This document shows, in pieces, positions 1-35,935 of a stretch of 35,935 bases of DNA. This DNA comes from a virus, in the IMG/VR virus record IMGVR_UViG_3300028412_000013, positions 1 to 35,935 of that record; one strand, 5' to 3'. Within the stretch, counting starts at the first letter, position 1, and every line of letters begins with the position of its first letter. Below the pieces are notes generated by a model. It saw only the letters and a program-made list of their open reading frames with translations, was not told where the DNA came from and did no database searches. The translations under genes and the position numbers were made by a program.

Positions 1-232
1 CATAGAAATACTCCGTCATCATATCGTACCACTTGTTGGCGAGATAGTAAGAATAACCATCTACTTTCTCCAAATGCTTAATGATATGATCTCTGCTTTG
101 CCACCTCAAATACATGCCATGTATTTTTTCTAGGGTAGAAAGTGTTTCCACGACCTCACTAGGAGCATCCTCACGGCTTCCGTTGTGAATAAAGTCCTGA
201 ATGTCTTCTAGAGTAATATCTTCAATCTTCAT
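1..232 (-). CDS. Second small-terminase-like / packaging protein, N-terminal part (cut by window edge)
   Basis: The first 77 codons of a gene that runs off the left edge. The start ATG overlaps the last 11 bases of the upstream small-terminase-like gene, as expected inside one operon. The visible protein is acidic at the start (MKIEDITLEDIQDFI) and then has a helix-turn-helix-like stretch around residues 42-72 containing WQSRDHIIKHLEK and YYLANKWYDMM. No Walker A motif is visible, so this is not obviously the ATPase subunit. From its place after a TerS-like gene I infer a second DNA-recognition packaging protein, with the large terminase following off-window. The C-terminus and true length are unknown. 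Confidence 0.5.
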   Translation of the reverse strand, partial: MKIEDITLEDIQDFIHNGSREDAPSEVVETLSTLEKIHGMYLRWQSRDHIIKHLEKVDGYSYYLANKWYDMMTEYFY

Positions 233-572
233 GGCCAAATAGTATGTCGTTCTTTAAATTTTCTACCTTTTGCACTCTTGCGATTTTTTTAAATTCTTGT
301 GCTGCAGTTATATTTCCACTTTTGGCGTGACTAAGAAGTCCTTCAGCTATAAGAAATTCTGCCTCGAGCAATCCTTTGTCATAATGGTGCCTTACCAGGG
401 AAGAATTTATATTCCACTCTTTTATAAAATGGGTCTCGTTTACACCCAGATACTTTGCTATGGATCTAGGAGCATAATTTGCAGCTGCTAATGTTTCAAT
501 TTCGCTGTATTGCTCCTCCGATAGCCTTAGCTCTGATTTTAACATCGGTAAAAATCTTTCTTCTGAATTCAT
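222..572 (-). CDS. Putative terminase small subunit (TerS-like)
   Basis: A protein of 116 residues when started at MNSEERFLPML. A longer frame is open to 659, but that would overlap the preceding PLD-like gene by more than 160 bases, so the internal start (or the Met at 545) is preferred. Residues about 17-55 form a helix-turn-helix-like unit (LSEEQYSEIETLAAANYAP, then IAKYLGVNETHFIKEW). This is followed by a helical segment ending EFKKIARVQKVENLKND, the pattern seen in phage small terminases, which bind packaging-site DNA and present it to the ATPase. It lies between a PLD-like gene and a second packaging-like gene. The family call rests on pattern and context only. Confidence 0.55.
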   Translation of the reverse strand: MNSEERFLPMLKSELRLSEEQYSEIETLAAANYAPRSIAKYLGVNETHFIKEWNINSSLVRHHYDKGLLEAEFLIAEGLLSHAKSGNITAAQEFKKIARVQKVENLKNDILFGHED

Positions 573-1116
573 AAGTTTCTTTTGAATTATAAAATAAGTA
601 CTGCTCGTAGTGCGCATTTTCACTATGATTTCCAGAACCTTCAATACCAAAATAAGCATCTTGTGTCTTTATGAGTGTGACTTTGGCGTGGGACCACGAA
701 TAGTTCACTATAAAATTTGCTCTACTACTTACCTGAGCTGCAAGAAGCTCCATAGTGGTAGGATTTCTTTTGATAAGAGAATCTGAAATCATTAAAGTGA
801 TCTGGTCACAGAAGCCCTTATCGTACAGTTCTATTAATGCATCTATAACCCTTCTACTTATAGAATAGGTACAGATATATAGGTGCTGTATATTATGATT
901 TTGCGCTATAAAGGGAATAAAAGTAAAGGCATTAAAAGAATTGTCTGTTTGCAAGAAAAAGAATTCTTCTACAGTAGGTAGCCGTTTGAGATCTTTATCC
1001 AGATGAGCTATTTTTTCAAAATGCTTATTGATGTATTTGGACTTAAATACAGAAGACACTTCATCTTTCGCCTCTTCTTTTGGAGGTTGCTGCAAATCAA
1101 AGAATCTGTTTTTCAT
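496..1116 (-). CDS. Phospholipase-D-like (HKD-type) phage protein
   Basis: A protein of 206 residues. The C-terminal half carries an HKD-like motif: SHAKVTL followed by YFGIEGSGNHSENAHYEQY (roughly residues 140-172), i.e. HxK, a spaced acidic/glycine turn and GSGN, as in PLD-superfamily phosphodiesterases. Only one such motif is present, so an active enzyme would need to dimerise. PLD-like proteins of this size are, as I recall, common next to terminase genes in Bacteroidota phages; whether they act as nucleases in packaging is not known to me. It overlaps the upstream frameshift-linked frame by 20 bases and the downstream TerS gene by about 77. Confidence 0.6.
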   Translation of the reverse strand: MKNRFFDLQQPPKEEAKDEVSSVFKSKYINKHFEKIAHLDKDLKRLPTVEEFFFLQTDNSFNAFTFIPFIAQNHNIQHLYICTYSISRRVIDALIELYDKGFCDQITLMISDSLIKRNPTTMELLAAQVSSRANFIVNYSWSHAKVTLIKTQDAYFGIEGSGNHSENAHYEQYLFYNSKETYEFRRKIFTDVKIRAKAIGGAIQRN

Positions 1117-1588
1117 TGAGCTTATTTTGTAGAAGTTGGCGTTTGGTCTCTTTTAGTTTTAAAATTCTAAGAGCATCTTCATCTAAGGGATCTGCTTTTA
1201 ACTTCGTCCTTAACCTAGAAATTTGTGAACTCATATTTTTATAAATCTTTAGGGCGTCTATATCGCTCATGTTTTCAATACCAGATCTAAGGTTGTCATC
1301 GTCAAAAATAGAATGCTTTCCCAATATCTCGCCCTTGTCCTGGTAATGCAAAAGCTCATTGAATGCCAACTGATTTTGTTGATAGGCCAAAACCGTACTT
1401 TGGGCAATTTTAAAAGAATCCTCTGGGCTCAAAGATTTATTCTCTAGATCTTGAACAAGTTTCTTTCTATTCTCATTTACAAGTACAAAAGCCGAAATCA
1501 TATCCGACGTCAATATCTTGAGCTTGTCCGGTACATTCGGCTTATTAAGAAATGGAAAGAGCTCTCTTATGCTTCGTTGGCCAAGCTT
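1097..1588 (-). CDS. Downstream (-1 frame) part of a frameshift-linked structural or assembly gene
   Basis: The frame opens directly after a TGA at 1598-1600 and runs from the A9 run through 163 codons. Between the A9 run and 1513 there is no ATG or GTG; the first possible start is a TTG at 1513, giving 138 residues. The segment before that TTG, RELFPFLNKPNVPDKLKIL, looks like genuine protein and recalls a conserved segment I associate with Bacteroidota phage proteins. It would only be translated as a fusion to the upstream gene through a -1 shift. The rest is helical and charged (NRKKLVQDLENKSLSPEDS; SRLRTKLKADPLDEDALR). Function unknown; virion assembly is inferred from position between head and packaging genes. 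Confidence 0.55.
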   Translation of the reverse strand, partial: KLGQRSIRELFPFLNKPNVPDKLKILTSDMISAFVLVNENRKKLVQDLENKSLSPEDSFKIAQSTVLAYQQNQLAFNELLHYQDKGEILGKHSIFDDDNLRSGIENMSDIDALKIYKNMSSQISRLRTKLKADPLDEDALRILKLKETKRQLLQNKLNEKQIL

Positions 1589-2079
1589 TTTTTTTGCTCA
1601 GTCAAAAATGCTTTAAGCGTGTCTGCCCTTTTGTTTGGAAAATCGATATTAATTTCATTGGCCAGACCAAAAGCAAGTTTTTTAATAGTGTTGTATTCTG
1701 CATTTTCGATATCCATAGCCTTCAGCTCTTCATTGTACTCTTCAAGTTGAAGCTTGTCTTTTTTTTCTTCTTTATCCTCTTTAGTTTCTTCTATTTCTTT
1801 TTCTTCTGAATTTGAATCGTCTTGGCTTGAAGCTGCTACTTTTTTAGCCGGTGTTTTTTCAAACTTACTAAGATCTGCAGGAGAAATACTATAAGATTTT
1901 TTGACATCGTACACGATAGCTTTCAAGTTCTTTTCTGAATAGCCAACCCTATTGTAATGCGCCGTAAGGGCAAAGTTTTTGGCAGGAGCTTGATTGAGCG
2001 CCATAAGCAACATAGAGAACTTCTGTCTCTTGTCTTGTTTTTGATCCGTTAGGATACTTATTACTGTTTTCTTGTCCAT
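1567..2079 (-). CDS. Upstream (0 frame) part of a frameshift-linked assembly gene
   Basis: A protein of 170 residues. Residues 1-75 are ordered-looking (FSMLLMALNQAPAKNFALTA). Residues 90-115 are a low-complexity Glu/Lys linker. The C-terminal part (DIENAEYNTIKKLAFGLANE, INIDFPNKRADTLKAFLTEQ) ends just after an A9 run. A late-type promoter lies 29 bases upstream of the start. A -1 shift on the A9 run would replace the last six residues with 163 others, giving about 327 residues. Short-plus-fused products of this kind recall the tail assembly chaperones gpG/gpGT of lambda, but here the tape measure is not adjacent, so that analogy is weak. Confidence 0.6.
   Translation of the reverse strand: MDKKTVISILTDQKQDKRQKFSMLLMALNQAPAKNFALTAHYNRVGYSEKNLKAIVYDVKKSYSISPADLSKFEKTPAKKVAASSQDDSNSEEKEIEETKEDKEEKKDKLQLEEYNEELKAMDIENAEYNTIKKLAFGLANEINIDFPNKRADTLKAFLTEQKKSLANEA
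1586..1600 (-). other. Candidate -1 frameshift site (A9 run)
   Basis: Read on the minus strand the site is TGA-GC-A9-G. In the zero frame the codons are CAA AAA AAA AGC, which contains the slippery heptamer A AAA AAA. The -1 frame is closed by TGA immediately upstream and then open for 163 codons. Ribosomal slippage or RNA-polymerase slippage on A9 would both join the frames. A homopolymer sequencing or assembly error would look the same. Confidence 0.6.
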
Positions 2080-2107
2080 AACATAAGGCTTATTAATGAT
2101 TAGATCT

Positions 2108-2143
2108 CAAAGATGCCTATAAGTAAGGCTGTAAGGTGTGACA
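2108..2143 (-). promoter_or_regulatory. Late-type promoter B (TGTCACAC-N20-CAnnTTTG)
   Basis: On the minus strand TGTCACAC is followed after exactly 20 bases by CATCTTTG, a variant of the Bacteroidota -7 element TAnnTTTG. The element ends 29 bases before the start of the 170-residue gene and directly follows a terminator. The same bipartite element occurs at three other places with the same spacing. Confidence 0.75.
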
Positions 2144-2144
2144 A

Positions 2145-2178
2145 CAAAAAAGCCACTACAAAATGTGTAGTGGCTTTT
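2145..2178 (-). terminator. Intrinsic terminator after the head operon
   Basis: GCCACTAC and GTAGTGGC form a perfect 8-bp stem (2152-2174) with a 7-base loop, extended by A/T pairs and followed on the minus strand by seven T residues. The flanking A and T runs make it potentially bidirectional. It separates the head operon from promoter B. Confidence 0.85.
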
Positions 2179-2197
2179 ATAATTTTTGCACTATTAT

Positions 2198-3016
2198 CTA
2201 TGATCTAGACCGCTCAATTAAGAAAGTATCTGTTCCTGCAATAAAGACTTCGAAGGTGATTCTAGCATTGTCCAGACCAATAAAGCTTGTTCCATCTTTC
2301 AAGACAAACTTGGCATCTGTACCTGCAGCATCACTTATAACTGCTGGATCTGCACCACCGCCACCAATGACGCTTACAAAGCTTCCAGATGGAAAGTCTA
2401 TATCTGTAACTCCCACAGCTTCTCCTGTTGCAGAACTTGGTAATTTTACTAGTGCACCATTGGCTACTAGGAATTCTAGATCTGCAGCATCTGCTACAAA
2501 AACATTAGCAACAGGATCTGGGCCGCCAAATAAACCTGGCATAAGGTTATCGTTACTCATATTGGAAAATGTTAACTCATAGTGAGTGGTATCATTATCC
2601 ATTGTAAAGTTTGCTCTCATCTTTATTGGCGCACAAGTACTTCCAATAACGCTTTTTTGGTTTTGACCACAGCCTCCACCAAAAAGGACGATGACTTCAA
2701 TATCCATTTGCCCACCTACAAATTCTCTTATTTCTAGGCCATCACCGGGAAATCTTGCTGTAAGTGTTTTCTGGATGCTCGCGGCATCCTCATCCCCATC
2801 AGTTTCAAAACCGAAGTTTTGAAAAGAGCCTGTATTGTAGATTTTGAAAGGTTCTTTTCCTTGCTTCATCTCATATAGCCCTTCCAACAAAACGCCTTTG
2901 GCATTTGGTTGTGGGGTAGAAGCAAGATCTTCCACTTTCATTATAGTAATGAAAGGCGACTTGGCAACTGGTCCTCCTGGACTAGATAACTGTCTGTTTT
3001 TATCAATTAATTTCAT
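2198..3016 (-). CDS. Virion structural protein following the capsid gene (possible tail-tube or decoration protein)
   Basis: A protein of 272 residues with no signal peptide or membrane segment. It is rich in Gly, Asp, Phe and beta-branched residues, as beta-sandwich virion proteins are. The first 155 residues (with QNFGFETDGDEDAASIQK and FTMDNDTTHYELTFSNMSN) could form a tube- or decoration-type fold. The last 80 (DAADLEFLVANGALV, VLKDGTSFIGLDNARITFEV) look like a separate small beta domain. It is the second gene of the head operon, behind an attenuator-like hairpin after the capsid gene, suggesting lower expression than the capsid. I do not recognise the family; tail tube and capsid accessory protein are both possible. 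Confidence 0.55.
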   Translation of the reverse strand: MKLIDKNRQLSSPGGPVAKSPFITIMKVEDLASTPQPNAKGVLLEGLYEMKQGKEPFKIYNTGSFQNFGFETDGDEDAASIQKTLTARFPGDGLEIREFVGGQMDIEVIVLFGGGCGQNQKSVIGSTCAPIKMRANFTMDNDTTHYELTFSNMSNDNLMPGLFGGPDPVANVFVADAADLEFLVANGALVKLPSSATGEAVGVTDIDFPSGSFVSVIGGGGADPAVISDAAGTDAKFVLKDGTSFIGLDNARITFEVFIAGTDTFLIERSRS

Positions 3017-3043
3017 TGTTTTTTGTATTAAAAAAAATTAAAA

Positions 3044-3067
3044 GCAAGGCGACTTGTGCCGCCTTGC
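3044..3067 (-). terminator. Intercistronic attenuator after the major capsid gene
   Basis: GCAAGGCG and CGCCTTGC form a perfect 8-bp stem with an 8-base loop; the minus strand then reads TTTTAATTTTTTTT. It lies between the capsid stop and the next start in the same operon. A partial terminator here would let the capsid protein be made in excess over the downstream protein. Confidence 0.75.
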
Positions 3068-3074
3068 CTATAAA

Positions 3075-5273
3075 TTATGCTGCTATAGTTCTAGAGAATT
3101 CTGTCCAAATTCCATCTATAAGAATCAATACCAAAGTATCTTCTGGCTTAATAACTGCATCTGAGACTACAGAAATATTTCCTGCAACATCACTTACTGT
3201 TAAGTTTGCTTCACCGCTGTTAAGCAGAGTTAATTTCTGCTGCTCTGTACCGTTTTCTATTCCTGTAAGGGTAGTTGCATCACCATTGAAGGTTTGCGTT
3301 GTACCATTAGTAAGATCTACTGTCGCACTGTCGAAAGTAAAAGTTTCTGCTGGTGCGTTGCTAGCTTCAGTCGTTCTTTTAACTTCTTTGAGGGTTAAAG
3401 CAGGGGTTACCACCATAGTTAATGTACCTCCTGAAGACAGATCGTAGTCTGATGCCAAATCAAAAGTTGGATTGTCCTTAACAGAAGATGTAACCCCAGA
3501 TGTATTTCCTTTTATTCTTACAATTTGTCCTTCAAAAAGGTTTGCTTTTTCCAAGGTTGCAATGTCGGTTTCGAAACCAGGTACAATGCTTAAGTTGGAA
3601 TAAGTCACCTTCAATTTTCCAGACTTATCGTCGTGAAAAGGAATATAGAAATCTTTCTTAAAAGGAAAAACACCATTGGTCCAAACAGTTTGCACCTTGA
3701 AGGCGTCTGGATCATCATCTGTTACTTCTGTACCTAAGTGAATAAACGCACAACCAAACTTATAGTCTGCATGGCCGTAGATAATTCTCTTAAGTCTTTC
3801 AAAAGTCAATAAACCTTTCTCGTTGGGCACGTCTTCCATAATTTCGATATTATCATCGAACGTAATAAGGTGAACATTTGTACCATTAAGATCATGCAAC
3901 GGCTCAATACGGATATTCTCATAATTCTCGATAGTAAGACGATCATCTGAGGTGTAATCGTTCTCGATACCTCTTAATTGTCTATATCTCGTTTTGTACC
4001 AGCGCTCATGATCCTTTGGCATATAGTACACAAGATTGGAAGCTTCTTTGCTTTCTTCTTTTATGTTTTTCTCTATAACCATTTGGGCATAGTCCACAAT
4101 GTTCTCTGGAGTTGGTAAACCAATAGAAGGTACTTTCACTTTCTTGTCTATATATACCCCTTTGTATAATTGATAAAGTAAACCATTCTGGCGGTTTATC
4201 GCTCTACCGGCAACTGTAGCATCGTCTGGTGTAGCAACATAAACCCCTTTTATCGCTGACATTCTATCCTCGGCTTTAGCTTTTTTCATAAGCTCTGTTA
4301 CCAAAAATTGAACAAACGTCATTTTATAAGGAGTAGATCCTTCCATGCTCATTACACCTTGTAACCAGCTTTTCTCATATTTCTGCAAATCGTTTCCTAC
4401 CCATTCCAAATCTATACTTACGTCGAATATTTGACGAGTTTCTGGCTGGATTTTTTGATTGTTTTTTGCTAACCAAGGCAGTTTTCTGGCTTGTGTAATC
4501 TCGTCTGAAACGATTTTACCATCACTTATTCTGTCTTTTACACCAAAACGTGTTGGCCAAAAGCTTGGAAGCTCAATCATGTCTCTGTGAAGAGATTCTA
4601 TAGTGCTTGGATTTTCTCTATAGAAAAGCTCAACATCACCATTAAGACGTTGCAAGTTGATCTCGCCAGCTGTGCCATCCCAACTTGTTGCGTTTTTGGT
4701 AAGTCCTGCAGCTCTTTGGTTCCATGGTCTGCTTGCAAATTCGTTAAGAGCTTGATTGTCTCCATAGAGGTGTGTGGCAGAGTGTTTTAAATTCTTCATA
4801 TCTCCATTTTTATTAAGTGGAATCACTGGATCTGGCTCAGGATCTTCTATGAGCTTGGCGATCATGAGGTCTGTCTTTTTTTGGTAAGCTTTAAAGTCTG
4901 AAATAAGACCTTCCAGACTTGCATCTGAAGTATCTCCTTTCTTATCTTTAGACTTATCGCCTTTACCGTCTTTTGCAGATCCTTTATTCGCCATATCGCG
5001 AATTTCTTCTTCGGTGTAACCGGAAGCTTCTAAGCTTGCTTTGAATTCTGCGCGAGCATCTTCAATAAGTTTTTTACTCGACTCTTCATCTAGTACGTTC
5101 TTTGCTTCTTTGTTTATGGCCTTTACCATAGTTTTGAAGTCTTTCTCACCGAGTGCCTCGATGATCTTTTTCTCTTGGTCTTCTGTAAGATCCAATTTCC
5201 CTTCTTTTATGGGAGTTTTTTGAATCCCCAAAATGGCCCAGAGAAAACCAATAGTCTTGCTTAATCGATTCAT
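3075..5273 (-). CDS. Major capsid protein with N-terminal scaffold-like and C-terminal beta domains
   Basis: A protein of 732 residues, long for a capsid subunit. Residues 1-150 are charged and helical, with a low-complexity Lys/Asp linker near 95-115 (KDGKGDKSKDKKGDTSD), resembling a cleavable scaffold or delta domain. Residues about 155-560 form the likely coat domain, with GVYVATPDDATVAGRAINR and VYYMPKDHERWYKTRY. Residues 570-732 look like an Ig-type beta extension ending in LVLILIDGIWTEFSRT. It follows an S49-type protease gene by 20 bases, the classic protease-capsid order. I infer it is the HK97-type major capsid protein, processed at its N-terminus by the upstream protease. The fold itself cannot be read from sequence by eye. 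Confidence 0.75.
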   Translation of the reverse strand: MNRLSKTIGFLWAILGIQKTPIKEGKLDLTEDQEKKIIEALGEKDFKTMVKAINKEAKNVLDEESSKKLIEDARAEFKASLEASGYTEEEIRDMANKGSAKDGKGDKSKDKKGDTSDASLEGLISDFKAYQKKTDLMIAKLIEDPEPDPVIPLNKNGDMKNLKHSATHLYGDNQALNEFASRPWNQRAAGLTKNATSWDGTAGEINLQRLNGDVELFYRENPSTIESLHRDMIELPSFWPTRFGVKDRISDGKIVSDEITQARKLPWLAKNNQKIQPETRQIFDVSIDLEWVGNDLQKYEKSWLQGVMSMEGSTPYKMTFVQFLVTELMKKAKAEDRMSAIKGVYVATPDDATVAGRAINRQNGLLYQLYKGVYIDKKVKVPSIGLPTPENIVDYAQMVIEKNIKEESKEASNLVYYMPKDHERWYKTRYRQLRGIENDYTSDDRLTIENYENIRIEPLHDLNGTNVHLITFDDNIEIMEDVPNEKGLLTFERLKRIIYGHADYKFGCAFIHLGTEVTDDDPDAFKVQTVWTNGVFPFKKDFYIPFHDDKSGKLKVTYSNLSIVPGFETDIATLEKANLFEGQIVRIKGNTSGVTSSVKDNPTFDLASDYDLSSGGTLTMVVTPALTLKEVKRTTEASNAPAETFTFDSATVDLTNGTTQTFNGDATTLTGIENGTEQQKLTLLNSGEANLTVSDVAGNISVVSDAVIKPEDTLVLILIDGIWTEFSRTIAA

Positions 5274-5293
5274 TTTAATATATTTATTGGGGG

Positions 5294-6184
5294 TTAATAA
5301 TTAGTTACTTCACTTATTTCAGCCAGTAAAAGAGCGCGTTCTACGGCCTTTCCCATATTGCCAATACTGTCTATCATGTTATATTCTTCTGCCAATTCTG
5401 CCTTAAAGGTTTTTCCAGTAAGAACACCTACTTCTTCTATAAGATTAGGACGAGCTGCGCGTACATCTGCTTGGAACTTCTTGGCAGATGGCGACAAGTA
5501 ATCTTCCTGGATCATATCATACTTACCTTCTCTCGCCAATAAAAAAGCTTTGTTCTTGTGTTCGCTTTCTGGGGCAAAAATCTCATGTACTTTATATCCT
5601 TTTTCTTTTAGGGCTTCACGGTTATCTATAAAAGAAACCATTACCCCTACGCTACCTATTTCTGCTGAAATAGTATTTCTAGCCATAATGTGATCACTTA
5701 TTAAGCAAGCAGCCCAATAATGTGCAGAGGCGCATAGATCTACAAGAGCCACAATAGGCTTTGTCTTTTGGGGTTGAAATTCTTGAAATGCAGATACAGC
5801 AGAAACGCTACCTCCTGGACCATCTATATTTAAGATAACAGCTTTTACAGCAGGAAGGTCCATGGCTAGTTTCATCTCATTGATGAGCGAATCTGCTCCT
5901 TTGGTGCAAAGCCCACTATACTTCATCATAGGACCAATAGCAGATACTACAGCAACAACTTCTTGCCTTGTGTTTTCTTCTATCACATCCATAGCGCTTA
6001 CAGCTTTGCCGCTTTCATTAAGAAAAGTGATGCCTGCGCTTTCTGGGGTAGTAGGAAGCTCTATAGCATTACGCTCAATAAGATTTACAGCGGTAGGAAG
6101 CCATAAAGAGACAGAGTCTACGTGAAAAGCCCATTCTCCTCTTGAAATTTCAAATAATGCTTTGTTGACGTCCATAATCTTCAT
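5294..6184 (-). CDS. S49/ClpP-type head maturation protease
   Basis: The SppA/S49 serine peptidase pattern is clear: VKAVILNIDGPGGSVSAVS, then LCASAHYWAACLISDHIMA with the nucleophile Ser in CASAHYW, then ISAEIGSVGVM. In phages such enzymes cleave the capsid scaffold domain during head maturation, and the capsid gene follows directly. The frame is open to 6241, but the -7 element of late promoter D lies at 6193-6200, inside that extension. A transcript starting there could only use the ATG at 6184 (MKIMDV, 296 residues) or 6175 (MDVNKA, 293 residues), so I shortened the gene. It is the first gene of the head operon. Confidence 0.85.
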   Translation of the reverse strand: MKIMDVNKALFEISRGEWAFHVDSVSLWLPTAVNLIERNAIELPTTPESAGITFLNESGKAVSAMDVIEENTRQEVVAVVSAIGPMMKYSGLCTKGADSLINEMKLAMDLPAVKAVILNIDGPGGSVSAVSAFQEFQPQKTKPIVALVDLCASAHYWAACLISDHIMARNTISAEIGSVGVMVSFIDNREALKEKGYKVHEIFAPESEHKNKAFLLAREGKYDMIQEDYLSPSAKKFQADVRAARPNLIEEVGVLTGKTFKAELAEEYNMIDSIGNMGKAVERALLLAEISEVTNY

Positions 6185-6192
6185 TTGTTTAC

Positions 6193-6228
6193 CAAAAATG
6201 CGATATATGTCGCTGTAGTGGTGTGACA
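6193..6228 (-). promoter_or_regulatory. Late-type promoter D, head operon
   Basis: On the minus strand TGTCACAC, 20 bases, then CATTTTTG. It sits 9 or 18 bases before the two candidate starts of the protease gene and just after a terminator on the same strand. Confidence 0.75.
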
Positions 6229-6242
6229 CGTTTTTAAGCAAT

Positions 6243-6268
6243 AAAAAAGGCTCTCACAAGGAGAGCCT
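6243..6268 (-). terminator. Intrinsic terminator after the lysis genes
   Basis: AGGCTCTC and GAGAGCCT form a perfect 8-bp stem with a 5-base loop, followed on the minus strand by a run of six T. It separates the lysis cassette from the head operon and its promoter D. Confidence 0.9.
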
Positions 6269-6305
6269 CTAACTTAAATAAAAAAATTATGAAAAAATTA
6301 CTCAG

Positions 6306-6328
6306 TAAATATACTACATATGTCGCAA
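6306..6328 (-). promoter_or_regulatory. ACTACATATGTCGC site with promoter-like flanks (site 1)
   Basis: The 14-base dyad lies at 6313-6326. On the minus strand it reads TTG, 12 bases including ACATATGTAG, then TATATTTA, which matches TAnnTTTG in 7 of 8 positions. Leftward transcription from here would run about 40-55 bases into the terminator at 6243-6268. An identical 14-mer occurs at 30008-30021, and related copies flank the repressor promoter region. Confidence 0.55.
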
Positions 6329-6359
6329 TATTAAAGCCTTAATTTATTTAAGAGACATT

Positions 6360-6848
6360 TTAATTCTTTGCAATTTTCTTAAATTTCTCAACTCCACGGC
6401 TACCGTAGTAAGCTAAATACACCGTGACTAATAAAGTTTTAAGAAGGTCGACCCAAACGGGATCTATATTGAAATTTATATTTGAACTGTCAAGAATAAT
6501 AAATAAAAACATTGCAAAGGTTAAAAAAGCTAAAGTATAGGGCCTTATATTTTTGCTCATAAAAGAATCAGATTGCATATCGTATTTCCAGCGATTAGAA
6601 ATATTGATCATATCCTCTTTATCCATTTCAATTTGTGCTAACAACATCTTCTTATCCGTTTCGGAAAGTTCAGTCGATCCACTTATTTTGTTGCCTAGCG
6701 CGCTCAAGGCTTTTACGCCCGTTAAGCTGCTAGCAATATCCAGAAGCTCAGGAGCTACAACGCTACCCTTATCAACTAACCATCTAAGGCTGTCCCCTAC
6801 TCGTGTAGTGCCATTTTTTTCTTTATATGTTTTCTTATCGTCTTCCAT
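6360..6848 (-). CDS. Holin-type membrane protein (3TM-holin-like family)
   Basis: A protein of 162 residues. The N-terminal half is soluble and helical. The C-terminal half holds two membrane segments (about 105-122, LAFLTFAMFLFIILDSS, and 131-149, VDLLKTLLVTVYLAYYGSR). The stretch SKNIRPYTLAFLTFAM and the ending YYGSRGVEKFKK match a holin-like family I recall from phages of Gram-negative bacteria. It is the last gene of the lysis cassette, six bases after the endolysin gene and before a strong terminator. A second small membrane protein at 8358-8648 is a competing holin candidate. Confidence 0.7.
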   Translation of the reverse strand: MEDDKKTYKEKNGTTRVGDSLRWLVDKGSVVAPELLDIASSLTGVKALSALGNKISGSTELSETDKKMLLAQIEMDKEDMINISNRWKYDMQSDSFMSKNIRPYTLAFLTFAMFLFIILDSSNINFNIDPVWVDLLKTLLVTVYLAYYGSRGVEKFKKIAKN

Positions 6849-6853
6849 AATAT

Positions 6854-7357
6854 CTAAATATCGAATTGATAGACTCTAGGGTTTCTGGGATCGTCGCAAA
6901 CATCTTGGTGTACCCAAGATATTTGCACACCATTTAGTTTTCTTTCAAGGCGTATTGGATTTGGAATAAGAATAAATCTTTCATCTAACCAAGCTCTGTG
7001 CTCCTCTGCAGTTTGTCCTTCCACATCATAATCCAATGCCATAGCGAGAACATGACCACTTAACCAGGCATCATTATTTCTAGCTCTTTTTTGTACCATT
7101 GGTGAGGACGTATCTCTAATACCGCGCTCATCGAATCGACCACCCCACATCCAAGTATTGACGGTAATTTTTGCATCTACAGTTTCTCTTATCCACAGCA
7201 AATTTTGAAGTAAGCGGATGTCAAATCTAGATAAGAAGAAATAATTGCCCAGGTGCTTATACTTTTTGTAAACACCAGGGCTTACTAGTTCTCTAATATC
7301 GAAATAAACTAAAAGTTTGTCGTAAAGTTCTTTGGTAGTAAGAGATTTAATTTTCAT
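6854..7357 (-). CDS. Endolysin, M15-type zinc peptidase
   Basis: A protein of 167 residues with the M15/VanY-type pattern SxHxxxxAxD: Ser100-Gly-His102 and Asp109 in SGHVLAMALDYDV, and the third ligand His150 in ISWVHQDV. M15 endolysins cut peptide bonds in the peptidoglycan stem or cross-bridge. The usual Gly of SxHxxGxAxD is Ala here. The N-terminal region (YKHLGNYFFLSRFDIRLLQNLLWIRE) matches the usual fold before the ligands. The start overlaps the stop of the upstream membrane-protein gene by 4 bases (ATGA), typical of a translationally coupled lysis cassette. There is no signal peptide, so it needs the holin. Confidence 0.85.
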   Translation of the reverse strand: MKIKSLTTKELYDKLLVYFDIRELVSPGVYKKYKHLGNYFFLSRFDIRLLQNLLWIRETVDAKITVNTWMWGGRFDERGIRDTSSPMVQKRARNNDAWLSGHVLAMALDYDVEGQTAEEHRAWLDERFILIPNPIRLERKLNGVQISWVHQDVCDDPRNPRVYQFDI

Positions 7358-7719
7358 TTTCCTGAAGATGAAGTACGATTAATATTTTGTTCGTTAAGCT
7401 CGGACTTAAGCTCCGCTCTTACTTCTTTGGGAAGCTCATTCATTTTGTGTTCAAGCATAATATGAAACTCTCTATTGGCTTGGGTGTCGCGTTCTCTTAT
7501 GTCGATAAGCCTCTGGTTTATTCTGTTTTGCTCAATATTGGTCTTGTAATTGTGATCTATTTGAGTTTTGGCGACATTTCGCCATTCTGCCCCATCATCG
7601 TTAATCTTATTGTACATTTTGTAAGAAATAAAACAAATTCCTATAAGTACAATGCCGAGAACACCATAATCTAGTAACTTATCTGAAGCATTTTCGAGCT
7701 GTAAAAATAGTAGGATCAT
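7354..7719 (-). CDS. Single-span membrane protein of the lysis cassette
   Basis: A protein of 121 residues. One membrane segment spans about residues 18-36 (YGVLGIVLIGICFISYKMY), followed by a long charged helical, probably coiled-coil tail (NKINDDGAEWRNVAKTQIDH through LEHKMNELPKEVRAELKSE). That layout suits a spanin-like or antiholin-like accessory of lysis. It is the first gene behind late promoter C and is coupled by overlap to the endolysin gene. I do not recognise the family, and its role in lysis is inferred from position and topology. Confidence 0.6.
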   Translation of the reverse strand: MILLFLQLENASDKLLDYGVLGIVLIGICFISYKMYNKINDDGAEWRNVAKTQIDHNYKTNIEQNRINQRLIDIRERDTQANREFHIMLEHKMNELPKEVRAELKSELNEQNINRTSSSGK

Positions 7720-7738
7720 CGTATAAAGATTTAGAAAA

Positions 7739-7774
7739 CAAAGCTGCGTACTTAAGACAAATTAAAGTGTGACA
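7739..7774 (-). promoter_or_regulatory. Late-type promoter C, lysis cassette
   Basis: On the minus strand TGTCACAC, 20 bases, then CAGCTTTG, ending 20 bases before the start of the first lysis gene. The upstream box lies inside a 13-base palindrome, AAGTGTGACACTT, right next to the stop codon of the preceding gene. No terminator separates it from that gene. Confidence 0.75.
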
Positions 7775-7775
7775 C

Positions 7776-8354
7776 TTAATTTATTTTGATGTTTCGCCTT
7801 GATTTTTTGGTACAAAAAAAACTAAGCCTCTTATTCTCATTAACGTATCTGTAGTACGCACGTCTTAAGGCTTCTGGATCTACATCAAAATCATAAAGCG
7901 AATACTTTTGCATAAAAAGATCTATGCCTTTGCGAAGTCCTTGATCAGAATCTCCATTTTGGTGACCTTCCAAATAGAATAAAAGAGATTGAGAAAAGAT
8001 TCCCTCAAAATGGTCGTTGATAATTTCTACACCTTCGTTGGGCAGATGAAGAAAAGAATATTCACCTGAAGCATATTTATAGATTTGTCCTTCCCATTGT
8101 TTTTTGGTGTACGAGTTTTTAACCCGGATAAAGACTGAAAACTTTTGCAGTTCGCGTTCTGGCTTATAGGCTTTATCGCACATCATCCTAATGATCTTAC
8201 CAAAACTATTGTGAAGTGAAATGTCTACAATCTTGGCCATAACACCACCAAATAAAGCCTGGTCTTTTACCGCAAATTCCTTCTCTATAAAAGGAATAAG
8301 ATAAGGCCTTATTTTACAAGGTAAAAGCTGGTGATTTTTTTCTATAGTGACCAT
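7776..8354 (-). CDS. Unrecognised soluble protein between tail-fibre and lysis genes
   Basis: A protein of 192 residues, basic at the C-terminus (CTKKSRRNIKIN), with no membrane segment or signal peptide. The N-terminal third (LLPCKIRPYLIPFIEKEFAV, ALFGGVMAKIVDISLHNSFG) reads like a compact alpha/beta domain. Residues 140-180 (LRKGIDLFMQKYSLYDFDVD, ALRRAYYRYVNENKR) are helical and might bind nucleic acid. It lies 3 bases downstream of a small membrane protein gene and directly upstream of promoter C. I cannot assign a family. A regulatory role is conceivable from the basic helical tail, but nothing proves it. Confidence 0.5.
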   Translation of the reverse strand: MVTIEKNHQLLPCKIRPYLIPFIEKEFAVKDQALFGGVMAKIVDISLHNSFGKIIRMMCDKAYKPERELQKFSVFIRVKNSYTKKQWEGQIYKYASGEYSFLHLPNEGVEIINDHFEGIFSQSLLFYLEGHQNGDSDQGLRKGIDLFMQKYSLYDFDVDPEALRRAYYRYVNENKRLSFFCTKKSRRNIKIN

Positions 8355-8357
8355 TTA

Positions 8358-8648
8358 TTATAATAAATGGTTTACGATCCATTGAAATGCTAGCCCTCCA
8401 AAATATACTCCCGTTGAAATCGCTATACCGCTAACTAATATGTCCATTTTATTGATTTTTCCTTGTCTCCATTCCCAGATTAAGCCAATGATAAAAGCTG
8501 GTGCGAGAAACCACATAGCCTTGTTTAAAGCCTCTAAATTTCTAAAGTCTAGCCAAACCCATGATAGATATAAAGAGGCTATAAATCCTCCTGTTATGCC
8601 TACAATAGCGTGTAAATGATGGCGAGTGTTTTTGAAGTAGTTTTTCAT
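8358..8648 (-). CDS. Small membrane protein with three predicted spans (alternative holin)
   Basis: A protein of 96 residues with hydrophobic segments at about 14-33 (AIVGITGGFIASLYLSWVWL), 45-60 (MWFLAPAFIIGLIWEW) and 70-92 (ILVSGIAISTGVYFGGLAFQ). The short basic N-terminus (MKNYFKNTRHHLH) suggests a cytoplasmic start. Small three-span proteins near lysis genes are often holins, but the C-terminal lysis gene here also has a holin-like protein, so this could be an antiholin or an unrelated membrane protein. The start overlaps the upstream stop by 4 bases. Confidence 0.55.
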   Translation of the reverse strand: MKNYFKNTRHHLHAIVGITGGFIASLYLSWVWLDFRNLEALNKAMWFLAPAFIIGLIWEWRQGKINKMDILVSGIAISTGVYFGGLAFQWIVNHLL

Positions 8649-8851
8649 ATCTCTGTGATTTTTGGATTATAAGGAAGAACTTCAAGAAGTTCTAATTGAT
8701 CCCTAATTTCAAGGAATTTATCGTCTGTCAAAACTTGCTTACCGATAATATAATTATCATCTGCATCAAGGGAAAAATTAATTATATGATTATGATTTGC
8801 AAATCCTTGCAAATCTTCATATTGCTGTGTATTTGCTTTTAAAACTTCCAT
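8645..8851 (-). CDS. Small acidic protein coupled to the receptor-binding protein gene
   Basis: A protein of 68 residues, acidic, with no membrane segment (VLKANTQQYEDLQGF, SLDADDNYIIGKQVLTDD). Its ATG overlaps the TAA of the upstream receptor-binding protein gene (TAATG), so the two are translationally coupled. Small proteins of this kind often follow fibre genes and may be assembly chaperones or capping proteins for the fibre. I do not recognise the family; the chaperone idea is only inference. Confidence 0.55.
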   Translation of the reverse strand: MEVLKANTQQYEDLQGFANHNHIINFSLDADDNYIIGKQVLTDDKFLEIRDQLELLEVLPYNPKITEI

Positions 8852-9615
8852 TATAATGCGGCTAAATAAGTGTTAATAATTGTATTATAATCGTTCTTTT
8901 CTTGTTCGGTAAAACTTGCCCTTGCTGAAAATGATTTTATATTCGCATCAGAATAATTATTAGTTATTCTCAAAAGAAAAATTTCATTATTCTGTAATGC
9001 AGCAGAACTATTTGTTCTAGTATTTGTTATAGTGCTATCCTGTTGTGATACTACTTCTGTTGATGAAAGTCTGTCTAAGTGTATATTTCCTATTTCAAAA
9101 CTCGGATTAAGATTTGTAACACTACCATTTATCATAAAATCTGCACCGCCTATTCTCATTCGTTGGTTTCCAGATGCAGTTGAACTATTTCCAACAATAT
9201 AACCTTCACCACTACCAACATTAATAGAAAGTCCAGCATCATCTTGCAAGAAATTAACTCCGTCAATGGCAGGCCTAAAAAGAGTATCAATATAAGAACT
9301 ACTACCATTTCCATCAATACCGCCTTTAGGAGTAAAAGTAGGTGAACTAATAGCTTTCATTTTAATTAGTCTTTTCCAACAAACTAATGCGGAATCAACA
9401 TCTCCATCCGTAGCAAATAATCCAAAAGCATCTTTTTTGTTCCAAAGTCCTTTGTCTTTAAAACCTAAAACCACATTGTTTTGTAGAATTTTTACACGGT
9501 CACTCGCTAATTGCATGTTTTCAGAAGTTTGAAAATCTAAAACGGCTTTGTAAGCTGGGTCAAAACCCCCTACAAACCTCTTATTAGCTAAGCTAAGTCC
9601 AATTCCTAATTTCAT
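8851..9615 (-). CDS. Putative receptor-binding tail protein (LamG/ConA-like)
   Basis: A protein of 254 residues starting MKLGIGLSLANKR. After a short N-terminal attachment region, residues about 90-230 look like a jelly-roll lectin domain (GNGSSSYIDTLFRPAIDGVN; NIHLDRLSSTEVVSQQDST). The last 20 residues (TEQEKNDYNTIINTYLAAL) match the helix that typically ends LamG-like phage and surface proteins in Bacteroidota. Lectin-type domains in this position usually recognise host surface glycans. It sits downstream of the LRR protein and fibre genes, within the tail-tip operon. The family assignment is by pattern; the ligand cannot be guessed. Confidence 0.6.
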   Translation of the reverse strand: MKLGIGLSLANKRFVGGFDPAYKAVLDFQTSENMQLASDRVKILQNNVVLGFKDKGLWNKKDAFGLFATDGDVDSALVCWKRLIKMKAISSPTFTPKGGIDGNGSSSYIDTLFRPAIDGVNFLQDDAGLSINVGSGEGYIVGNSSTASGNQRMRIGGADFMINGSVTNLNPSFEIGNIHLDRLSSTEVVSQQDSTITNTRTNSSAALQNNEIFLLRITNNYSDANIKSFSARASFTEQEKNDYNTIINTYLAAL

Positions 9616-9625
9616 AATAGTTTAT

Positions 9626-9901
9626 TTATTTAGTAACAAAGCAAGCAAGCTCTCCAACTACGTTTCTAATATTCGAAAAGGGTCCAGGTATAAACTGACC
9701 TTTGTCTAGATTCCAAGCAAGTTCTTTATCTCCGATACCTGATTGATCGGCAAGAAATGAGCTATTGTTTACTCCAGCTTGGATACCTACAAATTTTACT
9801 CCGCGCTTACTTTTCTGTCCTGTTACAAGTTTTACAATTCCATATTGGCCACTGGTTGCTGTGTTGTAGATGTCGTCGTGTTTTAAATTAGAATCTAGCA
9901 T
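9626..9901 (-). CDS. Small tail-tip-associated protein, unknown function
   Basis: A protein of 91 residues, beta-rich in appearance (YGIVKLVTGQKSKRGVKFVG, FIPGPFSNIRNVVGELACFV), with no membrane segment. It lies between the LRR protein and the lectin-like protein in the same operon, with a 37-base gap upstream. Position suggests a tail-tip or fibre-associated component. I do not recognise it. Confidence 0.5.
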   Translation of the reverse strand: MLDSNLKHDDIYNTATSGQYGIVKLVTGQKSKRGVKFVGIQAGVNNSSFLADQSGIGDKELAWNLDKGQFIPGPFSNIRNVVGELACFVTK

Positions 9902-9938
9902 AATGTTTATTTGTTTTTAATTAATTATTATTTATTAT

Positions 9939-10649
9939 TTAAGGGCATGTTGTATCGCTGTAATTGGTATGAGCGTCTTTTCTTGTAAAATTTTCATTTG
10001 CATAAGCTACGTCATCAACTAACACACATTCTAGATCTGGGTTTTCTTCAATATAAAAAGCTGCTGAATTCATATTCGTGTTATTTCCATTTTTAATATT
10101 TAAAGATGTCAGCGAATTAGATGCAGCTTGTACTATTCTTAAAGATGTAGCTTGACTGAAATTTAAAACTGAAATATTATTTCGAATACACCCTATAGAT
10201 AACAAAGCTATATTTTGTGTAACATCTAAAACTGAAATATTGTTATTATTACACGCTAGACGTAACAAATTTGTATTTTTTGTAATATCTAAAACTGAAA
10301 CATTGTTTTGGTCAATATATAATTCTATTAAAGAAGGTAAAAAATTTACTTTAACAGTATTAAGAAGTAAAACTCCCAAATCTAATGTATCAATATCATA
10401 ACCTAATTCTCTATCTAGAATAACTAAAGAAGTATTTCCATTACCTATACTAAGATCAACTGCAAAACCTAAATCGGCAGCATTACCGGAATATAAAACG
10501 TTTCCATTTGTGTTATCTACATATTGGTAATCAACATCGTGATTAAAAAGAGCTGAATTCATTTTCCAAGTAGAACTCGTGCTAGTTGTAATCAACAATA
10601 GATTTCTTGTTGACCTCCTAACTCGACTAGATGCTAGTATTCCTGTCAT
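9939..10649 (-). CDS. Leucine-rich-repeat tail protein
   Basis: A protein of 236 residues. From about residue 105 there are four 21-residue repeats with the pattern LxxLxxxxNxISVLDITxNxx (LIELYIDQNNVSVLDITKNT; LRLACNNNNISVLDVTQN; LSIGCIRNNISVLNFSQ; LRIVQAASNSLTSLNIKNG). They are followed by a cap with two cysteines (DLECVLVDD; SDTTCP). Such repeats are common in Bacteroidota surface proteins and in some phage receptor-binding proteins, where they mediate protein or glycan binding. Its ATG overlaps the stop of the upstream fibre-like protein (TAATG). I infer a host-recognition role, as part of the tail tip. Confidence 0.65.
   Translation of the reverse strand: MTGILASSRVRRSTRNLLLITTSTSSTWKMNSALFNHDVDYQYVDNTNGNVLYSGNAADLGFAVDLSIGNGNTSLVILDRELGYDIDTLDLGVLLLNTVKVNFLPSLIELYIDQNNVSVLDITKNTNLLRLACNNNNISVLDVTQNIALLSIGCIRNNISVLNFSQATSLRIVQAASNSLTSLNIKNGNNTNMNSAAFYIEENPDLECVLVDDVAYANENFTRKDAHTNYSDTTCP
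10165..10353 (-). repeat. 63-bp tandem repeats coding for the leucine-rich repeats
   Basis: The DNA word AAAACTGAAA recurs at 10165, 10228 and 10291, exactly 63 bases (21 codons) apart, within the LRR gene. High identity at DNA level suggests fairly recent duplication and gives room for repeat-number change. Confidence 0.8.
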
Positions 10650-12076
10650 TATGCTGGTTTTAGTCTGCCGATTACGGCCACTTCATTAATATCTACTACC
10701 TTAAGTTGAATCCAGCTATATCTAGAAGCTATAATAGGAAGTTCATCTTCTGGAAATCTTAAGGTTACACCAGTTTGTGCTGTTATACTCACTTCACCAG
10801 TACCCCACGGACTAAGCAAAAAAAGAGTGCCTACAGGTATATCTAGCTTTACCACTGCACTCACCGCAGTAGAGGCTGTAAACATAGGGGCTACTGACTT
10901 GTTACTTTCTTCAAATAAATAACTAGTTACCGCTGTTTTAGTTTCTAGATACTGGTTAACATCTGGGTTTGGTTCGCGAAATATATCTCCATTATCATCA
11001 TAGAGTAGATAATCCCCAATTTTCCAATCTATGCTAAAACGGGTAAAGTTATTGGTACATCTATATGCAGTCCTAGCCTTGGATTCATTTTCATCTGTAA
11101 GCGAAGGCACATTGGTTGTGGGATTCCACTTAGATATATAAGCTATAGCATCTTGGCCACTAATGAATTCGTAATAATCTTCTAGCTTTAATACTTCATT
11201 ACCATCTGCCAGCCAAACCTCGAAAGCCGAGAGGCCGTCTACGGGAATGTTATCGACCAATTCTTTTATTTCAGCTTCAATTCCATTTGCCCAAAGGGAC
11301 AGAACCTTATTTTGTAACGGATTGAGCGATGTTGTGCTAAAGGCACTATCCACCGTTATTGTGTTGGAATTACTAGACTCTCTAAGAGGTTCAAAATGTT
11401 CTGCTAAGGCTGTATTTTCTGCACCAACTCCATAATCTCCTCGCGGTCCAATAAAAAGATAGGACTGGTCTGCTGCAAAAAGATTACCTCTAAAAATAAC
11501 TATGCCATCTGCAGATGGTTGTAATGTAATAACAGGGTCTTTTGAGTTTAACCAATCTTGTATATCTCCAGAAATATTTGGAAATGTTACTATTTGTGTT
11601 TCAGACTCTTCTTCTAGCTCATCTGCAGTAGCATTACGCTCAAAATCTACAAATAGATCATCCTCTGTGAGAAGTCTACTGCCTCCATCTCCAAAAATAC
11701 CTTGCTGTTCTCCGCGTATAGAAAAACTTGTAATCTTAGGCAATTGATTTGGTAAATAAATAAGAAACCTAAATTTTGGAATTTGCCCAGGTGTAACTTC
11801 AAAAGAATCTAGATCGTTGATGTAAGTAGCATAAGACTCGGGCTCAAAACCTCCAATAAAAAAGCGAAAAAGAACAACCTCTAGCCCTGCTATACCTTCT
11901 CCTCCAGAAAGCTCTAGATTGTCTAGTAAAAATTTAAGATGATTTATCTTGGCGCGAACCAAATTAAACTCAAAAGCCTTAAGCTTAAACTTATCTGCCA
12001 AACCTGCGAGTCTTAAAACCTGCTCTAAGCTGTCTTCTTTGGTGGCTAATTCGCTATAATTGGTTTTTAAACTCAT
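10649..12076 (-). CDS. Tail fibre / baseplate-upper-type protein
   Basis: Started at the ATG at 12076 (MSLKTNYSELATKEDSLEQV), one base after the upstream stop, giving 475 residues; the frame is open to 12187 but that would overlap the preceding gene. Residues about 240-265 contain ITVDSAFSTTSLNPLQNKVL, a close match to the VDSALSxTSxNPVQNKV motif that recurs in phage fibre proteins. The C-terminus (SWIQLKVVDINEVAVIGRL) resembles fibre ends. The N-terminal 150 residues are helical and beta-mixed and may attach to the baseplate. It heads the string of host-recognition genes. Confidence 0.7.
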   Translation of the reverse strand: MSLKTNYSELATKEDSLEQVLRLAGLADKFKLKAFEFNLVRAKINHLKFLLDNLELSGGEGIAGLEVVLFRFFIGGFEPESYATYINDLDSFEVTPGQIPKFRFLIYLPNQLPKITSFSIRGEQQGIFGDGGSRLLTEDDLFVDFERNATADELEEESETQIVTFPNISGDIQDWLNSKDPVITLQPSADGIVIFRGNLFAADQSYLFIGPRGDYGVGAENTALAEHFEPLRESSNSNTITVDSAFSTTSLNPLQNKVLSLWANGIEAEIKELVDNIPVDGLSAFEVWLADGNEVLKLEDYYEFISGQDAIAYISKWNPTTNVPSLTDENESKARTAYRCTNNFTRFSIDWKIGDYLLYDDNGDIFREPNPDVNQYLETKTAVTSYLFEESNKSVAPMFTASTAVSAVVKLDIPVGTLFLLSPWGTGEVSITAQTGVTLRFPEDELPIIASRYSWIQLKVVDINEVAVIGRLKPA

Positions 12077-12077
12077 G

Positions 12078-12635
12078 CTAAGGGGTTTGTGTTGGTATTT
12101 GGTAAGGGAATCCTGCTCCATCCAATTGCAAAAAGCCTGCAGAAAAAATACTCCTGCAGGTGTATTGAAATTGTGCCAGCTGCTCATTGGAAGTGTACTC
12201 GCAATTCAATTTTTTATTTTGCTTATGGTCGTTTCTACCAATGACTAAAACAGATCCATTACTCAGTTTCAAAAAAACATACCTGGCAGAAATCAGTTTC
12301 TTTATTTTGGTGCTGCGATCATATTCGGATCTAGGCATGCTAATCACTACTTGCTGTGAGTAAAAACCTCCAGATCTGTTATCTTGAAAACTCTCCCGAA
12401 ATTGAGTTTTTGACCGGCTTACATATATAGCCTCGAATGTATCTGGGGGAAGTGAGTCAAAAAAGTTTTGAGATAACTCTGCACCCTTTACATGATCTAG
12501 ATCTTTGTCGAAGCTTAATAAAACTTCACAGATGTAAGGATTATAACTTAACTTCTTGTCTAACACAGGATTATTGTTTCTCAAATTTACGAGTATTTGC
12601 GAATATAATCGCACTTTAAGCGAAATATATATCAT
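12078..12635 (-). CDS. Baseplate/tail-tip protein, unrecognised family
   Basis: A protein of 185 residues. The C-terminal two thirds read as a beta-rich domain: FYSQQVVISMPRSEYDRSTK, ARYVFLKLSNGSVLVIGRND, then QFQYTCRSIFSAGFLQ. The recurrence of a FxNG-LIIG-type strand followed by a closing F-x-x-GFL is typical of small tail-tip proteins I have seen in Bacteroidota phages, but I cannot name the family. It ends one base before the fibre protein start, so the two genes are coupled and probably act together. Confidence 0.55.
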   Translation of the reverse strand: MIYISLKVRLYSQILVNLRNNNPVLDKKLSYNPYICEVLLSFDKDLDHVKGAELSQNFFDSLPPDTFEAIYVSRSKTQFRESFQDNRSGGFYSQQVVISMPRSEYDRSTKIKKLISARYVFLKLSNGSVLVIGRNDHKQNKKLNCEYTSNEQLAQFQYTCRSIFSAGFLQLDGAGFPYQIPTQTP

Positions 12636-12650
12636 TATAAGACAAAAAAA

Positions 12651-12818
12651 TCACATAGAATCTAATTTAGAATTAATAATAAGCATCAAACTCATTTTGT
12701 AATACGCATTAATAAGATTTTCATTGAACAGCTGCTTAAAAATACCAACAGATTGCATAAGCTCATCTATAGAATTGCAGTTGTAAACGATGGTTTTCAT
12801 TTCTTTGGGTGTGTACAT
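12651..12818 (-). CDS. Small unrecognised protein, 55 residues
   Basis: A short frame, MYTPKEMKTIVYNCNSIDEL then MQSVGIFKQLFNENLINAYY, ending KLDSM. Its ATG falls one base after the stop of the preceding gene and its TGA lies 15 bases before the next start, so it fills the gap exactly, which supports it being a real gene. It is helical and not membrane-like. Function unknown. Confidence 0.6.
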   Translation of the reverse strand: MYTPKEMKTIVYNCNSIDELMQSVGIFKQLFNENLINAYYKMSLMLIINSKLDSM

Positions 12819-12819
12819 T

Positions 12820-13068
12820 TTACATTGGTTTTAAAAATTCAACTAAATTTTCATCTACTAAAGGGACGTAAATCATTTCTGCTTCTAGCAGTTCTTTGAA
12901 GACTTGAAGATCTTGTGCATAGGACAAAACAAAACATCCCATCATCTTATCTTCTAGGTCCATATCTTCTACAAAGTAGATGGCGCCTTGCTTTAGCTCC
13001 TCTCTGGTGCCGTTTCTAATCTTAAAATCCTCTGGAATAGCTAGTCTCATTTCAATTTTTCCTAACAT
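12820..13068 (-). CDS. Small unrecognised acidic protein at the head of the tail-tip operon
   Basis: A protein of 82 residues, acidic (REELKQGAIYFVEDMDLEDK; LLEAEMIYVPLVDENLVEFL). An alternative start at Met7 (13050) is possible. It is the first gene after the iteron region and a G9 tract, and tightly precedes the 55-residue gene. It could be a small regulator or a tail chaperone. I do not recognise it, and no late-type promoter precedes it. Confidence 0.55.
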   Translation of the reverse strand: MLGKIEMRLAIPEDFKIRNGTREELKQGAIYFVEDMDLEDKMMGCFVLSYAQDLQVFKELLEAEMIYVPLVDENLVEFLKPM

Positions 13069-13099
13069 AATTATAGATTTTTATTGTTTTTATAGTCGA

Positions 13100-13108
13100 G
13101 GGGGGGGG
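13100..13108. other. G9 homopolymer tract upstream of the tail-tip operon
   Basis: Nine consecutive G (C9 on the coding strand) in otherwise AT-rich DNA, 32 bases before the first start codon of the tail-tip/receptor-binding operon. Tracts like this slip during replication and can change promoter spacing. Confidence 0.6.
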
Positions 13109-13116
13109 TGAAATCA

Positions 13117-13315
13117 TCCTTACAATCCTTACACTCCTTACAGCTCTCATTATCAAATAGTTATACTTCATTTGTAGTGTTTAGGTGTAAGGAAGTGTAA
13201 GGAACACGAATTCACTTCCTTACACTTCCTTACACTTCCTTACACCATTCCTTACACCTTTTGCTACTTAATATATTGATTATTAACAAGTTATATAAAT
13301 GTAGGATTGTAAGGA
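13117..13315. repeat. Iteron array, candidate replication origin
   Basis: Ten copies of TCCTTACA are present: forward at 13117, 13126, 13135, 13217, 13227, 13237 and 13249, reverse (TGTAAGGA) at 13186, 13196 and 13308. Spacing is 9-12 bp within clusters. Two opposed pairs make a perfect 20-bp inverted repeat, GTGTAAGGAAGTGTAAGGAA (13185-13204) against 13216-13235, around a GAATTC centre. An AT-rich stretch of about 44 bp (13257-13300) lies between the last forward and last reverse copy. Iterons plus an AT-rich unwinding region just behind a primase-helicase gene fit an origin. A transcription-control role is the alternative. Confidence 0.7.
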
Positions 13316-13317
13316 AC

Positions 13318-16300
13318 TCAAAACGGTAGTTCAGATTTTTTTCCTTTATTATTTTCATCATCAGGGGTAACAGGGGAATCGTCGCCATCTGGTGGGAAGG
13401 CACTTGTTTGTGGATTCACCTTGTCCTCCTGAAACTGAATAGCCATTGCTATCTCCTCGCGGATGTTAAGATCAGCAAGGTCTGTGCAGTACGCAGAACT
13501 GGAAACCCCAGGCGAATATCGAAACGAGTTAAGATAATCTACCCAGCTCGGTTCTTTCTTAAGCGCATCGCTCATTACTGTCTTGCTTGGCATACCTTCT
13601 TTATACTGCATATACCACTGGCGAGAAACTTTGTTGTAAACATTGGTCCAAGAGTAATAAAGCTTCTGGCCATCTAACCTAAAGTCTCTGCCTGCAATTA
13701 ATATATCTGTGTGATTTCCACGAAGTGATGCCAAAAAACAATCCCAAAATCTGTTGATGATGCTTGCTGAGTCTAGTTTGTTCATTTGCATCTGCAGAAC
13801 CTTACCAAAGACCTTCATTATATCGGACATGTTGTAAGGAAACTCGATATAGTTGGAAGTGATCTTGTATATGGCGCCAAAAACACTAAGATTCTGGATC
13901 ATCCTAGAATTCACGTTTGGGTTTTGCTCCTTCAGAAAAGACTTAAAAGCTCGAAACTGTGCCTTAAACTGGTCTTCAACATCTTTCCTATATTTCATGA
14001 ATTCGTTGGTGAGACCGCTAAATCCTTTTTTAATAAGATCGGAAAGCTCTGCATAATGCTTGTCTTCCTGCTCACTAAAGGTAGTCCTGTCCATAAGATT
14101 TGAAACTAGACGCGTGATAAGAGCTTCTTGATCTGGGTAAAAGTTGGAGGTAATAATGGCACTGGATAGGATAGGGATAGAATCTGTACCTACGTGGCTT
14201 TCTATATTACCCCGCTTATAGCCTCTTCTATCCCAAAGACCTTTTAAAATTCCGTCGATACCAGGATCACCAGGCTTATATTCCGAGAGCTGTGATATAC
14301 CGTTACCAAACTGTGCAAATTCTCTTATTTGCGCTTTGGTTGTACTCGCAGATCCTTCTAGATTAATAGCAGTTTGGGGCATCCCCATAAAGCCCTGGAC
14401 AACTTCTGCTAACTGATCTTTACCAGAACTCGGTGGACCGTATAAAAAAAGTATAGGAAAAGAACTAAGTTCCTTCACGACTATGTCTTGAAATATGGAA
14501 GAGATCCCAAATAGAATTCCCATAAGACCGTGATTTCCGTGGACATCGAATGTTCGCTTGGCGATATCGAAAAAAGTAGTTTTGGTATTTATAGATATAA
14601 AACGCTTTTGGGCATCATACTTATAATGGTTACTTGAAAAGATAGAATTGGCTGAAGGTGTGTAATAGGCTACACCTTTATAGTCGAAACACCCATTCTT
14701 ATCTATATCTAGCTTTTCACCTTCTTCTGTAATAACTAGGTTATTCCAAACCCAAAACCCTTCTGGTTGCCAGCCAAGAACTTCCACTTGTCTACCAGTG
14801 CCCATACCATCAAACAGATAAGACTTAAGCAGTTGGTGATCTTCTCTTTTCCCTCTCCATTGGTAGTTGCCATAGTTAGTAATGGCATTTTCAAAAGAAT
14901 TGGGCGTGTTAATAGCTTCTGAAGCCATGTCGAACACACTTTCGTGCTTGTGTATATTCCTTACACGAACAAGTTTCTTAGGAAACTTCTCGTCGTTCAT
15001 GTGTTGAATAATCTCTATAGAAAAGTTGGAAACAGATCTAAATCTATAGGGAGCTTCATCGCCAAACTGAACATAGATCATACTATTGGCTTGAAACAAT
15101 CTATACCTTTGTATAGTAGGCAAAAGCTTTTCCAAAGGTTCTTTTACTTCGTCCGGAAGCTCGTACAAATCAAACTCACGACTGGTATTTCTATCTGGCA
15201 ATAGCTCTTCTATATCTTGAGCTTTCATGTACTTATTGATAGTAGCTATTTTCTGTCCAGTTTCTTTGGCCAACCACTGTAGGTATATATCTTGCATCAC
15301 TTCATCATCTATCTGATGGATAAGCTTTACAAAATCTTTGGCCAGCTGAGCGTTTTCAATCTCATCATCGGTTTTATTTTCGTCGATAAGAAATTTAAAA
15401 CCATCTGTCCAGGTCTTTGTTTCTTTAAGATGATCTAGTGCAGCTTCGTCCTCAGCTTCGATAGCTCTTACATAATCATCTGGATCCAAACCATCTTTAA
15501 GGATAACAACGTGAGTCCTAAAGCCAGCCTTAAGAAAATCTTGAACATACTTTAGTATAGACCGCTTTCCTGCTTCGTCTGGGTCCATACAGAATATCAC
15601 ATGTGAACAGTATTTTTTGAGAACTTTAATCTGGTTGGTATTAATGGAAGTACCACAAGAAGCTACCGTATTGGTTATACCAAAACGTTGCCAGGCAATT
15701 ACATCATTGTAACCTTCCACTATCCAAGCTTGTTTAGATTTTACAATACTGGCTTGAGCTTTATCTAGACCATACCAAAACCGTTCTTTCTGGTAGATCT
15801 TGGAGTTAATGGGATTCATCCATTTTGCATATTTCTTCTCTTCCGAAAGGCGACGGCCAGAAACGCCTATAGGAATGCTTTTACCATGGTGCATCTGTGT
15901 GAGGGGATAAATAACTCTATCTACCCACTTATCTCCTTTCTCTGAAATAAGACCAATATCTTGTGCATCTGCTTTTTTACCATGTTTTACGCACAAATCG
16001 TAAATAAATTTACGTCCAGGCGCATAACCTATACGGTATTCTTTGGCTAAATCCTTAGTATATTTTCTATTTTGAAACACTTCTACCTTAGCAGGATGAT
16101 CTTCTGGCAGAGCCCAAAAGCTTTCTTCAAACTTTTTGGTAACCGATTCCATAAGAGGTAGCAGCTCGTTCTTTCGCTCTTCCTTTTGCATGTACTTTTT
16201 GGCAGCTTCCTTATCCTCATATTCTACTTCTATAGAATATTTTTGTGCCAAATGCTTAATGGCATCTGGATAGGAGAAGTTTTTAGCCATAAGGAAAGAA

Positions 16301-16509
16301 AGAGCACCAACACCGGAAGTTCCAGAAGCAAAGCATTTCCATAGATTCTTGGTTATAGATACAGAAAAGGATGGAGATTTTTCGTCAACAAAAGGAGAAA
16401 GACCAAACCAGTTGGCACCTTTTTTGGAAAGTTGTACAAATTCTCTAATAACTTCAACTATATCGGCGACGTCTTCAACTTTTTCTATTGTAGATTTTTT
16501 AATGAACAT
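13318..16509 (-). CDS. Replicative primase-helicase with degenerate CHC2 finger
   Basis: A protein of 1063 residues. The N-terminus (about 30-95) has the DnaG CHC2 layout, but three zinc ligands are lost: SPFVDEKSPSF in place of CPFHxEKxPSF, and KCFASG with only Cys59 left. A TOPRIM domain follows with EGYND (265-269), DPDEAG (309-314) and LDPDDYV (341-347). The C-terminal half is an ATPase with Walker A GPPSSGKD (691-698), a likely Walker B region near LSEYK, sensor-like SSAIITSNF and a likely Arg finger in EALITRLV. It should prime and unwind phage DNA. It overlaps the upstream 55-residue gene and ends at the iteron array. Confidence 0.85.
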   Translation of the reverse strand: MFIKKSTIEKVEDVADIVEVIREFVQLSKKGANWFGLSPFVDEKSPSFSVSITKNLWKCFASGTSGVGALSFLMAKNFSYPDAIKHLAQKYSIEVEYEDKEAAKKYMQKEERKNELLPLMESVTKKFEESFWALPEDHPAKVEVFQNRKYTKDLAKEYRIGYAPGRKFIYDLCVKHGKKADAQDIGLISEKGDKWVDRVIYPLTQMHHGKSIPIGVSGRRLSEEKKYAKWMNPINSKIYQKERFWYGLDKAQASIVKSKQAWIVEGYNDVIAWQRFGITNTVASCGTSINTNQIKVLKKYCSHVIFCMDPDEAGKRSILKYVQDFLKAGFRTHVVILKDGLDPDDYVRAIEAEDEAALDHLKETKTWTDGFKFLIDENKTDDEIENAQLAKDFVKLIHQIDDEVMQDIYLQWLAKETGQKIATINKYMKAQDIEELLPDRNTSREFDLYELPDEVKEPLEKLLPTIQRYRLFQANSMIYVQFGDEAPYRFRSVSNFSIEIIQHMNDEKFPKKLVRVRNIHKHESVFDMASEAINTPNSFENAITNYGNYQWRGKREDHQLLKSYLFDGMGTGRQVEVLGWQPEGFWVWNNLVITEEGEKLDIDKNGCFDYKGVAYYTPSANSIFSSNHYKYDAQKRFISINTKTTFFDIAKRTFDVHGNHGLMGILFGISSIFQDIVVKELSSFPILFLYGPPSSGKDQLAEVVQGFMGMPQTAINLEGSASTTKAQIREFAQFGNGISQLSEYKPGDPGIDGILKGLWDRRGYKRGNIESHVGTDSIPILSSAIITSNFYPDQEALITRLVSNLMDRTTFSEQEDKHYAELSDLIKKGFSGLTNEFMKYRKDVEDQFKAQFRAFKSFLKEQNPNVNSRMIQNLSVFGAIYKITSNYIEFPYNMSDIMKVFGKVLQMQMNKLDSASIINRFWDCFLASLRGNHTDILIAGRDFRLDGQKLYYSWTNVYNKVSRQWYMQYKEGMPSKTVMSDALKKEPSWVDYLNSFRYSPGVSSSAYCTDLADLNIREEIAMAIQFQEDKVNPQTSAFPPDGDDSPVTPDDENNKGKKSELPF

Positions 16510-16666
16510 CGGTTTTGAGTTTTTGGTTAAGCAGTCTTATTTCTTCTTCGTAGTGTGGCGCTAATATTTCTTTTTCTAAGTCTGTGAAAATATCGCTTTT
16601 ATTAAGTTGTTCTAATTGAGCTTCTGCCCTATTGATGAGTGATCGTATGAGTTTATAATTTGTCAT
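16499..16666 (-). CDS. Small unrecognised protein coupled to the primase, 55 residues
   Basis: The frame reads MTNYKLIRSLINRAEAQLEQ, then LNKSDIFTDLEKEILAPHYE, ending KLKTDVH. It is highly charged and helical, probably a coiled coil. Its stop lies 11 bases inside the start of the primase gene, a coupling overlap that supports it being expressed. Function unknown; a primase partner or loader is possible only by position. Confidence 0.6.
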   Translation of the reverse strand: MTNYKLIRSLINRAEAQLEQLNKSDIFTDLEKEILAPHYEEEIRLLNQKLKTDVH

Positions 16667-16684
16667 GATTTTTTGGTTTAGAAA

Positions 16685-16939
16685 TTAATATGGCATCCAT
16701 TGAAATGGTATATATTTTCCAGACTTAGATTTCTGGATCTTTTCTTTATTCTTAAGATAATTAGCAGTCTTTATGGCTTGGATTTCTTCTTTTGAAACCG
16801 TTAGTTCGTTTGATTTCATATACTTCCTAAGCCTTGGAATAGGGATATTTAAATACTCTGTTATGTCTTTCATCGACATAGTTTTATAGTTAGCTGTAAT
16901 AAAATCAGCTTGGGATGATGTTATAGGTGTTGTTTTCAT
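16685..16939 (-). CDS. Small helix-turn-helix protein
   Basis: Started at MKTTPITSSQADF, because that ATG overlaps the upstream TGA (ATGA) exactly, giving 84 residues. Residues about 20-45 (MSMKDITEYLNIPIPRLRKY) are a clear helix-turn-helix: helix, short turn, recognition helix. The C-terminus is basic (KNKEKIQKSKSGKYIPFQW). It belongs to the early operon upstream of the primase and may be a regulator or a DNA-recognition factor. The partner site is unknown. Confidence 0.6.
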   Translation of the reverse strand: MKTTPITSSQADFITANYKTMSMKDITEYLNIPIPRLRKYMKSNELTVSKEEIQAIKTANYLKNKEKIQKSKSGKYIPFQWMPY

Positions 16940-17259
16940 GACCAACTTAATTTGGGAATTAATTTTAAGTCTTTAAAAATGGTAAGCTCGAGCTGCAGAG
17001 CAATTCTATATTCAAAACAAGCTCCTCTACTCATTTTATAATCTGGGAGAAATAAAACGGCATCACAGTCAACTAAGGATTTTATACAAAGTTTCATAGC
17101 ATCGATCCAAGAGGCGTTACCATCGTTAACAATTTCCAAAGGGTTTACCACTTCATACCCTAAAGCTTCAATTTCTTGTTGAGCTTCAGCAAACTTGAGA
17201 GTAGCTTCTTGAAAGTTTTCTCCAGATACTTTTCCTGCTATATAAATTTTAGAGATCAT
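16936..17259 (-). CDS. DUF4406-like nucleotide/ribosyl-binding protein
   Basis: Started at MISKIYIAGKVSGENF, 107 residues. The frame is open to 17322, but those codons run through a terminator hairpin and give an unlikely N-terminus. The pattern IYIAGKVSG at the start, then GYEVVNPLEI, DAMKLCIKSLVDCDAVLFLP and SRGACFEYRIALQL, matches DUF4406, related to nucleoside 2-deoxyribosyltransferases. Relatives hydrolyse or transfer nucleoside bases. In phages they may alter nucleotide pools or signalling molecules. The reaction here is not known. It is coupled to the next gene by an ATGA overlap. Confidence 0.75.
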   Translation of the reverse strand: MISKIYIAGKVSGENFQEATLKFAEAQQEIEALGYEVVNPLEIVNDGNASWIDAMKLCIKSLVDCDAVLFLPDYKMSRGACFEYRIALQLELTIFKDLKLIPKLSWS

Positions 17260-17283
17260 AGGTATTAAAATTAAAAGGTTATT

Positions 17284-17305
17284 AAAAAAGAAGCCCCGAA
17301 GGGCT
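17284..17305 (-). terminator. Intrinsic terminator within the left early operon
   Basis: AGCCC and GGGCT form a stem around the loop read as TTCG on the minus strand, a stable tetraloop, followed by TC and six T. It lies behind the LuxR-HTH gene and before the DUF4406-like gene. A second small hairpin (TGGCCACTTGGCCG, minus) precedes it. Downstream genes have no clear promoter of their own, so read-through or antitermination would be needed to express the primase block. Confidence 0.8.
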
Positions 17306-17338
17306 CCTATCGCAACGGCCAAGTGGCCAGGGTTAAAA

Positions 17339-17908
17339 TTATCTTACGAGCTTATGTTTTATAGCTCGTACTGCTGTAGAGGTCTTGCAAAAGGTGTTAA
17401 GTTTCTTTTGTAATCTTCGTTTAAGATCACTTAGGCTGTTAACTGTTATATCCATACTATCGGCTATTTGCATATCGGTAAGTCCTTTTGCAATAAGCTC
17501 CAGACAAAAGAGCTGTCTGGAAGTAAACTTCTCGTTCTTGTAAGTAATAGATTTAGACTTCCAAAACATACATCGGCAATTGTCAGAACAGCGATAGTTG
17601 TCTGGCTTACCCAGCTGGCCCTCTGTAGAAAAATCTTCTACATGATCTAGAGAGCCAAACATACATCTGGAATAGTGCTCATAAGCTTTACTAAAACCTA
17701 ATGGTCCTAAATCTGCCATAGCGCAAGGATCTGATAATAGTCGCTTAAGGATTTGCCTTCTGTATTCCTTGGAAAGTTCTGAAAATTCTGAAACCTTGCC
17801 GGATTTCATAAAATAAAGATTTGTAGTGTTAGGATCTGCGAAAATATTCGCTCTTTGATCTTGTGGAAAAACACCAGCTGGTGATTTAAAAAATGATTGA
17901 GTTTGCAT
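17339..17908 (-). CDS. LuxR-type helix-turn-helix regulator with cysteine cluster
   Basis: A protein of 189 residues. The C-terminal domain (about 125-189) fits the LuxR/GerE HTH: FTSRQLFCLELIAKGLTDMQ, IADSMDITVNSLSDLKRRLQ, KKLN and AVRAIKHKL. The central region has clustered cysteines (YRCSDNCRCMFWKS), possibly metal-binding. LuxR-HTH proteins with a Cys-rich stretch recur, as I recall, in Bacteroidota phages. No signal-binding or receiver domain is seen. It is the second gene of the left early operon, followed by a terminator. It is the best candidate in the window for the activator of the late promoters, by inference only. Confidence 0.65.
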   Translation of the reverse strand: MQTQSFFKSPAGVFPQDQRANIFADPNTTNLYFMKSGKVSEFSELSKEYRRQILKRLLSDPCAMADLGPLGFSKAYEHYSRCMFGSLDHVEDFSTEGQLGKPDNYRCSDNCRCMFWKSKSITYKNEKFTSRQLFCLELIAKGLTDMQIADSMDITVNSLSDLKRRLQKKLNTFCKTSTAVRAIKHKLVR

Positions 17909-17926
17909 AGTTTTAATTTTTAAAGG

Positions 17927-18211
17927 TTAACTTTTTAGTATCTCCGAGGTAGTGTCGGAGAGCTTTTGAATGCGCTCTGCATTACTTTTATTTTCTTTAG
18001 AAATGGCTTCCCAGAACTCAATAAATAAGACGTCTAAAGGGTTGGAACCATTTGTTTTATTGGAAAAATACCAGCGTACATGGCTTTTTGAGTAAAAAGT
18101 GCCGTTCTTATTCGTTATATTTCTACTTCTTAAATATTCAAGAAACTGACTAGTATAGTTGTAGCCTGTGAGTTTTTTGACTTTGTCTTTGTCTTCTTTT
18201 TCGATTCCCAT
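17927..18211 (-). CDS. First early gene left of the control region, small DNA-binding-like protein
   Basis: A protein of 94 residues, basic and helical. Residues 15-50 (YNYTSQFLEYLRSRNITNKN then TFYSKSHVRWYFSNK) look like a winged or recombinase-type DNA-binding unit similar in layout to the small domain found in serine recombinases. It is the first gene transcribed leftwards from the region opposite the repressor, the place of Cro in lambda. A Cro-like or early regulatory role is plausible by position; I do not recognise the family. Confidence 0.5.
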   Translation of the reverse strand: MGIEKEDKDKVKKLTGYNYTSQFLEYLRSRNITNKNGTFYSKSHVRWYFSNKTNGSNPLDVLFIEFWEAISKENKSNAERIQKLSDTTSEILKS

Positions 18212-18248
18212 AGATATGTGTTGTATTAGATATTATTGTCGCGCTCGT

Positions 18249-18292
18249 ATTTGCGTTATATTTGCGTATCACTTACGTTTGACTTACGCAAA
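18249..18292. repeat. Four tandem 11-bp boxes in the repressor control region
   Basis: ATTTGCGTTAT, ATTTGCGTATC, ACTTACGTTTG and ACTTACGCAAA follow each other without gaps, giving the consensus A[CT]TT[AG]CGTnnn on one helical turn. They overlap the leftward -7 element at 18289-18296. Similar boxes lie at 30736-30768 (three, reverse strand) and 30027-30037 (one). Confidence 0.7.
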
Positions 18293-18312
18293 CATACTAC
18301 ATATGTATTCAA
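18289..18312 (-). promoter_or_regulatory. Leftward early promoter with CATATG dyad (site 2)
   Basis: On the minus strand: TTG, 13 bases including ACATATGTAG, then TATGTTTG, a perfect TAnnTTTG. The spacing is short compared with usual Bacteroidota promoters. The dyad ACTACATATGTATT (18296-18309) keeps the left half of the 14-mer found at 6313 and 30008. It would drive the early operon starting at 18211. Confidence 0.6.
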
Positions 18313-18336
18313 TACGGATAGGATTATCTCATAAAT

Positions 18337-18350
18337 AATTCATATGTCGC
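18337..18350. promoter_or_regulatory. Second dyad copy before the repressor gene (site 3)
   Basis: AATTCATATGTCGC keeps the centre and right half of ACTACATATGTCGC. It lies 29 bases upstream of the repressor start, which would suit autoregulation. Confidence 0.5.
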
Positions 18351-18378
18351 ATAATTTAACATTTAAAACCTAAGAACT

Positions 18379-18759
18379 ATGCAAAAAAATGGAATTGTAA
18401 AAAGAATGATTGAGATTGCTTTGGACAATAATTACACGGTCTCCTCTATAGAAAGAGCCTGTGGAATGACTAAAGGGATTCTACAACAAGCCTCTAGACG
18501 TGAAACAGGTATCTCCACTCATAACCTTGAATTGTTCTTGGATCATATATATGAAGTCACAAAAGGGAGGAAACTGAATTTTGAATATCTTCTATTTGGA
18601 ACCTTACCAAAATATAATAATATTTATAAAACAGATTCACCCACTCGTTACATGAAGGAAGGGAGTAAACAAGATCACTTTGAGGAGCGATTAGAGATCG
18701 CTTTGGATAGTGAAAGCATCCAAAAAAAGCTAAAAGAAGTATTGCTGTTGTCACAATAA
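18379..18759 (+). CDS. CI-like phage repressor (XRE-type HTH)
   Basis: A protein of 126 residues, one of only two plus-strand genes. Residues 3-60 are an HTH of the XRE type: MIEIALDNNYTVSSIERACG, MTKGILQQAS, then GISTHNLELFLDHIYEVTKG and LNFEYLLFG. The last stretch is the familiar end of Bacteroidota phage repressor HTH domains (xxPEWLLxG). There is no peptidase domain, so inactivation by self-cleavage is unlikely; the remaining 50 residues are helical and may dimerise. It lies divergent to the early operon and just upstream of the integrase. Dyad and 11-bp boxes in its upstream region are its natural candidate operators. Confidence 0.75.
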   Translation: MQKNGIVKRMIEIALDNNYTVSSIERACGMTKGILQQASRRETGISTHNLELFLDHIYEVTKGRKLNFEYLLFGTLPKYNNIYKTDSPTRYMKEGSKQDHFEERLEIALDSESIQKKLKEVLLLSQ

Positions 18760-18773
18760 TGACACACGCCATT

Positions 18774-18794
18774 CTGTAACCCCTGTTATTACAG
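18774..18794. other. Inverted repeat between repressor and integrase, candidate attP core
   Basis: CTGTAA (18774-18779) and TTACAG (18789-18794) are perfect inverted arms around nine bases. Tyrosine recombinase cores have this general form, and the site lies about 100 bases before the integrase gene. The arms are short, so the call is tentative. Confidence 0.25.
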
Positions 18795-18854
18795 TGTTGT
18801 TTCGATAACTGTCGCGATCACAAGTAACCATCGCAACGGTTCATTTTAAAGGCT

Positions 18855-18894
18855 AGGGTTTTGATAAACAGACGTTTAACGAAACCCTTTTTTT
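18855..18894 (+). terminator. Hairpin with T-run directly before the integrase start
   Basis: AGGGTTT and AAACCCT pair around an inner AAAC-AGAC-GTTT stem, and seven T follow right up to the integrase ATG. It would uncouple integrase transcription from the repressor transcript or hide the integrase start in structured RNA. Confidence 0.65.
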
Positions 18895-20079
18895 ATGGTA
18901 ACGACCACAATAAGCCTATTTAAACTTAAAAATGACACAAGTAATGACACAAAAAAAATCCTTGTGCCAATTACAACTCATTTTGCCATCAGAAAGTACG
19001 TAAGAAAGAAAGATGGCAAATCTCCTCTCACTCTCCACGCATCACAAAGTGGTGTAAGGAAACGCATAGCTTTAGACTTGCACACTTTCTACAAAGAATG
19101 GAATCCCAAAAAAGAAAGGTGTAAAAAGGATACAGATGTAAATCTCATTCTAGAGAATATCCAGAAAAAGATTACCGAAATCAAAACACAATACAGGCTT
19201 AATAATTCCTATCTCACCCTTACCAAATTTGTATATGAATTTGAAAAGGGTTTTAGCCGTTTCGATTTTATTGAATTTTACGAGCTCATGGTAGAAGAAC
19301 AATGCCATACCTACAGCTCTGGTACTTACAGACGGTATAAAAGTGTGTGTAACAAAATGAAAGCCTACCAAAAACAGTGGTATTTTGCAGATATCACCGT
19401 TTCTTTTTTAGAAAGGTATTGCAACCACCTAAGAAAAAATAATCGAGAAAGTACGGTAATGGCCAACATGTCTGCCATAAGAAAGTTTCTCTATGAAGCT
19501 AAGAGAAATGAAATACAAATGCCGCTAAACATCCAAGACCTTAAAATAAAAGAGATAAAAACAATACCTACAACTCTTGAGGTTAAGGAACTGGAACTCA
19601 TTTGGAAATATTATTTTTCAGAATTTATACCAAAATTTCAAAAGTTGACCGTTGGTTATTTTCTTATGAGCTGTTTTACAGGTTTACGAGTTTCTGATCT
19701 GCTCCAGATGAAAAGACAAAAGGGAGAAAGCCAGTATAAAATAATAAGCCAAAAGACACAAAAGCCAATAACCATAAATCTTTCAAAAAAAGCAGAGGAC
19801 GTTTTAAAAGAAGAACCCAAACTGTTTATGGAAACCCTCACTGATCAATATATGAATAAGAAGCTGAAGTTGGTAGGAACAAATCTAGGCATTCACAAAA
19901 ACTTAACGATGCACGTAGGGCGCCATACTTTCGCAACCAACTATATAAGAATGGGCGGGAACCAAACCGACTTGCAAAACCTACTAGGCCACAGCTCTAG
20001 TAGAATGACAGAGAGATACATAAATATAGCCTATGAGGAATCGAGCAGAAACATAAACCTAATAGACAATGTCTTCTAG
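18895..20079 (+). CDS. int: Tyrosine-type site-specific integrase
   Basis: A protein of 394 residues with an N-terminal arm-binding region (residues 20-60, TTHFAIRKYVRKKDGKSPLT), a SAM-like core-binding domain of the Bacteroidota phage type (about 115-215) and a full catalytic domain. Active-site residues are visible: Arg265 in TGLRVSDLL, a Lys near 287-290 in SQKTQKPI, His340 and Arg343 in HVGRHTFAT, His366 in LLGHSS, and nucleophile Tyr375 in TERYINIA. It should integrate and excise the phage genome. Its stop overlaps that of the convergent tail gene in a shared CTAG. It lies in the middle of the window with phage genes on both sides. Confidence 0.93.
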   Translation: MVTTTISLFKLKNDTSNDTKKILVPITTHFAIRKYVRKKDGKSPLTLHASQSGVRKRIALDLHTFYKEWNPKKERCKKDTDVNLILENIQKKITEIKTQYRLNNSYLTLTKFVYEFEKGFSRFDFIEFYELMVEEQCHTYSSGTYRRYKSVCNKMKAYQKQWYFADITVSFLERYCNHLRKNNRESTVMANMSAIRKFLYEAKRNEIQMPLNIQDLKIKEIKTIPTTLEVKELELIWKYYFSEFIPKFQKLTVGYFLMSCFTGLRVSDLLQMKRQKGESQYKIISQKTQKPITINLSKKAEDVLKEEPKLFMETLTDQYMNKKLKLVGTNLGIHKNLTMHVGRHTFATNYIRMGGNQTDLQNLLGHSSSRMTERYINIAYEESSRNINLIDNVF

Positions 20080-22034
20080 GCTTCAGTTTCAAGATCGACC
20101 TCAGTAAAATCTTTATCGATAATCCTCACTATAAGTTGCTTAATGAAATGATTCTGGCCATAAGCAAAGCTTTTCTTTCGTACACTTAAAGAGAGAGCCT
20201 CTTCAATAGACATAACATTGGACCATTTAAAAGTTTGGCTAAATAACCGGAAACTTAACCAATCTTTATGGTCTTGATCAAACACACCTGGGATAAGTAG
20301 CGAAGTAGGATCTAAAGAAAGGTTACCAGTGACAGAAGGATCGTCATGGTAAAAGACTGAAATAACGCCTTGGTGATTATCTGGATAAAATGTAGAAGTG
20401 AGACCATCAACAGTTTTATTAAGAACTGGGAAAAGACCAATGTTTATATCTTGAGTATTTTCATCTCTTTTAAATCCTTCTGTCTGTGCCCCTTCTCTAG
20501 AAAATAGTAACTTTTTATAATCTAAATCGTCTTGTTTTTCTTCAAATTGAAGTAAAAAGGATTTCTTTTCGTTAGGCTCCCGAGTAGGAAACCTTACTTC
20601 AGTATTTCTAAGATCTTGTGATACTGCCGAATTAATGGACTTGGTAATCTTGTTCATTACAACCTCTTGGTTGTTTATATCTACCGTAATATCCAAATTT
20701 CGCCAAGCCATTACTGCCTTTACCAAATCTCCAAAGGTTTTGTTGGGCATCGTCTCGCTAAGCTTTACTTTATCGGCTTCATTGAGAGCTGGAACAAAAA
20801 CACCATTTTCACGACTAGCGATTTTGGTAAGTGTAAGATCTACAATTGATGTTTTAGTGACAGTTTCCGCATTTCTAGGACCACCATCTTCAAAAGTAAA
20901 ACCATTGAGGCCAAATATCTTTAAAATTGTAGGAGTTGTAGTAAATAGATCAAATTCAATAGAAATACTTTCAAAGTATGTAGCCGAATTATTGTCTAAT
21001 GCGTCATGATTAATGGAGACTAATAAATTATCTCCTAAGAATATCCTTAAATAAGCATCTATAAAAGGAATAAATCTTAAACTAACATTTCCAGCTAAAA
21101 TATATTTACCTGGTTCACTAAGTTCTATAGTTTCATAATACCATCCTACACGTACTAATGCTGGATAACTTTCATTAAGTAATAAATTTTGAATTACAGA
21201 TGGCACACTAGTCCAGTCATAATCATAAACAGACATACCATAAGATTCATTCCCTGTATCTACATCTATAAAAGGATTTAAATCTAAAGTGGAAATAGAA
21301 ATCTCCTGTTGGGTTCCAGAAAAGTTAATGTAATACTCGCCAAGCTTACCAAACAAAATCTTTTGAAGCTTATCGTCTACTAATATGTCGCCAGACAATG
21401 TAAATCCAGCATCTTCAAAACCAACTTGTAAAACATGTAATAAATAAGGAAATGGTTGCAGAACTGTCCTGTTGGAAGCAATGTTTGTTTCGGTATCGAA
21501 TGTGTTTTCTGCAAATTGTCCATTTTGGAATAGGTTTATCACACCTTCAAAAGCATCGAACCTTCCAAGATCATTATCCAGTATATCTTGTGGAACTAAA
21601 ACCGATGGATATTTATAATTAGTCTCTGGCCAATAGATATCGGTAAGACTGTTAGCATCCTGCCTAAGACCAGTAACATCTTTGTCCTCTAGTGGTAAGC
21701 TTCTTAATTCTTTAGAAAAATTGGGGTATTCGTCAAAACCATATTTGAATGAAAGATCTATTTGTAGCCCAGTGATTTTTTCTATAGATAAAACGGCTTC
21801 ATAAGAGGTATCCATTTTATAGATCTTGACATCGAAAGTAGTAGATTCTACATAAGAATTGAGATGTGATATCATATTAAACACTTTGTCTAGCTCCTTG
21901 GTGAGAGTAATAGATATAGGTAAAGTAAAGTTAATGGACACCCCCTCCACAAACCATTGGTTCTGCTCGGTAAAGTCTAGATTTTTATCTAGTAGATTTA
22001 TCTCGAAATCTTTATGAATAATTTTGTAAATCAT
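20076..22034 (-). CDS. Large distal tail / baseplate protein
   Basis: A protein of 652 residues without membrane segments, beta-rich throughout. The N-terminus (IIHKDFEINLLDKNLDFTEQ, FVEGVSINFTLPISITLTKE) has the layout of a tail protein family I have seen in Bacteroidota phages, in which an early block with F-x-LP-I-L is typical. Later regions include VRVGWYYETIELSEPGKYIL and AVMAWRNLDITVDINNQEVV, the latter like the hub-type segment where a protein is told about its own coordinate frame. It is the last gene of the tail operon and probably part of the tail tip or hub. Function is inferred from order: tape measure, BACON-like protein, this protein. Confidence 0.6.
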   Translation of the reverse strand: MIYKIIHKDFEINLLDKNLDFTEQNQWFVEGVSINFTLPISITLTKELDKVFNMISHLNSYVESTTFDVKIYKMDTSYEAVLSIEKITGLQIDLSFKYGFDEYPNFSKELRSLPLEDKDVTGLRQDANSLTDIYWPETNYKYPSVLVPQDILDNDLGRFDAFEGVINLFQNGQFAENTFDTETNIASNRTVLQPFPYLLHVLQVGFEDAGFTLSGDILVDDKLQKILFGKLGEYYINFSGTQQEISISTLDLNPFIDVDTGNESYGMSVYDYDWTSVPSVIQNLLLNESYPALVRVGWYYETIELSEPGKYILAGNVSLRFIPFIDAYLRIFLGDNLLVSINHDALDNNSATYFESISIEFDLFTTTPTILKIFGLNGFTFEDGGPRNAETVTKTSIVDLTLTKIASRENGVFVPALNEADKVKLSETMPNKTFGDLVKAVMAWRNLDITVDINNQEVVMNKITKSINSAVSQDLRNTEVRFPTREPNEKKSFLLQFEEKQDDLDYKKLLFSREGAQTEGFKRDENTQDINIGLFPVLNKTVDGLTSTFYPDNHQGVISVFYHDDPSVTGNLSLDPTSLLIPGVFDQDHKDWLSFRLFSQTFKWSNVMSIEEALSLSVRKKSFAYGQNHFIKQLIVRIIDKDFTEVDLETEA

Positions 22035-24243
22035 TGGTTGGGTTTATTTGGAATTCTACGTCGTATTGGTATAGATCTAAGTCAGAATCGTAATTGACCA
22101 TATTATAAGCTTTGGGCACAAGCTCGACTAGAGGTTCTGTAGAATTACCCAAGAGCCAACAGTTTTTGGAATTTCTAACCTGTTCCAAGTAAATCTGGTT
22201 ACTTGCAGGGATATACCCTGTATTCATAACAAGACTTATAGTCTTAATAGACTTTTCGTTTTTGATAGATTCTACAAGATTTGTAACATCCTTGGATTGG
22301 ATGAGTTCGTTTTCTGAAGAGAATCTCCAGTCTCCACAAAAGTCAAAAAACTGTGGCAGGCTGTATTCATCTTCGTAAACCACTTGGTTAAAACTCTTGC
22401 CTTCTGGGTAGACAATAAAACTTACTCGCTGTACGACTTTTTGTATAAAATCAATTTCTTTAGGGAAAAGCCTATACTCAATCTCATCTCCTATGTCGAA
22501 TTCAGAAAAATCTACAAGTAAGCCGTAGAGTCTCTCTATATTTATTTCTTCTTCAAAGGAATCGTAAAGTTTTCCGTTTCTTAATATCTCTAACACTATT
22601 TTCTCTCTAGTTACAAAATTAATAAGCCTAGAAGAATCTTTGGTGACTTTTTGCTGAACGTCTTTATCTCTAAGAAGGGCTAAGTTTTCTTGAAAAAAAG
22701 GATTGCGACCGGTGATAAAACGGATTAATTTGTTTTCTTGCTGATCTACAAAAGTATTATCTAAGGCATTATATAGCTGACTTTTGATAGTAACAGAAGA
22801 CGGCTTGTAATATTTTATAAAGTTATTGTTAACAAGGGGATCTAATGACTCTCTAACCATAAGCAACTTGTATAGGGAATTCGCATCTAAGCTACTAAGA
22901 GACCGCTTTACAATCTCCCCAATGTGTATTTCTGCTTTGGTATCGAAAAATCCTATTCTATACCTATACGTTTTTGGCAGCGTAGTGGCAAATGGATAGC
23001 CTATAGGAGAAACTTCTACATCTACGACAACATATCTTTCTTGTGGAGAATTATTGTAAACTCTACTAATTGCGGTGTTTTCGTCTGTAAAATTGAGTCC
23101 AGACTTGGACAACCCAAGCTCAAAACGCTCTGCAACTTTTAGTCTTACAGGGATAGTATACTCTTTTTCGTTTGCTATGAGTACTATATCATTTTCGTAA
23201 ACACCAGCAGAAAAATACTCATCGTCTATGGGTAGTACATCTATTTGGGAAGCGTTGGCCCCAGAGGTCTCCTCTAGAGACAACCAAGAAGGTGCTGCCA
23301 TACTCCAATTTCCTGTTCCAGAGATTCTTAAGGTTTGTGATACATTATTTTCTGCGCCCAAGACAACAAGAAAATTTAGCATTTGAGGTTGAAAGGTAAA
23401 TTCTGTAGTGCTAGAGACCAAAACATCTGCCTTAAGGAACTTTCTACCCCCATAATTATTCCCTAAATAAACATCTAAAACAGTTTCCCAAGTTCTTAAC
23501 TCATCTACTCTTTCGTCTGCAGACTCTTTTAATCTTATTTGCAATTCTGAAGTATTGTTGTAACTGTAAGCTGTCCTTCCCAACCAAGTAATAGGATTGG
23601 GAACATTATCTCCCACTAACTCAAAATCATCTTTTAGAGTAACCAAAACACCTGGGGTAGAATATAGCATCATGGTTACAACGGGTCTTTCTTCATTTCC
23701 AAGAACATGATTAAAATTTGCCACACTTGGGTTTATAAAGAAATTTCCTGCTTCTACTTTTTGAACGGCAATGCGAATATATACGCTGTGTTGAAGCTCC
23801 CAGTTTTCTGTAGATATTCTCTTGGCTTCAATAGTGTATCGTCTTACAATAAATAATCTGTTATCACTATTGGCAGGAAGGTTTTGAAGATCTTCGTAAG
23901 AAAAAACATCCTCAAAAACTAGATTATCTTCATCGATTATTATTCCGTCCTCTGGAATATTTGTAGCAACAACAATATGATCGAAAGAACCTGCAGTGCC
24001 AGGGGTACTTCTACCCTTAATTTTGTATTGCGAAAACACTGTATTGCCAAGAGTTTCGTTGTAATTGGGAACTGTTATAAGATTATTTCTATCGGGGATC
24101 TGTTGGTTAGTATCAGGAAAAAAATAAACCGTATCCTCATCTGGTAAACCGGGCATTGTAAACTCCCAATTAGTCCTTGTATTTGTCCCTGGCATTGGGT
24201 CAAAATCTCTTATAATAGGGGTAAGGTCTGGATAGTATGGCAT
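22012..24243 (-). CDS. Distal tail protein with BACON/Ig-like domains
   Basis: A protein of 743 residues. Two successive beta-sandwich units occupy about residues 160-380. The second shows the BACON-like order: LNFLVVLGAENNVSQTLRIS, NWSMAAPSWLSLEETSG, then VYENDIVLIANEKEYTIPVR. BACON domains are thought to bind carbohydrate or mucin and are known in Bacteroidota phage tail proteins. The C-terminal half (ERLYGLLVDFSEFDIGDEIE, VQRVSFIVYPEGKSFNQVVY) is a different fold, perhaps the attachment platform. The gene lies between the tape measure (4 bases upstream) and another distal tail gene (23-base overlap). Confidence 0.65.
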   Translation of the reverse strand: MPYYPDLTPIIRDFDPMPGTNTRTNWEFTMPGLPDEDTVYFFPDTNQQIPDRNNLITVPNYNETLGNTVFSQYKIKGRSTPGTAGSFDHIVVATNIPEDGIIIDEDNLVFEDVFSYEDLQNLPANSDNRLFIVRRYTIEAKRISTENWELQHSVYIRIAVQKVEAGNFFINPSVANFNHVLGNEERPVVTMMLYSTPGVLVTLKDDFELVGDNVPNPITWLGRTAYSYNNTSELQIRLKESADERVDELRTWETVLDVYLGNNYGGRKFLKADVLVSSTTEFTFQPQMLNFLVVLGAENNVSQTLRISGTGNWSMAAPSWLSLEETSGANASQIDVLPIDDEYFSAGVYENDIVLIANEKEYTIPVRLKVAERFELGLSKSGLNFTDENTAISRVYNNSPQERYVVVDVEVSPIGYPFATTLPKTYRYRIGFFDTKAEIHIGEIVKRSLSSLDANSLYKLLMVRESLDPLVNNNFIKYYKPSSVTIKSQLYNALDNTFVDQQENKLIRFITGRNPFFQENLALLRDKDVQQKVTKDSSRLINFVTREKIVLEILRNGKLYDSFEEEINIERLYGLLVDFSEFDIGDEIEYRLFPKEIDFIQKVVQRVSFIVYPEGKSFNQVVYEDEYSLPQFFDFCGDWRFSSENELIQSKDVTNLVESIKNEKSIKTISLVMNTGYIPASNQIYLEQVRNSKNCWLLGNSTEPLVELVPKAYNMVNYDSDLDLYQYDVEFQINPTNDLQNYS

Positions 24244-24247
24244 GGTC

Positions 24248-27200
24248 TTATAGTTTTGATGATTCTTTTCTTTTTCTGAATTTGTCTAGGGCTTCTTGGA
24301 GTTCTCTGGCATTGGCTTCACTAGCAATAACCTTAGCCATGATGCCGCTTTCTATAATCTTATTGAGCTTAATAAGAGTATTTGTGTTTTGGGCGATAAG
24401 CAGTGCCATCTCATTAGTTGTTCCTTGGCCAGTTTCTTCTTTATAAAAACCGTCTTGGAAACCACGAACGGTAGACAACTGCCTATTGAGGGTTTCCTTA
24501 AGATCTGGTGTGAGCTTGGCATAATCGCCACCAGTAATAATCATCTCTGGGGCTTGCTTTCCTTGTTCTCCTGCAAGAAACGTAGTAGGCTGGTCTACAA
24601 GTCCAGATCTAGACATACCACCATTTATGGCGTTGAATATCTTACCGTCTTGCTCCCGCTTTACAGGAAAAGTATCACCGTAAAAGCCTTCTTCATAACC
24701 AGGTGTAGATAGTACCATTGCTGCTTGTGCAACACCCAAAGCAGAAACAATACCTGTAAGTATCCCTGCACTAATACCAAAGTCGAACTTTGGTACTTGC
24801 GCCCAAATACTCATAATAGCTTGAGCAGTATTTATAGCAATGGATGCGAGAGCCATTGTTTTTTCTCGCTCAGCCTGTTTCTTAGCAATCTCTTCCTTTT
24901 TCTTTTCAAGATCTTCATCCATATTAGCAACAGCATCGTTATACTGGCGCTCATTTATATATCCTGAATCTAATCTGTCTTTAAGAATTTGCTTTTCTCG
25001 ATTGTTATTTTGCTCGAGCTGCTGCATCCTAGCGTTTTCATTTTGGCTACGCATATTGGAAAACATAGCAAAAGCATTATTCGCTGCAGCTGCTACCATT
25101 ACAACACTTTCTAGAACATTTTCTAAATCTCTAAAATTGGTAAACATCGTGTCGTATTGCTCGGGTGTAAAACCAAGGATGTCTGTATTACCACCAAGAC
25201 CAAGATCTCCAAGTGCGTCTGCTTGTCCTCCATTACTCATTTGAGCTAGAAGAAGATTAATTTGTGAAATTTCTAAACCTAAGACCTGAAGTCTAGCAAC
25301 AATTTGGTTCTTCTGTTCTTCTGTAAGGAGCTCAATGTCAAATCCTTTAAAGGTATCTGTGTCGTTTATATTTTGGATGTACTCTTTAAGCTCTTGGATG
25401 TGAGCTTTCTCTTTTGCTAAATCCTCTCTACGAAATTGATCTTTAAGCTTTTGAGTTTCTTCCTGTGAACTTGCTACAGCTCTTAATTTTACGTTACGAG
25501 CTTCTTGAATTAAAACTTGTTCTTGCAGGTATTGATCTTCTAATAATCTTACTTCATCTTCGATCCCATCACTAAATATTTGAGATCTCCTTTGCTGATG
25601 TATTTCATCTTGAGTTTCAATATTTTTATTGATTTGCTCATTTTGAAGAAGAAGCTTATTGGCTTGCTTTAATTTGCCTTTATTTTTAAGTTCTTGAATA
25701 ACTTCTTCAGAAGCAAGCTGACTTTGCAAATCTTCATTAACTCGCTTGTTTCTTAAATCTTCAAGAGCTAATTCTTTTTGTAAACCTTCTTGCATTACCT
25801 CCAACATAGAGTCTTCACTATCTCTAGTAAGTTGTAAGAGTTTATCTGCAAATTCCTTTTCAGAATTAAGACTGCCTTGGTTGTTTTGAGTAGTTCTCAC
25901 TCGTTCCCATTTGCCGTTTTTGTAGACAAATGAAATATCACCTATGCTTTTGGTTTCACCTTCTTTAGGTCCAGTACTACCTTCTACTGGATTAAAAAAA
26001 GCTTCTACATCTTCTGGACTAAAATCGAGTTGTTTTAATTTTTCTGTAAGATCAATTTGCTTTTGGATATTAGAATTGAGTTCTACTCTAGCATCAGCTA
26101 ATGCTATAAGTGCATCCCTACTTGCAATGACCTCTGGTAATCTAGATCTTTCACCCAACTGCCCTCTCTTAGTTGTGGCAGTTGGAGTAAAGTCATCAAG
26201 AGCTTCGTTCTTAATACGCTCTCTAATCGCAAGTTCTGATTCTAATTGTTTTACACCATTTTCTAGTGCAGCTTGACTGTCCTTTGCTCCTTGCAAACGG
26301 GATGCAAGCGTACTCGCTTCTTCATCTGCCTGTAGTCTTTTTAATTTTATCTGTTCTCTTACAGCTTCAGTATTGAGTTTGAAAGCTCCAGTCTCTTCAT
26401 CTATCATTAATACAGATTCACCAAGACGATCCTTAAGTAGCAGAGTAATAGTTTCTAGCCTTTCCTTTACCTCTATTGTAGGCTCAACACCGTCCTTGGT
26501 TAACTCTTTATATTCTTCTAAAAGCCTAGAGCTTTCTCTAGCTAATAATCTATTATTTTGTGCAGCCTTAAAGGTTTGCACGTTTTGTTTCTCAAGAGCT
26601 TCAGAAACATCGTCTACAATTCCAAACAAATCTGCAAACCCACGGATAAAGCTTTCAAGTGGAGCTTTTAGTCCAGCTAAAAAACCATTTAAAGCTTTAT
26701 TAATTTTACCTACTACAGCAGCAAAATTTTCATTTTTAAGATTGTACTCGTTAGTAAGGGATGTATTTTCTCTTAGGGCTACGCCAGCCTGTTCTTGTCT
26801 TTTTCGTAAAAGATCTGTATCACTAGCAAGAGCAGAAATAGCTTGCATACCTCTTGTGCCTCCAAGCTCAATCCCTTTAAGACGTTGTGCCATGGTTTCC
26901 ATTGTAGGATTACCTTTGTTAATTCCTTCAAGGAAAACAATAAGCGCTTCGTTGGCATCTTCTTCCAAAAGTTTGGAAAACTCTGCTATAGAAAGACCTG
27001 CTATACTAGCAAAATCACTAACGTTCTCACCCATAGAAAGCAAGGTTTTATTGATAGCAGTGGCAGAAATTTCACGGCTTTGGCCAAGCTCATCAAAAGC
27101 TGCAGCCAAACCTATAATTTTATCAGCTTGTATGTCTGCGAGGTCTGAAACCCCTGCGGTACGCTTCATAAAATCTACAAGGAAATCTGCGGTGTTGGCA

Positions 27201-28102
27201 CCAGAAGCAGAAATTTCGTTTATGGCAGACCCTAAAGACTGCATAGACTTTTCAAAACTTCTTCCAGTTTGCTCACCAACTTGAAAAATGTTGGTCATTT
27301 TACCAACTTCTCGTATAGCCTGGTCGGAAAGATCATCGCCTAAAGCAACCTTCATTTGGTTGGCACTTTCTACAAAGCCCATTATGTTTTTAACACCTGT
27401 TATTCCTAAACGGCCTGCTTCTTCCGAAAGGCCCAGAAGCTCCATACGCGAACTTCTTGTATCGAGTTGTCCAAAACTTTTAGTAAGCTCGTTGACTTCA
27501 TCTATAGTAAGACCAGTTGTTTTTTGAACATTACTTTGAGCGTCTGCGAGTTCAGAATTAAAGTCAATCACCCTCTGTATAGAAAAGGCAATGCCAGTAA
27601 GACCCGCTATTACTGAAACTCCCAAAGCTGCATAACGGTTAAATCCATCTGCCAATCCACTAAGAGAGAATTTAGCAGCATTGGCTTGGGTGGCCAGTTG
27701 CTTTATTCTAGAATTGGTTGCAGTAAGATCCAGTTGCAAACGTTTATACTCTGCGGATCCTGGTACCATATTACGCAATTGCAAACGTAATGTAGAGGCT
27801 CTTTTTTGCAATTGAGCCATGGTAAGACCCGTTACCCCTATTTGATTTTGCAACTCTTTCATTCTTGCCTTATTGGCGTTTATGACAGAGTTGTTTTCCT
27901 TTATAGAAGCAGAAAGTTTCTTATACTCGGCAGTGTTTTGCTTACCCTGAGCACGGAGTTTATCCCTTTCTGCCCTAAGCGTTTTGTTGGTAGACGTAAG
28001 TTTTCTAGTTTGAGAATCTAGACCCTGAAGCTCTTTTTGTGCGGTGTCTCCATTAATAATAATGGAAAACCTCATTTCCTCGTCTACAATGCGCTTTCCC
28101 AT
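24248..28102 (-). CDS. Tail tape measure protein
   Basis: A protein of 1284 residues. The N-terminal 150 residues are long coiled coil (ELQGLDSQTRKLTSTNKTLR). A hydrophobic segment at about 155-180 (AALGVSVIAGLTGIAFSI) and the TP901-type core follow, with FNSELADAQSNVQKTTGLTI, EAGRLGITGVKNIMGFVESA and ISASGANTADFLVDFMKRTA. Another coiled-coil region covers 780-1020. A second hydrophobic patch near the end (ALASIAINTAQAIMSIWAQV) and a GGMSRSG tail region follow. Such proteins set tail length and pass into the host membrane during injection. Its size suggests a flexible tail of roughly 190 nm by the usual 0.15 nm per residue. Late promoter A lies 17 bases upstream. Confidence 0.93.
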   Translation of the reverse strand: MGKRIVDEEMRFSIIINGDTAQKELQGLDSQTRKLTSTNKTLRAERDKLRAQGKQNTAEYKKLSASIKENNSVINANKARMKELQNQIGVTGLTMAQLQKRASTLRLQLRNMVPGSAEYKRLQLDLTATNSRIKQLATQANAAKFSLSGLADGFNRYAALGVSVIAGLTGIAFSIQRVIDFNSELADAQSNVQKTTGLTIDEVNELTKSFGQLDTRSSRMELLGLSEEAGRLGITGVKNIMGFVESANQMKVALGDDLSDQAIREVGKMTNIFQVGEQTGRSFEKSMQSLGSAINEISASGANTADFLVDFMKRTAGVSDLADIQADKIIGLAAAFDELGQSREISATAINKTLLSMGENVSDFASIAGLSIAEFSKLLEEDANEALIVFLEGINKGNPTMETMAQRLKGIELGGTRGMQAISALASDTDLLRKRQEQAGVALRENTSLTNEYNLKNENFAAVVGKINKALNGFLAGLKAPLESFIRGFADLFGIVDDVSEALEKQNVQTFKAAQNNRLLARESSRLLEEYKELTKDGVEPTIEVKERLETITLLLKDRLGESVLMIDEETGAFKLNTEAVREQIKLKRLQADEEASTLASRLQGAKDSQAALENGVKQLESELAIRERIKNEALDDFTPTATTKRGQLGERSRLPEVIASRDALIALADARVELNSNIQKQIDLTEKLKQLDFSPEDVEAFFNPVEGSTGPKEGETKSIGDISFVYKNGKWERVRTTQNNQGSLNSEKEFADKLLQLTRDSEDSMLEVMQEGLQKELALEDLRNKRVNEDLQSQLASEEVIQELKNKGKLKQANKLLLQNEQINKNIETQDEIHQQRRSQIFSDGIEDEVRLLEDQYLQEQVLIQEARNVKLRAVASSQEETQKLKDQFRREDLAKEKAHIQELKEYIQNINDTDTFKGFDIELLTEEQKNQIVARLQVLGLEISQINLLLAQMSNGGQADALGDLGLGGNTDILGFTPEQYDTMFTNFRDLENVLESVVMVAAAANNAFAMFSNMRSQNENARMQQLEQNNNREKQILKDRLDSGYINERQYNDAVANMDEDLEKKKEEIAKKQAEREKTMALASIAINTAQAIMSIWAQVPKFDFGISAGILTGIVSALGVAQAAMVLSTPGYEEGFYGDTFPVKREQDGKIFNAINGGMSRSGLVDQPTTFLAGEQGKQAPEMIITGGDYAKLTPDLKETLNRQLSTVRGFQDGFYKEETGQGTTNEMALLIAQNTNTLIKLNKIIESGIMAKVIASEANARELQEALDKFRKRKESSKL

Positions 28103-28118
28103 GTTATGAACTTTTGTT

Positions 28119-28154
28119 CAAATTTGGGTTAATCGATAGGTTTAAGGTGTGACA
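28119..28154 (-). promoter_or_regulatory. Late-type promoter A, tail operon
   Basis: On the minus strand TGTCACAC, 20 bases, then CAAATTTG, ending 17 bases before the tape-measure ATG. The upstream context TTGTCACACCTTA is shared with promoter B over 13 bases. Confidence 0.75.
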
Positions 28155-28200
28155 AGTGGTGGGAAGTGGTTTAGTAGTTGGTTAGTACTAAAAGTTAAAC

Positions 28201-28440
28201 CTATTGGTCCCCGTTCTTCTCTGGGTAATTTTCCTTAAGCCAAACTTGATACCAGTCCTCTTGTTTGGTTTTGCGATTATAGAAAAGCCAAATGAATCTA
28301 CACAATATAGACGCTGAAGCGGAAAATACAAATAACCATAAGTAGATCATCCATTCCATACTAGAGCTTTCGCTTACTGGCTGTACTGGAATAGAGATTT
28401 GTAACACAAAAAATTGAATAGTAAAGAGTAAAGTTTTCAT
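28201..28440 (-). CDS. Small membrane protein with signal-like N-terminus
   Basis: Started at MKTLLFTIQFFVLQIS, 79 residues; the frame is open to 28488 but that would overlap the preceding gene, while 28440 starts 10 bases after its stop. The first 18 residues look like a signal peptide or membrane anchor. A second segment (WMIYLWLFVFSASASILCRF) precedes a basic, charged tail (YNRKTKQEDWYQVWLKENYP). It may sit in the inner membrane with its tail in the cytoplasm. It ends the right early operon. A superinfection-exclusion or antiholin role can be imagined from location and topology but is not shown. Confidence 0.55.
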   Translation of the reverse strand: MKTLLFTIQFFVLQISIPVQPVSESSSMEWMIYLWLFVFSASASILCRFIWLFYNRKTKQEDWYQVWLKENYPEKNGDQ

Positions 28441-28450
28441 GAATTTTGGA

Positions 28451-28744
28451 TTAAATGTTAGTAATATTTTCCCATTCGCTAATGACATAGTCTATTTGGG
28501 ATTTGTATTCGTAGTAGTAAGCGTAAAAACCTTCAAACTGATCTATAGAATTCATCACCGTAGCATGATCACGTCCAGATAAAGCGGAAAGCCTTAACAG
28601 AGTATACTTGTGATCCCTAAGTAAGAAAAAGTAAACACTTCTGGCCACAATAATGGATTTCTTACGAGATCGACTAAACAAATCCTCTATCTGGAAGCTT
28701 TCTTTTACAATGGTCTCGAGCTGATTATGTTTTAGAAGTGTCAT
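28451..28744 (-). CDS. Stand-alone DnaA domain-IV-like DNA-binding protein
   Basis: A protein of 97 residues that matches only the C-terminal DNA-binding domain of DnaA: IEDLFSRSRKKSIIVARSVY, FFLLRDHKYTLLRLSAL, then SGRDHATVMNSIDQ at residues 56-69, equal to the DnaA signature GRDHTTV. The AAA+ domain is missing. In DnaA this domain reads DnaA boxes. A lone copy could compete with or recruit host initiation, or repress. It belongs to the right early operon, next to a membrane protein and to KilA-N. Confidence 0.75.
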   Translation of the reverse strand: MTLLKHNQLETIVKESFQIEDLFSRSRKKSIIVARSVYFFLLRDHKYTLLRLSALSGRDHATVMNSIDQFEGFYAYYYEYKSQIDYVISEWENITNI

Positions 28745-28800
28745 TAAATTTTCTGTTTAAATGGATTATTTGGGCGCCATTTGGTGCTCGTTTAGAGTTT

Positions 28801-29073
28801 TTATGATTCTATTTTTTGATAGTTTTTTCTAACTACAGTTTCAAATCTATTTTGCATGTCTTGCAAATACGTGTTAGACCTTAGGTAGGTCGATTTCCCA
28901 AAGGTTGAGTCTATAACTCTTTCCATTTTGGGTAAGAGAAGCTCAATAACTTTTACCATTTCTAAGGCTTCTGGGCCATCTGCTTTTACAGATTCCAAAT
29001 CGTCCATAAGACACATGAGGTGAGTCATGATCTTATGGGATTTGATAGCCATTTGTTTGCTAGTTTTTTTCAT
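28801..29073 (-). CDS. Small helical protein of the right early operon
   Basis: A protein of 90 residues with a basic start (MKKTSKQMAIKSHKIM) and long helices (LMDDLESVKADGPEALEMVK; LQDMQNRFETVVRKNYQKIE). No membrane segment. Its start overlaps the stop of the KilA-N gene by 4 bases, so it is coupled to it and may be its partner. Not recognised. Confidence 0.55.
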   Translation of the reverse strand: MKKTSKQMAIKSHKIMTHLMCLMDDLESVKADGPEALEMVKVIELLLPKMERVIDSTFGKSTYLRSNTYLQDMQNRFETVVRKNYQKIES

Positions 29074-29624
29074 GTGCTTGTTTTAGGACTTCCGAACAAT
29101 TTCAATTGATTCTGGATAGCTTTTGTTTTAGCATTTTTAGCCTGTTTAAATTGACTTTCCCTTTCAAAGTATTCAATCACCATTTCAGAAGTAGGATTTT
29201 CAATAATTTGAACTTTAATAATTTCCATTTTTTGCTTAGCTTCTTCTTGACGAGCATGTGCTTCCCAATGCTTTTTATAGTTCCCAAAGAGAATATCTTG
29301 AATGCAGCTGTAAACCCATATTTCAAAATCTACATCTAGCCAAGCAGCAAATTTTAAAGCGACCATCTCATCCATAAAAGTTCCTGCTTTATTGTTTGAA
29401 TAAACCAAATCAATTTCATTATATCGTGGCACATCTGCCACGATATTTAATTTTTCAAGTAAACGATTTAAGTACTTTTTGGTTGACTTTAATCTTAAAA
29501 AGTCCTTTGTTTCTTTTCCGAATAGTTTTGCCATTTCAGTGGCATTTACCATCACATTGGCATCTGTTGGGTTTACCAAAAAATGTATTTGGGTTTCCTG
29601 GTAAATAAATTCTAGTGTTTTCAT
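29070..29624 (-). CDS. KilA-N domain protein, antirepressor-like
   Basis: A protein of 184 residues. The KilA-N domain spans about 15-115: DANVMVNATEMAKLFGKETK, FLRLKSTKKYLNRLLEKLN, FMDEMVALKFAAWLDVDFEI, WVYSCIQDILFG. The rest is a charged coiled-coil helix ending KLFG. KilA-N proteins in temperate phages are often antirepressors or DNA-binding regulators. A 26-base hairpin lies inside the reading frame (29421-29446), encoding NIVADVPRYNE, and a sister hairpin with the same outer stem and loop lies in its leader. That suggests the protein or another factor reads this structure. Confidence 0.8.
   Translation of the reverse strand: MKTLEFIYQETQIHFLVNPTDANVMVNATEMAKLFGKETKDFLRLKSTKKYLNRLLEKLNIVADVPRYNEIDLVYSNNKAGTFMDEMVALKFAAWLDVDFEIWVYSCIQDILFGNYKKHWEAHARQEEAKQKMEIIKVQIIENPTSEMVIEYFERESQFKQAKNAKTKAIQNQLKLFGSPKTST
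29421..29446 (-). repeat. Hairpin inside the KilA-N gene
   Basis: Arms ATATCGTGGCA and TGCCACGATAT are a perfect 11-bp inverted repeat around CATC (GATG in the minus-strand RNA). The outer six base pairs, the closing C-G/A-T pairs and the loop are identical to the leader hairpin at 29676-29707; the middle base pairs differ. Confidence 0.7.
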
Positions 29625-29675
29625 GATTTCTGTTTATTTAGTTAATATTAATTATAGTTAGAATTGGTAAGTTTC

Positions 29676-29707
29676 AATATATCGACTCACATCTGAGCCG
29701 ATATATT
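29676..29707 (-). repeat. Hairpin in the KilA-N gene leader
   Basis: AATATATCG and CGATATATT are perfect 9-bp arms. Inside them one A-C mismatch is followed by CTCA/TGAG and the loop CATC. It lies 52 bases before the KilA-N start and is the partner of the hairpin at 29421-29446. Confidence 0.7.
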
Positions 29708-29762
29708 TAAACTAAAGCATTCCAATACCAAGTCTTTTTGTTAGTAGTAGCCTTTTTCATTT

Positions 29763-29939
29763 CTAATGTCCTTGCCCAAAATGGGGTAGACTACTTTCAT
29801 CCTCACGAATTAGAGTAGCTGCAGCAGACATTTTTCTTTCCACCTCTAGAGAGAGTTCCAAGAGTTCTGTATAGGTGCAGGAGTTGACGTACTGGGTAGG
29901 TGTGATCTCTATTTGTATCACTTTTTCAAGCTTTGGCAT
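29763..29939 (-). CDS. Small unrecognised protein, 58 residues
   Basis: The frame reads MPKLEKVIQIEITPTQYVNS, then CTYTELLELSLEVERKMSAA, ending PHFGQGH. It is helical and acidic-basic mixed, with no membrane segment. It is the first gene behind dyad site 4, which lies 69 bases upstream, and starts the part of the right early operon that contains KilA-N. Function unknown. Confidence 0.55.
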   Translation of the reverse strand: MPKLEKVIQIEITPTQYVNSCTYTELLELSLEVERKMSAAATLIREDESSLPHFGQGH

Positions 29940-30000
29940 AAGGAAAAGTGTTAATTGGTTGAGTGAAAATTGTAAGCTTCTTTTTTTGCGATAATGTTCG

Positions 30001-30037
30001 GTAGTAAACTACATATGTCGCCAATCTAAACGTAAGA
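30001..30037 (-). promoter_or_regulatory. Dyad site 4 with TTG and one 11-bp box
   Basis: A perfect ACTACATATGTCGC (30008-30021) is preceded on the minus strand by TTG and followed by TTTACTAC, a poor -7. A single reverse 11-bp box (30027-30037, minus TCTTACGTTTA) lies next to it, so both signal classes meet here as they do beside the repressor. Confidence 0.55.
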
Positions 30038-30081
30038 ATAAGAGAGCAGTAACGCTTTGATGTTCCTAGATACATGATTCT

Positions 30082-30264
30082 TTAAGAATTAAGAGTAAAA
30101 AGATTTGGAATAAATACTGCTGTAATATACTCATCTTCATCAACTAAGACAAGAAAGTCCTTGTCTGCTTCTCGATGCCATAGGCTTCCTTCATCGATCT
30201 CCACACCCTGGTGTGTTGCTACAGGGCGTAGATTACGATAAGCGATGTATTTCGCTTTAGACAT
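30082..30264 (-). CDS. Small unrecognised protein, 60 residues
   Basis: The frame starts MSKAKYIAYRNLRPVATHQG, continues IDEGSLWHREADKDFLVLVD and ends FIPNLFTLNS. It looks like a small beta-rich soluble protein. It overlaps the upstream gene by 8 bases and is therefore coupled to it. Unrecognised. Confidence 0.55.
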   Translation of the reverse strand: MSKAKYIAYRNLRPVATHQGVEIDEGSLWHREADKDFLVLVDEDEYITAVFIPNLFTLNS

Positions 30265-30577
30265 GATCCATAGGATTTTCTAGTGCGGTAAAATGTAACA
30301 TACCGCGCAGGTCGTAAACAGATTCCTCTTTGCCAGGATCCTTAAGATAATCTAGAAGGGCGCAGACCAAAAATATATCTTCTCCTATGGTATCTACCGT
30401 GTGAGAATAGGCTTGGTCTTCGCCATCTACAGATTCTAAAAAGCCTTTGAAGGCGATAAGGAGTGATTTCTGTACTGTGGCAGGGCCTTCGTGTAGGTTG
30501 TAGAACTCTGTGAGGACTAAATCCCTAATTTCTTGTTTTTGCTCGTCTGTGAGTGGTTGTTTCTTTTCGTTGGACAT
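30257..30577 (-). CDS. Acidic early protein, unrecognised
   Basis: A protein of 106 residues, strongly acidic (LTDEQKQEIRDLVLTEFYNL; SVDGEDQAYSHTVDTIGEDI; DYLKDPGKEESVYDLRGML), helical, with no membrane segment. It is the first gene of the right early operon and follows a leader of over 100 bases with a closing stem. Small acidic early proteins are sometimes inhibitors of host or defence proteins or DNA mimics; that is only a possibility here. Confidence 0.6.
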   Translation of the reverse strand: MSNEKKQPLTDEQKQEIRDLVLTEFYNLHEGPATVQKSLLIAFKGFLESVDGEDQAYSHTVDTIGEDIFLVCALLDYLKDPGKEESVYDLRGMLHFTALENPMDHV

Positions 30578-30596
30578 AACTTTTAAGATTTAAAGA

Positions 30597-30664
30597 CCCG
30601 AGAGTGGTGTCCAACAAAAAGAAACTTCTTGAAATGGCCAGACTTACACTGGTGCTCTCTCGGG
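30597..30664 (-). ncRNA. Structured leader RNA of the right early operon (candidate)
   Basis: CCCGAGAG (30597-30604) pairs with CTCTCGGG (30657-30664), an 8-bp closing stem around 52 bases. On the minus strand the interior can form CCAG-TGTAAGT-CTGG and an AAGA-AGTT-TCTT hairpin, a possible three-way junction. It lies between the promoter at 30715 and the start at 30577. No T-run follows, so it is not a terminator. Confidence 0.4.
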
Positions 30665-30714
30665 ATAAGATTAAAAAAAGGTTCATTTGTATTGATTCTA
30701 ATTATTGGACAATA

Positions 30715-30768
30715 CAAACATATAACAAATATTTGAATACGTAAGTTAAACGCAAGTAAAACGTAAAA
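30715..30768 (-). promoter_or_regulatory. Right early promoter with three 11-bp boxes upstream
   Basis: The minus strand has TATGTTTG (30722-30715), identical to the -7 at 18296-18289. Three tandem 11-bp boxes lie upstream (30736-30768; TTTTACGTTTT, ACTTGCGTTTA, ACTTACGTATT), about 13 bases from the -7, an activator-like position. At 18249-18292 the boxes instead lie on or downstream of the -7, a repressor-like position. Confidence 0.6.
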
Positions 30769-30776
30769 GATTTATT

Positions 30777-31220
30777 TTACCAATCGTCTACAGTTTCAAT
30801 ATTCGAAATAATTAAGGGTAATTCCTCATTAATGAAGCCTACCCATTTGCCTGTAGATCTTTTCTTAAGGGTTTCTATAGCTACAGAGCCATAGCGGACA
30901 TCTTTTACCTTAAAATTGTTAACTAAAAGCTTATACCTATTCTCTTTAAATTCTAGAAGTAAGTTGTAATGCACTTCCATTGCAGAGCCAAAAATCATTT
31001 TAGTGACAAAATTGTCTGCCTTTATAAAATCTGTACCACTTTCTATATTGGTATAGTTAAGCTTTCTAAGCTGAGTTAGAAATAAATCGATCTTTGCTGG
31101 TTTTTCTACATCTAGATCTTTAACGTGAGAATACTCGTAAAGGTTTATCTCCTGGTTTAGTTTTACCTCCTGTGAATAAAGGTTTGCTGTAATTAAAAGT
31201 AAAATGATAGTAGCTTTCAT
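30777..31220 (-). CDS. Secreted DUF4468-like protein (lysogenic cargo candidate)
   Basis: A protein of 147 residues with a typical signal peptide (MKATIILLLITANLYSQ, cleavage likely after LYS). The mature part is alpha/beta with YNLLLEFKENRYKLLVNNFK, which resembles DUF4468, a Bacteroidota family with a TBP-like fold found in exported proteins. It would act in the periplasm. It has its own TACATTTG -7 and a palindrome before the start, and interrupts the run of phage genes, as morons do. Possible roles are lysogenic conversion or blocking superinfection; neither is shown. Confidence 0.65.
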   Translation of the reverse strand: MKATIILLLITANLYSQEVKLNQEINLYEYSHVKDLDVEKPAKIDLFLTQLRKLNYTNIESGTDFIKADNFVTKMIFGSAMEVHYNLLLEFKENRYKLLVNNFKVKDVRYGSVAIETLKKRSTGKWVGFINEELPLIISNIETVDDW

Positions 31221-31229
31221 AAAAAATTA

Positions 31230-31254
31230 AGGTTTAAGTTAAACCTCAAATGTA
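31230..31254 (-). promoter_or_regulatory. Cargo gene promoter with palindromic operator
   Basis: TACATTTG (minus, 31254-31247), a perfect TAnnTTTG, is followed directly by AGGTTTAACTTAAACCT, a 17-base perfect palindrome around one base, which ends ten bases before the start. An operator covering the transcription start would give repression. Confidence 0.6.
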
Positions 31255-31279
31255 TGCCTAAAAAAACAAATATAAAACC

Positions 31280-31591
31280 CTAGATATCTGTGGTAGGAAT
31301 GGCATCAGCTTCCAAAATGCAGAGCAAAGCAGAAACATAAAGCCTTTGGGAAAGAAAAGCGATGGCATTTTCTTTGTCCTGCTTTTTGGGATCTTTTACT
31401 TGTTTGGCTTGCACCAGTGTAGAATTGTTAATCTTTTGTAGGGCCTCCTGTACGGTTATGTGGTTGCTTTCCATGACTTGGCGCAATGTCTTAATGTAAG
31501 GTTTTATAACCTCTGAGTAATTGCTGGCGTACCGCTTTTTGATGTCGAGATGTACTGCGATAAATTCTAAACTAGCTTGAGTAGTGATCAT
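31280..31591 (-). CDS. Unrecognised helical protein at the end of the neck/tail-completion cluster
   Basis: A protein of 103 residues. The N-terminal half (FIAVHLDIKKRYASNYSEVI, TLRQVMESNHITVQEALQKI) and the C-terminal half (AIAFLSQRLYVSALLCILEA) are helical. There is no clear membrane segment, though the last helix is hydrophobic. It lies 13 bases after the neighbouring neck-type gene. Possible roles are assembly factor or connector; unrecognised. Confidence 0.5.
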   Translation of the reverse strand: MITTQASLEFIAVHLDIKKRYASNYSEVIKPYIKTLRQVMESNHITVQEALQKINNSTLVQAKQVKDPKKQDKENAIAFLSQRLYVSALLCILEADAIPTTDI

Positions 31592-31604
31592 AATTCAAAT
31601 ATAA

Positions 31605-31973
31605 CTATATTTTAAGATTGTGAAGCTTCATGAGCTCCTCTTTGGTTTCTTGAGTGAATCCATAAGAAAGCCGTCCTATTATATTGTTGGCATAGCCAAA
31701 AAGAATAGTATTGTGGACCTTGTAATTCTTCTTTTTTATCTTTCCCTTTTGGGTCTGTCGAGACTTCATGTCTATAAACCTATTGGTCATAGGAAAACTA
31801 TATGCCAGTGTGTTATCTCTTACCACAAAGCTTCTTCCCCTATTGGTTTGGTTGGAAAAACCAGACATGTTGCTACCTATTTCAGAATTAATATCCTGCC
31901 CCTCCTCTTCTAAAACTTGAGAAATAAACTTGCCTTCTAGCACTTTACCTAGGTTTGTCTTTCGATCTATCAT
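31605..31973 (-). CDS. Neck / head-tail connection protein (gp10-like by context)
   Basis: A protein of 122 residues. The end has the pattern TNRFIDMKSRQTQKGKIKKK, VHNTILFGYANNIIGRLSYG, FTQETKEELMKLH, which I associate with small neck/minor-tail proteins of Bacteroidota phages. A basic middle stretch (KGKIKKKNYK) might contact DNA or acidic virion parts. It is coupled to the upstream tail-completion-like gene by a 4-base overlap. The role in head-tail joining is inferred from its place after the portal. Confidence 0.5.
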   Translation of the reverse strand: MIDRKTNLGKVLEGKFISQVLEEEGQDINSEIGSNMSGFSNQTNRGRSFVVRDNTLAYSFPMTNRFIDMKSRQTQKGKIKKKNYKVHNTILFGYANNIIGRLSYGFTQETKEELMKLHNLKI

Positions 31974-32470
31974 TGCAGTTTAATCTTAAAGTTTATAGAC
32001 CAACCCACGTAGGTCTTCATCATACTTACTGGTGTTTTCTGGATGGACTTTACCTCTAGATGACTCATAAGGTAACACGCCACATCCTCGTCTGGTAAGG
32101 TGTCATCTTCTGTAGAGAATGTATAGGTAAGCCCATATGTCCCTTCTTTATGCCACTGCATCATTAAATCTAGCTGGTAAGCAAGATTGTATAGCGTGTT
32201 TTTGATTTGCATTTCTTGTTTAAGAGTAATGCGGTCTGATATCTTTTTTACAATAAGAAATTGCATGTACGCAACATCTTGCCACTGGTCTTGGCTTCCT
32301 TCTTTTGGAATTTCTGGTTCCACAATAAAAAAACCTATATCAGCTTCAGAAAAAGCCTTTAGGTGTTCCAATATTTGTGAATCGTCTGATACGACATCAA
32401 AAACACTAAGACTTGGGAAGTCTTGCTGGAGCATTAGTCCATAAGTATAAAGTTGGATAAGTAAATTCAT
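31970..32470 (-). CDS. Tail-completion / tail-terminator-like protein
   Basis: A protein of 166 residues. The layout fits small tail terminator proteins: N-terminal helix and strand (LIQLYTYGLMLQQDFPSLSV), central helix (SDRITLKQEMQIKNTLYNLA, YQLDLMMQWHKE) and C-terminal strands ending in YVGWSINFKIKLQ. Terminator proteins cap the tail tube before joining the head. Overlaps on both sides (1 base upstream, 4 downstream) show it is translated with its neighbours. The family call is by size, fold impression and position only. Confidence 0.5.
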   Translation of the reverse strand: MNLLIQLYTYGLMLQQDFPSLSVFDVVSDDSQILEHLKAFSEADIGFFIVEPEIPKEGSQDQWQDVAYMQFLIVKKISDRITLKQEMQIKNTLYNLAYQLDLMMQWHKEGTYGLTYTFSTEDDTLPDEDVACYLMSHLEVKSIQKTPVSMMKTYVGWSINFKIKLQ

Positions 32471-33342
32471 TATTTCTTAGATTTTTGCTTTCGCTGTTGC
32501 TCTTCTTGTTGCTTTTCACTCTCCAGGTCCCTTACTTTAATATCGTACATCCTAGCAAAGATATCCCACATATTTGAGTCTCTTACTTGGTTGTATGTTC
32601 CAAAAACACCACTTTCTGCCAAAACAAAAGCAGTAGACTTCATCCCTATACTTGGGTAAGAGGTGTATTTTTTATAATTTTTTGGTTTAAGAAATAAAAT
32701 GGATAAATCGCACAAATTACCCTCTATCATAATCATAGAGTTATTAATGATTTGTTGGAAAGTAGTAAATACAAGGTAGGCGCCATACACGTAGCCAAAA
32801 AAGTTCTTCTTAAGTTCTTTGGCGATTTTGGGAGTGTTTTTGGAATTATAAGCGCCCTTAATATAAAGGGTAGCACAGAGATCATAGAGCAATTGAGTGT
32901 CTGGATCTTCTATGAAGTTTCCGAAAATGTCCAAGGCATCTAGGTACTGGCCAAAGGTCATATTTGCAAAATTATCTTCAGGGCCTTTAAGTTTTCCTTT
33001 AAGGACAGGGATGTGCTTCATGGGATTGCCCCTAAACTCTTGCCGAAGCTGTATCTTGTCATCTTCCAGATGTTCAAAAAAAGAATCTACCAAAACCGAT
33101 AGTTGATAGATATTGGTATTCATGTTATCCCTATCTAAAGTATTCAGCTTAGTGTTTTTGCCAACCTCTAGGTTAAGAAGCTTATAGACTGAGTTGTATC
33201 GCATTTGCTCATAGGTGATCTGTTTGTTTTGATACTGAAAGAACAAAAAGGCCATGTGGGCAAATTGATCATTATCACATTCGCCTAAATGCTGGGGCAT
33301 GTATAGCCTTTTCTTTCTCTCTGGAATGTCTATTTCGTGCAT
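32470..33342 (-). CDS. Conserved-looking Bacteroidota phage protein of the neck/tail cluster
   Basis: A protein of 290 residues, largely helical. Notable are an N-terminal PQHLGECDNDQFAHMAFLFF, then QYQNKQITYEQMRYNSVYKL, NIYQLSVLVDSFFEHLEDDK and GPEDNFANMTFGQYLDALDI. The C-terminus is a charged coiled coil (DLESEKQQEEQQRKQKSKK). The pattern IPExxxxYxPxHLxECxxxQF recalls a protein I have met in Flavobacterium-type phages, but I cannot name a function. It may be an assembly protein of the tail or neck. It directly follows the 100-residue gene without a gap. Confidence 0.5.
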   Translation of the reverse strand: MHEIDIPERKKRLYMPQHLGECDNDQFAHMAFLFFQYQNKQITYEQMRYNSVYKLLNLEVGKNTKLNTLDRDNMNTNIYQLSVLVDSFFEHLEDDKIQLRQEFRGNPMKHIPVLKGKLKGPEDNFANMTFGQYLDALDIFGNFIEDPDTQLLYDLCATLYIKGAYNSKNTPKIAKELKKNFFGYVYGAYLVFTTFQQIINNSMIMIEGNLCDLSILFLKPKNYKKYTSYPSIGMKSTAFVLAESGVFGTYNQVRDSNMWDIFARMYDIKVRDLESEKQQEEQQRKQKSKK

Positions 33343-33645
33343 CTATTTCCAGTTTAGACTTCTTGTTAAGATAATGTTGTTCTGTATCATTTCTTTGCTG
33401 AAATGCTTGTTGACATAATTGAAAATAAGTTGTTTGTTATGGCCTTTTACTGGTATGTATTTTGACTTTTTACTAAAGCTGATGCCAAAGGCCTTGTTGA
33501 GTTGGTTGGAAATTTCTTTTTTAAGCTTGTAGCGATTACGTGTAGAATCGATAGCTGCTTTTTCTAGCTTAAGGTTAAGCTTATCTATTTTGTTCCCAAA
33601 AAGATAGAACCAAAAGCTTTTTAAGTAATAAGCAAAGTATTTCAT
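33343..33645 (-). CDS. Small basic protein between neck genes, unrecognised
   Basis: A protein of 100 residues, basic (KLKKEISNQLNKAFGISFSK, KSKYIPVKGHNKQLI). It has an aromatic N-terminal stretch (YFAYYLKSFWFYLFGN) which is not long enough for a clear membrane span. It could attach to DNA or membrane. It fills the gap between two neck-type genes with 10 bases on one side and none on the other. Unknown function. Confidence 0.5.
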   Translation of the reverse strand: MKYFAYYLKSFWFYLFGNKIDKLNLKLEKAAIDSTRNRYKLKKEISNQLNKAFGISFSKKSKYIPVKGHNKQLIFNYVNKHFSKEMIQNNIILTRSLNWK

Positions 33646-33655
33646 AAGGGTATAA

Positions 33656-34702
33656 TTAAACAGTAAATGATTTATCGTCGTCGTTGTGTTGGACTTCGGT
33701 TCTTAGGTGGAAATCCTCCATATTGGTGACTTCTTGTTGGTTGTCTACGTTAAGCTCTGCTATTTTATTCTGAATAAGGATAAGAACATCTTCACCATCT
33801 TTAGTGAACTCTTGTGCTACCAATTGTGTTTCAAGATTTTCAGGAGTCTTGCGTGCTTTATTTGTATTACGATCACCAACATAAGACTGCAAAAGACCTT
33901 CTGGAAATAAGGTGACTTTTAGCCTTTTCATAGCCCAAGCCATGGAAAAATAAACGCAAGCCTCTTCGGTAAGTTTCAAAACTTCTTCCTCCAAAGGCTC
34001 AAGAGTAATGGTATCGACTTCGCCTTCGCCATTTAGCTCTGGAGCTTCTCCTGGATAATACTCTAGATCTTGTACTTCAGACTGTTGGAGGTAAGCCTTA
34101 AGCTTAAGAAATAACTGCTGTCCAATAATGGGGTGGATGTGTTTTCGCTCTGCTTGCTTAAGACCTGGTTCTAGCTTAAGCAAAAGCAATCTGGAATTAA
34201 CAGGAAAATGATCATCAAAAATGGTTGTGCTATGTACAAAAAGACTTCGCATCTTCTTGTATGTATCAGACTGTTGCCATACATTGAATTTATTTAAGAA
34301 GAAAATAAGGTTATCGAACTCTCTGTAGTAACCACGCTCTAAGTTTTCATTATCCCTATTTATCATCCACTCAAAAGGGTTGGACTCATCCTCTTTTTTG
34401 GTCATTTTACGACCATTGTTTCCATGCCTCAAATCACTAGATGGAGCATATAACTTGTAAGCATATAAAAGTATTGGCATTCGGAAATGATATAAAATAT
34501 CATTCTCTAGAGCTGTTATTTCTTCACTTTCAAAAGCCTTAATAGCTAAAGCAAAAGTTTCGCTCCCTATCACCTTTACTATCTCCTTTTGTGCAGATAT
34601 AATGTGAGGCTTCATATAGATGTACTTGATATCTCTATCCAAAAACGGAAGAAACTCTTCTATATAGGTTGGGAATTCTGTGGATTTGAATATAAGTTTC
34701 AT
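33656..34702 (-). CDS. Neck/adaptor protein downstream of portal (DUF6712-like)
   Basis: A protein of 348 residues, helical. It includes FPTYIEEFLPFLDRDIKYIY, SETFALAIKAFESEEITAL and LKQAERKHIHPIIGQQLFLK, then a long helical end (EEVLKLTEEACVYFSMAWAM, KRLKVTLFPEGLLQSYVGDR). This resembles, in size and composition, proteins annotated DUF6712 in Bacteroidota prophages, which usually sit one gene after the portal; the assignment is from memory. It begins one base after the portal stop. An adaptor ring or head-completion role follows from position. Confidence 0.55.
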   Translation of the reverse strand: MKLIFKSTEFPTYIEEFLPFLDRDIKYIYMKPHIISAQKEIVKVIGSETFALAIKAFESEEITALENDILYHFRMPILLYAYKLYAPSSDLRHGNNGRKMTKKEDESNPFEWMINRDNENLERGYYREFDNLIFFLNKFNVWQQSDTYKKMRSLFVHSTTIFDDHFPVNSRLLLLKLEPGLKQAERKHIHPIIGQQLFLKLKAYLQQSEVQDLEYYPGEAPELNGEGEVDTITLEPLEEEVLKLTEEACVYFSMAWAMKRLKVTLFPEGLLQSYVGDRNTNKARKTPENLETQLVAQEFTKDGEDVLILIQNKIAELNVDNQQEVTNMEDFHLRTEVQHNDDDKSFTV

Positions 34703-34703
34703 A

Positions 34704-35935
34704 TTATATATTTTCTTTTAATCTGTCACCAGAGTGGATTTCCTCTTCTGCCTTGGCTGCCATGTGGTAGAATCCTACCCTAAGATTCTTGTTTGGGAAA
34801 TTAGCTTTCAGAGCATAGTTTAAAGGTTTGGTTATAATCTTTTCTGGAATAGAAATACCCGTGGCTAGATAGTTCTTGAGGGCGTATAGTTGTTCAGAAC
34901 CAGAATTACTCCTAGCAGATTCATTAATATTTCCTAGTGCACCATGCAATCCTATCCCTGAAGATACAGCCCTGTCTGCTCTATCTGATATTTTAATTTG
35001 GCTTTCAATGAATTCTTTTATGTTCTGGTCGATAGATTTTATCTTCCATCCTGTCTCTGTGAGGTTAATGCCATCAACTTCCATTACAGATTCTGTATGA
35101 AGGAACTTACCTACATTTTTATCTCCAGCTAATACTTTACCAATTTTCCCGAAAAACTCTTGCTTCCATTTTGTAAAGTACTCCTCCTTAAAGGTCTTTT
35201 TCTCTTCGACAAATTGTTCTTTCATTTGCTCTTTCTTATTCGCCCAAAATGCACCAGGACTTTCTATGTGGTACTTAATGTTAAGAGAATTATCTGAAAA
35301 GGCTTTCAATAAGAAAGGGATAGCAGTGGCACGACGGATCCATTCTAGTGATCCATATATGTCCGGCACTGTATAATAGTCCTGGCAAAAGGAATACATT
35401 GAGGAATAATAAGCAGATATCCTATGAGCGAATGGATTTTTAAAATCAAACAACCTATAGGCTTGGTAGTTCTTAACTGAGTTAATATGGTGGAAACCCC
35501 AATCTGTGACCACACAATGGGTAGCGTCTAGCTCATTGATGTTGGTATCTACAACGGCAAGGCGTGATCTATCTGCCTTGCAATGCTCAAGCTTAAGAAA
35601 TTTTGGCCTTCCTATCCTGCCTCCTCTACCTTGGATGAACTTAGTAAAGCCGCTTTCTATATGGTTGTAGTCTACAATCTGCTTCATGAGATAGGACTCA
35701 TAGTCCCATGACTCTAGCCACTGCATTACTTCTTCGTCTTCTGTCCATTCTCTTACATATACACCCTTCACTACTTTATCAACATAAAGTTGTGGTCCTT
35801 GTCCATATACAAGGTCTCTCTTCTTGGCAAGTAGTCCAGGAGCTGTTGGGTTGTTGGCTATAATGTTCTTGATCTGGGTAGGTAGATCGTTATAATCACC
35901 GTAAGGAAATATCCTGTAGCCACCTATGTGTGCCC
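34704..35935 (-). CDS. Portal protein, C-terminal 409 residues (cut by window edge)
   Basis: The frame is open to the right edge; a GTG at 35771 is only an internal codon. The visible N-terminal part (GGYRIFPYGDYNDLPTQIKN, NPTAPGLLAKKRDLVYGQGP) has the typical portal signature in which a G-x-x-N-x-LP stretch precedes a segment that lets new units be added and then a YGxG loop. The middle (NPFAHRISAYYSSMYSFCQD) and C-terminus (SGIGLHGALGNINESARSNS, ITKPLNYALKANFPNKNLRV) also fit portal crown/wing parts. Portals are ring-shaped DNA channels at the head vertex. It starts the neck cluster. The missing N-terminus is estimated at 30-60 residues. Confidence 0.75.
   Translation of the reverse strand, partial: AHIGGYRIFPYGDYNDLPTQIKNIIANNPTAPGLLAKKRDLVYGQGPQLYVDKVVKGVYVREWTEDEEVMQWLESWDYESYLMKQIVDYNHIESGFTKFIQGRGGRIGRPKFLKLEHCKADRSRLAVVDTNINELDATHCVVTDWGFHHINSVKNYQAYRLFDFKNPFAHRISAYYSSMYSFCQDYYTVPDIYGSLEWIRRATAIPFLLKAFSDNSLNIKYHIESPGAFWANKKEQMKEQFVEEKKTFKEEYFTKWKQEFFGKIGKVLAGDKNVGKFLHTESVMEVDGINLTETGWKIKSIDQNIKEFIESQIKISDRADRAVSSGIGLHGALGNINESARSNSGSEQLYALKNYLATGISIPEKIITKPLNYALKANFPNKNLRVGFYHMAAKAEEEIHSGDRLKENI

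Follow-up and report, generated by a model that had tools for sequence, protein, structure and literature searches.

An apparent one-base slip on nine A's joins two reading frames of a phrog_21662 gene in a virus of Bacteroidota

We describe a viral gene that appears to give rise to both a short and a long protein by means of a one-base slip on nine consecutive A's, in a virus of Bacteroidota. The gene is found in a DNA stretch of 35,935 nucleotides, referred to below as the window, which comprises positions 1 to 35,935 of the IMG/VR record IMGVR_UViG_3300028412_000013. Computational analysis of the window and its relatives yields the arrangement of the two frames, a slippery heptamer in the correct phase, the conservation of the join, selection on both halves of the gene, recurrence of the same split across a protein family, a conserved stem in one class of relatives, and the gene neighbourhood. 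Taken together, these results make it very probable that the shift is programmed, and we regard a reading in terms of one gene with two products as probable, the function being what we infer, together with the production of the long protein, the machine that slips and the short-to-long ratio.

Results

The gene carrying the slip site occupies positions 2079-1097 on the minus strand of the window. Its zero frame, ORF1 (1567..2079, minus strand), encodes 170 residues arranged as an N-terminal domain followed by an acidic linker and a terminal segment, LKAFLTEQKK/SLANEA. The last codons of ORF1 read GAG CAA AAA AAA AGC TTG GCC AAC GAA GCA TAA and include the A9 run (1587..1595, minus strand; T9 on the plus strand), in which the heptamer A_AAA_AAA is in frame at 1588-1594; the TAA stop (1567..1569, minus strand) is located 18 nt 3' of the heptamer. 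The -1 frame is shut just upstream of the slip site by a TGA (1598..1600, minus strand) and then stays open until the TGA at 1097-1099. This second frame, ORF2 (1097..1597, minus strand), has 166 codons plus the stop, 163 of them after the slip, and contains a conserved C-terminal domain (1100..1567, minus strand; RExFPFL...ILGKHPIF), which is predicted to be all-helical in a homologue, L103. Normal decoding would produce the 170-aa short form, and a slip of one base back on the A9 run, where A_AAA_AAA is in frame, would produce a long form of 164 + 163 = 327 residues, with ORF2 supplying its C-terminal part, including the conserved domain. The N-terminal domain and the linker would be the part common to both forms. 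The preliminary description of this DNA had given the coordinates and the 327-residue joined protein correctly and is completed here with the strand, which is minus.

The A9 run is the sole homopolymer of at least nine A or T within the whole window, and an in-frame A_AAA_AAA is found only once in the 8,869 codons of the window's other genes, so that its presence here exceeds what chance would give. No ATG, GTG or TTG was found ahead of the conserved RELFPFLNKPNVPDKLKIL segment in ORF2; 28 codons precede the first TTG and 32 the first ATG, and both lie 3' of that segment, in agreement with the earlier suggestion that the second frame has no start of its own that would keep its N-terminus. The 3' end of ORF2 and the start of the next gene, described below as PLD-like, share 20 nt (1097-1116, minus strand), an overlap that could couple their translation.

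A PHROGs profile search assigns both frames to the same family of unknown function, phrog_21662, which is 288 residues long; ORF1 matches positions 4-110 and ORF2 matches positions 117-276, i.e., the two matches are consecutive. The cultured relatives that were found, namely Flavobacterium phages 6H and laban6-1, Cellulophaga phage Ingeline (Duneviridae) and Bacteroides phage BT-TP2, all carry the homologue as a single continuous gene. They have the same N- and C-terminal domains as the window and a similar gene neighbourhood but differ from it in having one unbroken frame with no frameshift. The structural model of L103, which is also a single ORF, is all-helical; it has two domains modelled with confidence and, between them, a linker of low confidence, and a fold search with this model in the PDB and in a viral library returned nothing informative. 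The family had no match in a plasmid collection, and of 395 genomes searched across the phylum only 3 carried it.

Searches with the C-terminal domain, combined with the loci collected earlier, gave 121 distinct sequences, which were sorted into 31 split genes, 82 single ORFs, 6 with a short open stretch and 2 truncated ones. In 31 of 31 split loci the shift is in the -1 direction and a slippery heptamer, A_AAA_AAA or A_AAA_AAG, is in frame within the overlap; the label "split" demanded a heptamer by definition, and the split-looking loci excluded are L008, L113 and L039 only. The 31 include near-identical contigs of one clade, and the independent cases are fewer. Each of the 31 has at least one in-frame heptamer, in overlaps that average 21 codons; the linkers of the single-ORF relatives contain 12 in-frame A_AAA_AAR sites among their 4,920 codons in total, and 10 of the 82 linkers have one. 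Of the split loci, 19 were examined for an ATG, GTG or TTG ahead of the C-terminal domain, and none has one. The -1 frameshift joining two frames, as proposed in the preliminary description, thus holds up well, with split, heptamer, direction and missing internal start recurring in other lineages, to a total of 31 distinct loci, and with a conserved 3' stem in one class.

The split loci were grouped into class I (the window's clade and L108), class II (L104, L106, L111, L115, L116 and L145) and class III (Bacteroidales prophages and contigs), with L166 alone outside these classes. On a tree of 90 rows, which dates from before the final homologue searches, the split state requires 4 changes, of which well-supported branches make 3 or more unavoidable; the family seems to have acquired or lost the frameshift on several occasions. 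Among the excluded loci, L008 has A8 and still contains the heptamer. In L113 (1940-2281) the gene is split, but its overlap lacks a slippery heptamer and a TTG stands ahead of the domain. In L039 (4521-5001) the N-terminal part and the C-terminal domain are in different frames, and the change of frame, well 5' of where the junction usually lies, looks like an indel error or decay. When the linkers of L103, L104, L116, L166, L075 and the window (about 1590-1670, minus strand) were inspected by eye, those of classes I and II and of L166 were seen to contain a helix-extended-helix-like motif that ends at the slip site; a Pfam search gave no match for this motif.

The split is kept in eight related IMG/VR contigs with about 90% protein identity in ORF2. 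The run length in these eight is A9 in seven and A8 in one (L008), and A10 is found in none. A run of A8 or A10 that gives one uninterrupted frame had been named beforehand as a finding that would speak against the frameshift; in the relatives, A10, which is the length needed to join the frames, is absent and the A8 of L008 joins nothing. Compared with L002, the part of ORF1 ahead of the slip has a dN/dS ratio of 0.175 and ORF2 one of 0.116, with dS of about 0.45, and both halves are under purifying selection. In L108 synonymous divergence from the window is saturated, yet the split, the sequence CAA AAA AAA AGT and the A9 run are retained. A second run of A's inside ORF1, an A8 (1759-1766), is broken in the relatives; consequently, A-runs are not conserved in this gene by default. 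Comparison with homologues had also been suggested as a way to separate programming from error. The part of this expectation that concerned split relatives was borne out by their conserved slippery run, whereas single-gene homologues, which had been expected to signal an error, occur in cultured phages and rather represent another state of the gene.

The signals around the slip site differ between classes. Classes I and II and L166 have exactly A9, with the exception of L008, in two codon phases. No 3' stem is evident in the window's class, where the fold z ranges from -1.3 to +0.9; L145 and L166 have A9 plus a fold z near -3. A structure shortly 3' of the heptamer is common in genes with a programmed -1 frameshift, though not obligatory. 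Eleven class III loci (L066, L067, L068, L187, L188, L191 and L226-L230) have A7 or A8, followed after a 4-nt gap by an 11-bp stem in which GCCGCAAAAAG pairs with CTTTTTGCGGC. In this helix 97.5% of the cells are paired, and one compensatory change, from G-C to U-A, occurs in L067; most of the stem pairs are invariant, so that covariation alone is thin. The stem gains further support from synonymous divergence, which is 0.18 in the first arm (codons 1-8) and 0.19 in the second (codons 17-24), compared to 0.39 between the arms and 0.40-0.70 in blocks further on. Because the second arm is located 3' of the ORF1 stop, dual coding does not explain its suppressed synonymous divergence. In the class III loci L028, L070, L190, L192 and L200 the slip occurs immediately before the stop and the 11-bp stem is missing; L028 and L070 have a strong fold of another kind. 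A pseudoknot is not claimed for class III, where the helix 2 cells are 86% paired and the pairs are incomplete in L187, L228 and L230.

Directly upstream of the frameshift gene is the gene of a predicted major tail tube protein of 272 aa with a separate C-terminal beta domain (2198..3016, minus strand). The AF2 model of this protein, made with 48 homologues, has a pLDDT of 86. Foldseek found nothing at E below 0.001 with the model. The VIA-align list consists nearly entirely of tail tube, Hcp, tail cap and neck proteins, which match within approximately residues 1-171, the phage tail tubes over residues 6-171, with Z of 9.5 for an 80alpha baseplate model chain, 8.5 for the SPP1 tube and about 8 for the lambda tube; the C-terminal part matched a tailspike domain. 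The Z scores are moderate and the consistency of the match list is persuasive, and we consider a tail tube the predicted identity of this protein. A tube homologue is found upstream in 85 of the 111 loci that have enough upstream DNA (L048, L058 and L106 are among those outside this set) and within 300 nt in 68. The location of the frameshift gene between head and packaging genes had been described as unusual; it is less so given the predicted tube gene directly upstream, which is the place of G/GT in lambda. Directly downstream is a PLD-like gene of 206 aa (496..1116, minus strand) with a weak PLDc_2 match below the cut-off, and the genes further downstream are HTH and terminase genes. The predicted tape measure protein (PhageMin_Tail; 24248..28102, minus strand) is not adjacent but about 20 kb off, and the tape measure gene is distant in the relatives, too.

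Two further observations concern other genes of the window. A putative capsid protein of 732 aa (3075-5273, minus strand) and the 272-aa tube protein (2198-3016, minus strand) seem to share a domain, and the tube profile also matches the capsid-position genes of many loci, with E of about 1e-22 to 1e-5. The ORFs 12635-12078 and 12187-10649 (minus strand) share 110 nt (12078-12187); the start of the second is perhaps further downstream.

Discussion

In the window's class, either the ribosome could slip or RNA polymerase could insert one additional A into the mRNA, and the two could also act together. We give a nearly even chance to the possibility that the shift on A9 is mainly due to polymerase slippage, which would generate mRNAs with an extra A and leave the two-product outcome unchanged. 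Runs of nine A or T cause efficient slippage by bacterial RNA polymerase (PMC5009743), and, L008 apart, the run is exactly A9 in the window's class, in class II and in L166, in two codon phases; moreover, most A9 loci have no strong 3' structure, whereas loci of the class with A6-A8 often have one. On the other hand, the A9 is partly dictated by the encoded Q-K-K-S or A-K-K-K and its length is perhaps not under selection, the ribosomal heptamer is in frame everywhere, class II also has A_AAA_AAG, and A9 is combined with the folds noted above in L145 and L166. The pattern suggests that the same join may be made by different machines in different relatives, as is the case among the homologues of dnaX, where the products arise by ribosomal frameshifting with a stem loop in E. 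coli and by transcriptional slippage on a run of nine in Thermus thermophilus (PMC5009743). In both cases one gene would have two products, and the homologues apparently fall into those with a heptamer plus 3' stem and those that rely on a run of nine. The present family differs from dnaX in that the gene is another one, the long form would be the product of the shift wherever the gene is split, and the majority of relatives are unsplit.

The likeliest role of the two products, in which we have moderate confidence, is that of a tail assembly chaperone pair acting like gpG/gpGT of phage lambda; this assessment derives from the location directly downstream of the predicted tube gene and from the overlapping short and long forms. 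The total length of lambda gpG/gpGT is similar to that of the window's product, and its slippery site is G_GGA_AAG, unlike the A_AAA_AAA or A_AAA_AAG of the window family. In lambda the gene immediately follows the major tail tube gene, as the gene in the window follows a predicted one, and a -1 shift near the end of the first ORF gives, or in the window would give, a long form with the same N-terminus; in the window both traits are read from the sequence. By analogy with the lambda model (Xu, Hendrix and Duda 2004, Mol Cell, as described in PMC5009743), the tape measure protein would be covered by many copies of the short form, and a small number of long copies would recruit the tube subunit. 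The window family differs from lambda gpG/gpGT in its lack of detectable similarity to chaperone families, in the separate location of the tape measure gene and in being mostly encoded by single ORFs. No chaperone profile in Pfam or PHROGs matched, and the model of the homologue L103 gave no informative fold match. Frameshifted tail chaperones are already well known, with an annotated joined gene, nearly always a tail chaperone, in 2,476 of 3,679 SEA-PHAGES genomes (PMC10885494); the present family has not been recognised as belonging to this group. We do not claim membership in a chaperone family because one defining feature of such genes, a tape measure gene next door, is absent here.

It is quite possible, at somewhat less than even chance, that the shift is programmed and the protein serves packaging, DNA binding, regulation or scaffolding instead. 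The absence of chaperone profile matches is consistent with such roles, and so are the PLD-like, HTH and terminase genes that come next, HTH and terminase being part of a downstream synteny, and the resemblance to helix-extended-helix motifs that we infer by eye in the linkers of classes I and II and of L166. Against these roles stand the tube gene directly upstream in most loci, the similarity of the short and long pair to lambda G/GT, the all-helical homologue model, and the fact that inspection revealed no rival chaperone candidate beside the tape measure gene. More tentatively, the chaperone reading may be extended to a new family of Bacteroidota phage chaperones for tail assembly, unrelated to those known, in which the frameshift was repeatedly gained or lost and is made by polymerase slippage on A9 in some members and by the ribosome with a stem in others; we consider this broader proposal possible but rather doubtful. 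Most relatives are single ORFs, and the short form is therefore not required family-wide. If the proposal is true, the family offers a natural series for asking why a short form is needed at all.

We found no paper on a frameshift in a phrog_21662 gene in the open-access literature, to which the search was confined. If our interpretation is true, a likely role can be proposed for this family, and many Bacteroidota phages and prophages would have their gene calls put right where the gene is split into two hypothetical genes or the start of the second frame is lost. Members with a single ORF, with A9, and with a heptamer and stem exist side by side and allow a natural comparison of how a particular short-to-long ratio is achieved and why it is needed.

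Translation of ORF2 on its own, initiated at a non-standard codon or coupled to termination at the ORF1 stop and with no frameshift involved, is very improbable. Reinitiation is conceivable in that the ORF1 stop is located just ahead of the ORF2 domain, but the in-frame heptamer, the exclusively -1 direction and the class III stem positioned as for a frameshift argue against it, and a start belonging to ORF2 was rejected because 0 of the 19 split loci checked have an ATG, GTG or TTG before the domain. Most improbable of all is that the split results from faulty sequencing or assembly, or from decay into a pseudogene, and that the true gene has a single frame like that of 6H or Ingeline: homopolymers are prone to errors, L008 has A8 and the homologues in cultured phages are single ORFs, but this explanation was rejected in view of conservation, selection and recurrence, given that the split is common to separate contigs with A10 in none, that both halves are under purifying selection, and that the same split, direction and heptamer are found in a class that has A6-A8 runs only, part of it with a conserved stem. 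A +1 shift was likewise rejected, as the relatives indicate -1 alone and L008 resembles +1 only through one missing A. The slip region of L008 (near 5002) has A8, while its near-identical sisters L007 and L009 have A9, and the difference reflects either variation within the population or an assembly slip.
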